Positions 1-64,000 of a stretch of DNA of 64,000 bases are shown here, one piece after another. The position numbers and the translations under genes were made by a program. Source of the DNA: Helicostylum pulchrum (Eukaryota; Mucoromycota; Mucoromycetes; Mucorales; Mucoraceae); assembly GCA_025677825.1 (NCBI GenBank), contig JAIXMO010000030.1:337934-401933 (forward strand), given 5' to 3'. Each line of letters begins with the position of its first letter. The first letter of the stretch is position 1. The notes beneath the pieces are model-generated. The model did no database searches, had not been told where the DNA came from, and saw nothing but the letters and a program-made list of their open reading frames with translations.

Positions 1-599
1 TCAAAATTACAAGTATTATTCGCTAAAAGTATAGTTTCAGAAGTAATACTCTAGCGTTTCAGAAATAGATTACATAAATATGCATATTTATCTTACACAT
101 CACGCAGTTAAAATAATACTTAATTATAACTTATTATGTAGTTTCTATCCCTATCTAAAAATTAAAGATGTGCACATAATTTATTACTTATTAACTATAG
201 CCAATTATGAAAGAAGCGGGACTGATATTAAAGACGTAGTGTATTCCGTAATAGACTTATATTCTTCTTATTATGTACTACAATTTACCAAAATAAAAAA
301 CACGGAATAAAATCCCGACAGGTTTTTTTTTCAAGAGGTTTAACGCTTGACTGTTCTATCCCCTCGAAGAGGGGGTCTTATAAGAAAGTTAGATGTAAAG
401 AAGCCAATGCTGGACATACCACTTTTATTTATAAAAATGAGAATCATTTTTGTAAAATATTGTCTCTAAACCCGCAGGGCGACGACTCCGCCAGCGTGGC
501 GAGGTAGGCGGCTTACGCTCTAATGTGTTTGTGTCGCATGATTATATCAAAGTAGGTTGAATACAGATCTTAACGAGCGGCTTGATTGGGAGTCGTTTC

Positions 600-945
600 A
601 GGTTAAGAGAAATACCCTCTGATTCTGGCAACGAAGGGCTCTTACCTTAACGTACCTTGTGTATTCTCGAGGAAGATTTAGTATTCGAAAGCTTTGTTTT
701 GGATGATTGAACTACAGGTGGTTTCGTTCTCTTCCTCAAAACCTTGAAGTGTCTTGCAAGCTTAGCTCTTTCCATCTTCGTATAAATCGATGTTTTTTTT
801 TGCTTGATGTACCGGTTTCCTTCATGCAATACAGTAAATCCCTTCTGTCGGGATCCATTAGAGCACCTCTGAGGTCTATTTTATTCGATTCATCCCTCGT
901 CAAATGTTCTATATACTTCGTGTTATCGGTTTCATTGTCTATTTA
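600..945 (-). pseudogene. Decayed Fanzor/TnpB-like nuclease fragment (RuvC-I part)
   Basis: On the minus strand, the frame from about 945 reads through a motif DPDRRDLLYCMKET (aspartate codon near 857). It then passes a run of A bases where the frame must shift by one, and continues as KMERAKLARHFKVLRKR, followed by SKTKLSNTKSSS. A D-P-x-x-R-x-x-x-Y-C block followed by a basic helical YTxxERAxxxxxxxxxxLR stretch is, from memory, typical of the first RuvC block of Fanzor-like proteins common in Mucorales. Fanzor proteins are eukaryotic RNA-guided nucleases related to transposon TnpB. The frameshift and the missing remainder argue for a dead fragment. Family assignment is by motif recognition only. 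Confidence 0.45.
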
Positions 946-1345
946 CACGTTCAGAAAAAAAAATATGGCGTATTATTTTTCATGTACCTTTATTAAGTGC
1001 CGAAAAAAAGTAGTTTCAACTTTATAGTATTATATTCGGATGGATTACATTTGAGTACTAGTAAAAAAGTGCTCTTAAGCACGGTGATTGCTCTAAAGAG
1101 GATTGTATCCGACATTAAAAAAAACAAAAACACTAAAAAAAAGGCAGAATTAAAATATATAATACTAACTTTTTTAAAAAGATACATATATATAAAAAAA
1201 AATACTTACTGTTATACATAACTAGTAAAAAGAAAAAGAAAAGAGAAGAGGTTTACTTATTCTAAAAAAAATAGCATAAATAAGAAGTAGACTGATAAAA
1301 TAGACCTATTTGCTCAAAGCATCTATTTAATCATTTTTACATAAG
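938..1345. repeat. Dispersed repeat, copy 1
   Basis: Shares ordered similarity blocks with 14028-14405 and 15547-15830. It begins with ctatttacacg followed by a cagaaa-rich stretch and acctttat, then agtgctctta, then a gacatta block and an A-rich part with gcagaat. It ends with a ctatttaatcattttt block. It carries no convincing ORF. It abuts the decayed nuclease fragment, so it could be part of the same dead element or an independent short element. Confidence 0.5.
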
Positions 1346-3035
1346 TATATATGTCTACAGCTTGTTGTTGCAACTTATTTTACCATAACGTAAACGCCGT
1401 TCCAGCTTGTTTCATAAAATAAGTTAAGAAAAATACTTTACGCTTTTTTTTGCCTGAACATGTAAATAGAACGAGTACCATGAGTACGATTAATTAACTC
1501 TTTTACAAACTGTAAAAGGGATGTAATAACTATAAAAAAATGATTCATTGTTCTCTGGGATATACAGCTGTTAGAATAGTTACATCTTGGTAAGTTTTAT
1601 TTGTAGTTGAAGTAACATTAAAGTCAAGCAAGATACGTTTTAGCGTTTATCTCGAAATAACATTTTTTTTTTTTTCGTTTTCAATAACTCCCAGGCTTTC
1701 CTTAAGAGGCAGCTCCCCGTATTTTTTTCTATGCCAAAACTGATTAATTCACTTTTGTTTGGATTATTAAATTAAAGTAATACAAGTCCAAGAGTTCAAA
1801 TAAAGTTTGAATAAATATGAAGTCAACAATCAGAAGGGAAGTACCGCATCTAGTCAGGAACGCTAAAAAAGGTAAGAAACCATTGGAAGGGCGGGGAGTC
1901 GAGCAGGAATTATCAGACTCCCCTAAAACCAATCAGATTCAAAGTCGGAGTGAGCTACGCGACACTGTTTTACACTCTTTCGCAGAGTGTAATATAACTG
2001 CACAAACAAAAAGCTTTTTGGTTTAGCCAATTGTGAATACGCAAGAAAAAAAAACAGGCCACATATTCTATTTTTTTTTTCAGCATGCATTTCTTTGAAA
2101 CAATTTATATATTTGGTATACAAAAAATTTAACTGCCAATTATTCAAGCATAAAAAAGTTAAACTATTTTAAAATGAAAGGGTATTTAATCCTGTACAAC
2201 AAATAAACTAAATTTGTAGCACAAATTTCTTCTTTCAAGTATGATATAGATATACGAACCACGACATTAACTCAATTACAATGACCAATTACGTCAATAG
2301 GTACAACTAGGTGAACTTGCTAGCGTTCAAAAGTTTTTTAGCCGCAGATAAATAAACAAATACCCATCATGCATTTATGTATATGTTTACTTTTTCAGAA
2401 AAATAAGTATGAATACACATGCGCGCAAAAAGATTTAGGCAGGTTTTTTATTTTATTTTATTTAATTTTATTGAGCGGTTAGTATCGGAAGAGGCTACAA
2501 GAAAGGAACCTGTTCGATCGCCTCAGAACATTGCAATTGATCTACAGATGAAGTGTTGAGTCTAGAGCACATGAATAAAGTGAAAAATGCATCAGCTGCT
2601 GCGCGCGCAAGGTATTAGAATAGCAGATCGCCAAGAAAGTGAATACAGATGACACGTCTATGATAAGAATAAAAAAATTCTCTCTCTCTTTTAGAAAAAA
2701 ACCTCGTATATAAACTGATTAAATGCAGCGATTCAAGGAAAAAATAATCAAGATAACGTATCGTATTGCCGAAAATACGAAAAGAGCGCTGTACCTGAAA
2801 ATACTTTTTTCTAAGCTAACCTTTATTTGAGTGTATTAACCCGAGAATGTAAAGCGATAAATGTCGGATCAAGAAAACGAAAAAAAAACTCCTATTTTTG
2901 CAAGGAAAAAAAAAAGAAAAAAAAAGAAAAGAGAGGGAGACAGCACACACAGGTGAGTACGGGAAAGGACAGTGTATTATAAAAATAGACTCGGTCCGGT
3001 AAGTCCGTTGTATATAGTTTTTATTTATTTTATAA

Positions 3036-3575
3036 TTATTCAAGTCCAGTTTTTTCTCCACTGCCACTAATTACAGTGTCAAAATCAAGCGTGTCGAATA
3101 GTGAATTATCTTGCTGTCTATAATTTATTTCGACAAGTGAACTTAGTGTCTTTATTTCTTCTTGCTGCATTAATAAGTGAGGCCAATACTTCATGCATTC
3201 TTTTTCTAGTGTTAAAATAATTTGGTTTGTCATGGTCATTTGTTGTATATCATACTTTTTTTTATGTTAGTATATTATTAAATTCATATAAAGATACAAA
3301 TAATAGAAATTTTTATTTTACTTTGCCAAGGTAAACTCGATTAAATAATGGCAAGTTAATCGTGGTAGATTGGTCTGAAAGCGTTAAACATTTCTCTGAA
3401 AGCGACACTTGAACATGGTTCTAAGTATGATTATTATTATTAGTATTTTGATGTGAGCAAATGGATAGTTAAAATATATTACACTATTGATTTGAAGTGT
3501 AATTGATTCCATTGTTTGTGTCCAAACGATAGAAGAGGGTATAACTGAATTAACGTGTTCTGAATTAACCATCAT
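3036..3575 (-). CDS. Hypothetical 120-aa helical protein, three exons
   Basis: Model: exons 3575-3485, 3374-3322 and 3254-3036, joined in frame with GT...AG introns; the second intron has a TACTAAC branch site close to its acceptor. The predicted protein has a polar N-terminus, a motif NLPLFNRVYLGKYDIQQMT, then a charged helical segment (TLEKECMKYWPHLLMQQEE) and an acidic tail. The short-helix composition is like small subunits of multi-protein assemblies such as kinetochore or Mediator modules, but I do not recognise a family and assign no function. The first donor (GTGTAATA) is weak, so the N-terminus is the least certain part. It lies downstream of and in the same orientation as the topoisomerase gene, about 260 bp from its stop codon. 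Confidence 0.45.
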
Positions 3576-3832
3576 TTTTACTGTTATCGTTTCTACTGTT
3601 GGGTATATATGTATATTAATATTAATGTAAGCTGAAAGAAGAAAAGTAAAAAAAAAAAAAAAAAAAAAAAAGAATTAAATATATAAATTTCGGCCCGTCT
3701 GAGGAGTTCATCACCTTTTTCAGAAAGTGATACACACATATTTTAAGGGATCGGTAATAGATTTTAATTTTGGTATTTAGGCAGTTAAAAAAAAAAAAAA
3801 TGCAAATTATATCTTTTAATGACAAAAAAGGT

Positions 3833-6630
3833 TTAAAATGTCTATAATAATACAATTAAAATAAAGTTAGTTTTTACAGTGTATAAAAAAAAATAAAAAA
3901 AATACGAGTGTTAACTTACCCAGTCCTTTGGTATTTTTTGAGCCCATCTGAATTTATCCATCAAAGTCTTACTAAAGACCTTTTCCAATGGGACATCGTT
4001 CTTTCTACACCAAGCAACAGTAATACGAGGATCAATATAATTCAATTTTGAGGTACCAAGAGCCACTTCCTTATTCTCTTCTTTATCTGTAGCTTGATTC
4101 TTGGTTGCATAAATACGTTCATCTACTTTTTTAATTTGAGCGACTAATTTCTCGACAGTTACACTAGGTTTAGGTTCTATCTTAGCGAGCTTAGATTCTC
4201 TCTTTAAGCGATCAGCAAGCTCATCAGCGGCTTTTAACTTTTCTTTCAAGTCAGCAGCGGTCAACTTGGGCTGCTTTTCAGCAGCTAATTTCTCATTTTG
4301 CTTTTCGAATCTAGACTTGATCCTCTCTCTTTCCTTTTGAACTAATTCCTTTTCATGTACTTTAATCCAATCTTCTTCAAGATCACTTTCAGGCTCAGCG
4401 TATTCTGGCTTCTTTTTCATTTTTGCGTCCAAGGCATACAGTTGCTTTCTCAACTTCATGCGTTGATACTTGAGAGCACGAATACGATCACCGATACGAG
4501 AAATCATTTGGTCATGTGTTTTACTAGCAGATCTTTGATGGTTACATAAAATAGCTACTTCTCGATTAGCGCGGTTATAAGACAAGAGTTTATCGGGTAC
4601 AGAGTCGTTAGGGTTGGTCAATAAATCGACTTGTTGTTGAAACGTAATGGAAGCGTTAAAAGTACGAAATACTTTAGCAGATAAACCCTTCATACAGCTA
4701 TTCAAATACTTGTTTAATTCCGAAGGTGTTAATCGATCAAAGATCATGTGTCCTTCACCAACTTGGTTCTTGAATATTTTAATGTTCTTGAATACTTGTG
4801 TCTCAACTTGTACTGTGTTTTGATAACGAATGGAATCTTTACCAAGGAAATCAAAGTGTAATGTGTTGGGTGGCTCTAATTGAATATGCTCATAACGTAA
4901 TGAACAACAACCGACCGTATCTGCTTCATCGTCACCCTTTTCGTTACCAGCTCTCAAAGCTAATCTATCAATGAGGTACATGGCTGTAGCGCGTTGACGT
5001 ACTTCACTCAACTTATCTTTTAATTCACGAGTATAAATATCACGAATCGCCTTTACATATTTCTACGTAAAATAATAATAAATTAAAATCTGTTATGCAC
5101 ACAGCAAAATAAATAATTTTTTACCTTTAATTCTCTAGCCTTTTCAAACTTTTGCATATCACTTTGACCTTTCCAAGTAGAAGTAGCAGCTAAAAAGACA
5201 TACTTGATAGCGCCATTGACGTTTTCTTTCCAAGTGGCTAACCAAGTAGCAGTTTGATCGTGAACGACAGCAGCCCATTTATGTCCTTTAGGAGGTTCAG
5301 GAATGACGGCATCAACACCCAAATTCAAAGTGACTTGCTCAGGTAATACACGCGTCTTGAGTTTACCAGTCTTTGGATGGTTGCCTCTACCACGAAACAA
5401 TGCAGGAGGTTCGATTCTGAAATTACCTACTTTTTCTTTACGACCGTCAACAATAGCGTAAAGGTACTTTTCCTCTGCCTTTTCTCTTTCTTGTTTAATT
5501 TGCTAATTTTATAAATAAAAAGGGGCGTATTAATAATTGTTTTCTTCTTTTATATTAAAATCTTACCATCTTTTGTTCCTTTGTCAAGAGTTTTTTAGCT
5601 TCCTTGTCTTTTTCAAACTTTTCCCAGATGGGTCTGAAATCACACTTTTCAAAGCTAGTGATTTTGGGATTCTAAAGTTTTTTTTTTACATTGAGTTAAT
5701 CAGGAAGAAAAAAAAAAAAAAAAAAAAAGTTAATTTCCCTTTACCTTGGGATCTCTTTTTAAAACCACCTTCCAATCTTCAAAGAAGTTCTTTTGGAATA
5801 CAGGATTAGCGGCATGCTCTGTTTCTAAAAGAGCAGCAAAGAAGGAAGCAACTTCTTCAGCTTCAGGAGAAAGGGAGATAGGTTTACCATCATACTTCAT
5901 TTTAACACCGTGAGGAACGTAATCAGGGGGGAACAAGACACCGTTATGTTGAAGCGAAGTCCACTTGACAGAGTCATCGTGTTCCATTTCTGTAGGTAAT
6001 TGCTCTTCTTCCCACCATTTATAAAGATCTGGATCGTCTTCTTCCTTCTTGACCTTTTTATCGCGCTTGACAGGTGAACTGGCAGCAGAAGTAGCAGGTC
6101 GTTTCTTTGATGGTTTATCTATATCCATGGGTTCTGCTTTAGGTTTTTTTAATTGCTTTTTCATTGCCTAATAATAAGCAAGGAGATAAATAAAACAAAC
6201 AAAAAAGTATTATTATTTATAGCTTACAAGAGGAACATCATCTTCGCTATCAGATTCATCCTTTACATTTGCTTGTTTAGAAATTTCCCGTCTACTAGGT
6301 TCTTGCTTAATAGTTTCTTGTTTAATTGTTTCTCGTTTGATAGTTTTTTTAATAGGTAAAATGCGTTTAGCTAAGGGGACATCGTCTTCATTACTACTAC
6401 TATCACTTTCACTGTCGCTATCACTACTACTATCATCACTTCTAACAGATCTTCTCTTGGCGAAACGAGGGTTTGTAAGACGTTGTGATAATGGAATGTC
6501 GTCTAAATCAACGCGTTGTTGATTATTGGATATCCCTTTTTTTTTTTTTGGATATATTTAAGTATACTACACATACATATAAAAGCTATTTACCATAGAA
6601 ACATAAGTTATTACCTTTATTACTTGACAT
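3833..6630 (-). CDS. TOP1: DNA topoisomerase I (type IB)
   Basis: Relaxes supercoiled DNA in the nucleus by transient 3'-phosphotyrosyl cleavage. Seven exons in transcript order: 6630-6615, 6535-6228, 6167-5745, 5671-5567, 5502-5125, 5062-3920, 3841-3833; total 793 aa, close to the yeast and human enzymes (769 and 765). The first about 150 residues are a Ser/Asp/Glu- and Lys-rich nuclear tail. The core begins around [10 protein letters not shown] and contains [19 protein letters not shown] and [14 protein letters not shown] charged coiled-coil linker follows. The catalytic block SKLNYIDPR puts the active Tyr at about residue 752, 41 residues from the end as in the human enzyme. The first exon codes only MSSNK plus one base. 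The last exon is 9 nt (Thr-Phe-stop), restoring a Trp-x-Phe ending like yeast Top1. Without it the frame would read KDWVS. Start and family are secure; the terminal micro-exon is inferred. Confidence 0.96.
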
Positions 6631-6752
6631 GATGCCTTTTTCTTTTTTAAGGAGAAGAAAAAAAAAATATAAAAAAGAAGAAGAAAGTATACAAAGAAAA
6701 AAAAAAATTTATCTCTTTTTAAAAAAGAGAAAAAGTGACACGGGAAGGAGAT

Positions 6753-7644
<892 letters not shown>

Positions 7645-7820
7645 TTGTAGCTGTACGCAAAAAAAAAAAAAAAAAAAAAAAGAGAGAAGGAAAAAGGGTG
7701 TTTTTTTTACAAGCCTTTTAATTTATAAAAAGAAAAAAAAAGCGGCCACTTAAAAACATACTCTTTTCCTTTTTTTCATTATCTACAAACCAAAAAAAAA
7801 GAGAGAATAGAAGAAAACCA
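7645..7820. promoter_or_regulatory. Short divergent promoter region
   Basis: The 176 bp between the start codons of the phosphatase (minus) and the Bsd2-like adaptor (plus) must hold both promoters. It consists mainly of A tracts (a run of about 23 A near 7660) and short T tracts, with no clear TATA element. Poly(dA:dT) tracts are known to keep fungal promoters free of nucleosomes. Confidence 0.5.
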
Positions 7821-8891
7821 ATGTCTACACGATACCAAAAAGTAAATTAAAAAAGTAAAATAAATACAGATACTTTTTTCTTAAAAAAAACTCTCTTAGT
7901 TGACAAATGCAGAAGAACAAGAAAATAACCCATCTAGTTCCAGTACACAAGAACAACAAATAACTGATTTACAAGATTCGTTTGGAGAATCGTTTGATGA
8001 AGAGGAAGAGCACTCGACAGCTACAGATAGATTATTACCGCAAAGAACAGAAGTACCACAACCCTCACAACCCATAGTACATAGAGGACCTGCTGTTTTA
8101 CCAGTTTCAACAGACGGTGTATTTGCTAATATGTCAGCAAAGCCAGAAACAGAAAGTAATAAACTGGATGAAACTCCTCCTGTAAGTGCTTTTTTTGAAA
8201 AGGGAGTTTATATATTTATAGGGGAATAACAATTCTTTTTTAGACGTATGAAGAAGCAGCTGCTGATGCCACACCACCTTACTGGCAAACTACGATTATC
8301 GCTCCAGCTGGTATGGGCGATATGATCTTGGTAGAAGGTATGCCTGTTGGTAGTATATTCTCTTTCTTTTGGAATTTATTAAGTATGTGCGTGTATATTA
8401 TTATAATCTATTTTTACTTACTTTATGAGTAGTATCCGCAAGCTTTCAATTTGTTGGATTTATGTTGACCTATTTATTACATACATCGCATGCATCAAAG
8501 GTATATCAATTGAAACCATTTTATCGTTAAATATTAATATTTCATTTCAGAACGGTTCACGGACTGGTTTAGGTGTATCTCTAGTTCAAATGGGCTTTTA
8601 TATACGTAGTCGTAAGTGGTATCTATTATCAGATTGTAACACCAAAATAATTAATCTCTACTCTCTTTCTCAGGTGGTACATTAGAAGATGACGAATATT
8701 TCTATAGTGGCCAAGAAACTGATTCTAAGGCTTCCACTAAAAAAGAAGACGGAACAGATGCTGATATAATTGCTTACCTCTTAATGATGTTGGGTTGGTT
8801 TATCATTATTCGCGCGTTGGCTGATTATTTTAGAGCAAAACAAATGGAGAAAATTATTTGTTCTGAGCCCACTGTTGATTCCATAGTATAA
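7821..8891 (+). CDS. Bsd2/NDFIP-family membrane adaptor for Nedd4/Rsp5 ubiquitin ligase
   Basis: Endosome/Golgi membrane protein of the type that recruits a HECT ubiquitin ligase to transporters. Six exons: 7821-7841, 7900-8181, 8244-8382, 8433-8500, 8551-8611, 8674-8891; 262 aa. An acidic cytosolic N-terminus carries a PPTY motif (a PPxY ligand of WW domains) that exists only after splicing of exons 2 and 3, followed by ATPPYWQTTI and APAGMGDMILVEGMPVGS. Three hydrophobic segments follow: SIFSFFWNLLISASFQFVGF, the GSRTGLGVSLVQMGFYI region, and IIAYLLMMLGWFIIIRALAD. This layout and the RTGLGVS block match the Bsd2/NDFIP (DUF2370) family. The first exon codes MSTRYQK; the true ATG is in that exon, upstream of an intron with a clear acceptor at 7899. 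Confidence 0.88.
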
Positions 8892-10153
8892 AATAAAAAA
8901 AAAAAGACTTGCACCTGTTTTAAGCGTATTTTTTTATTATTATTAGCTAAATAAAATCAAACTCTTAGTTCAACTAGAAAGTAAACACGTATATACGTAT
9001 TTTCATTCTAGTATCCATCCCTCACAGGACGTAGACCTGGTTTGATATCGTGAGGGACAAACTTTCTTTGCTACTATTAACCTCATGCAAGACTCTAATC
9101 ACTTATAACAGTGAAACGTATAGCTAGTAGAAAGACGTAACTCGCCAGAATTAGGCACGCGCCAAAGCACTTTACAGTTCCTCTTATATACGAAGTAGTA
9201 TACCTAAAGCTGAAACGGTCGCTCCCTACAGCATATAAAACGTCATGTATTTAATTAACAAGAAAGTTTGGAACGAATCGACCGAAAACCTGTAGAGGGG
9301 TATTATAAAGCAGAAAAAGGCCCATGTAACTGATTTCTTTCTTTTTACCAAGAAGAAAACGTCCGTCAAAAAAACCAAAATGTACCAGATGACTATAACA
9401 TTGTCCCAAGTTTCATAAAGCAATTCCAATTGCTATAAAAAGAACTAGTTGTTAGAAAAAAGAGTAAGAGGAAATAGCCATCTAGTAAAGAAAACCATCT
9501 AGTAAAGTAAAGAAAGGTAGGAGGGGTTGGGGTTTAATCGCAATGTGAAGCTCTTTTTCGCCGGGTTCTTCGTTAAAGAAGAAAAAAAGTTTTTTATTTT
9601 GTTTCGATTGAACCTCCTTACTTACCAAACAGTTAAGGAAAGTAAGGTGATTGGATGAAACGAAAGATGACGTCAGTTTTAATTTCTACTCGTTATATTT
9701 GAGTTACATCTTCAAAACATATTTCTAAATCATTTGTACTGTTTACGCATATGAATCGTTATAACTGATTAAAAGTACATATGATACGGATTTAGCTACG
9801 TATACACAATGGCATTGAAAATTAACTCGTTTAAAGTGGTACAAGACATTTTGATTGCAATTACGGCTTGTAATAACATGATAAATTTACAGTGAACTTG
9901 TTTTTTTTTTGTAAAGCGGCCATAAAAATAACTAAAATGTCAATTTTAGGATAGATCTTTTATAAAGAGCACGCGTATACGAAATTTAATCATTAGCCTT
10001 TTAGTATATACTCAACTAGTAGCTTTTTTACATAAAAGAAAAGTAAGGGTGCTGTCGGGTCATTTTACTGATTTTCGGCCTTCATACATTAATCTTTTTT
10101 TTTTTTTTTTTTTTTCTACTTCTACTTCTTTTTATTAATCTATAGCTATTAAT
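8892..10153. other. Intergenic region, no gene seen
   Basis: AT-rich DNA without a supported gene. An 8-bp inverted repeat (tccctcac / gtgaggga) flanks about 20 bp near 9017-9052 and could form a small hairpin; I attach no function. A T tract of about 20 just before 10120 is probably part of the promoter of the next small ORF. Confidence 0.5.
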
Positions 10154-10363
10154 ATGGATCAAACTCAAGTTAAACCGATTCGTGAAAGGTTTCGCCTCGA
10201 GAGAGAGATACTTCAATATATTACAAAATTTTGGGAAATGGATTCGCGATACACTTTGGGCTTTATTGAAAACAAAAATGACTTAAAACCACAATGTAAA
10301 GGTTTAACAAATATAGAACTTCATCAAGTATTGGATATTATCCAGGACTATTATAGATTTTGA
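10154..10363 (+). CDS. Hypothetical 69-aa protein
   Basis: Single-exon ORF starting MDQTQVKPIRERFRLEREIL and ending DIIQDYYRF. It is rich in charged and aromatic residues, looks helical, and has no signal peptide or membrane segment. A long T tract and a CT-rich stretch precede the ATG by 15-50 bp, as at the expressed genes in this window, and an A at position -3 fits a fungal start context. I do not recognise it. It could be a small subunit of a larger complex or a chance ORF. Confidence 0.4.
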   Translation: MDQTQVKPIRERFRLEREILQYITKFWEMDSRYTLGFIENKNDLKPQCKGLTNIELHQVLDIIQDYYRF

Positions 10364-11188
10364 ATATAATCTAAATCTTTGATATTAAAATAAAAATCGA
10401 CTGTAATTAGGTACTTGTTATGATACTTGTCAAAAGTAGCTAGTGGTCACTACATTTTTATTGCTATATCCATTATAAGTAACTATTAACAACAACAAAA
10501 ATACTTTTCTTCATATCTTTGCCAAAGAGTAAACCGTGTACTTGTATTTTATTACATCCTATTCGCAGCTAGAAAAAATAAATAGATGTAGCACATTATC
10601 ATATTTTTTTAGCAGCACTGTAATCAAGTCGTTTTCCTGAATGGTAAATTTGGAAAGGGCGTTTCATAAAGGTGCAACGTAGCACCACCATACATATCAA
10701 AAGGTACATAATTTAGCTAATCTTTATTGTATTGTTAAATAACATGATACCCGAATAAAGAGTTGCTGTAATTTAGTTTGAGTGTGGTTTATCGATACTT
10801 TTGTAGCAAGCAAAAGGTATATATTAGTGCCTTTAAAGAGGTCATAGTTTATGCTTTTTTTTTAAAAAAAAAGCTATGAGTATCACCTGGTTGTTTTGGA
10901 CAACTCTAAAATTCGAAAAAAAAAAAGCATTCGATAACGTTCAATGATAGCTTAAATCGTCCTACTGGAATTCGTTTGAGAATTTAAAACGTTAATATTC
11001 TTTTTTCCTGCTAAAATCGGGGTTTGATAAAGTGAACATCATCCATGACGGCTCAATTACTTTGCCCGGTATCCGAGATAGCTAAAAAAGAGAAACCCAA
11101 ATACAAATTTCTTTTTTTTCTCTCTTCTCTTTTTTTTTTTGCTTTTGTTTATATATCTTGTTCATTTTTTTATACTACTACTACTTTC
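10364..11188. other. Intergenic region with promoter of the LEA14-like gene
   Basis: No gene seen. A perfect palindrome of a T tract followed by an A tract with GC ends lies near 10854-10876. T- and CT-rich stretches from 11108 to 11187 immediately precede the chosen start at 11189 and look like its promoter/leader. Confidence 0.45.
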
Positions 11189-12263
11189 ATGTCAAATATT
11201 CAACAAGAGCCTTTACGTCAACCACCTACGTTGCCTGTTCACTATGATCAAATGTCACCGTCACCAACGTCCACAGTAAAACGTCAACCTATAGATGAAA
11301 GCTTAAAGTATAATAATGAAAAGACAGGTAAAAAAGATAAATATTTTCTGTACTATTAAAAATAGTTCTAATTAATGTCAAATTTTTTCTATCTTAGAAC
11401 GTAATGAAATACCAGAATTGGGTGCACAACACGATTTAGAAAGCACAGGCGGACTTGTGGAAGGAAGAAAAAGGAAACGACGTATGGAAGGTAGAAACTG
11501 TTGCGCAAGATGTATGTGTTGCGCATGCTGCCTTCCGGTATGGGCGACGTATATTGTATGGTTTATTATTATATCTATTATTATTGTAATTGTTGTGATT
11601 GGTAGTATAGCAGGAACATTTGTTATGCCAACCATCGATATAGGAGACATCACTTCAAGTCCTACAGCTGGTTCACAAATTACATTCGTTGGAGACGGAT
11701 TAAATATTAATTTTGGTTTGGTTATCAAAGTCAACAATCCAAACCTCCTGAGTATTGACTTAAGCGATATTGAAGCAGTCGTAAGTAGTTCTAGACTAAA
11801 AAAAATATAAATTATTGAAAGGGTGTGTGTAACCAACTTATTTTTATACATATAAAAAGGCGTTTTATCCGAACAAGAAGGGTGGGCATACACAAATTGG
11901 TGGAGGTTACTTGGCACAGAAATTTATACCTAGCCGTACTGATCTTAATTTTACCTTTCCCTTTGCAATTCAATACAATCCAACTTATGATACTGACCAG
12001 TCTGTATTGAGCGATCTTGCAGAGAAATGTGGTTTAACGGGTGGTGCGAAATCCGATATCACGATTGATTATACAATACGGTTCCAAGCAAAAGTATTAG
12101 TTATTAAAGTTCACCCAACGATATCATCATCGGCTACTTTTGCTTGTCCACTTGATGTAAATATTATTTTTATTTTATTTATACATTTTTTAACTCTATT
12201 TCTTTTTGGTATTTTTAGAGCGGCGCGATGCCTGGACTTGGAGATGGAACAATAACCATATAA
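11189..12263 (+). CDS. LEA14/LEA_2-like single-pass membrane protein
   Basis: Four exons: 11189-11327, 11398-11780, 11860-12156, 12219-12263; 287 aa. Layout: Pro/Ser/Thr-rich cytosolic N-terminus, a basic segment (GRKRKRRMEGR), a cysteine cluster (CCARCMCCACCLP) likely to be palmitoylated, and one strong transmembrane helix (WFIIISIIIVIVVIGSIAG). A beta-rich extracytosolic domain follows, with LNINFGLVIKVNNPNLLSID, the water-stress/LEA14 type fold seen in fungal and plant NDR1/HIN1-like proteins. The biochemical role of fungal members is unknown. An in-frame ATG at 11045 would add 48 residues with an extra hydrophobic stretch, but it lies in CT-rich leader DNA, so I prefer 11189. The last exon codes only 14 residues. 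Confidence 0.75.
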
Positions 12264-13049
12264 TAGTTTTCTACTTGGCGATGGCAACACCAATGACGAA
12301 ACTACACTCGCACAAACACACACAAAAAAAGGAAACATGTTTTTTTTTAGAAAAAAAGAAAAATATTGAACTGATAGACCCTTTTTTTAAAAAAAGAAAA
12401 AAAACACTGTATATATACCGCCGCCGCAAAAACAGAACAAAGAAAAAAAAAACCAAAAACCAAATCTGTAAATTTTTTTAATAGCACTTTTTTTTAAAAA
12501 AATAAAAAAAAGTAAGGCTTTTTTACGCACCTCTTGGCGGTCTGAGATCATAATAACTAATAATTTCTAAGCAAAGTAAAACGTAGGTTACCTTTTTTGA
12601 CATAGAATCAAGGCTATCTTGCATTGTTTAATTTTTTTTAGATCCCTTTTCTATTTAGCGTAGGATCGACATAATATAGTCTATCTTTTTCTTGGGATCG
12701 ACTAAACTAAATGTTAGACCGCTTTTACATTTGAAGATTGTCGTCATTTTGAATAGATTTTAAACAGTGAGATATTTTAGCTGCTATCTATTGTACCTAT
12801 GGATCGGGAGTTGATGCAATACGTACTCTTTTTGAGAGCGAAACATAGGAGTTTAAACGCTTAATAGATCCGACTCTTTTGATGTATCAGATGTAAATCG
12901 GCAACACCAAATTGGTCTTGAACAGTAATAAGGCCCTTGGGTCGCATTTTGCTAAATATCGGCTTTTAAACTAAACTTAACACGACCTTTAGGGATGCGC
13001 ATGATTTTTTTTTCGAAGTTTCAAAAATAGACGTTTTTATATATAAAAA
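12264..13049. other. Intergenic region, no gene seen
   Basis: A-rich 3' flank of the LEA14-like gene up to about 12510, then about 500 bp of unremarkable AT-rich DNA. I looked for snRNA-like and tRNA-like sequences here and found none I could support. Confidence 0.45.
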
Positions 13050-13524
13050 ATGTCGAATCTTGTCAAACAAACAAATCAATATAAAAAACAGCTGTTTCAA
13101 GTTAGTCCTTCCAATCAACGTAATAGAGAAACTTTAGCTACCAGGTATTTCTTTTCCCATTAATCCTCAATAAGTACTAACCGTGCATGCCATAGGTTTC
13201 TGGACAGTAGAGAGTCCCCTAGAGATTAGACAGCTATTAATTTCCTAACTAATGCGATTTTTAAGGAACGATCCTGAATGCTCTAAACGTATAGCGCATC
13301 AGCGCTTTGCGAAGGATTATGTCAGAAACTTCAATCAGTGGTTTAGTAAAGAAGCAACAGGTAATAATATTTTCTCTATTAGTCACTGGAAATCAAAAAT
13401 ATGACTTATTATGCTCCGTATTAGACGTTAAATACAGTTAGATGTGAGTAGATACCAAGAGAAGAAAATTGCTAAAATAGAACAACGTAAAAACTCCAGA
13501 AGAGTAGCAAAGGCTGAAGAATAA
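13050..13524 (+). CDS. Doubtful small spliced gene, possibly decaying
   Basis: The ATG at 13050 opens a 32-codon frame (MSNLVKQTNQYKKQLFQVSP and on) ending at a good donor at 13145. The matching acceptor at 13195 has a TACTAAC branch site 20 bp upstream. The next exon reaches a TAG within 12 codons unless a weak GTCCCC donor is used. Beyond it, 13266-13360 is open (NDPECSKRIAHQRFAKDYV, FNQWFSKEAT) up to a GTAATA donor. The last part, from about 13460, is open to 13524 (KKIAKIEQRKNSRRVAKAEE). A frame-consistent model exists (13050-13144, 13196-about 13215, 13266-13360, 13460-13524) but relies on weak splice sites. Either a real small basic protein or a gene losing its frame. Family unknown. 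Confidence 0.35.
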
Positions 13525-14718
13525 AATATTAATTTTTATACGAATGCATCTATCTTTTATGTTTTTCGATTACGTGTTTTAAGCAGTATGTAAGTTTGTC
13601 ATATTTTGATTGTTTCTTATTAAATGCATCCAAAAAGGCTTGAAATAATATTCGTACCATTTTGTCGTAAGAGAATCGATAAGGTGTCAATTCCTTTATA
13701 CCATGACCAATACACATGATCGTTTCTAAAAGGTGTTAAACATAATAGCACGTATATAAAAAAAGATACAGCTTACGAAATATAAAGTCGTCATTAGATC
13801 CCTTTGATTTAGCTGGTATTTGTATTTCTATTCTTAACGCAGCGACGTAAAAGTTATTGTAAAGATTGCGGTTAATAGTGTTTCGAGAATTAAATCTGGA
13901 ATCAAAGAGTATATCTGAACTGGCCGCTTACATTGACCAGCCCTTTAGGGACCCTATGGGAGGGCTGCTACTGCTGGCTTTTTTTTAGCTGTATTGCTAT
14001 ATAATATTATATAGGGAATCTTTTAGTACACGTACTATTTACACGCTCAGAAAAGAAGGTGCGGTACATTATTTTTTACTTACCTTTATAAAGCATCTTT
14101 TAAAAAGTAGCTCGATTTATATACGCAATCATAGTCGTGGTGGGCCATATTTGAGCGCTCGTAACAAGTGCTCTTATGCAAGGCTATCTCTCGAGGAAGA
14201 ACAGCATCCTTTTGTACAGACATTAGAAAGAAAACAAAAGCACTAAAAAAAGCAGAATAATCGATATAACATATAAATATGTACATAAGAAAAAAAGCGC
14301 TTCCTGGTATACACAGTAAAAAAGAAAAGAAAAGTGGGTATTTATGATTACTTATGATAAAATACAGAGTCTATATTTGCTCGTGTGATTTATTTAATCA
14401 ATGCTGCTTTTTTCGCTCGCTATGGAGTATCTGTTTATCTGTTTTTGAATTTAGGTATTACAGTACCAGCATAAAACATTTTCGTGCAATCAATAGGATC
14501 TATGCTTTCAGGTTTTTTCGTTTGAGATACGTTTCGTTTGCTATCTCGAGCTTCTTTCTAGCTCTTCTAAGTATCCTTGTTGTCTTATCATTCGGTCTTT
14601 TTCTCGTAGAGAAAACCTGATTCAAGTACTCAGAAAAACTGCTGTTACTAGACTCAATATCATTTAGAAATGCAGATTTATACTGAACTTTTTTTTTGGC
14701 TTTTTTTTCGGCTGTTTT
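13525..14718. other. Intergenic region carrying dispersed repeat copy 2
   Basis: Apart from the dispersed repeat at 14028-14405, no gene is supported. Short frames at 14086-14286 (minus) and 14354-14620 (plus) overlap or abut the repeat and show no domain. Confidence 0.45.
14028..14405. repeat. Dispersed repeat, copy 2
   Basis: Starts with ctatttacacg and a cagaaaagaag stretch, then acctttataaag, agtgctctta and gaggaagaac. It continues with a gacattagaaag block, an A-rich section with gcagaat, and ends near a ttatttaatcaa block. Order and spacing match copy 1 (938-1345), and the middle part matches copy 3 (15547-15830). Diverged; no intact ORF. Confidence 0.5.
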
Positions 14719-15413
14719 TTACTTACTGAAAGCCAAAGGTTGGTCTAAATCAATTGACCTGTTGGTGGTTAGTGTGTCAAGCATATATTTTATATATAAA
14801 TAAGTATGTGTAGTACCTGTAATCTGATAGAATACATCATTTGGCAATCGTTGTAGAATAATATAATCCAGTAATAATATACAGAATGATTCCTCACCCA
14901 AACTATATAAAAAGTGCAAAAAGCTTAATTTTCTTTTACATACCAAGATGAGACCGCGTTCCAAGCTTCACTATCCTTCATTTGCTCCAGAACTGTTCTT
15001 TCAATCTTGTGCGAGAGTTTTGGAACGTAAAATGGGGTTTTAATGTTCATTCCAGAATTCAAAGCATTGTTCACGTTTGAATCGTTAATCATAAAAAATG
15101 CTAAACGGTCCAAAACCTATTTAAAACTGTTTTTTTAGTTCACGTAAAGAGGTACTTTTTTTTCTTACGTACCTTAGATAGCTCAGGAAAACGGTTTGCT
15201 TCCATACAATGCAAAATAAAATTTTTTATCGGCAACAAACTTTTGCCACCTTGAAAAGGTATCACAATCACGATTGGATGCAATGACTATATGTGTTTTC
15301 GGTAAGTTGTTTAGGTTTACTGCTTCACATTGATCAATGTTATTTCCGAGGTAATATTCAAGCGTTTGTGCCGGCCTAAACAGTCGATACAAGTATTCAG
15401 GTACTTGCCACAT
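14719..15413 (-). CDS. Unidentified spliced gene with an ambiguous first exon
   Basis: A run of well-formed exons reads on the minus strand. A segment ending EANRFPELSK sits at a consensus GTACGT donor (15173). It is followed by 15116-14944 (VLDRLAFFMINDSNVNNALN through EQMKDSEAWNAVSS), 14902-14817 (LGEESFCILLLDYIILQRLP) and 14744-14719 (DQPLAFSK). Upstream, an ATG at 15413 opens MWQVPEYLYRLFRPAQTLEY, but in a different frame from the later exons. The frames agree only if 15320-15287 is removed, a 34-nt GT...AG intron, unusually short, or if a longer intron starts at 15404. The alternatives are a one-base frameshift (pseudogene) or an unseen upstream exon. With the short intron the product is 163 aa. 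I do not recognise the family. Confidence 0.4.
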
Positions 15414-16381
15414 TTTTTTTGTTGTTGTTGTGAAAGAAATAAAGAAAAAGAGAAATAGAAGGCCCCCATTCCATACCTACGTTTTGGTTTCTAGACTTAG
15501 AAAAAAAAATATGTGGATTAGAATGAGACAAAAAGCAAATCTGTGACATTTTTTGGGTACACGTACCTTTATAAAGAGCCCATAATAACTTATCCTTGTG
15601 CTAGCTTATGCCCGGCGGTTGATTGAGGAAGAACCCTATTATTTTGTATGACGATAGACAATAAATATAGATTCCTTTAAAAAGTGCACATATAAAAAAA
15701 GATTTGCTGGCGGTGGCGTACATTGTAAGGTAAAAGGGATAAAATAAATACAGCTTCGACTGATGAAATGGTGGGTGCGTCACTTTTACTCATGTTCTAT
15801 TTAATCATTTTTTGCACACTTATTTCATGCAAGAAATTAAAAAAAAAAGAGCGTGTAACAAAAAAAGCAAATTGGTGTCAGTAGATGTTTTCACCGTATA
15901 GCATACAATATCGTTAAAAGAATAAAATTGAAGTATCTACCAAAACCTTTGTCGAATAAAATATATAATGATCAATTGTAATATTCAAATTTTCGTCGAG
16001 CGGTAGTATTGATATCACCCTCATGGTGTAGAGTATAGTATCAAAAATATTTTCCTTGAAGTTTAAAATAGGGGCGAATAATGATACATATAAGAATTTA
16101 TCTTAATCGCATCACTGATTATTATGTCAGAATTTGAAAGTACGCATGGTGCTCTTACTTAACCAATCAGGTCTACTAGTTTCAGTTAACCATTTGCAAG
16201 AAAACAGAGTATTGGAGGGGGTGCGAACCAGGCCATAGAAGGAAAAAATGAGTCACAATAACTGGTGAATTCATTTACCAATTAAAAAACCGCCTTCTTC
16301 GTTTTCAAGATAACAAGCAAGAAACCTTGATTTTTAAAAAAAATCTTTCTTCTCCTTTTTAACTAAAAAAAAAAAGTAACA
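15414..16381. other. Intergenic region with repeat copy 3 and THR4 promoter
   Basis: Contains dispersed repeat copy 3 (15547-15830). The last 100 bp before 16382 are CT- and A-rich with short A tracts directly upstream of the ATG, as expected for a strongly expressed fungal gene. No additional gene is supported. Confidence 0.45.
15547..15830. repeat. Dispersed repeat, copy 3
   Basis: Blocks acacg-acctttataaag, ttatgc, gaggaagaac and a ttttgta...gac..tag stretch align in order with copy 2. The ctatttaatcattttt block near 15795 aligns with the end of copy 1. It is shorter than the others because the A-rich middle differs. Confidence 0.45.
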
Positions 16382-18033
16382 ATGCAATATAGATCTACTC
16401 GTGGTCAAGCCAAGAACTACTCTTTCGAGGAAGCTGTCATGACAGGTTTGGGACCTGACGGAGGTCTCTTTATTCCTCAAGAAATTCCTACTTTACCTAG
16501 TAACTGGCGTCAAGCCTGGTCTCAATACAGTTTCCAACAGTTGGCTGTCGAGATCTTGTCCTTGTATATTGACGATTCCGAAATTCCTCGTGCTGATCTT
16601 ACTAACCTTGTCGACCGTTCTTACGCTACTTTCCGTGCTGAGGACGTTACCCCTCTTTTCAAGGTGCGTGATGGTCTTTATGTTATGGAGTTATTCCATG
16701 GTCCTACTTTTGCTTTCAAGGATGTTGCCCTTCAATTTGTTGGTAACCTCTTTGAGTACTTTTTGGAACGTAAGAACAGAAATGAAACTAGCGGTAAAAC
16801 TCATCGTTTAACTGTTGTCGGTGCTACTTCCGGTGATACCGGCAGGTAATATATAAATTGTAAATATATGATTATGTAAAACTAAAAATCTATCTCATTA
16901 GTGCTGCTATTTATGGTCTTCGTGGAAAGAAGAATGTTTCCGTCTTTATTCTTCACCCTAATGGTCGTGTCAGTCCTATCCAAGAAGCTCAAATGACTAC
17001 TGTCTTGGATAAGAACGTTCACAACTTGTCTGTTGAAGGTACATTTGATGATTGTCAAGATATTGTCAAGAACTTATTCGGTAACAAAGAGTTCAATACC
17101 CGTCATCATTTGGGTGCTGTCAACTCTATCAACTGGGCTCGTATCTTGGCCCAAACTGTTTACTATTTCCAAGCTTACTTCAGTCTCTTGCGTTCATTAA
17201 ACATTGATCCCGCTTCCGCTGAAGCTGACAAGATCAACTTTGATTTCTCTGTACCTACTGGTAACTTTGGTGATGTTTTGGCTGGTTATTATGCTTACCG
17301 TATGGGTCTCCCTACCAACAAATTGTTGATTGCTACTAATGAAAACGATATTCTTTACCGTTTCTTTGCTTCTCAAGCTTACGAAAAGCAAACTGGTGAG
17401 GATGGTGGTGTTAAATCTACTTTATCCCCTGCTATGGATATCTTGGTTTCTTCAAACTTTGAACGTTTGTTATGGTATCTTGCTCGTGAATCCGAGTCAG
17501 ATGAAGGTAAGACTGAGAGTGAAGAGTTGTGTGATAAGGCCGGTCAAACCGTTGCCCGCTGGATGCAAGAGCTCAAGGATCAAGGTGTTTTCCGTGTTGC
17601 TGATAAGGCTGTCTTAAAGGCCCGTGAGATTTTCGATGCTGCTCGTGTTACTGATGTTGAGACCTCCGCTGGTATTCGTGATTTCTATCAACCCAAGAAT
17701 GCTAACCAAACTCCTTACGTTCTTGATCCCCATACTGCTGTTGGTGTTGTTGCTGCCGAGAAATTGATCGAGCGCAACAACCTCAAGACTTACCCTGCTG
17801 GTCCTGATATTCTCATCTGTTTAGCTACTGCTCATCCTGCCAAGTTCTCTGAAGCCGTCGAAAACTCTCTCAAGAACGTTGCTGGATTTAACTTTGAAAA
17901 GGATGTTTTACCTACTGAATTCATCGGTTTATTAGAAAAAGAACGTAGAGTTTCTTATGTTGAACGTGCCGATCCTCAATTAATTATCGAAGTCATCGAG
18001 AAGGAATTACGTGAAGAGGGTATCTCTTTCTAA
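16382..18033 (+). CDS. THR4: Threonine synthase
   Basis: PLP-dependent enzyme converting O-phosphohomoserine to threonine plus phosphate, the last step of threonine synthesis, in the cytosol. Two exons, 16382-16845 and 16902-18033; 531 aa, close to yeast Thr4 (514). Landmarks: YRSTRGQAKNYSFEEAVMTG at the N-terminus, GPDGGLFIPQEIP, and the PLP lysine in GPTFAFKDVALQFVGN (about Lys113). The phosphate-binding VVGATSGDTGSAAI is interrupted by the intron between GDTG and SAAI; NSINWARILAQTVYYF and FSVPTGNFGDVLAGYYA follow. Codon choice is much more biased (GGT, GCT, AAG, CTT) than in neighbouring genes, consistent with high expression. Converges with the next gene, 212 bp between stop codons. Confidence 0.97.
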
Positions 18034-18245
18034 GAAAAAAAAACTATTAAATTAATCATCCATACATCCTGCAAAGAAAAAACGCAAATCATTATATATC
18101 TCATAGATCGTTCCCTTTATCTAAATAATAATAAAAAAAAATTACTTATTTTTTTTAGTACACAATGGTAATATTAAATTTGATCTATTTATATGAATGT
18201 GTGTGCGGGGTGAGGGGGGGAGGGGAATTCTTTTATTAAAATATA

Positions 18246-18388
18246 CTAATTATTATGACGGGGTATGGGAGGTTCTTTTGCACCAAGAGGAACATCATCG
18301 TCTTCATCATCTTCATCAATATGACCGTTGAATCGATTATTTCCGTACATGGCCTGTTGCTGTTGGTTCCACATTGGATATTGACCGT

Positions 18389-18424
<36 letters not shown>

Positions 18425-21122
18425 GCATCATCATCATGGACATACGAGGATCCATCATAGGCATTTGACCGCCCATCATTTGCATATTCATCATGGCTGG
18501 GTTTTGCTGCATCATACCAGGATACATCATTGACATACGAGGATCCATCATCATGGGCATTTGACCACCCATCATTTGCATATTCATCATGGCTGGATTC
18601 TGTTGCATCATGCCTGGATACATCATTGGTTGTCCCATCATTGGCTAATCATAAAATATAAGTCATATATACTACAAATTATAATATAAGAAACTTACCA
18701 TTTGTGACCTTTGATCCATCATGTATCTCTCTCTTTCACGTTCCATCATACGCTCCTTATCTAAATCAGTAAAACGACTCTTGTTTGTTTCTTTATGCTT
18801 CTTTTCGTGTTCAATTTGAGAGATCATACCGACTAAACCAGCACGAGGCTCTGGTGGTTTATTAGGTACTTGTATAAGAGGTTGTCCAGTAGCTCTTGCA
18901 TATCCTTCTTGATCATGAGCAGAAGGCCGATCAGGGCGATAACTATCTAATAATGAATTTTGTGTAGCAAATCTATCACCCAAAGGAGGAATCACTGGTC
19001 CATCTTCATCGATAATAGGATAACCGTCCTCATCATAGTATGCTTGTTGATACAAATCGGGTCCCATACCATGTTCCCATTGTTGTTGCATGATTGGGTT
19101 ACCATATTCATCGTAACTATAACCTTGATTATCGTAATTTTGTTGTTGCATGGGTTGTCTACCACCTTGTTGATGAATAGGTACATCATCGTCCGAACCA
19201 GAGAAACTATTCTCATCATCATCATCATCATCATCATCTTCGTCCGATCCACTTAAACTAACTTGAGTGGCTGTCATCTTTGCCTTGGGTCTTCTTGCAG
19301 CTGGCGTAGTTTGTACACGAGCTTCTTCCTCTTCTTCATCTTCACTGTCAGATAATCCAAACTCATCTTTTGTCTTCTGTGGTACGACAGGAGAGTTAGC
19401 AACAATAGGTAAACTAGTATTTGATGAATGTACAGAGGCAGTTGTTTGTTTTACAGAAGATGAAATACTCTTTTTTTCAATATTTCCTAAAATACTATTT
19501 GCAAATCCATCATCTTCAGTTGACATAGTAGGTAAAGATAAACTTTCTCGTGTAATGTTTTTGCTGACCTTGTACCCAGAATCGCGATCACTTTCATAAT
19601 CATCTTCTTCGTCTTCCTCTGAATCTTCACTATCTTCATCACTTGCATAAATCATACGACCAGAACCTTTGTTTACTTGGCTAGGCACTGGAGATCTATT
19701 TTGTTGAAATGGTGGTACGACTGACATTCTTTGAGAAGGAGGACGATTATTGTACATGGGTTGGCCTGAGGGAACTTGATTAATAAGTCCACCGCCACTG
19801 GAAGGAATTTGGTTAATAAGTCCACCACCAATAGGCTGTCCAGAAGGAATTTGGTTGACAAGACCCATAGGTTGTTGAGATTGACGATAATTCATTTGTT
19901 GTTGTTGTTGCTGCTGCTGTTGTTGTTGTAACTTGTGAAGTAAAATACCAGTAAATTGAGATTTATTCTCTAAAAGATTTTCGTCTTGATAATTGATATG
20001 AATAACATCTTGCAATTCCAAGAATAAACGAGGGATTTGGTTAGCATGATAAGGTTCACCAAAGTTTAATGCAATCATGTTGTAAGGGTCGTCAAGTAAT
20101 CGGGAAGGTCTACCGTATAATTTAAAAGTATCGTATGTACCTATAATCCATTGTACCAACTCTTTAGGAGATGATGCCATTAAGGTGACCGTGGTACATG
20201 ATTCACCATTAAATCCTTCTACCTTGAGCATAGTTGCCAAATCCACGGTTTGAGGAGAGTCAGGATAGATGGTATAAGCTTGTACAACGTTAACCATGGT
20301 CATGACAGGTGTCTTTGATTTCTTTGATTCATAAAACATCAATTGGCCTCGAGATTGAACTGATTTTTTACCAAACAATTTCTTTTCTTCCTTTCTGTCA
20401 GATACAACGACCCATAACTTTTGCCATTCTGTTGTACCAGAGAAACGAACCTGAACAAGACCTTCCATTTTGTAGGTTGGTTTGGAGGACAAGATATCCG
20501 AGTAAATGGATCTTGAAATAAATTTATACGTATAAACCTCTTGTAATCTAGAACATTCAAAACAAGCTAATCGTATAGCAGAAACCCAATGAACGAGGGT
20601 GTTAAAATCGGGAGCATCAATAAAATATCTATTTGCACCAGCGGAGTTAAGTGAAAACACGTTTTCTCTATCGTTTAAACGACCTACAAGCTCAACATTG
20701 GAATCTGTAATATTAACGTATTGAGGCATAACGTTCTCATCTTGCTCGGCATCTGTGTCCCATAAAGTCAATAGAGGACCACACAATTCAGCATAGACAC
20801 TGGACCAATTTGGGTCACCAAAGGATTTACCATCCACTGTCAAGTCATTCTTCTTGAGGACGTATCCCTCAATATAGACTTTTTGAGAATAATTATCATA
20901 CAAGTCTTGTACAACATGCATATCTTGCGGGATTAGACTCTTGTTGGATTGGGGTACAGGTGGTTTAATAAAATTCGAAGGTCTAGCTGAAGGATGTTGA
21001 TAAAGGGGTTCATCATCTTGATCCCATTCTCCCGAAAAGTCAGGAGTGGGTTGCATTCTCATGTTTCCCAAAGATAAATTAGCCATCCCGGTCTCGAAAG
21101 ACTCATTAGACTGGGGATTCAT
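18246..21122 (-). CDS. Caf120/Skg3-like PH-domain protein
   Basis: Two exons, 21122-18699 and 18644-18246; 940 aa. The N-terminal third carries a pleckstrin-homology-like unit (VYIEGYVLKKNDLTVDGKSF, WSSVYAELCGPLLTLWDTD, FNTLVHWVSAIRLACFE) and a second module (YKMEGLVQVRFSGTTEWQKL). This arrangement is characteristic of fungal Caf120 and Skg3, proteins associated with the Ccr4-Not deadenylase and the bud neck. The rest is low complexity: poly-Gln, acidic Asp/Glu/Ser tracts, and a GL(I/V)NQ(I/V)PS repeat. The last exon has two near-identical Met/Gln-rich units of about 30 residues (MMYPGMMQQNPAMMNMQMMG and on), then poly-Met and poly-Gln. The tail ends DDDVPLGAKEPPIPRHNN. Such tails suggest phase-separating, mRNP-type behaviour (inference). 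Which yeast paralogue it corresponds to is not decided. Confidence 0.85.
18505..18636 (-). repeat. Tandem Met/Gln-rich coding repeat
   Basis: Two copies of a unit of roughly 90 bp encode MYPGMMQQNPAMMNMQMMGG followed by QMPMM(M)DPRMS. They differ by few bases, including one extra Met codon, so this is a recent in-frame duplication in the last exon of the Caf120-like gene. It is followed by a TTG/CAA microsatellite coding poly-Gln (about 18390-18426). Confidence 0.8.
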
Positions 21123-22666
21123 TTTTTATATGTGGTTCTTTTTTTTTTTCGGTTAAAACTATGACAACTTAATATTTTTGTTGCTGAATTACCTTATTGG
21201 GAGAGTTGATTTTAAAAGAGTAAAATGATAGACGAGTATAGTTTGAATATATAAAGTATATGTATAAGAAGAAGAAGAAGAAAAAAAAATATGTAATTTG
21301 ACCTTCCCCTTTCTCACTTTTTTCGGTACGCAGGCACGCCTTACTTTTTTATAAAAAAAAAACGTGACTTGTTTAATTACAATGCCTTTTATACTTTCTG
21401 CATCCAGTCCATTTGGTTACTTGATTTATTGAAATCAACACTGAGATATTAGCAGTGTAACTATAGTAATGGGGTTTGTATTCCCTAGAGATTAACCGGG
21501 ATACGTCTTAAAAAGTAAAATACTAAGTAGTGTTTGAAATAAGGAGGTACCTGTCTATTTTTATTTAGTAGCTTTTTTCCCTTCAAGAATGTCTTCCTTG
21601 AAAGCATAGTACTACCCTTTGCAATTGAAGTTCAAGTCTAGCGAGAGAAGCTAAAAATATTAATAATATTTTTCCTCTGTATACTTGCTAGACAATTAAA
21701 GATGAGAATGAAAATCTAGGCGAAAGGCAATTGTGTCAGTAGCTAGAGTGACGAAATGTCTGTTTGTATAATTCGAGTTCTTGTATTAAAGAGTGACAAG
21801 AAATAATCGATATATAATAACACTTATACATTAATTATGCGCTTGTTATCTACAAATAAACGAACAAGTACACAATGCATCAGAGAACCAAATATACGTC
21901 TACTGCAAGAAAATAAAAAAAAAGAGACTAATAACAAACCCGAGATAACTCGTATAATTTCTTTTTTAAAAAAAAGCAAGAGGCTCATACAAAACTCATA
22001 GTCAAGTAACTGGCAAGATAGTATAACTACTATGATTTAAAATGTTTAAGTTTGGACAACCAGAGCTAAATTTAATGTTTTTATAAGTTAATTAATGAAT
22101 GAGATTTGTACTACTTTACTGAATTATCTCAGCTTTTTCTGTTTTTTTTTCTCTTCTTAAAAAGGATAAGAAAGGTGTCTATGTCAGTGTGTAACCATAG
22201 CTTTAGTAATGATTCCCATTGATTAATGCTACGTGGGTTTGTAACTATCACGCGAGTTATTATGTAGCGTGCGTTTGTTACAATTTCCATGTATCACTCT
22301 TTCTAGTGTACCCAAATATGCTTTTTTTTTGGCATCTCGTATTCCAGTGTAATTGTAGAACCATTATTGTAGCATTTGAATTAAGCGGAGTCTACCGAGT
22401 TTAAAGAATGATCTGATTGCCAAAACACTTGTTATTCAAACTTATTTCCCAAGGTCCGGCTTATTTTTTTGATCATAGTAGTAGATATTTTAATTTAATT
22501 ATTAAGGTCGAAAAAAACCTCTATATTAAACTTTACAACACCCTTTATTGGCCTTTGTATATGTATACGAGCGTTTAAGGGGCGATATATATATTACTAA
22601 AGAATTTGCTCAATGCTATTTTTATATTTAACTTGTCGTTGGCAGCGTTATACGTTATGCTGCTTG

Positions 22667-22702
<36 letters not shown>

Positions 22703-24166
22703 AGTATTTGGTACTTGGTTATTACGCTCAAATATAAAATATGAATATTTATCCAAGTATCCAGTAGGAGCTAGTATTAATGTACCCTTTATCTCCCTTT
22801 AAAGGTTATATCCTTCTATTATTAGATATATAGATAGTACTTAGTTATCTCAAGCCCCATTTTACTCGAACTCTCCTTGCCCTCTCTTAAAAAAGAATTA
22901 TAAATGGTTCGAATTAAAAAAAATAAGTAAATACAATTTCATCGAATTTTTTAAATATTCATTGTATTGAGTTAAAAGAGCTATTTTGTTAACCATAGAC
23001 TTTCTTTTTTCTAAAGAATATGTTTAAAAACGTATTACTGCGATGCTCATTTAGTTCATTTACAGGGTTTCCCACTATTTTTGGGAATAAATGTGGAAAT
23101 TAATGGATAAAAGTTGAAAGTTAATGGAACGAAGTTTAAATATTAATAAAATGAAGTTTGAAAAAAGTTAATTAATAATGCGACTCTTAAAGATATTTTA
23201 AGGTTTTACCTGTATCTTGATTATCCAAAGTGATAACTTTATTGAAGACGGGGTTTTTTTCCAATCCAATCTGATCTGAAGTTTTTCTCTTTAACGAGAT
23301 TTGGCTTCTGGAGAAACTTGCTAGTTTTTGCGATGCGGCTCGTAAGCTAAAAACAATGTTTCTAAAATTAAGAACGGCAGCAAGGTCCCTGTTCCATAAT
23401 CTATAGTTGTTAAATTCTTGAACATCTTCAGTAATTGTTTGTGGCTTTAAACATTTGAGATTTGTACATCCAAAAGTGATAAGAATACTTCTCTATAAAA
23501 ACTTTGAACTGGATATTCTTCCAAATTAAGATTAGGCCCTTGAATAAATATATATCTTATAGATGAATATGTGAGTGACAATAACATGAACGTCATGAAC
23601 GAGTTTCTTCAAATTTGAAAGATATTAGGTTTCCATCCTATTCCAATGATTGAAGACTTTACGGCCATAACTTTTTTATTATCATTATTGCTAGTTGATA
23701 ATGTATTCGTCTGTGAAAATAAATGAGTGGAATATTATATTTAAACTTGTTAAAAACACTTACAGAGGTAGATTTTTCAATAGAATCCTCCATATTAACT
23801 CAAGGGAGAAATTGTAAAAAAGAAGGAAAAAGAGATTTTGACAGCATCAAATTTTTTTTTTTTTTGATATGTTTATCAGAGGTCAGATGATTTATTATTA
23901 ACGAAAAATTAGATAGTCATAGCAGTTCCTTTTTTTTTTGTTATTGTAAAAAGAGAAATCAATATTGTAATTAAGTCCCAAAAAAATTCAGAGTAAGTTC
24001 CAAAAATACTGGGAAATCCAGTATGCAAAGCGGCAGTAAAACATGAGCGTGGCTTCATTTCAGTACGACTGCTTTTCATTTATGAACCGTCACATTATTC
24101 TTGCAAAAAAAACTGGCATTTATACCAAAAAGAAGCTGCTTTCTTTAAAGAAAAAGTGTTGTAACA
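21123..24166. other. Gene-poor region with nuclease relic
   Basis: Three kilobases without an intact gene. The first 150 bp are the CT/A-rich promoter of the Caf120-like gene. 21.3-22.6 kb show nothing recognisable. A homopolymer of about 30 A lies near 22668-22698. From 23187 to 23793 lies a decayed Fanzor-like gene (listed separately). 23.8-24.16 kb is the Utp20 promoter side. Confidence 0.5.
23187..23793 (-). pseudogene. Decayed Fanzor/TnpB-like nuclease gene (C-terminal RuvC/zinc part preserved)
   Basis: Minus strand. A start codon at 23793 opens MEDSIEKSTS, joined across a GTAAGT...ACAG intron to an exon at 23710 that reads VMAVKSSIIGIGWKPNIFQI and then stops near 23609. Fragments of the middle (KKLVHDVHVIVTH; YPVQSFYREVFLSLL) are in shifted frames. 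From 23492 down to the stop at 23187 there is a 101-codon open stretch without an ATG. It carries FGCTNLKCLKP (a CxxxxC zinc-ribbon half), then NYRLWNRDLAAVLNFRNIVF, the W-N-R-D-x-A-A-x-L-N block of the third RuvC motif (catalytic Asp) of Fanzor/TnpB-like proteins. At least two frameshifts and several stops mean it is dead. Assignment rests on motifs recalled from Mucorales copies, not on a search. Confidence 0.6.
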
Positions 24167-27100
24167 ATGAAGGACAATACTATTCCTCTTGAACTGAATA
24201 CTGGTCAAGGAGCCAATCGGTTCAAGGTATGTTATTTTTTTCTGCTTTTATTATTCCTAGGCACTGCACAGTAACTTACCTAGCCCCCCTTTTTTTGTAG
24301 TATCAAACCTTTAAAACTAGAGTTGAAAGTATTAAGGTTGACGTCGTACGTAGATCTAGAGTAGTTGACGATGAACCCGATCAACATGGTTCCTTTTTTT
24401 ATGAAGCATTGGACCAATGGAAAGATTTAAATTGTACCCGAAACTTTAAAGACTTTGCTAAGGAAATTACTCCTCTTGTCAAATCTTTACCTTCCATCAT
24501 TTACCACAAGGAACAAATTATCAGCATTCTCGAGACACACTTGAAAGTAAAGGACAGCATGGCTTTGGATGGTCTCTTGGATTTAGTAACTAAACTTGCC
24601 AAAGATTTGGAAGGCGAATTCTACCCTTATTATCCTCGTTTATTATCATGTGTAATTCCTTTAGTCTATCATCAAGATATCAAGTTATTGGAGGTACGTT
24701 GAATTTGCTCGAATACATCCGACAAAAAATACTAATTTATTTCTTTTTACAGAGTGTCTTTAATTGTATTGCCTATCTTTTCAAATTCCTTTCTAGACAA
24801 ATTCTTCCTGACTTGAGCGAGACATTTGAGTAGGTTTTTTTTTATATTCTTTTTTACAGCTATATGTATATAATTAACCAAACTTTTTTTTTATTAGTTT
24901 ATTAGCACCTTTATTAGGTGAAGATAATCAAGCTAAACCTTATGTTCGTCATTTCACTGCTGAAGCATTTGCCTTTTTATTACGTAAAGCACGTGCTGCC
25001 GATTTAACAAATATTATCAAACATATCCTTAATGCATTGAGAGCAGAACCCTCTGAACAATTCGAAGAAGGTTTGGCCATGTTGTTTTTCGAATCTATCA
25101 AGGTAAATATAATATATTGATTGTTTGATGATGATATACTAACCGAGATTTGCGTATATAATAGCAAATTGATCATCGTCTTCATTCTAGAGGTGAATCG
25201 ATTTATAAGGAACTTTTGATCCAATCTTATGAAGAAGATGTAGAAATTGAGGATTTATCTAGCAACGCTATTCTCAGTCTTGTCACTAGCACTACCCTTT
25301 TAACACTTCATCATACTTATAGGCAACATTATACACCTATTGTGGATATCGTTTTGAGCGAGTTGGATAAACAATTAAAAGCAAAGAATATTGATGAAAA
25401 GAACCTTTGTATTCAAATGTCTGTTTTAAACATGTTTGTTACAGTACGTAAGGGTAGTCGTGTTGCTGATTTTAAACCTATTATTTCTCGCCTTCAAGAA
25501 TTTACAAAGATCATTTTCAGCCAAAAGAATTACTACAACTACACCTATACACAAATTCTTCGTACCATCACTGGTACTTTGTTCCACGGATCTCTTGAAG
25601 TTGTTGTTAGTGGTAGTCGTGTTATTTTGGAAACACTTCAAAGCTTTGATGATATCGAACTTGTTTATGGATTCTATCTTTCTTTGGCTAAATTAGGCTG
25701 GCCCAATTATACGCAAATTTGTTTACCTTATATCATCAAATACACAACTAGTCATTTTGAAGGTCGTGCCTTTGAGACTATTTTATTCTTGTCCGAGATC
25801 CTCTCTACCAAGGCATTGAAATTAAATTCTGGATCCTTATCTTCATCTCTTACTGCTGATGGTTTATTACGTCTTCCTGCTGCCGATAAGAACAAAAAAT
25901 CTATGGTTGGAGGTATTTTGGAGATTATGAGCTCTGAATTAAATTGGGCAGAAGAGAGAGATATTTTAAACGCTACCGACATGAAGGTAAATATATATAA
26001 ACAAGAACAATTAATTAATAGAAAAAAAAGCTAACCTTTTTTTTATATATAGTCTGATGAATCTAAAATGTCCGCACTTAGTATTTTAGCATCTGCTCTT
26101 CGTATTTTACCTAGAGTTCAAGTTTCAGTCGATAAAGTGTTTAATGTATTGATGTCATTATTTAACTCACTTACCAGCTTTTTGAAAAAGGATATCGAAA
26201 ATGACGAGCTTATCGAAACACCTTATGTATTAGCACACAAGAATTTTGTATTAGCATCACTTTTAGGTCTTGTGATTGAGTCTTTGGCTGGTATCGCAGC
26301 TCATAACCCAGCTGTTCTGGAAGAGATGAAGGAAAACCATGAAAAACTTGTAGAGGAAGTATTAGTGAATTATTCCAGCAACGAAGTTATTCTCTCTGGT
26401 ATCTTTGGTTATTTAGATCTTTTACATTCTGGGTAAGTGTTTAAAACGAGGGAGAAAAAAAAAAGAGCAACGGGCTTATTCATTTTTATTTTTATTTTAC
26501 TCTGGTAGCCTTGCCGATAAAGAAAAGTTTTCTTTACAAACTTTGGAAACACTTTATCCTATCTTAAAGTCAAACCTTAGCTCATATCACCGTAACTGTC
26601 GTTTGAATACACTCAAGATTCTTGCCTTGTACGATCAACCATTAATGAAGAAGGATGCTGACCACAAGACTGATGAAGTATGTGATATTGCTCGTCTTGC
26701 TTTAAATATGGAACAAGTTGACGCCAACTTCAAGGAATTCCGTGATAAAGTTATCTTTATTCAAAAATTAAACCTCGTCACCAGTTCTAGACGTACACCC
26801 GATATGTATGCCGATTTCGCACCTCGCTTGAGTTTGGGTATCTTGACAGTTAATTTGCGTCCTCTTTGGGATGAAGCTAAAAAGATCTTGATTACCTTTT
26901 CGCAAGTTAACCCAGAAATGTATTGGAATTTACTTTTCGCTGAAATTACAAAATTCGAGGATGAAAAGAACTTGGTTTGTGATGGTTTCACTCGTCCTGT
27001 TTTAGTAAAGCTGAACACACCTGATGAAGCAGTAAATGGAAACGCCACAAAGACCGGAAAGATCTCTTTCGAGTGTCCTACTTTAAATAACTTTTTACAC

Positions 27101-30100
27101 GTTGAAAATAGATCTTGGTCTATCATGAAGGGTGAAAGAGCTCAAAGTTTAGCTTTATTGTTTGCTGAGGTAAGAAGGATATACATATACATATAATGTT
27201 TACAAGACAATTAACAGGTTATCTTTTTTTTCTTTCCTAGTTGAGTAAACAAGAACCCGGTCATATGGATTTCTGGAACTACTACAACATGCTTCTCACT
27301 ATCTTGAAGGAAACTCCTACCATTACAGAAAGTAAGGGAAGAAACTTGGTTACTGTTTTCTTTGACTTTTTGGAAAACGAATTCAGATCTACACCTGAAG
27401 AAGAAGATGGTGAAGACGAGAATGAAGATGAAGACGAGAATAAAAGTCAATTACATATTTTACAACATAACAGTAAGATCACCAAGGCCAAGATGGCTAG
27501 CTGGCTTTCTCTTTTCTCTGTCTTTAAGAATACCAAGAGTGTCTATAGAACTCAAGATTTAAATGCTGCCTTTATGCGTATTATCGCTATGGGTGATAGC
27601 AAACTTCAAAGCGCTGCTCTCGAATGTATCTTTACTTGGAAGGATCCCAATATTAAGCCTTATGCTGATAACCTTCGTAACTTACTTGACGATATTAAAT
27701 TCCGTGATGAACTTGCCACATTTATTCAAAACGAAGAACAAATTCAAATTGATCCTGCTCATCGTGATGGTTTAATGCCTGTTGTTATGCGTGTTCTCTA
27801 TGGTCGTTTAATTCAAAGAAACAAGGGATCTAACAAGAGTAGTAAAAATGCTCGTAGAAAGATTATCTTGGGTGGTATCTCTTGCTGTAAGACTAATGAA
27901 ATTAGATACTTTATTGATCTTGCATTGGAACCATTTATGGGTATTCTTGCCCTTCCTGGTCTTGAAACAGATCAAGATGGTGGTGTCACCAAGTTTGAAT
28001 TTGCTGCTGAAGGTAGACAAATCATTGAAACTATTGCTTGGAGAAAGCAAACTGGTCTTTTGAACTTGTTGGAAGATACTATTAAGCAATTTGCCTCTCA
28101 TATCTTACCTTTCCTTCCTGACCTTCTCAAGGTTGTCTTGTATATTATCAATTTTGTTCATAGTCATGGTTCTAGTGATGCTATGGAAATCGATGGCCAA
28201 GAGGTCTCTGACCAAAGTTCCAAGTCCAAGGAAATGAAGGCTTTGGCATTGAAGCGTATTGTTGATATGTTCAAGATCAACGGTAACTTTAACTTCACTG
28301 CTTTCCTCCCCGCCATGTTCTCTGCGTTCATCTCTCCTCGTCTTGCTACTTTACCTTCTGATAGTTCTCAAGATATGTCCTCTCTTGTTAACCTCTTTTT
28401 GGTTTGGTCAAAGAAGACCGAATATGCCAATTACCTTGTTGACTATGACGCAAGACTTATTCCTCAACTTGTCGCTACATTATCCGTCAAGAGCTTAAAC
28501 GAGCATGTTCTTCATGTCTTGTTAGAAATCTTGGAATCAATTTTACAACTTTGTGATGAAGAGATGGAAATTGATGGTCAACCTACACTCAAGGAAAAAC
28601 TTATTATTCCTCACGTCGATCTTATTCTTAACGATCTTAAATACCGTCTTACAGAATCCAAGGATGATACCAAATTCGGTACAGGTAGATACTCTGTTCG
28701 TGAAATCTCCATTGCAGCTCGTGTAGCTCCCTACACAAAGAACGGTGAACAAGCAGCCACTATTATTGAACTCTTGTTACCTAGTTTAAAGAAACCTTCT
28801 CGTACTATTCCTGAAAAATCAAAGCAAGATATCTTTACTATCTGGGCTAGATTTATTCGTATTGTACCTGGGTTTGAAGTTGGCTCTACTCTTTATCATC
28901 ATTACTATGTTATGGCTTCATCTATGTTTGCTACTGCTTACTCTCGTGAAAGTCGTCTTGGTTTATTAGATGTTTTCCGTGCCTTTGCTGATATCAACCC
29001 TGAACTTGTCAAGGTCAATGAATTATTAGCCATGTTGAATTCTTACTCTACTAAGCGTATTGATCAACCTGATTACGATACGATGCTTGATGCTCTCAGT
29101 GCTATTTCCGAAACCTATTGCGAGACATTCAACGTCCATCAATGGCTTCCCGTGTTACATCAATTGACACATTGTATGCATGATGCTGAAGAAATGGCCA
29201 TTCGTGGTACAGCTACTCATTGTATGTCACAATTCTTAAAGGTGACCAGTACGAAGGAAGATGAAGAAGAGAAGCGTAAGATGATTGGTTATGTTAACCA
29301 TGTTATTTACCCTGCTATCAAGCGTGGTCTTCGCTCTCGTGTTGAACTTGTTCGTATGGAATTCACCTCTTTATTATGTGCCTGTATTCGTACTTTCCCC
29401 GAATTATCCATCTTTGAAGATATGGTTCCTTTGCTTGGTGACGGTGACGAAGAAGTTAATTTCTTTAACAATGTTTATCATATGCAAATTCATCGTCGTG
29501 TACGTGCTTTGCTTCGTCTTGCTGAATATGCCGTTGAGGAAAAACTCAAGGTTGCTACCATCAACAATATCTTCGTACCTATCATCTCTGCGTTCTTTAA
29601 CGAAAGTGACCGTACTGTAGATCACAATTTACTTCATCAATGTACTTTGACATTATCTGCATTAACCAAGATTCTTCCTTGGAACCATTACTACCGTATC
29701 TTACAAACCTATTTGGCTTATATTAAGGAGGACAATGAAAAGGAAAAGGTCTTTGTACGTGTTGTTATTGGTATCTTGGATGCTTTCCATTTCGATCTTC
29801 AACATATTGAATTGTCTGATGAAACCGTTCAAAAGATTATGGGTCGTCAAAAGGTCCGTATTCAATACTTGACTCAAGATGAAATTGTAAAGCAAGCTGC
29901 CAAGGATGCTGGTATTGAAGAACCCAAGCCCGAAGTTGTACAAGAAGAAGAGGAAGGAGAAGAAGCTGTTGTGGCTGAACCTGAAGTCAAGGATAAATCC
30001 GAAAAGATTCATGATACACTTGTCGCCAAGGTCTTGCCTGAATTAAATAATCTCTTGAATAACAATAAGAGCAGAAAGTCCGTTATTGTACGTGTTCCTC

Positions 30101-33020
30101 TTGCTCTCGGTATCGCTAAACTCTTGTGTCATCTCCCTGAAAAGTCTAAGCGTATTAATTTACCTGGTCTCTTAACTTCTGTATGTCACATTATTCGTAG
30201 TAGAGCTCAAGATGTCAGAGACATTACACGTGAAACATTGATCAAGATCAGTGCTTTCTTGGGTCCCTCTTATTTTAGTTACATTGTAAAGGAACTTCGC
30301 GGTGCACTTTCCAAGGGTTATGAGATGCATGTTTTGGGTTACACCGTCAATGCACTTATTCTTGATATGATGCCTCGATTAAAGGTCGGTGATCTTGATT
30401 ACTGTTTACCTGCCATCGTTGATGTGCTTGTTGGTGATATATTTGGTGCCACCGGTCAAGAAAAGGACAAGGATGAAATGACAGGTAAGATCAAGGAAGC
30501 CAAGAGTCGTCGTAGTCCTGCGTCTTTTGAATTGATCTCCAAGATTGTTCATTTCACTCACGTTGGTTTACTTTTGGTTCCTCTCAAGGATATCATGTCT
30601 AATACCGAAAGCAGCCGTATCCTTAAAAAGGTTGAAGATCTTCTTCGTCGTATTGCACTTGGTCTTGTTCAAAACCCTGAATTTGAATCAGTAGAATTAC
30701 TTGATTTTGCATTTGGTTTGATTTCTGAAAGTTTAGAAGACTTTAAGGCCAAGGAAAAGGTCAAGGTTGTCAAGACTCAAAAGGAACTTAATTTCGAAGT
30801 ACAAATGAAGCGTATCATGGTTGAACCTGTTGACTATTATCGTGCCAATGCTTATCGATTTGTTTTCTTTGGTCTTAGTTTGTTGTCTAGTGCACTCAAA
30901 AAGACCAAGTTGGACTTAAACAATAACGCATATGTTTCTCGTTTGCGTAAGTTGATTAATGCCGTTGGTAATGTATTGTATGCTACACAATCTGCAAATG
31001 TTGTACTCGCTGCTCGTATCATGTGCCACTTTATTGCTATGAAGCTTCCCAATACCGAGACAGCTGTTAAGGTATCAATCGATAGATCGTTTGCATTAAT
31101 TAAATCCTCCGGTGGATCTCAAACTACAGTTGTTCAAGCTTGTTTAAGATTATTAACTGTCTGTATTCGTGACCATGAAAAATCTACATTGACAGAACCT
31201 CAATTGACATATATCCTCAACTTTGTCCGTCCTGATATGGAAGAAATTGAACGTCAAGGTACTATCTTTGCTTTGGTCCGTGCTATTATCTCTCGTAAGT
31301 TTATGGCCCCTGAGATGTACGAATTAATGGACTCCATTTCTAACATTATGGTAACCAACCAAAGTCGTGAAATTCGTGAACAAGCCCGTTCAGTCTACTT
31401 TATGTTCTTGATGGATTACCCTCAAGGTAAGGGACGTCTCAAGACTCAAATGAGTTTTATCGTCAAGAATTTGGAATATGTATTTGAAACCGGTCGTGAA
31501 TCCATCATGGAATTGTTACATCATATTATTTCCAAGTTTGGTGAGGAAGTGCTTTCTGAATTCGCTGATTCCATCTTCTTTGCACTTGTTATGCGTTTAA
31601 TTAACGATGAATCTCCCAAGTGTCGTGAAATGGCCGCTGCTTTAATCAAGACTCTTTTAGCTCGTAGTACAGAACGTATGCCTACTATTTACAAGTTGTT
31701 GAACAAATGGCTTAGTGAAAGCGATAAGATGAGTTTGCAAAGAGCTGCTTGTCAAGTCTATGGTTTAGCTATAGAAACGTTCGGTACTCAAGTCCGTCCT
31801 CAAGCCGCTGGTTTAATTAAGCGTCTTGCTGTTATTTTGGATGCTAGTAGACAACGCGCTGAAGAATTGGCTACTGAAGAAGAAGACAAGTTCGATGAAG
31901 ATGGTATGGATATTGATATCCAATGGGAAGTTACTTACTATGCTATCAAGACATTTGCCAAGATCACCACTACATTCCCCAAGATTGTTTATGATGCCGA
32001 GACCGAGCCTGTCTGGCGTGGTGTTCAATACATGTTATTGTACCCTCACTCTTGGATTCGTTCTTCTGCCGCTAGATTGTATGGTGCTTACTTTGCTGGT
32101 ATTGATGCTGAAACACGTCAAGTCAAGGAAACCTCTACCAAATGTACTTATTTGGATAAGGATACACTTCGTGGATTAGCTTCAGACTTTTTAGAGCAAT
32201 TAAAGAGTGCTTATGTAACACAAGAACAAGCAGATCAAATTGTCAAGAATTTGTTCTTTATTGGTAAATGTTTCTACTACATGCCTGATGAAGAGGATGT
32301 AGAGGGTGAAGCTGGTGAGGATATCAAGATTGATGATGCAAAGGATGAAGTGGTTGATGAAGAGACAAAAACTGCTGAAGTTCAAGCTGCTATTGCAAAG
32401 ATTTCTGAAGAGGCTCATAAGAGATCTCTTAACTGGTTGTTTAGAAAGGCATCATTTGATGCTCGTGGCGCAGCTATTAGAAAGATTAAGAGTGCTATTA
32501 TTCTTGTAAGTTATCCCCTTTCCACACACACACACAAACATACATGTATGTAGATGATTGACAAGTTTCTTTTTTATATATAGCGTTCAACTATCTTTAA
32601 ATGGTTTGCTGCCATGTGTAATACAATGACTGCAGAAGAATTACCGCCTTACTTGATGCCTGTTGTTGCACCTATTTACCGTACTGTAAATGATGAACAA
32701 AACAAGGCAGCTGGTTTTGGTAAGTTGATTTATATGTGTATATATTTTTTTCGAAAAGGATACTAATAATTATTTAATTTATTACAGAGGAACTTCAACA
32801 ACTTGGTAATGAAATTCTCGGTTTACTTCAAACTAAGGCTGGACCTACCATTTATTTCGCGGTTTACCAACGTGTTCGTCAACAAGTCATCAAGAGTAGA
32901 GAAGAACGTAAGGCCAAGGATGCTATCTTGGCAATCACTAACCCTGCTCTTGCTGCCAAGCGTAAGCTCGAAAAGCATCATCGATCTCAACAATCTAAAA
33001 AGAAGCGTACTCGCCTCTAA
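24167..33020 (+). CDS. UTP20: Utp20, small-subunit processome scaffold
   Basis: Very large alpha-solenoid (HEAT-like) protein needed for early 18S pre-rRNA processing in the nucleolus. Ten exons: 24167-24226, 24301-24693, 24753-24829, 24898-25102, 25165-25986, 26053-26432, 26509-27169, 27241-32505, 32584-32719, 32788-33020; 2743 aa (human 2785, yeast 2493). N-terminal NRFKYQTFKTRVESIKVDVV matches the family start. Later landmarks are VRHFTAEAFAFLLRKAR, DLTRNP-type helical repeats throughout, and the basic tail HHRSQQSKKKRTRL resembling a nuclear/nucleolar signal. Acidic inserts (EEDGEDENEDEDEN; EEEEGEEAVVAEPE) interrupt the solenoid. Introns are concentrated at both ends, leaving a single 5.3-kb central exon. 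The ATG at 24167 has a good context and matches the family N-terminus. Confidence 0.95.
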
Positions 33021-34063
33021 AACAATTCCCCCCATACACACTCACTCACACATCACTACTGTATTTTTCCTTTTTTTTAGCAACAAAAAAAAAAAAATAG
33101 AAAAAAAGATAATATACTTCATGTTCAAAATTGTATAGATTAAAATAAAATAAAATGAACATCATATAATAATTTATAAAGTAAATTCGTCTCTCCCTTT
33201 TTTTTTTTTTTTTTGACAGATAGTTTAAGTGGATATATACATATTTAGGAAAACAATGCATGCTTCACTTTGTGTCATAGATACGACTCCCTTTAATAGA
33301 CGCTAATCAAATTGCGTGCAAAAGGAAAAAAAAACTCCTTACTACGTATGTAAATTTAACAGGAGTATTTAGTGGCAGATCGTCGTCTCAGCGTCATTAC
33401 ACCCTTTTTAATTGTGCCGATCAAAGCTTGACGTATGAAATGATGTGATATCAAGAGCTAGGCTTCAAAAATAAAAATAAAAAAGAAGAGATGCTTAAGA
33501 TCTAGAACGAAATGAATATGTTGATATATATTATTTTTTTCAAACATTATGTTTACTTCCCCCTACCTGGCCTCTGGAAGTTTGCATGCGGGAATTTACG
33601 CGTCAGCTGGAGGAGAGGAGTCTCATGTATGAATTAAATGAATAGAACGTGACATTAGCCTGTATGTATTTTGGGTACTTTGACACCCATTCATATATAT
33701 ATATATTTTTTACCAAAATACAAAAGTACATAGATGATTCCAGAGTTTTATTTTAATAATAAAACTCACGAGAGAGAAAGAAAAAAAAAACTACCGTTAT
33801 CTCTACGGCAAAAATATTCGGTTCAAAGGTACCATTGTTTATACATCGGATGACTTGATGTATCATACGGCCTGTAAATAGAGACATCATGATGGCTTGG
33901 AGAGAATTTCATGTACATTGGATTTTGCATGTAATTAAAACATAATGGATTTGTTCTCTTCGATAGAATGGCATAATACTTATCAAGTAATTACAAGTAT
34001 CTCGATGAACTAGTACGAGACGTGCACGCAATTAATAATAATAAGATAAACCCCCCTCCCCGT

Positions 34064-34102
<39 letters not shown>

Positions 34103-34399
34103 ATGTATAACTGGTACAATGAAAAAACGTATTTTTTTGCTGTCATATTAATCGATTGTATAGTTAACTAAATGCAAATAAGTAAGGAGCATTAATCACT
34201 TGCATTCACCGTGTGACTTTATCGAGCCCAAAAAAAAAAGAAAAAGATAAACAAACAAATAGTTATAAAGTTAACTGTTCAAGCTAATGAGCCCAAGCTT
34301 CTTTATCAGTATCTTTATAGGTGGAGAGGAAAGAAAAAGTCTAATTATTTATTTATACGAATATATACAGTGTTTGTTTGTTATGAGGGGGGTAAATGA
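33021..34399. other. Convergent intergenic region, no gene seen
   Basis: Lies between the 3' ends of UTP20 and the Alba-like gene. Contains A and T homopolymers (a T run of about 30 near 34068-34097) and a short (AT)n near 33700. No ORF or RNA gene supported. Confidence 0.5.
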
Positions 34400-34892
34400 T
34401 TATACATAGATATCAGGACCAGTGGGAGGTTGATGACCGGACGTTGCATCTAATTCAGGCATCTCTTCAAAAGAAAGATAGATCATGATGACAGGCACCT
34501 TTTTATTTATTTCAACGCTGTCCAACTCTTTATCTGTTGTGGGGTCCCATTGTTCAACAACTGACGCGCTTCCAATTTGAGTGTACTGGTGTAAAGTACC
34601 TTGCATCTTTCTTTTAATCATCTCCACTACCGTCACTGTTTTATTGACGTTTTGGCCTTTTCCGACTATAACAATATGTTTCTTTTTTTCTTCCTACAAG
34701 TAATAATAAAAATGTTTTAACATTTACGACAATAGTAGACTTTTTTATTATTATTATTTATTACCTGCAGTAACTTGAGAGCGACGTCTACATAAGTAGG
34801 GATTTTACTGTGACTAATTCTAACTTCGTTATCAGCAGGGGCCTTCTGATTCTCACTGACCACATTTTTAGAAGTTCTTTTGTAATCTTCCA
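34400..34892 (-). CDS. Alba-domain protein, Rpp25/Pop6-like RNase P/MRP subunit
   Basis: Exons 34892-34765 and 34693-34400. The protein (about 140 aa) is nearly all Alba domain: VRISHSKIPTYVDVALKLLQ, KKKHIVIVGKGQNVNKTVTV, VEMIKRKMQGTLHQYTQIGS. The exposed GKG loop is the RNA/DNA-contacting element of Alba proteins. In fungi and animals such proteins are subunits of RNase P and RNase MRP (Rpp25/Pop6), processing pre-tRNA and pre-rRNA. The upstream exon edge begins TGGAAGATTAC, so an A as last base of a preceding exon would create an ATG split by an intron (MEDYKRTSKNVV). A donor of the form A|GTAAGTATT at 35575 could supply it across a 682-nt intron. The start is therefore inferred. Confidence 0.8.
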
Positions 34893-36274
34893 CTAGAAAT
34901 AATAATATAGGTTAGTTTACAACATATTAAATTGACTTCTCTTTTTTTTTTTGAAAAGAAAAAAAAAGGGTTAAGGTTGTTCAGAATAGTGTATTTTGTC
35001 TCATACGAATCAGTCATACATAAAAAAGTTTCTCTGTTTCTATTGATTTCAGTATTCAATCTTATATATACCACATCAAAAAATAGCCCGAATTCAAGTT
35101 GCTTTTACAAGAATACAGAAATATATTTTGATATGGTTTTTGTGGTTAAATCTGTCTTTTGTGAATCCACCCAAAAATTCAAAATACTAACGAATACTTG
35201 GGTTCAGAAACAAAAGAGTAATAAAAAAAATAAAAAAAATGTCGAGCCATCCTTTACCGTCAATATGCTAACTAGAACACAGGCGGTCTAACAATGACTG
35301 CAAAAGTAATGTGAATATGAATGTGTATATCACACTACTTTCCTTGGTTTAATCTATGTTTGGCCTTACGCTACTTCATTCACATCTAAAAATGAAGAAC
35401 AAGATTTCAAACAATATTTTCGGATTCAAAAAAGTTGCGATTGATGTGTGCATAAAAATAGAAACGCGAGAAATATGACTGAAATATCGAACCTTTTACG
35501 TCTTCATCATACAAAACCTAACCCTTTTTTTTTTTTTTTTTTTGTGTATGTGTGTGTATTGACATAATACTTACTTTTATTTTGCTACCCTATAAAGAAG
35601 GTGTCAACAGAAAAATAAAAAAAATTAACGCGTATGAAGTTTTTTTCATAACAGTCACGAAGTAAAAAAAAGAGGTGATATTTCTTAAACCGGAGCGTCC
35701 AGGTACTCCGCTTGTTGTACCTTGAACGACCCCCTTTGGTTTCTTTGTTAATGTTTGACAGTAAAAAGAAATATAATTTAGGGCGAAATAACGACAATGA
35801 TAAGTTGAATTATTGCTCCTTTATTTCGCCACCTCTTTTTAGTATCCGAGCATTACTTTTTTACAAGTAAACACAAAAAAAGGGAGGCGGAAAAAAAAAA
35901 AAAAGTGTACTATACGTTGGTGCCACGTTTTACATGTAGTAGTAGTAGTAGTAGTAGATAAGACTAAAAAAAAAGTAAAAAAAAAGAGAGAAAAAAAAAC
36001 AAGGTTTTAAATATGCTGTTTATACTTGATAATAATAGAATCTGTAATTCTATTGTCACTTAATATAAATCAACATGACAAAGAAGACTTTTGTTGTTGT
36101 TTCTGCTTGAGATCCAAAAATAGCTGTGCAGCTTTCAGGGGGATTCAAATATATAAAAATATAAATACACGTATAACTTGATATTATTTTTCCCTCTTTT
36201 TTTTTTTTTTTTTTTTTTTCTCTTTTTTTACTTTTTTTTACTTTTTTTTCTTTCTCTGTATATATAATATAATA
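34893..36274. other. Upstream region shared by the Alba-like and LRR genes
   Basis: Divergent intergenic region. It may contain the non-coding first exon of the Alba-like gene ending at 35575, and the promoter of the LRR gene: a T/CT-rich stretch 36190-36252 followed by tatataatataata just before the ATG. An AGT/GTA microsatellite of about 7 units lies at 35937-35957. No other gene supported. Confidence 0.45.
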
Positions 36275-37682
36275 ATGGGACAAGGTGAAAGTAAATTTAA
36301 AGGTTCATTCGCATTTGGATACCTGGACGAATCTCCAGCAGTAGCAGCAGCAGCAGCATCAGTAATAAGGAAAATGTCGAGTGAAGAACGAGATGATTAC
36401 TTATTGCAGAATCCTCAAGGATACGGTTTTAATAAATATCGTCATCATCGTGACTCTGGCTATTATGATCAAAGTTTACAAGTAGACCTGAATTACATAG
36501 ATAATACATATTATTCTACCAGTACAACAATAACAACAACAACAACAACAACAGGTGACAATCAACAACAAGTGGAGGAAATAGAAGAAGAAAATAATCA
36601 AGCTCAGATTTCATTTGCCGATGTATTCGAAGCTTCAGCTGATAAAAGTTTACGACAAGTGTATTTATCAAATAGATCTATACATAGGCTTAGTCCCAAT
36701 ATAGGAATGTTAACAATGATTCGTAAATTAGATTTGTAAGTACTACAAAAGTGGCAAAAATAAAATAGGAGAGATGCAGGAGAAAGACTAACAATATAAT
36801 AGATCAAGCAATCACTTGACTGAATTACCTGAATCTATTGGATATATGCAAAACTTGGAAACATTATGTATTGCAAAAAACAAGTTGAAGTCATTACCAG
36901 ATACCATTGGATACCTATCAAATCTATTAGAATTCGACATCTCTTTTAACCAATTACAAGTATTGACACCTTGTATCAGTTACCTTGAAAAGTTAAAGAT
37001 ATTATCACTCGCATACAATCAATTACAGTATTTACCAAATCATATCAGTGGTCTATCAAGTTTAATATCACTCGATTTAACTAGAAATCCATTAAAAGTA
37101 TTACCCGCTGAAATATCAAAATTACCGTATTTGCGTCGTATTCGTCTTGAAGATTGTCCTTTTAAAACTGATTTAGTCTATTCATTAAAGCATGATCCTC
37201 CTACTTTACTTGAAATCTGTGCTAGAAACATTCGTAAATCCGAAAATAATGGTAATATTAATTATCAACAACAGTTACCGCTGCATTTATCAAACTATAT
37301 TCAATCTGCAAAATCATGTACTTCCTGTCATGGTCCTTATTATGATTCGTTTGTGTTACGTGGAAGGTTAATGGAAAAGACTGATATGCATATACCTTTA
37401 GAATACACACTTTGTTCTGCTCATTGGTCAGACGCCGATGATCGTATCCTTAGTATGTTTAGTACTCAGCCCTCTACTACTACACAAGTAGTACATCAAC
37501 CCTATAGACCTAAACTACCTTGTCCACCCAAATCTTTTGACCCATTGTCTACCACCACCATCACTACTCGTAAAAGGCATCAATTAACCACTGTCGATAA
37601 TCAACTCGTACCTGCTAAAACAAATCAAAATCATCAATCCAGATTCAACACTCTAACTTCAAAGTTTAAATCGCCTTGGTGA
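36275..37682 (+). CDS. Leucine-rich-repeat protein with possible N-myristoylation site
   Basis: Two exons, 36275-36735 and 36803-37682; 446 aa. N-terminus MGQGESK fits an N-myristoylation signal (Gly2, Ser6), so the protein may be anchored at membranes. Residues 25-35 are an Ala run and about 85-93 a Thr run, both from triplet repeats. From about residue 127 there are six to seven SHOC2-type LRRs of 23 residues (LPESIGYMQNLETLCIAKNK, LPDTIGYLSNLLEFDISFNQ, LPNHISGLSSLISLDLTRNP). After the LRRs comes a cysteine/histidine pair of clusters (CTSCHGPYYDSF; LCSAHWSDADDR) that may bind zinc, then a Ser/Thr/Pro-rich basic tail. Plant intracellular Ras-group and SHOC2-like LRR proteins are the nearest general type. 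Specific role unknown. Confidence 0.8.
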
Positions 37683-38161
37683 TAAAAAGAAAAACCACCT
37701 TTTTTTTATATTGTATTTTGTCTCATGTATTACTTCTTTCTTTTTTTTTTTTTTTTTGTTATACCCACACACACACACCCTTTTTTCCTCGCGTAGATTT
37801 TTATATATACCATTATTAAAATAAATATACATCTTTTTTTTTATATGTGTACACTAAAAAAAAAAAAAAGCTCTTTTTATTTCTGTGTGTGATTGTCAAG
37901 AGAAAAACACACACACACACAGGCTATAAATATATAATTCGATTTCGCGATTGTATCCAATTGCGTACAAATCATCAATGTTTGGGTATTAACCACGTTT
38001 AGATTCGTTGTATAACGGTCCCACCTTTGACAATATTAACCCTATCGAATCAAATCATTTCCTGTTTTAACTAACTAATTTGCATATAAATATTCGTACC
38101 TTTTTTATTATTATTATTAGTATCGTTATTTTTTTACCCTTTCCTTTCTTTTTTTTTTGTG
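37683..38161. other. Short intergenic region, promoter of the lyase gene
   Basis: 3' flank of the LRR gene and 5' flank of the lyase gene, with several (CA)n and T tracts. A tttgcatataaatattcg element at about 38080-38097 is the likely TATA box, about 70 bp upstream of the lyase ATG. Confidence 0.4.
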
Positions 38162-40647
38162 ATGCGATATATTTCTATTGTCGCTGCCATTACACTCATT
38201 TTATATAACCATGTAGACGCAGTACCTGATCCTACACCGAAGGATATATCCACAATGACCAGTCGTAGGCTCGGCAACATTCACGATGCTGCCAGTACCT
38301 CGGCAAGTAATATCGTTACATGGAACGCTACCTTGAAATCTTCAGGTACATGGTCAAACGTAGATTACACCGCAGGTTGTGATGCAAGGTAAATGCCAAC
38401 TATATTACTACTAATATACGTGCTTTTACTAAAAACCACACGTATATAATCCCGTAGAGTTGCCAATTGGCCAGCTACGCAACATCTAAGTCGAACTCGT
38501 AAAGTATTCCCCCAAAAAATATATTTAAAATTCACAAGTTTAAATATCAAATGTGAATTTCTCACACATTTTTTTTTTTTTTATAATTAAAAGGCGCATT
38601 GGCTAGTTCGTATGTTCAAAACCCCAAGCAAACTTCTTTATTAAAGAGTTCACTTTCAGCATTAAACTACTGGCTCAAAAACGATTTTATTTCCAACGAC
38701 TGTATTGATAACGGTGGAGTAAAAGGATCACAGTGTCCTTGTGGTACACCAGGCTTGTGGAACAAGAACTGGTTTGCTCAAGTCATTGCGGTTCCAGGCT
38801 CAATTGGTGATATCTGTCTGCTACTAAAACCCAAATTAAATACCGATCAACTTGCAAGCTGCAGCAAGATTCAAGCTCGTGCGTTTGCCAAGGTCACTAG
38901 TAACTTGAGAACGATCAGTAAGATGACCGGTGCTAATTTGCTGGAGGTGTCTTCTATCGGTATCAATCTAGCCCTATTGAATAAAGACAGTGCCATGTTA
39001 AAAGTAGCCTTGGATGCGTTTTACGGCGGTGTCTTTATCAATCCTACACCCACAGGAGATGGTATTCAATCCGACGGGTCTTTTATGCAGCACGCCGGAT
39101 TGCTCTATAACGGTAATTACGGTAAAGACTATATTAATGATCTGCTCTCTGTCTTTATTGAGACCAAAGGTACAAATTTGGTTCCTCCGCCAGACGTACA
39201 AACTGCATTCGAAACTCTGTTGAGTGGTACAGAGTGGATGGTTATGGCTGACACCAAATTAAACAAGTTGATGTGGCAGTACAGCGTCATTGGTCGTATG
39301 GTCTCGTTCAAGTACATTGATGGGCAAGCAAGTGGTGGGGTGGCGATTGATATCAGCAAGATCTCGGAAGGTTCAGAGGGTTGGGTAACTGAAAGTAAGA
39401 TTGATGCCATCACTGATAGATTAAATGCGCCTCATACAGAAGACGCTAATCAAGGAAATTTGGTTGGTACACGCTATTTTTATAACGCTGATTATATGGT
39501 AAAAAAAAAAAAAAAAAAAACTTTCTGTGTGCAACTTTGTAACACCTCTCTCTCTTTTCTCCAATAGGTACATCGGGCTCCAGATTACGTGACAACAATG
39601 AAAATGTACTCTTCTCGTACCATCAACTCCGAATGTCTCAACACCCAAAACCCATTTGGATTCCACTTGAGTGACGGATCGATATTTAACTACTTAACTG
39701 GCGATGAATACGTGGACACATTTGGAGCCTGGAACTGGGATCTTGTGCCTGGTATCACTGTCGATTATCGAGGCACTGAGCTGAAATGTAACACTGTCAA
39801 GAAAAAGGGTTTGAAATCCTTTGTAGGAGGTATTGGAGACGGTAATACAGGTGTCGCTGTCATGGACTATGAAAACCCCGTTAATAACAAACTGAGCTTT
39901 CAAAAGACTGTATTTTTCTTCCCTAGCGCGTATGCAGTGCAAATCGGCCCCATGGAATCCAAAAACACATCTGCACAGCTTGTCACCGTGTTGGACCAAC
40001 GTAAACGTAACGGTGACATTTACCTTGCAGGTAAACTTCGCAATACCGATACCACGTACTCTAGCCCTAAAACAAACTCCCTCTGGCACGACAAGATCGG
40101 GTACTACTTCCCTACTGCCGAGGTCCTGTTTGTAGACTCTAAACCAAAGAGCGCGTCTTGGGAGGCAATCGGTATCTCGAAAGGTTCAGAGAAACAACAG
40201 TTATTTACTTCGTATATCAAGCACGAACAAAAGAAGACGGCTGGGCTTTTAACGCAGTATATCGTACAACCCAATATTGACGAAAGCAAGTTTCATAGTA
40301 ACGTCAATACAGGTAAACTGCCCGTGTCTTTAGCTTTCCATGCCAATGACCCTCAAGTGAGCGCAGCGTACAGTCAAGAAGACGTGACCATGGGTTTAGC
40401 GTTTTGGTCAGCGGGTACTTTTGAAACACCTTGGAACGCAATTGTGACTACAGACGGACCCATTATTATGATGTTGCGTGAACTAGGAGGTAAAAAGTAT
40501 AGGTTGATTGCTGCTGATGCCTCGCAAGCGCTTGAAAAAGTAAAAGTAACCATTACCATTGCAAACGTTAAGAAGTCTGTCACTTTTATTTTCCCCACTG
40601 GTTCAGAAAGAGGAAAAAAGATGACAAAAACCATAGATTTTGCTTAA
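38162..40647 (+). CDS. Secreted polysaccharide lyase family 8 enzyme
   Basis: Four exons: 38162-38388, 38458-38498 (41 nt), 38594-39498, 39568-40647; 750 aa, typical for PL8. Signal peptide MRYISIVAAITLILYNHVDA, then the mature alpha/alpha-toroid domain: LSRTRALASSYVQNPKQTS, LNYWLKNDFISNDC, and MTGANLLEVSSIGINLAL. Next come the catalytic His in SDGSFMQHAGLLYNGNYGKD and catalytic Tyr in the following YNGNYG. A GRMVS block gives the conserved Arg, and VHRAPDYVTTMKMYSSRT, GFHLSDGSIFNYLTGDEYVD lead into the beta-sandwich. PL8 members cleave uronic-acid polymers (hyaluronan, chondroitin, xanthan) by beta-elimination; the substrate cannot be read from sequence. Mucoralean walls contain glucuronic-acid polymers, so a wall substrate is possible (inference). 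Confidence 0.9.
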
Positions 40648-41501
40648 TAATTAATAATAAAGTTTGTTTTTCTTTTTCTTTCCCTGTAATCTACGGTTTA
40701 TTTAGTTGCATATGTGTGTGTGATATGACGGGTCCAAAATAAATAAACACTTTTTTGAATTAAAAAGAAAAGCGGGAGAGGAGAGGTAGGGGGTTCGTAT
40801 TTTAAGGTGCTACTAATTTCGGGAGCTTCGGGAAAGTAATCCGGGCAGGCAGAAAAAGATTAAAAAAAGCACTTTATGCAAAAAATAAATAAAAGCTGTC
40901 CTTTTTTCTCTCTTGTAATTGACACGATACATTTTTTTAAAAAGTAGTTGATGCTAAAAATATACTTTTTACCTGCCCGCCGATAAAAAGGAAACAGGAA
41001 CCGCAGTTAAACTGAGCTTTATATGCATAAAAAGAAGATCAAATATACAAATAAGTGCATGTAAATACTATTTATGAACGGGTTATTTACCAGGCCACAA
41101 AACAAGATAAAAATAGTTGAGAAAATGGCTTAATATTACTTGAGTAACGACAAAAGGGAGAACTTTTTTTTCTCAGGTCTTTTTTTCAAGGAGTTTTTTT
41201 TTTTTTATCGCTTGTGATATAACATATATACAATTTTGATCTGCAAAAAAAAAAAAAAAGAGTTTTGCTGGGAACTATATATAATATATATAAAAATAAA
41301 AAAATGTGGCTATTTTTGGTTTTACTGCATTATTTATTAGTCTTTTTGAAAAAAGAGTTGTAAAAAAAAGCTTAAATTAAATTGCTACGATCCCATGATG
41401 TTACATATAGTCTCCTATAAGTTCAACAAACAACGGAAAATTTTACAGAGTAAAATCTAATATTTTGGCTGTATAAATCTGTGTGTGTCACTTGCAACTG
41501 G

Positions 41502-41533
<32 letters not shown>

Positions 41534-41722
41534 TTAAGGGACAAAATGTAATATATCACGACAGTGAACAAAGAATTCTTAGAGGAACACAAATAAAATG
41601 ATATATATTTGCCCTTTATTTCCCTTTTATCCCATTATTTTCCCTCTCTTTCTCTCTTGCTATATTTTTTTCTTTTTCTTTTTTCCTTTTTCCCTTTTTT
41701 TATTGAGTATAACATTGACTGT
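40648..41722. other. Intergenic region, no gene seen
   Basis: AT-rich spacer with numerous homopolymers, including about 29 A near 41502-41530. CT-rich leader sequence from 41640 to 41700 precedes the BTB gene. Confidence 0.45.
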
Positions 41723-43731
41723 ATGGAACTAGAACATGGTGAATGTAATGTGATTGTGACATTGGGGTCACAAAAAGTACCAGCCAAACGCAGACTATCG
41801 CAGTCTAAATCGCCTTTAAATAAAATAGCAAAACTAAAGACTCGATTTGAAACTGGGATCATCAGTATAAACGAAACGGACGAAAAAGAAACAGACGCAG
41901 CAGTAGCAGCAGCACAAACACAATGGGCATGTCACACACGCGTATTACATGATCAATCTCCTTATTTTGCTGCACTGTTTGGTCAAAACTTTATCGAGTC
42001 CAGAGCCAGTGTCGTTTTTTTACCCTCTAGCATTATTGAATCAAATGCTTTCAACAGTATACTTGAATATATGTACACACAGCACATAGCAAAACCTGAT
42101 ACAGTAAAAGATATTTGTGATATGTACTCTGCAGCAGATTATCTTGGTATGGAGACATTGTGTACGGACATTGAACAACTTATTTATACCAGTATGGCAC
42201 ATAAATTCACTTGCTATTGTTCCAGCTGTGTTGTCAATATCCCAGATTTGTTCTTATTTTGTCGTACCCGGTCAATTCAAATGCAAGATGAGCGTATGAT
42301 TGTAATGACTCAGCGTATCATGACAGTACTTGCAAATGATCCAGAAAAATCACTATCCACATATTGGACGGGTCGTCACATGGCTAAACTATTAATTCAA
42401 CTACCACAAGATATTAGTCAGGCTTTATCTCATAAAATCCTGCACCGTGTGAATAAATCAAATGCGATTGAATCCCTGTATGCCTGCTTTAGTGCATCCA
42501 ATATTTTATCAACGAATGACCCTCTCTTATCCTGGAGTAAACCTCTACATGCTACTTTAACTTCGGTACAAGCAAAAGCAACTCGTACAATTGCTCGTCA
42601 TTTCGATTTCTTTTGCTGTCAATACCCAGCTCTATTATCTTGTATTGATGGTATCACTTACTCCTTTGACTTTCTAGAGTACTTGTTATTACATATATTA
42701 GAGGATCAAATGGACTGTGCTAATGTTGGTATCTTATATCAAGGTATCGTTTGTGATCTCATGTCTCGTCATGCAGTAGAATACAATGATCAAGTAAAGC
42801 ATATATTAAATGTCGCTAAAGTTATGATCTTGTGCTATATAACCAGAAGAATCGGAAATATACGACAAACAGGTGGATTAGATAAACTTAATAAATCCGT
42901 GTTGAAACTCTTGGCTGATGGTACTTATAACAAGAAATTATATCTGTTTTTTTTACGCTGTAAAAAATTGACTCTTATTTAAATATTAGACTTGGATGTG
43001 CGACCTAAATTATTATTAAGTTCAAATCACCCATTATCCCATCGTGGTATGTTCTCCTTTTTAATTCCTTCGGCTCCCACTTTGAACACAACATCTACAT
43101 ACACAAAAGCTTTGTCTCGTCATTCCTCTCGGTCAACTACTACTTCCAGACACATCACTTTACCTAGTACAACAACACATCATAAATCATTTACACAGCG
43201 TCTCATTCGCTTATTTAAAAGGTTTGGTCCCAACCACTACGGAGAGAGCAGTTTACCAAGCTTACCTAATAGGTATGCTTCTGCTTCTACAGTACACACA
43301 CATTCATCCTGGTCACATGTAAGACTATCTGCAAATAGCGATAAAAAGAAAAGCATCTCGTCTTTCTCAAACAAGATGAAACAACGTAGAAGGTTCTCAG
43401 AGAGTGCAGCTACTAGTAGCAGAAATCAAGTCAGTGCTCCCTTGGTTGCTTTAAATCGAAGAGTTCAACTGACAAGACGACCTATGTTGACTGTAGGTAC
43501 CGTCTTGTTTGTTGGACATGTTGATTTTGCTGATGGTATCTGGATTGGTGTTGAACTTGATAGAAGAGGTAATATACATAATCAGTTTTAATTCCCTCTT
43601 ATTTTAACCTCCGCCCCTTTTTTTCTGTAGTTGGTAAAAATGATGGGTCTGTTGACGGTCACCGCTATTTTACTTCTTCTCCTAATCGAGGTGTATTTGT
43701 TCGCCCCGAAGATGTCTCTTTAGTTGTATAA
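41723..43731 (+). CDS. BTB-domain protein with C-terminal CAP-Gly domain
   Basis: Three exons: 41723-42920, 42990-43568, 43631-43731; 625 aa. The N-terminal third is a BTB/POZ fold (NVIVTLGSQKVPAK, then CHTRVLHDQSPYFAALFGQN, FNSILEYMYTQHIAKP, ICDMYSAADYLGMETLCTDI), a dimerisation and cullin-3 binding platform. It is followed by a BACK-like helical region. After a basic Ser/Thr-rich linker, the C-terminus is a CAP-Gly domain (GTVLFVGHVDFADGIWIGVE, DRRVGKNDGSVDGHRYF, RGVFVRPEDV) with the GKNDG motif that binds EEY/F tails of tubulin and EB1. The last intron splits the CAP-Gly domain. The junction at 42920/42990 could instead be a 30-nt intron at 42960; I prefer the normal-sized one. The combination suggests an adaptor between microtubules and ubiquitination (inference). 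Confidence 0.85.
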
Positions 43732-45068
43732 ATATTGGTTTACTAGCACGCCACAAATGTATTTCTCGGGGTTAATTATATATCCAGCAATAAAACGCGC
43801 GATTTTTTTTGGGGGGGATTTATTAATGTTTGAGTTCTTGCAGCTACATAGCATATTTTTTTTTTTTTTTTGTACAATAACTTGTGCAAGTTTAAAGTGC
43901 TATAATACGTCGTTGTCTGTCCATTATCATCTTTAAAACGTGTGTTTTTCAGTGAACGCTTACAAGTAACTTCTAAAAAAGGACATTTTATAGTGATCGA
44001 AATAATGTGTTTTCTTTGTACGATTAAACGTCAGGAATGATTCTTTTACCCAAGCTACTTGGTGAAAGTTAATCTTTAGAATGTTGTCTTTAATATAAAA
44101 TATTAAAGAACTGCTTGTTGTTTTATATTTTTCTAATTTTTTTCTGTTGATCATTTTTGGTTATTTTGAAATTACTTGATATCTACTTTGCCTTTATTTG
44201 TGTTTTTTTGTCCAAAAAAAAACGCTTTAAACTGTCATTACTCGTTCAATTCTGAAACAAAAAGTACCATTTAAAATTGATTAGAAGCGCCTAAAAGAGT
44301 GCTGTAATATCCTTAATTTTTCCACAAAGAGAGCCAAATTGGATCAGGAGTAATTGCAGAAACACAAAAAGGGTGGACCCTAAAAAAATAATTTAAAAGT
44401 TTGTTTTATCCAAGACACATTCGAAACAACTAGTTTGTATTATATAACTTGGGTCTGAAATTCTTTAAAAGGTAAAAACCATTATTTATTGTAACTTTTT
44501 TTTGCTTGATAGTGATTCTCTAGCTGGTCTTTTTGTTTAGCACAATTGCTCTTCCTGTCCATTAGAAATGGTTTTATTATTATTTAATTTTTATAACCGA
44601 CTCAATCAATACAGCGCGTTTAATATCTTTGCAGTATTTTTGTTGCTGGATGTACAATTATCTCCGCTGTTCGATTTAAGGGTATATATGCTCGACATAA
44701 GGGTAGATTTTTTCTAGATTTCTGCTACTACTATGTGAATATTGCACCTAAACAAATATTCGTATATATTCTCGAAAGTAAAATTTTGTAGTAAAAAAAA
44801 ACCTTTAAACACTTTGTCGTAACTTTTTCTCTCATGAATTATAGTGCATATTACTGTTATCTATAAAATGCAGATATAAATTCGCTTTGCATATAGCTTC
44901 TTGCTGGATAAAAATAAATTATTCATCACCCTTCTTTACGGTAAAACAGAACTTCCCTTAATAAGGGAGTTTCAATGAAACAGTTTTTCTTTTTAATAAA
45001 AAAAAAAATGTCTCGCCGGGTTTAATTTCTTTTTGTTTACTTTGTATACTCATGAGGATTCCATTGCG
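43732..45068. other. Intergenic region, no gene seen
   Basis: AT-rich spacer. Short minus-strand frames at 43960-44154 lack any support. A stretch near 44680-44725 with two taagggta motifs loosely resembles 57738-57785. Confidence 0.4.
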
Positions 45069-47842
45069 ATGGTAACAAGTAAAATAAATAAAGTTAGCAG
45101 ACGCTCTTCTGTGTCGAGCAAGACAAAAGCTATCGACCTCAACCATTGGTTGAATGACCGCAAATGTCGTAGCGTATCTGTACCTGACTTGAATAAACTT
45201 AAAAAAGAATGGGATGAATATCAACAGTCAGATACCGGTAATCCTATTTCAAATACTCAAATACAGGTAATTCCCTTTTTATCGTTTCTAATAAAAAGTA
45301 TAAACTAATTCATACAAAAAAAAAAAAGATTGACTTGTTAAATATTAGAATGGATACAGGTATTAGAAAACCTCAAATTCGTTTAAAAATGGGTCCTTCA
45401 CAGTACTTTTCAAAGCGGTCAGAGTCGCCTACCGGGGATTGGAACGAGGGCTTTCTTTTTGTCGTTTCGTATCATGCTCAATTATTTAATACAATAGAGG
45501 TAAGAAAAAAAAATTTAACCTAAAAAAACAAACTAAGCTAATTATATCTGTGCAGTTTGACTTATACGACAAACCGCATAAACATTGGCCAATAACAAGA
45601 CATGTAGGAAAAGCTAAACTCAAGATATCCTCACTTGTGAATAAAGACCAAGTTATTGTTACGTAAGTTTTTTTTCTACCTGTTTTAAAATAAATAACTT
45701 ATATACAACTATTTATATTAGATTTTTACCTATTTATGAATATCACAGTAAACGACTATTACCATCTGATTTACAAGGTTCCTTAATGGAGACTGAATGG
45801 ATTGACCCAACAAGTATCTCGAAAAAGATCCAAGAGTTAAACTTAATTGGGTCAGTACAGATTCGAATTCGATACAAGTTTCAGTACCCTGTGCATGAAT
45901 CTTTAACCGCTACGCATCGACTTGTATCTAGCGATACCCTTTCTCATTATACCTCCTCATTAGATACTAGTAGAAGCAGTACGCACAGCGATAAAACCAA
46001 TCATCTACTAGACGTTGAATATATATGGCACCCTCTATCGACCACGCAGTCTCAGCACAGTCACCGGTCCTCTTATGGACGCGGCGACCTAGCACAAACC
46101 GAAAGAGTTGTAGACGACCTATTTAAAAACCAATTGACTAAAATCATGACAACGCAAATTCCTAGTAGTAGTAGTAGCCCTTCTAATAGTCCGTCGACAC
46201 CAGCGTCCAGTATATTGCCACCGTTGCGTAAACATTACTGGATAAAAAAGTTTGTACCTGAGAAAAAGAGGAGGACACCTAATTCTGCAAGCGGAAGAAG
46301 ATTTGGGTTTTCACAAAACGATTCTGACGATCGAGACCGATTTAATCCAGACCAGACTACTAGTAGCGATAATTCTTCTTGTGACTCTTTAGCACCTGTC
46401 AAGGACAAGCTTAAACACGGGGCTCGTAAAAAAGCGCAACATATCATTGACAGTGTTAATTTCGGTGACAGGAATTTTGCGTCTCAATGGATGCAAGATT
46501 CGTTTGAAGAAGTAGCGCTGTCACATCCACTGGTGGATAAACTGATTGGATTAGTAGTCAGCAAACAAACACAAGCCATGGTACGTGCTATCATCAAGAC
46601 AGCTAATTCATTCGGTCAAGGGTTTCGTGTAACTGGAATTAAATTATTGAAATCTGCGATGATCATTCAAAACTATTACGAGTCCTTACCTACCTGTTTA
46701 AACACAAACCCAATTACGGATACCAAAGCCATAGAAAACGGGTGTCATTATTTTTCTTTTGCGTTGGTAGCGTACGGGTGGCGTGGGTTATGTTATATTG
46801 GGTCTTTGGCACAGGCAGCAGATCGTACCTCCAACCGATCAGCTATTATTCGGTTCTTGGGAATCGATCCACAAGATTTATTAGGATACGAGTACGCTTT
46901 ACGAAAGGGAGCATCGTTTCAGCCCAGTTATTATGTGGCGTTAGATAGGCCACGTAAGGCGATAGTGCTTAGTATTCGTGGTACGTGGAGTTTATACGAC
47001 GCTATTACCGACTTGGTGTGTGAGTATAAGCCGTGGAAGGGGGGACTGGTTCATTCTGGTATGCTGGCTTCAGCACAATGGTTTTACACTAGTATTATTC
47101 CACAAATTTTCCGATACATTCATCATCATCATCAGGAGCTTTCAAGTTTTATTATCACGGGGCATTCACTGGGAGGCGGTACAGCTAGTTTATTAACGAT
47201 GATGGTGGCAGATCATATAGACGAGTTACACCAGTTGGCAAAGAATGATTCGTTTGATCTGCACTGTTATAATTATGCACCAGCAGCTGTTAGTTCTCCC
47301 GATTTAGGTGAACGGTATCGTCAGTTTATCACTAGTTATGTCTATCAAGATGATATTGTAGGCAGGTTATCATACGGTTCTGCAATGAAGTTGAAAGAAC
47401 TTGTGCTGGATGTCATTAGTGCCTATGAAGCCTTGGGAGGATTTCGAGCGGTAAAAAAAAAAAAATACATGTAACGTGTGGGAATTTTTTGTTGATTTTT
47501 TTTTGGGTGGATAGGCAATAACAGATCCTAAAATACGACAGGTATGCTTTAATATAATTAGTCAACGTAGAGAGAAATTAGATGCAAAGGTGTACCCTTC
47601 AGTAAGTTACTATTTATATACGCTGTGAGCTATTAAATGACCGCGTTTAGTTGTACATACCTGGACAAATCATACACATACAACAAGAAGAAGATGGATC
47701 AAAAAAGACTTTTTCAATGCATTATTCCAATCATGAAATATCAAGCGAGATGAAATTAACAAAGACTTGTATAGAAGACCATATGATATCCGCATATCAA
47801 AATGCATTTGTATCACTAAAAGAACAGCTTTCTTCTTGCTGA
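45069..47842 (+). CDS. C2-domain class-3 lipase (diacylglycerol-lipase type)
   Basis: Six exons: 45069-45266, 45329-45499, 45556-45662, 45722-47450, 47515-47601, 47651-47842; 827 aa. The N-terminus (IDLLNIRMDTGIRKPQIRLK, WNEGFLFVVSYHAQLFNTIE, FDLYDKPHKHWPITRHVGKA) is a C2-like beta domain for membrane association. A long Ser-rich linker follows. The C-terminal lipase has LGYEYALRKGASFQPSYYVA, RKAIVLSIRGTWSLYDAITD, and the nucleophile elbow TGHSLGGGTASLLTMM (Ser at about residue 641). An Asp lies in YQDDIVGRLSYGS and a candidate His in IEDHMISAYQNAF, completing a Ser-Asp-His triad. This is the sn-1 diacylglycerol lipase class of alpha/beta hydrolases. The substrate is inferred from the class. 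Start at 45069 is the first good ATG in the frame. Confidence 0.88.
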
Positions 47843-48003
47843 GCATACTTTATAATAAAATAAATAAAAAAAGCGTCACACAAAGTGGGCTGGTGGAACT
47901 AATAAAAAAAAAAAAACTATTTTAAAAAAGGTAGACTTTTTTTTTTCTTTTTTTTTTTTTCCTTTTATCCTTATTCTTTATACATATAAAATAATAATTA
48001 ATA

Positions 48004-49260
48004 ATGGGTACTACTTGAAATATAAGACGTAGACATGCAATATATATATACTAACATATTTTATTATTTATTCCGTGTAGTGCTTAATATGTTGGCCGGA
48101 ATTCCTATAAAGTACCTTTCACTTATTATTCTGGTAGTTCAAAACAGTGCACTCATCTTGGTCATGAGGTACACTCGAGCTGATGTACCCCAAGACAAAT
48201 TATATTTAGCGTCTACGGCGGTGGTGATGAGCGAAGTTATAAAGTCGATAGCGTGTTTAGCCTTACTTTACTATTCACCCGAACCTCGCAGACGTTCTGT
48301 TAAAAGACTGGGAAGCTTATTAAATCGTGAGCTTGTATTAAATTGGAGAGAATCCGTCAAACTTGCATTTCCTGCAGCTTTATATCTTATTCAAGTAAAG
48401 TATAATAATAATACTACACTGATATTAAATGCAAAAAAATTAATATATAACCTTATTAGAATAACTTGCAATATGTTGCAGCTTCGAATTTAGACGCAGC
48501 CACATTTCAAGTGACATATCAATTAAAGATTTTGACTACTGCTTTTTTCAGTGTAGTGATCTTGAAGCGAAACCTCTCAAAATTAAAATGGATGGCATTA
48601 GGTTTATTAACGTTGGGCATTGCGTTGGTGGTATTACCTCGAGGTGCGTCTACTACATTTATGAATTTTATTACGGGAAATACAACCATCACGGATACAA
48701 CTGAAGTCTCTGTCTCTGGTGGTGGTAATCAATCCAACTTGCACGGATTCCTCGCTGTTTTAGCTGCCTGTTTATTATCTGGATTAGCTGGTGTCTACTT
48801 TGAAAAGATTCTTAAATCAGCACCTACTAATACACATAAACAAGTACCTACTACCGACGACGAGGAAGAGAGTAAAAAGAGCGATGAAGAGGAATTGGAT
48901 GATGAGTTGGCTGTTAGTAATCAGATTTGGATTCGAAACATTCAAATGTCATTCTTTTCTGTCGTACTGGGATTGGTATTTGTGGTTATGTTACAGGACG
49001 GTGCTAAAATAGTAGAGCGTGGATTCTTTGTGAATTATAACCTATTGACATGGACTGTCATTGGTATTCAAGCATTTGGTGGTTTAATTGTGGCTCTCGT
49101 AGTAAAATACGCTGATAATATCTTGAAGGGCTTTGCTACCTCCATTAGTATTATTTTATCTTCCATCGTTAGTGTGTGGCTTTTCAATTTCTCAATTTCT
49201 CTTTCCTTCTTATTGGGCGCAACATTTGTTATTTACGCTACTTACTTGTACGGCTTATAA
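48004..49260 (+). CDS. Golgi nucleotide-sugar transporter (SLC35A type)
   Basis: Multi-pass antiporter that brings UDP-galactose, UDP-N-acetylglucosamine or CMP-sugar type substrates into the Golgi. Model: exons 48004-48007 (ATGG), 48081-48394, 48460-49260; 372 aa. The body starts VLNMLAGIPIKYLSLIILVV and contains NSALILVMRYTRADVPQDK, ALYLIQNNLQYVAASNLDAA, TFQVTYQLKILTTAFFSVVI and GFATSISIILSSIVSVWLFN, all hallmark blocks of the SLC35A family. The 4-nt first exon is inferred from a TACTAAC branch site and GTGTAG acceptor directly upstream of the body. The alternative start is the ATG at 48090, which loses only three residues. A cytosolic acidic loop (DDEEESKKSDEEELDDE) sits between predicted helices. 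Substrate cannot be assigned. Confidence 0.92.
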
Positions 49261-50187
49261 AAAAACAACTCAAAAAGCCCTTTGTTAGACTCATACCCCC
49301 TTCGTTTTGCTTCCCGTTTTTTTTTTTCTGGTATAATCCCCTCCCTTTTTTTCATTAAAAAAAGAAATTCTATTATATTTTTTTCTAAGCTCGCCCTTTG
49401 AAGAGGAGAATTGATGAAACAGGAAATATACCCATTTTTAGCCCTTAATTTAAAGTGCCGTGCTTCACTCGCCCGGTTTTAATAACTCGCTCCCAGGAGA
49501 AGGGGGGCGGGTAACTACTTGGGGAAAATGATACACTTGAATAAGCTGTGTATCCTTTACTGTGTACTCTGTCTTTTTCCTGTAGTAAACAGTTTTTATG
49601 TTTGGTGTGGTGCCCTCGCTATATTATGCCAAGGACAAAAATAAAAGCTCTGGACATATTGCAAAGTGCAATGATAATAACGACTGGTGCGTATACTACT
49701 TTGGATCGCCATAACGATTATTCTCTCTTTTTGACAGGGCGCTTTTCATTGTTCTTTTTTTTAAAAACCCGCGTTGAAAGATCTAGACAGGGAACCGGGG
49801 AACCAGATAAAGGTTTCTTTTTTGTTTTTGAGGCTGTCCATGTCTACCATTAAAAGCAAAGCCATACACTAGTTTATAGGCTAATAAAAAAAAACGGGTC
49901 CTTTTTTTTTTGATCTATAAATATTAATTACACAAAAAAATGTATACAGTTACAAAGTTTCTTTCTTAAAAATAGTCTTCTTTTTTGATCATTAAAGTCT
50001 TCTTGCAGAAAATACTAAAATTATATGCAAGAAGCATGCATCTATACGTTGATTAAAAAAAAAAGATTAGTATACACGTGCGTGTGCTTAAAAAATAAAT
50101 AAAAAATAAATCCTGGGCTTTTACAGTGACATCTAAAGTAATCAACAACAAATAAAGTCTAAATAGGATTTTTATTATTGTTATTAT
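49261..50187. other. Convergent intergenic region, no gene seen
   Basis: Between the 3' ends of the transporter and mucin-like genes. Homopolymer-rich; an ORF at 49548-49853 has no codon structure or domain and is not supported. Confidence 0.45.
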
Positions 50188-51680
50188 TTATAATTCATTA
50201 GGTTTACTGTTATAATCTTTGACATTAGGTTTATCAGAGGAGGCATAGGCCATTTCCGACAAGTTACCAGCACTTGCAGGAGATGTGACATCAGCGTAAT
50301 GGTTAGGTTGTTCATAATAATCATGACGCACGTTATCATAGCCTGGTTGCACGTTGTTGTTATCATAGACAGGTTGCACATTATCATAACCAGCTTGTGA
50401 CTGTTGTTGTTGATAAGCTGTATCATAATACCCGTAATCTGCTTGACCTTGTTGAGGGTAAGCTCCACCATCAGCGCTGTACCCTTCTTGGCTGTATCCG
50501 CCTTGACTGTAACCAGCTTGACTATACCCTTCATGGTAATCAGGATAATTTTCACCGTACACTGGTTGAGCAGGAGCAAAACGGCGAGAATGATCAAAAG
50601 GTGATAAAGGTTCGTTATTGGACACAGCTGTAGTGGCAGTACCTGCTCCCGCAACTGCGGCTACTCCTGCAATGCCTGCTGCTGCTCCAGCTCCAGTTCC
50701 AGGATGGTTGAAATCATTTTGCGTCATATCGATCGTATAATCTTCTTGGCTAAACCCGTTATTATTACGTTTGGTACGACGAGTACATCCGCCACGACGG
50801 TTAATCCAAGTCAAGATACCACCAATAAGTGCAAGAGCCACTATGTTTATGGTTAGACTATGTTACTTTTTTTTTAAAAAAAAAAGAAAAGAGACTTACC
50901 AACACCACCAACAACAGAACCAGCAATAATTGCAGTCTTGTTAGAACTCTCGGATTCTTGGTGTGGAGGAGGATCAGGGGTTTCGGAAGCTGAAGGTTGA
51001 CCCGATGATGTTGCACTATTAGAAGGAGTCTCTCCTCTTGTTGTACTAGGGGTAGTGTTAGCCGTATTACCGGGTTTAGTTGTGGTGGAGGAAACACCAG
51101 GAGGAGGTGGAGTGGTGGTTGCGGAAGGATTGTTTGTTTTTGAAGAAGGAACTTCAGGTTCCTGGGAAGTAGTGGTGGTAGGATCAGGCTTTTCGCTTGT
51201 AGTAGGTACAGGTTGTTCGGTGGTAGTGGGTGCAGGTTCGCTTGTGGTAGGTACAGGTGCTTCAGTGGTAGTCGGTACCGGCTCTTCAGTTGTTGTAGGT
51301 ACAGGTGCTTCAGATGTGGTAGGTACAGGAGGTTCACTTGAAGTGGCTTGTGAAGTTCCCTTTGAGGTTGAAATTAAAGAAGTAGAAGTAGTAGTAGTTA
51401 AAGATGGAGTGATATTAGGTGTTGTTTGAGGTGAGATAGAAGATTCAGGAGGAATATCAGAAGAAAAAGAAGAAGAAGAAGGGTCAGTTGATGAAGTAGT
51501 AGTAGTAGTAGGTACGTCGCTTGTTGTAGTAGTACTTACATCGTCTGGAGGAGAAACAGTTTGGTCTCCAGGTGGTGATGGTTGTTGTTCAATAGAAGTG
51601 CCATTAGATTGGCCATGTACTACATAAATACATAAAAGTAGTACACAAATAGATATTTTAGTGACAGATGAAACCCTCAT
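50188..51680 (-). CDS. Mucin-like single-pass cell-surface protein
   Basis: Two exons, 51680-50900 and 50840-50188; 477 aa. Signal peptide (MRVSSVTKISICVLLLCIYV...HGQ), then about 230 residues rich in Ser, Thr and Pro with an imperfect octapeptide repeat (EAPVPTTT, EEPVPTTT, EQPVPTTS, EKPDPTTT), expected to be heavily O-mannosylated. One transmembrane helix follows (IIAGSVVGGVGVALALIGGI) with a stop-transfer NRRGGCTRRTKR. The cytosolic tail of about 200 residues is rich in Tyr, Gln and Gly with GYSQ(A/G/E) repeats and a VQPVYDNN / VQPGYDN duplication. This is the architecture of fungal Mid2/Wsc-type wall-stress sensors, without a WSC or cysteine-rich domain. The intron lies inside the transmembrane helix. 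Function is inferred from architecture only. Confidence 0.8.
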
Positions 51681-54280
51681 TTTTTTTCTGTCTTTTTAAA
51701 AAAAGTAAAAAGAAGAGAAAAGCAGGGTAACAATAAAAATAGGCTTTTAATCTATTTTTATTAAAAGAAAAAAAAAATTTGAAACTTGTTCACTTAACGC
51801 GTCTGAGTTTCTTGGCAAAACAATTACTTTCGAAGACCGTTTTTCTTTTTATGTTTTCTGGGTACCTTTTTTTTTTTTGTTCACCTGTCAATTCCCTTCT
51901 TTCGGTTGATTAGCGAACTTGTGGATGGTTTTTTTAAGCTAGTTTAATCCTTTCGGCACATGATCTATTTTAGTGTGTGGACTTAACCAATTTGTTTCCA
52001 AGCTGTATCTCTTTTTTAATCAGGTAGGTTACAATGGGCTTCTTTTCGTTTTGTGGCATAGACGCACACGATTAAAGTCATTACTGTAAATGAAATATAC
52101 GTACAGTAAAAAAGTATATAAATTTGATCTAAATGGCCAAGTGTCCTTTTTTTTCAACTTTTTTTCGTAATTTGTATATATTTTCCTAATATGGCGATTA
52201 TCTAATCACTTATAAAACCTGCAATACTATTGTACCTTTTGTATCTAATAAGACGCTTACTAGGTTTACGAAAGTTAAAGTGATGTCTATTGTCTAATTA
52301 CAAAACACTTGTAAAACACTTTTTTACATGGATGGCGGCGGAAATAAAACTTTAGCAACATGTGTTGTTAAAAAGACATATCTCGTAAAAATAGTAAACC
52401 TGTTTACCAAAATAGACTATTTATAATATTTCTGCGTGTACATAAAATATTATTTAAAAACGAGTACATCTCTTGTATAGTTTTCTTTCTCGGCAAAGTT
52501 GGTCTATTCCGAAAGTTTAGCAAACTCAAAATCACGGAGCCATTTAACCTGTATAATTCCAATTCCAATTCGGATTGCCCCTGTAACCTTCAGTACGACT
52601 GAAAGATTGACTTTTAAACTTTCCAGAAAAAAACTTCGCACTGGCTGGCGAATATAACCAAGGACTTTTGTAGGAACATCGACATGAAACTATAATATGC
52701 CAATTTCTAATCGAATTATTCTAGAAACTGATATCTTAACATTACGCAGGGGGAAGAAGAAAAAAAGCTCCATGTATCTCTTTTACGTTATTAGGTTAGT
52801 TTGCTTGTCATGGTCCCTTCACTGCAACAATTATCAAATACGCTAATTTACTTTCACATGCGTATTAGATAGAAAAAAAAACATACAGTGTTTTTACTTG
52901 GTTTTACACCTTTTCGAAAAAAATATTGTATACCCGGGAAAACTTATACCTTTTTCTTCAAAAAAAATTAGCTTTTTTTTTGCAATTACATACGCCATCT
53001 GTTATTAAACAAATAGAGTTAAGGTTATCTTTTAAGCGATCGCGTTTCGATTACTATAAAACTTATGACGTATTAGCCATATTTACAAAAGTTTTGTATT
53101 TCTCCCCCTTTTTTAAAATGTCTTTAAGGAAAGCAATTGAACGCGTTTTTATTTTATTTTTATTTGTACACCTCTCTTTTTTTTTTTACTGTACCGAATA
53201 AAAAAAAATGTGAAAAGGCTAGCGTAATAATACACTGTTTTCGTTGTAGTATAGACCGGATGCCTATATACTAGTTACTGCTAGCTTCAGATTGATAAAA
53301 ATAAAGTAATAATGTAAAAAATCCACATACGCAACCGATTTGGAACGGCGATTTCATTCTTTCGCTCCTGTTTAAATAACTTATTCTTGCACTTCAATTG
53401 GTGTTCGAAGAATAGATGAATAGTATCGCAGCAATAAATATTTTTAAAAAAGAAAAGCAAGGAAAGAAAAATCTGTATATATCGCCAAATACCAACATCA
53501 CTGAGTAAAGTTTCATATAGACATGTATATAAAATTGTACACTCACTATACGAAAAAAAAAAAGACTGTCTTCTCTAAAACACATGTTTTTTTTCTCCGT
53601 GGGTACCGAGTGGGCGGGTTTTTTTCTTTAAATATGCACCATCGTATCGAAGGGTATTTTGCCCCTGCATCGTATTGTCGTATCGAGCAAAAGTATCCAA
53701 TCATACGTCAAATCAATGTTTTAGATTACGCGCGTAGGTGTTTTTATCCAACCAACAGAATTTTAATATTTCGGTTTAATAAGCATCATCTTTTGTTTCA
53801 AATCGTAGAAAAAAAAGAGGAGCGACCTAAGATACACTACGCTTACGTAAAGTTATAAACAATCTATTTGCTTCCAAACTATTTACTATGACAGCGTCAT
53901 AGTTAACCGTTGACTTTATTTTCAGTCAGTAAAACTACAGCAAGCAAACCAACCTTTTTTTTTTGTGCTTGTTGTGTTTCGATATAACACACTAAAAAAC
54001 TGAATAGTTTGTAATTTATTTAAATATAATTCGATTTTTATTTATTTAAATGTACACGTTTCTATCACGATGAGCTAAATGGTAAAGGTGGTTTGCTCGT
54101 TCGTTTCGACGTGAGAAATACGGTAGTAACGTATATTATGAATATTGAAGGGTTTTATCTTGAAATGCAAAAAATATGACCTAGAAAATTATATCATACG
54201 GTATGTTTATCGACAAGAAATTAAGCCTACGTGCATCTTTTTTTTCTAACTAACCATTTTATCAACTTCCCACGCTTCAG

Positions 54281-54282
<2 letters not shown>

Positions 54283-54310
<28 letters not shown>
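54283..54310. repeat. (TA)n microsatellite
   Basis: About 13-14 uninterrupted TA units just upstream of the duplicated secreted-protein region. Confidence 0.85.
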
Positions 54311-54316
<6 letters not shown>

Positions 54317-54761
54317 TTATAGTAGATCTCTTTGAAGACTTTATTTGGACCGAAGTAGGTCTATAAGGATACAGATTAGAAATGATAACATAGATCTACT
54401 ATACTTATATCCGCCGTATGTATTATGTTTATCAAATCTTTAATGCATCTCTGGATATTCCAGATAGTACTTTCATTGATTACTCTGGTAGTGTATATCA
54501 GTAACTTGTATAATATAAACTTCGGCCTTTTTGTCATAAGGTCCGAGTATGTATAGTAATAAAGAAACGTTTGACTTCTTAACTACAACGATCTTTTCCT
54601 CCGCGATTAAACCGTAAGTATCGAACTATTTTACTAAATGTATCCACATCATACAAATAATGTTTTTTTTTTCAAAATTAATGTACCGTGTATACCATAC
54701 ACGAAATACGGCATATATTTGTTTTATTTATTTTATTGTATCTAGAACTCCATTAATTTCC

Positions 54762-54924
54762 GACAGTATAAATATCTATTTTTTTCGTTTATTAAAAAGT
54801 ACCAAACTTTATTTTTACTGAGGTAAGTTTATATCTAAAATATTTTTCTTACAATGACTTGTTAATAATACTAACATATAATTATTATAGCCCTTCTAAA
54901 TTTATATCCCTACTTCGTACTTAG
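54762..54924 (+). promoter_or_regulatory. TATA box and 5'-UTR intron of secreted protein gene A
   Basis: The TATA-like gacagtataaatatc near 54762 is shared with copy C near 56917. The leader then has actgag|gtaagttt (donor GT at 54823), a TACTAAC branch site at about 54869 and a TTATTATAG acceptor at 54890; a second possible acceptor is the AG at 54923-54924, two bases before the ATG. Splicing in the untranslated leader is thus likely. Confidence 0.6.
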
Positions 54925-54925
54925 T

Positions 54926-55141
54926 ATGCTTGCTAAATCTTTAATTTCAATGGTTATATCCTTGGCTTTACCTCTCTTGGCTGTATGCGCCCCTCCTTCT
55001 AGTAATTGCACCAATAAGAGTTTCGATGAGTGTCTCTCGATGTACCCAGAGGTGCAAGACCCAAGGCTACGATTCGAAGTGATGAAAGCATGTGTTGGTG
55101 CTATTATCCATCCTGAACAGCACTGCTTTCCTCCCCTCTAA
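54926..55141 (+). CDS. Small secreted four-cysteine protein, copy A
   Basis: 71 aa: signal peptide MLAKSLISMVISLALPLLAV ending at about C21/A22, then a mature peptide of about 49 residues starting APPSSNC. Mature cysteines at 28, 36, 56 and 67 give spacing C-x7-C-x19-C-x10-C, suited to two disulfides. The C-terminus is PEQHCFPPL. No family recognised; size and pattern are those of fungal small secreted cysteine-rich proteins (effector, antimicrobial or signalling peptides are all possible). Paralogue of 57096-57311 with identical length and cysteine spacing but about 75 percent identical coding DNA by eye. Confidence 0.8.
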   Translation: MLAKSLISMVISLALPLLAVCAPPSSNCTNKSFDECLSMYPEVQDPRLRFEVMKACVGAIIHPEQHCFPPL

Positions 55142-55231
55142 TATTATTCCGTTCAAGATTGTTTAATAATATCTGTCTCTTCAATCTTTTTGTACAATAT
55201 TTATTACTTTTTAAATAAGTAAATATTTTAT

Positions 55232-55438
55232 TTGACCTTAAAGTGTAAATTTAACTACATCCCATGTGTTTCCAAATTTCAGAAATCATGCATTATACTC
55301 ATTTTAGGTACTCTAGCAATGATAGAAAATTCAGATACATGGGGTAATGCTCAACAGGATATATTTAAAAATAAATATCTAGGAGAAAAAATTCACTTAG
55401 AGCAAATATTTGTAAAGTGCAATTGCCCAAAACCATAG
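55232..55438 (+). other. Conserved 3' block of unit A, with open frame
   Basis: A block 90 bp after the stop of copy A is almost identical to 57398-57560 (about 96 percent over about 120 bp by eye). The same frame is open in both (SCIILILGTLAMIENSDTWG, NAQQDIFKNKY). In this copy the frame has no ATG at the aligned start (TTG), in copy C it has. It may be a conserved 3' untranslated element, a regulatory sequence, or a second small coding exon or gene. Confidence 0.45.
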
Positions 55439-56097
55439 CATGTCTCAATTTAACCAAGATAGTCATTTTAACGCGAACAACTGCCTTACGTCTACAAAAA
55501 CCTCTAAAGTACATTTTCGTAAAATGAATATTTACAAAGCTGTACATTTGCCAAATTCAAATAGTGAACAAAAATAAAAAATAAAATACGTGTATTAAAC
55601 CATGTAACTATCAGTCTTTTTTTTACGACGTTTACATTTTAGATATAAACTTTGCGTATTATGTGCGTACAGATAATATAAGATAGTAAATGCAGTTTAT
55701 TATTTTTGTTATCTCAATCTTTTTTCCATCAATTTACTAAATTTACGTAATTACCAAGCAGGTTTTTTTATAATGTAGCATACATTAGATTTAGCCAGGT
55801 TTTATATAATAGTAAATCATTGAATGCAAGATGTCTATCAATATGCAATACAGAATATATATGTTTTTGGATATTTTTCTATATACGCATTTTTTTTTTC
55901 GTACACGACACGATTAAACTTCCAACAGTATAATCGCCATACCTTTATTTTTATTATTATTTAATAAGTAGCTTTTGTTGCAGTAGTTATTTTAATATAG
56001 TACGTTTATACCTTAGTAGCATACTTTTTTTACGGAAACTATTGACGTTAACATAAAACTATTATAAATATATTAACTTGTATCCTTCTTTCGTATC

Positions 56098-56317
56098 ATG
56101 TTCGCTTAATCTTTAATTGCGATGTTTCCGTTTTTTTTTTAACCTTTTTTGTCTGTCCCCGCTCCCCCTTATGATCAACGCACCGCAAATAGTTTCAAAT
56201 AGTGCCTCTCGATATACTTACACAAATAAGCCAGACCCCGTCCGAAGATCACTCACTATAGAGACATGTGTTGATGATTTTATCAAGTCTAGAAGGCGGT
56301 GCTTCGTTTACACCTAA
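56098..56317 (+). pseudogene. Decayed middle copy B of the secreted protein gene
   Basis: Aligned to copies A and C, the start ATG is present but the fourth codon is a stop (TTCGCTTAA) and an expanded T tract disrupts the signal-peptide region. The 3' part is still recognisable: NKPDPVRRS aligns to the DP block, and ETCVDDFIKSRRRCFVYT keeps the C-x10-C spacing and ends at the same stop position. Confidence 0.7.
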
Positions 56318-57095
56318 TACTATTCAATTAAAGATGATAATTTTAAAATATTGGTCTCTTCTAAATATCTTCGTATACGACCTTTATTACTATTTACTTT
56401 GTAACAGAACAATATTTTGTACAATCATGAGGCATATATGTACATATTGAACCATGTTCCTGGTTTTCGAACTCTAGAAATAATGCATAACGCATTATAC
56501 CTGCTCCAAGTATTCTAGCAATGATAAATTCGGATGCATAGTACGTAATATTCGACATAATATATTTGAAGAAAAAAGAGGAAAAGTAAAACGCCCGCTT
56601 AGTCAATGTATTAAAGGTATATACCAGTTTGTTTCGATACCTTTAAATGTATTATATCTCTGGATATTCCAGATAATACTTTCACCGATTACCCTGGTAG
56701 CTTATATAAGTAATTTATAAAATACAAACTTCAATATTTTTGCTATAATGTTGGAAGATTTAGTAATAGAGAAACTTTTGTCTTCTTAGCTATGACGACC
56801 ATTCCTTCGCCATTTTACTAAATGTATGCATACCGTACGAATGATGTTTTATTTCAGAATTAATGTACCATGTATATCAACACGAAATACGACATATATT
56901 TACTTCTAGCTTTTTTCCAACAGTATAAATATCCCACTTTTTTCTTCTACTTGCTTTTTTTTTTATCAAAACATATCAAGCTTTATTTTTACTGAGGTAA
57001 GTTTATATCTAAAATATTTTTCTTACAAATGCTGGCTAGTAATACTAATATATAATTATTACAACCTTCCTAAATTCATATCCTTACTTTGTAGT

Positions 57096-57311
57096 ATGCT
57101 TGCTAAATCTTTAATTTCAGTCGTTCTGTCCTTGACTTTACCTCTCTTGGCTGTATGTGCCCCTCCTTACAGTAATTGCGTCAATGAAAGTTTTAATCAG
57201 TGTCTCTCAATGTACTCAGACCTGCCAGACCCAACCGGAAGGTTTCAACTAATGGATAGATGTATTAGAACTTTTGTCCAGCCTGGAACGCGATGCTTTG
57301 CTCTCCCCTAA
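57096..57311 (+). CDS. Small secreted four-cysteine protein, copy C
   Basis: 71 aa, signal peptide MLAKSLISVVLSLTLPLLAV, mature part APPYSNC and on, with Cys at 28, 36, 56, 67 exactly as in copy A. Most of the differences from copy A fall in the mature peptide (for example Arg/Lys, Phe/Val and Leu/Thr exchanges between the cysteines), while the signal peptide differs at few positions. The leader intron donor (GT at 56997) is retained, but the acceptor used by copy A is changed to TTATTACAA, leaving the AG at 57093-57094, two bases before the ATG. Confidence 0.8.
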   Translation: MLAKSLISVVLSLTLPLLAVCAPPYSNCVNESFNQCLSMYSDLPDPTGRFQLMDRCIRTFVQPGTRCFALP

Positions 57312-57397
57312 TACTAGTTTGTTAAATAGAGTTTAGTAATATCTTTTCTTCGATCTTTGTGTAAAATCTTTATTAATTGTTTAAATAAATATTTTAT

Positions 57398-57601
57398 ATG
57401 ATCTTAAAGCGTAAATTTAAATGTATCTCATTTGTTCCCAAATTTCAGAAATCATGCATTATACTCATTTTAAGTACTCTAGCAATGATAGAAAATTCAG
57501 ATACATGGGGTAATGCTCAACAGAATATATTTAAAAATAAATATCCAAGAGAAAAAGCTCGCCCAGAGCGAATATTTGTAAAGCGCAACTTCTCGATTTA
57601 A
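57398..57601 (+). other. Conserved 3' block of unit C, with open frame
   Basis: Counterpart of 55232-55438. Here the frame begins with ATG (MILKRKFKCISFVPKFQKSC) and runs 67 codons. The central IENSDTWGNAQQNIFKNKY is nearly identical to that of unit A. Could be a small gene or a conserved untranslated element. Confidence 0.45.
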
Positions 57602-58454
57602 CCGAGGTTGTCATTGTAACGTGAAACATTGCCTAACGTCTACAAAAACTTCTGAAGTACATTCTTGTACAATTAATATTCAGTGTCTGTCTGTTCAGAT
57701 AATACGATAGTGACTCTATTAAGGGATGACCTGCTTTAAGGGTAGGATTGATTTAAGGATGAATTTCTTCCAGATTTCGGCCATTCTTAAATATAGCTGC
57801 TACTGTAGGTGGTCTAAAATTACTGAAGCTTTTTGTTTTAGTAGTCATTTTATGACCTTTCTAGTAATCGTAAACAAAAAATAATAATACTCTCAGGAGT
57901 ACTTTTTACTTTTTTTTTACAGTATTGTTATTCACGAAAAACTATTCTTTTTCTCTTGAAACACTTGTACTAACATGAATAGATTCTAGTTTTTCAAGGT
58001 TTTCTCTTGGATAACCGATTTCCACCTCTTCATTGGTTAGCACTATAATATATTTCTTGATCTGGCAATCCTTGCAGTAACACAATAAAACGGTGCGTTA
58101 ATTTGGTACCTTGTACTATCGGAGATGGAGCTCTCTTTTTGTTTACCTTTTTTTTTTACGAGTGAACACCTCCACCTGTAAAACTGAGTGAATACAACAG
58201 GATAAATAAGCAATCTAATTGAAGTGGCAAAAAAAGAGACGAAAATGAAAGCAAAAAGAGAAATAAATAAATTGCGTCGGGCTTAGGTTGTCTCAAGCGT
58301 GAGCTTTTCACGAGTACGAAGTTTGTACAACACATCATGTATATTTGTTCTCACTCTCTACCAACTTGATTACACACATTTCTTTTACTTTTTCCTTTCT
58401 TTTCTCTCTTTTTCTTTTTAAACAAACCACTTACTTTCCTTTTTCAATTAAATA
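57602..58454. other. Intergenic region, promoter of the Kelch gene
   Basis: No gene seen. CT-rich stretch 58378-58440 immediately before the Kelch ATG is a typical fungal leader. Confidence 0.45.
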
Positions 58455-60597
58455 ATGATAATATCAGGACAATTTGTTCGAGTCGCTCTCGCCGTCATAA
58501 CTGTATTACCAACATTAATTTCAGCCCTGAATGATACAGAAAAAAATATTTTTTCTAGAGAGTATGCTTCAACTGTTACAAAGAAAAATATCATTCATTT
58601 TTTCGGTGGTTCCAGTGTAAGAACACTTTTTTTTTTTTTCGTTTATTTATCTTTGAAAAAAAAAAGTCTTCTAATCGTAGTCATGATGACAGACTCATTT
58701 AGAGGCCATTTTTCTTGATGCAACTAATGGTCTCGATGCCAACAGTCCTACTTGGAATTGGGGGGATAAACCTCCAGGGTCAGATTTTAAAGCCTTTACT
58801 AGAGGAGTTGCCTTTGCTGGTAATAATGATGATATTTTCCTTCAAGGTGGAGAGGGATCAACTGCATTTATGGAAAATTTAGTCGTATTTAATAACAATA
58901 AGTGGAGAAAAGGTGAGTCCCCTTTTTTTTCGTGTGAAATCAAAAAGTACTGAAAAGCTTATTTTCCTTTTAATCCACTAGCTCCCGCCATTGGCGACGT
59001 TCCTGCTGCTACTGCATTGATGACGGCTAATTTAAATCCATCGGATAATTCCGTTTATTACTATGGTGGTAGACTAATAAAAAACCATCAACTTGACGTT
59101 ACCGCGGCATCCGTATGTTACATGTACAATTATTCAGTTTTTATGCTAATTTTTTTTTCTTTGCATTTATGTAGCTTAATACCTTTTATAAGTTCGATGT
59201 AAATAATGGAATTTGGTCTACTCTTAACCCTGCTACTAATGGTATTGAACGTCCAGGACGTACTGCTCATACCTCAAACTTGGTGTAGGTTATCCGTAAA
59301 ATGATAAAGTTTTTGCAACTCACTTTTTTTTTTATAGCAATGATCAAGTATTTATTATGGGCGGTGTTTCTGATTTTAAAAACGATAGTAAAGTTGGACC
59401 CTCTGCAGATTTCGCTAGTGTCCTAGGTAAATAAAACAAGTAAAGGAAATAACACAAAAAGAAACTTAATCCTTTTCGAAAAAAAAAACAGTATATGATA
59501 TCTCAAAGAACACTGCAGTTTCTATCACTACGCTCGGAGATATTCCTCCTGCTAGAAATAGGTAATAATAATGAGGAGGTTTTATATATATCAGTAGCTA
59601 AAAAAAGATTTTTTTTTCGTATGTATTAGTTATTCTACTGCTTTAGGTAAGAGTGGAATACAAGTAAATCAGCTGATAACACTAATGCTAATTACATGGA
59701 ATTTTAGGGTTGAATGGACATTCTATTGTAATGTACGGTGGAATCTTGGTTGGTGGAAAAGATGAGGGCAAAGCTGCACCAACGGATGTATACGTGCTTG
59801 ACACTTGCTCCCTCACTTGGAGTAAGCAATCTACCAAGGGTTCTGCACCCGGCTCACTCAACTCTCATAACGCTATCAACATTAATAATTACATGGTTCT
59901 TGCCTTGGGAAAAACTAATGATAAGGATTACAACTTTAATATTGCTATCCTTGACATGGCGCAATGGAAATGGGTCAGCACTTTTACTGAAACAAAGAAC
60001 ACAATTCAGCCAGGTAGTTGTAAGTTTGAATTACCATCTATTGATGGCACTATTACCTCTTCAACGGATTACTCTCCTATGAATTACGATGACAGTGTTA
60101 TGACAAATCCTCTCACACCTGTCGAGAAGAAGGTCGATAGTAAGGGCTTTGGTATTGGGTTCGGTATTTTAGCTGTTGTCTTGATTGCCGTAGGTGCTTA
60201 TTTCTACGTAAAACGTGTCCGTAACAAGAAGTCTAGAACCTTAAACCCTAGATGGATGCGTAGCGCACCTGCTAATACCAACAGCGGTTACAGTAACGAT
60301 CGTGATTATCCGTTATTTGTTTACAACAAGGAGTTAGATACCGACAATATCAATAACCCCAACGTCCCTCGATCACAAACTGCTTTTGCTACTAACGGTG
60401 TTAGAACATACACTGCTTCCGACCATGAGCAATGGGAACAAGAATTAAATGGTGATGCTGCTAATTCGAATGGTGTCACATCAAGCCGTAATAGCGATAT
60501 CTGGAATCGTATGCGTGGATTAAATGACGCTTCTGTTATTAGTGACGAGGAAGTTCAACGAAACCGCACAAACAATGGTAGACTTGTGGATCTTTAA
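58455..60597 (+). CDS. Kelch-repeat single-pass membrane protein
   Basis: Eight exons: 58455-58616, 58693-58912, 58982-59112, 59175-59284, 59338-59426, 59492-59561, 59630-59646 (17 nt), 59708-60597; 562 aa. Signal peptide MIISGQFVRVALAVITVLPT...SA. The extracytosolic region is a beta-propeller of Kelch repeats (DDIFLQGGEGS, NSVYYYGGRL, DQVFIMGGVSDF, HSIVMYGGILVGG) with PGRTAHTSNLV-type loops. A transmembrane helix (GFGIGFGILAVVLIAVGAYF, about residues 412-432) is followed by a basic stop and a tail of about 130 polar residues. The architecture is common in Mucoromycota, where such proteins are annotated only as Kelch or galactose-oxidase-like. For the first junction three acceptors are possible; I chose 58692 because it pairs in frame with the GTAAGA donor. 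Role probably surface recognition or polarity (inference). Confidence 0.85.
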
Positions 60598-60778
60598 AAA
60601 AAAGAAACTCCCCTTTCTAATCCTTGTATACCTATTAAATAAAAAAGACAAATTCTCACTATTAAAAAAGTTTACTCGGTTTGCAAATAACCTTCAAAAA
60701 GCTTCAAGTATATAAATTAATGGTTATATGATTGTATTTTTATTTATAAATAAAGAAGTTACAGGGAAATATACATAT
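60598..60778. terminator. Convergent 3' ends of Kelch and P450 genes
   Basis: Only 181 bp separate the two stop codons. The spacer contains AATAAA-like polyadenylation signals on both strands (for example attaaataaaa near 60634 and tttattta near 60740). Confidence 0.45.
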
Positions 60779-62705
60779 TTAATATCTTTTACGGAAAGCG
60801 ATATCTAAATCAATGGGGCCAATGACACCAACACCACCACTGATTAAACCGTTCTTATGTTTCGAGTTTTCGGGAGTAGTCCAGGTGAATTTACGTACTA
60901 ATAAGAAAATATAAGTAAAATCGATATATTTATATTTTGTATAAAGTAAACTTACATAACATGGAGAGTAAAACTCTTTGTTCGTTCAAACTAAAGTTCA
61001 TACCGATACATTGTCTTGCACCGTTTCCGAAAGGAAGCCATGCGTTACCATCTCCGGAACCTCGAGCAGCTTCTCCGTTTTCAGAGAATCTATCTGGATT
61101 GAATTTGCTTGCGTCTTTCCAGTAAGTGTTGGAATGTTGGATATCGAAAATATTTACAGTAAGCAAAGTTCCTTTGGGAATAAAAGTACCAGACAAAGTA
61201 GTATCTTCAGTTGCAATACGACTAACAACCTTGGAGGCAGGACCGTTGATACGTAATGTTTCCTTCATGATTTGATTGATATATGTCATGTTTCTTGTGT
61301 CTTCAACTGTAGGCAAGACATCGCAAGGCTCATCTCCCAAAATAGAGATGGCTTCTTCTCTTGCCTTTTGTTGGATATCCTGTATTTAATAATATTAGTA
61401 TTTGGTTTTTTTTTTCTTTTTTTCTCTGTGTGTATATAAACTAACCTGGTTTTCAGCCAAGTAATGGATAGCAAATGATAAAGCGTTAGCAGTAGTATCA
61501 TGACCAGCTAAGAAGAATACACACAAGTTATTCTATACATAAAAAGCGAATTAATATATGCTGATTTTTATTTTATTTTTGGTAATACCTTTAATTCTTC
61601 AGCAGACATGACTTCACCATCACTTTCTTTTTCACTTTCAATCATAAGATCTAACAAATCTCTTTCGTTATCTTCGAGTACAGTGTTCTTGATACCACTT
61701 TCGATCATTTGCTTCTTGTGTTCAATAACCTTATCGAGCATATTGGAAAAGATGTCCATCTCTTTGTGAATATTTTGTCTTTCAGGGAATAACCAACGTA
61801 ATTTGGTATCAAATGTAGGGAACATAAAGAAAAGTGGGTCACGCATAGCTACACTGATACGGCTGTATCTGTGTACCCATTCGTTGTCCTTATCTTGAAT
61901 TGCGTTAAAGTCGAAACCAAAGCCTGCTTTACCAATAGCGTCTAGTGTCCAACGTTCCATAAGATCAGAGACGTTATAAACTTGGTTATCGGAATCCATG
62001 GTTTTGAACAGTTGTTGAGCTAATTTACCGAACAACTTGATAGGCATTGAACGATGGAAAGCGGGGTTAGCTGCCTTTCTTTGTAATTTCCAGTGAGTAC
62101 CATTCAACATAACAATATTGGCACTCATGGCAAATTTACTATTGAGTGTACCTTCCTGTTCCTCTGAGAGTGCAACCTTGGGGAACAAATCTTGCAACAA
62201 CAACAACAAAAGAGGTAAGTATATATTATATACGTTTACAGATGTATTTTTTAATTACCATGCTTTAATAAAACACGCTTTGCGTCTTCAGGGTTACATA
62301 CGTTTAACACCCAACCAATTCTTGATAATTCCTGTTTAAAATAAATAAATAATTGACTATGCATTTTCATTGTTGCGATTGAATACGTACAATGAAGAGG
62401 CCTTTGCTTCCTTCAGCTTCGATTTCTGGAAGATGTACTCTATGTGAGCGGTCCCAAATAGATTCATTTCTCCACATGGACTTGAGTGTGTCAAAATAAC
62501 CTAGGTAGGGAATGTGACGAAGTTTTCTGGGAGGTTTCATGATTCTATCTTGAATAAAATAGATCAAAGACAACGCAATCGCAGCACTGATAGCAATCAC
62601 CTTATTCTTTTTAGTCAGTCTTGGTACAACCTCTTGATTGTATAATTGAATAGCATTCTGTAAAGGAACTTGTAAAAATGTATTTTCTGTAAGTGACATA
62701 TTCAT
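60779..62705 (-). CDS. Cytochrome P450 monooxygenase
   Basis: Heme-thiolate monooxygenase, ER-anchored. Six exons in transcript order: 62705-62391, 62331-62259, 62190-61589, 61532-61446, 61379-60956, 60897-60779; 539 aa. Features: N-terminal membrane helix (VIAISAAIALSLIYFIQ), proline-rich hinge (MKPPRKLRHIPYLGYFD), C-helix NGTHWKLQRKAANPAFH, and I-helix oxygen-activation motif AGHDTTANALSFAIHY. The ExxR motif is in KETLRINGP, the PERF-type block in FNPDRFSENG, and the heme loop in LPFGNGARQCIGMNFSLNEQ with the ligand Cys at about 483. The family type (CYP509-like clans expanded in Mucorales) is likely but the number cannot be assigned. Substrate unknown. All splice sites are canonical and frames join exactly. 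Confidence 0.94.
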
Positions 62706-64000
62706 TATTGTAAGTGAAATTCTTGTTTGAAAAAAGTAAAAAAAAAAAAAGTTTGCATTATGCTTTTCACTTTATTTATATGATTTTTGTTGATCGAAAG
62801 AAGGCCCGAACTTTACCCTCCAATAGGATATTAGTCTAGTATTAGATTCGCGTTAAATTAAAATTTACCACCTATTTTTCATAGGTGTATTTTACCTGCA
62901 GTAAAAAAAAACCACCTCGTTCGATATGACTATATCTTTAAACCTCGTTTTATAGATACGCTCTAGCCAATGAAGATATATACATATATTATGTGCGTGT
63001 ATATATATACTCCTTTTTACCCAGATCATCATTTTTTTAATTATGTCATGAGCGGGTACTGACGAAATAGACTTGTTAAAGTTCAGCTACCAGAAAAATA
63101 AAGAAACCATTTAACCTTTTTCAGGAATCTTATTGGTTAATTCGGTTAAAATGATAAGTTTAAAAACCTCCTGGAATTGAAGATACTTGGTTAAAAAATG
63201 ACCCGAATCAGAAAAGAGAGGAGGTTTATTTAAACATTCATTGTCTCCAGAAAACGTCGTATTCACAGTATTAGTTGCCTATTTAAGTATTTTAAATTAT
63301 TTATAACAATTGACCTCACTTTTATTGTCTTTATTTTAAATATATACATATATATTTTTCTGAAATTCATATCTAAAATTGATTGAATTTGTTTGATCGT
63401 TATACAAAATAAAAGCAGTTCGATCGGAACACAAAACAGGGGATGATGTACATGTGTGTCTGTTTATCAGGTGCAGGATAAAGCTACGGAAAACCGTCTG
63501 TATAGGTTTAAGCGAATGAAGAAGATGGTTAGATCATAGCATTTCCGACGTTAACTACCACGCTCTTTAATATTAATATTGTTGGCGTTGTAACAACATT
63601 TCGCACTAAAACTAAATGACATATATTATCGCACTTTTAAAAGGGGAAGTATCAGTTACATAGTAGACATAGATGCGGCGTATGACCCACAGTTATGCAA
63701 TTTTATCTAAGCGTAGCTTTTCTGTCAAAAGAAGGACGGGGTTGCTGTAATATTCTATTTGGTTTATCCGAACGAGAATCATATCAGTGATGCATAATTA
63801 CCTGGAACTATTTTTTTATTTTGCCAAGACAAATAATTAGATGTATCAAAGTTTACTTTGGACGAGTTACCGCGAGAATAGCATCATACTTACTTTTAAT
63901 AACTCTTTTTTTTTTGTTTACTTAGATTTTTATGTTACTTTCATCTAAACATGCGTGAAACGTTTTTCCTGTTACCGAGACCTCTGGGCAAGTGGAATAA
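62706..64000. other. Intergenic region to the window end, no gene seen
   Basis: AT-rich flank of the P450 promoter. No ORF with domain, splice structure or sensible codon use, and no RNA gene recognised. Confidence 0.45.

Follow-up and report, generated by a model that had tools for sequence, protein, structure and literature searches.

Mature-peptide divergence in a small family of putatively secreted, four-cysteine peptides from Helicostylum pulchrum

Short genes for putatively secreted peptides stand in tandem in a window of 64,000 nucleotides (the whole stretch of DNA that was analysed) from Helicostylum pulchrum (Mucorales). They raise the question of whether the coding DNA has diverged faster than the DNA around it and, if so, whether selection is the cause. 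An earlier note on this DNA had proposed diversifying selection on the mature peptide or gene conversion in the flanks. In our analysis, faster-than-neutral change became clear only once a further copy, located outside the window, was added to the comparison.

Copies and layout of the array

The family consists of five copies at two loci: A, B and C in the window, and D and E at a second locus on another contig (C110). A, C and D are intact genes; B, which lies between A and C, and E are pseudogenes. The features are listed below, in window coordinates unless C110 is given.

54447-54822, plus strand: leader exon of unit A together with its 5' flank, delimited from repeat families D5, D8, D9 and D3 and from the alignment with C and D; its end is set by a likely intron donor, GTAAGT, at 54823
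54823-54890, plus strand: likely 5'-UTR intron of unit A, read from the sequence, with a branch-like TACTAAC site; the acceptor would be at 54890 or else immediately 5' of the start codon, at 54924
54926-55141, plus strand: CDS A, 71 aa; signal taken as codons 1-21 and mature part as codons 22-71, with Cys 28, 36, 56 and 67
55283-55390, plus strand: 3' block of A, identical to C at 104 of 108 positions; likely conversion tract
55461-57808, plus strand: duplicated segment; its counterpart on C110 (about 11.2-13.0 kb, minus strand) carries E and D and has internal deletions
56098-56317, plus strand: pseudogene copy B, with TAA as codon 4; 220 nt versus 216 nt in the intact copies
56656-56996, plus strand: leader exon of unit C together with its 5' flank, followed by a likely GT intron donor at 56997
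57096-57311, plus strand: CDS C, 71 aa
57449-57556, plus strand: 3' block of C, corresponding to 55283-55390 in A, in the register of repeat family D2
C110:11922-11707, minus strand: CDS D, the third intact copy, outside the window

Splicing of the unit A leader is a prediction from these motifs. The candidate acceptor AG at 54889-54890 is missing in C and D, and a TAG before TATG is common to all three in the alignment. E shares the codon-4 stop of B, which makes it probable that both were dead before their segment was duplicated. Genome searches with A, with a related Thamnidium peptide and with a 23-base signal pattern (up to three mismatches) returned only A, C and D, plus the degenerate E in the search with A; they did not list B, so degenerate copies can escape them.

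Gene conversion and the comparison of A with C

The equal length, shared signal peptide and matching cysteine spacing noticed earlier for A and C were confirmed, both being intact open reading frames of 71 codons with agreeing cysteine positions. Their coding DNA, judged by eye to be about 75% identical, measured 77% (49 of 213 CDS sites differ), and the changes do fall mostly in the mature peptide (43 of 150 mature sites versus 6 of 63 signal sites). The leader near the intron donor is identical over about 48 bp of the alignment, where about 40 bp had been claimed, and the 3' block had rightly been put at about 96% identity. The conclusion that coding DNA changes faster than non-coding DNA stands in part: the raw figures hold, but the leader and the 3' block are the best-conserved portions of the flank, and the remaining alignable flank differs at 139 of 690 sites (20%).

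The excess of the A-C mature part over the flank gave p = 0.016 uncorrected. Much of it vanishes because the CDS has the higher G/C content and, in this DNA, divergence at G/C sites runs at about twice that at A/T sites. With G/C and A/T sites treated as separate strata, the whole mature part gave p = 0.09, and codon positions 1 and 2 gave p = 0.10, 0.07, 0.04 and 0.03 when the mature part was started at codon 22, 23, 25 and 28, respectively. After correction for base composition the A-C excess is marginal (p 0.03-0.10) and varies with the assumed cleavage point. The dN/dS check proposed in the earlier note returned an NG86 ratio of 0.96 for the mature part (bootstrap 0.39-2.93).

In the 3' block, A and C differ at 4 of 108 sites, and the A-D and C-D pairs at 20 of 108 each; on either side of it C and D differ at only 9 of 140 and 9 of 126 sites. 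None of 17 successive informative sites (55290-55379) has C equal to D (permutation p = 0.0016). Since A-D equals C-D inside the block, yet C and D are close on both sides, C seems to have received the block of A, and gene conversion from A into C is the preferred reading of the alignment. Conversion in the flanks, one of the two causes proposed earlier, thus seems to operate and to explain the most striking flank identity. A conserved functional element was rejected for this block: D and B differ there, A-D divergence equals that of C-D, and Rfam gave no match at gathering score across 54000-58400; conversion fits better.

Divergence of copy D against a neutral control

The mature peptides have diverged faster than neutral DNA in the C-D and A-D pairs. 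The neutral control was the pair B-E, sister pseudogenes of which each copy of the duplicated segment carries one. Between the mature parts of C and D, 38 of 100 sites have changed in codon positions 1 and 2, versus 8 of 50 in position 3 (p = 0.004). The former figure also exceeds the flanks outside the 3' block (82 of 586; p = 7e-8), a result that holds with G/C stratification (odds ratio 3.4), and the B-E pair (112 of 704; p = 8e-7, stratified 6e-7). Positions 1 and 2 have changed at 2.4 times the pseudogene rate, and position 3 at the pseudogene rate itself. Among the 50 mature residues 31 differ; only 1 of the 19 same-residue codons differs in sequence, none of the 5 shared fourfold sites does, and the signal codons differ at 4 of 63 sites. 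For A-D, positions 1 and 2 differ at 41 of 100 sites versus 121 of 574 in the flank (stratified p = 2e-4). A mutation hotspot in the coding region was rejected: the remnant CDS of B-E is no faster than its own flanks (26 of 193 versus 86 of 511), and both C-D and A-D stay significant under G/C stratification.

Evidence for selection from codons only is borderline. A three-copy codon test put omega at 2.06 in the mature part (LRT p = 0.051) and at 1.47 in the whole CDS (p = 0.22), and the bootstrap probability that dN does not exceed dS was 0.05 for C-D, 0.06 for A-D and 0.52 for A-C, with 95% intervals that include 1 for all three pairs. These pairs are not independent, as three genes with 50 mature codons each supply the signal. 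Diversifying selection on the mature peptide, for which A-C is marginal evidence alone, is supported through C-D. The earlier note had held that flank divergence equal to synonymous divergence, or dN/dS clearly below 1, would speak against it; the first half of this rule was mis-stated, as similar flank and synonymous divergence with dN above both is what diversifying selection predicts, and is what is seen in C-D.

It is probable, in our judgement, that these genes form a small family under birth-and-death evolution and encode secreted helical peptides, about 50 residues long and stabilised by disulphides; selection would have favoured new mature versions, and conversion would have partly homogenised the copies. 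Export from the cell would be served by the leader, the 5'-UTR intron and the signal peptide, all conserved, and four cysteines with a few other fixed residues would hold the scaffold. The remaining mature surface would have changed faster than neutral DNA between paralogues (C-D, A-D), selection for new binding specificities after duplication being the simplest cause. Local gene conversion would have evened out part of the non-coding sequence of the tandem copies.

A search for orthologues in Mucorales, suggested earlier, found relatives in Thamnidium and in other H. pulchrum data; in all, they were found only in Helicostylum, Thamnidium and two further datasets. The A orthologue HPULCUR_001817 of H. 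pulchrum is identical at 48 of 50 mature residues; the HPULCUR tags presumably belong to the annotation of strain KT1b, whose genome has been announced (PMC11385716). A D-type protein in another dataset is identical at 50 of 50 mature and 20 of 21 signal residues, and P0005 has most of its second half in common with A. The Thamnidium peptide BDF21DRAFT_429730 has 15-18 of 21 signal residues in common with six other members, but only 19-24 of 49-50 mature ones; two locus tags from it lies a kelch protein (429732), the relative of the adjoining gene, with 78% identity. Because the nearest relatives of A and D are so conserved, nothing points to an allelic arms race still under way.

Such conservation, together with the half shared by P0005 and A, suits a different history, in which brief, non-antagonistic selection soon after duplication gave way to purifying selection on fixed endogenous roles, for example as developmental signals. 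It shares the claim of selection with the explanation preferred above, and the likelihoods given to the two overlap. We regard it as possible though doubtful: copy turnover (two pseudogenes among five copies), the few relatives and the wide mature divergence of the Thamnidium peptide fit antagonism at least equally, and the comparison with close relatives may be too shallow. It is quite unlikely that positive selection was absent altogether, with an unconstrained mature part beside flanks and a signal conserved by constraint or conversion. The A-C ratio near 1, the conversion-like tract, the G/C effect and the borderline codon tests are in keeping with that reading. Lost constraint, however, cannot surpass the neutral rate, as positions 1 and 2 of C-D do against a B-E pair that is itself free of protein constraint, and for C-D and A-D the reading is already disfavoured. 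Very improbable is replacement, by recombination, of the mature part of C or D with that of a more distant paralogue, signal and flanks being left alike: conversion between copies does seem to occur here, the switch from similar to dissimilar is fairly abrupt near codon 22, and the C-D mature NG86 dS (0.237) lies somewhat above the flank K (0.155) and the B-E K (0.179), but such a swap should raise synonymous divergence, whereas third positions match the pseudogene pair, same-residue codons and fourfold sites (small numbers) hardly differ, and the genome searches found no other source copy.

The peptides and comparable systems

The peptides themselves are presumably secreted, disulphide-bonded and helical. 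The N-terminus of the 71-residue peptide is hydrophobic, and 14 of 21 signal residues are invariant in seven aligned sequences. The four mature cysteines, an even set, are invariant in all seven; Cys 21 is invariant too, and the set would be five if cleavage precedes it. An AlphaFold2 model of A built from the seven sequences (mean pLDDT 70, pTM 0.43, best in residues 31-60) places a helix at residues 3-21. The profile and structure searches that had been suggested found no known domain or fold. Against the PDB, the model of A gave 43 matches at E<=10 and none at E<=0.001, and a sequence search gave two matches at chance level, con-ikot-ikot with E=0.2. None of A, C and D had a Pfam match at E<=10, and a domain scan of six members (including the H. 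pulchrum orthologue of A but not the Thamnidium peptide) returned a single family, Cys_rich_FGFR, in one member at E=0.12. HPULCUR_001817 carries the UniRef name Prolamin-like domain (PF05617), with which it shares being a small cysteine-containing protein. Membership is not supported, as neither A, C and D in Pfam nor the six-member scan gave a match to that profile above its curated cut-off; a PF05617 search of the genome had 0 matches, with 0 of 14 control genomes passing the cut-off either. An ordinary cationic antimicrobial peptide is likewise disfavoured: the net charge of the mature peptides (K+R minus D+E) is neutral to acidic, -4 to 0 in the seven sequences, not positive.

Mature parts that outpace neutral DNA are a trait of effector, toxin or recognition peptides. 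As for function, we infer only that the peptides most likely act against other organisms, in the manner of effectors or toxins. A literature search found no Mucorales paper on positively selected small secreted cysteine-rich proteins, which does not prove their absence in print. With two sister pseudogenes as a built-in neutral control, this five-copy family lends itself cleanly to the question of what these moulds recognise or compete against.

Conotoxins and frog skin antimicrobial peptides pair a conserved signal with a mature peptide that is hypervariable around a fixed scaffold of cysteines. These are animal families, and the likeness of the H. pulchrum genes to them is one of pattern. 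It seems unlikely, if conceivable, that Mucorales possess a toxin-like or recognition-like cassette system of the cone-snail or frog-skin kind, with leader, intron and signal conserved, partly by conversion, and the mature peptide diversifying after each duplication. Among fungi that cause plant disease, secreted proteins under diversification are a familiar finding, PMC3582587 being one example. The CSEPs of barley powdery mildew are described there as duplicated secreted families with a signal under purifying selection, conserved cysteines and diversifying selection in parts of many families, shorter ones foremost (PMC3582587). CSEPs, which have a YxC motif and a ribonuclease-like fold, belong to an obligate plant biotroph, and the present genes to a mould with five copies; the two families would be alike in duplication, in conserved signal and cysteines and in diversifying selection, a likeness of kind.

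Array layout and second locus

In the mucoralean mould Helicostylum pulchrum the two intact copies A and C lie in direct orientation, spaced 2.17 kb apart, and similar DNA (about 0.4-0.5 kb) is present on each side of both. The array and its second version, on contig C110 outside the window, comprise the following features, listed here with the neighbouring kelch-repeat gene:

54926-55141, copy A, intact 71-codon gene
56098-56317, copy B, dead copy between A and C with a stop as codon 4
57096-57311, copy C, intact 71-codon gene
58455-60597, kelch-repeat gene adjoining the array, matching H. pulchrum EDC94DRAFT_615525 (98% identical, exons joined by eye)
C110, 11.2-13.0 kb, minus strand, counterpart of 55461-57808, shortened by internal deletions and carrying copies E and D

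On C110, D is intact and E is a dead copy with a codon-4 stop identical to that of B. Because this stop is common to both, B and E had, judging from sequence, probably already become pseudogenes when the segment was duplicated, and the pair therefore serves as a neutral yardstick for the separation of C and D; we take the B-E and C-D splits to be the same event. No further intact copies were found in the H. pulchrum assembly (32.2 Mb, 168 contigs) with A, the Thamnidium peptide or a signal-peptide DNA pattern as queries.

A (TA)n microsatellite (54282-54309) lies just left of the array. The stretch 54426-54446 reads ATG-TTT-ATC-AAA-TCT-TTA-ATG, like the signal-peptide start of other copies (repeat family D4, 63-72%); it is possibly the stub of another lost copy, or chance. 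A MITE-like repeat of ~125 bp (57690-57815) lies at the right-hand end of units C and D, with ends that look inverted by eye and at least 40 genome-wide matches (91 candidates, of which 40 were scored). D is without the leader end and GTAAG donor common to A and C (54805-54835; C110:12010-12035, or L006:2010-2035 in our handle for the C110 stretch), and may be spliced differently from A and C, or be unspliced.

Divergence of the mature peptide

The earlier note had described A-C coding DNA as only about 75 percent identical, with most changes in the mature part, a near-identical leader at the intron donor and a 3' block about 96 percent identical. All of this was borne out: 49/213 CDS sites differ (43/150 in mature and 6/63 in signal codons), identity extends across about 48 bp at the donor, and 4/108 sites differ in the 3' block. 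Its claim that coding DNA had changed faster than non-coding DNA held for mature codons versus flanks before correction (p=0.016). However, the alignable flanks outside the 3' block are themselves 20% different (139/690 sites), and once stratified by G/C the comparison of the entire mature part gave p=0.09; the local DNA is A+T-rich, divergence at G/C sites is about twice that at A/T sites, and G/C content is higher in the CDS. For codon positions 1+2, stratified p was 0.10, 0.07, 0.04 and 0.03 with the mature start assumed at codon 22, 23, 25 and 28. Given these values and a mature NG86 dN/dS of 0.96, the A-C excess, the evidence then available, is at best marginal.

The array is nevertheless a real feature, and the conclusion of diversifying selection on the mature peptide was right, mainly on evidence from C-D, A-D and B-E that the earlier note lacked. 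Mature codons of C and D differ at 18/50 first, 20/50 second and 8/50 third positions. Positions 1+2 (38/100) exceed position 3 (p=0.004), the flanks outside the 3' block (82/586, stratified p=7e-8) and the pseudogene pair B-E (112/704, stratified p=6e-7); position 3 diverges at the B-E rate (stratified p=0.58). A-D shows the same direction, more weakly, against flanks (41/100 at positions 1+2 vs 121/574, stratified p=2e-4), and p remained <=0.002 for C-D and A-D with the mature start set to codon 23, 25 or 28. The dead B-E coding remnants are not faster than their own flanks (26/193 vs 86/511), and in each of the three pairs the flanks have diverged more than the signal codons (OR 0.36-0.42 for signal against flank). 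Codon-only tests of the three genes were borderline: omega was 2.06 for the mature part (p=0.051), 1.47 for the whole CDS (p=0.22) and 0.33 for the signal (p=0.14), and bootstrap intervals of mature omega include 1 in all three pairs.

Probable gene conversion in the 3' block

Gene conversion in the flanks, also proposed earlier, fits the 3' block (55283-55390 in A, 57449-57556 in C). A-D and C-D each differ there at 20/108 sites; the DNA on either side has just 9/140 and 9/126 differences for C-D, against 23/140 and 26/126 for A-D. Informative sites read A=C in 18/22 within the block and C=D in 20/29 just before and 23/33 just after it, and 17 consecutive non-coding informative sites are without any C=D (permutation p=0.0016). 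This pattern fits conversion from A to C, later than the C-D split. D's 3' block (C110:11300-11590, L006:1300-1590) has, compared with A and C, unusually many insertions of 1-4 bases. These may be sequence errors, perhaps uncorrected long-read errors of the assembly; despite them, A-D divergence is no higher inside the block than beside it. The identical leader stretch is left out of this reading: it offers just three informative sites (54822-54852), each of them A=C, and D carries a deletion at that point.

Relatives and likely role

Two protein searches with family alignments as queries picked out 4 and 5 of 5.8 billion proteins, one of them C itself; they reach relatives with short exact words in common, and more distant ones may exist. 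The relatives are HPULCUR_001817 (H. pulchrum, A type, mature part 48/50 identical), P0003 (D type, mature part 50/50 identical), P0005 (A type, altered around codons 22-35 and extended at its tail) and BDF21DRAFT_429730 (Thamnidium elegans). The last is two locus tags away from a kelch relative (429732, 78% identical), which suggests that the Thamnidium gene lies in an equivalent neighbourhood. Eleven mature positions, including the four cysteines, are invariant in 7/7 aligned sequences. Because the A and D types are conserved in their nearest relatives, the burst of change came after duplication and is not visibly ongoing within A or D.

From its N-terminus the protein looks secreted. A structure model of moderate confidence has helices at 25-38, 46-61 and 63-67; no structural relative of it was found, and Pfam and PDB sequence searches gave no named family. 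The UniRef label Prolamin-like on the orthologue HPULCUR_001817 was not supported by Pfam scans. A cationic antimicrobial peptide is disfavoured because the mature peptides are neutral to acidic. The main rival is a fixed split of endogenous roles between the copies; in our judgement a ligand-, toxin- or effector-like role toward other organisms is most likely. In its pattern the array resembles powdery-mildew CSEPs (PMC3582587), which are secreted and duplicated, with the signal under purifying selection, a diversified mature part and retained cysteines.
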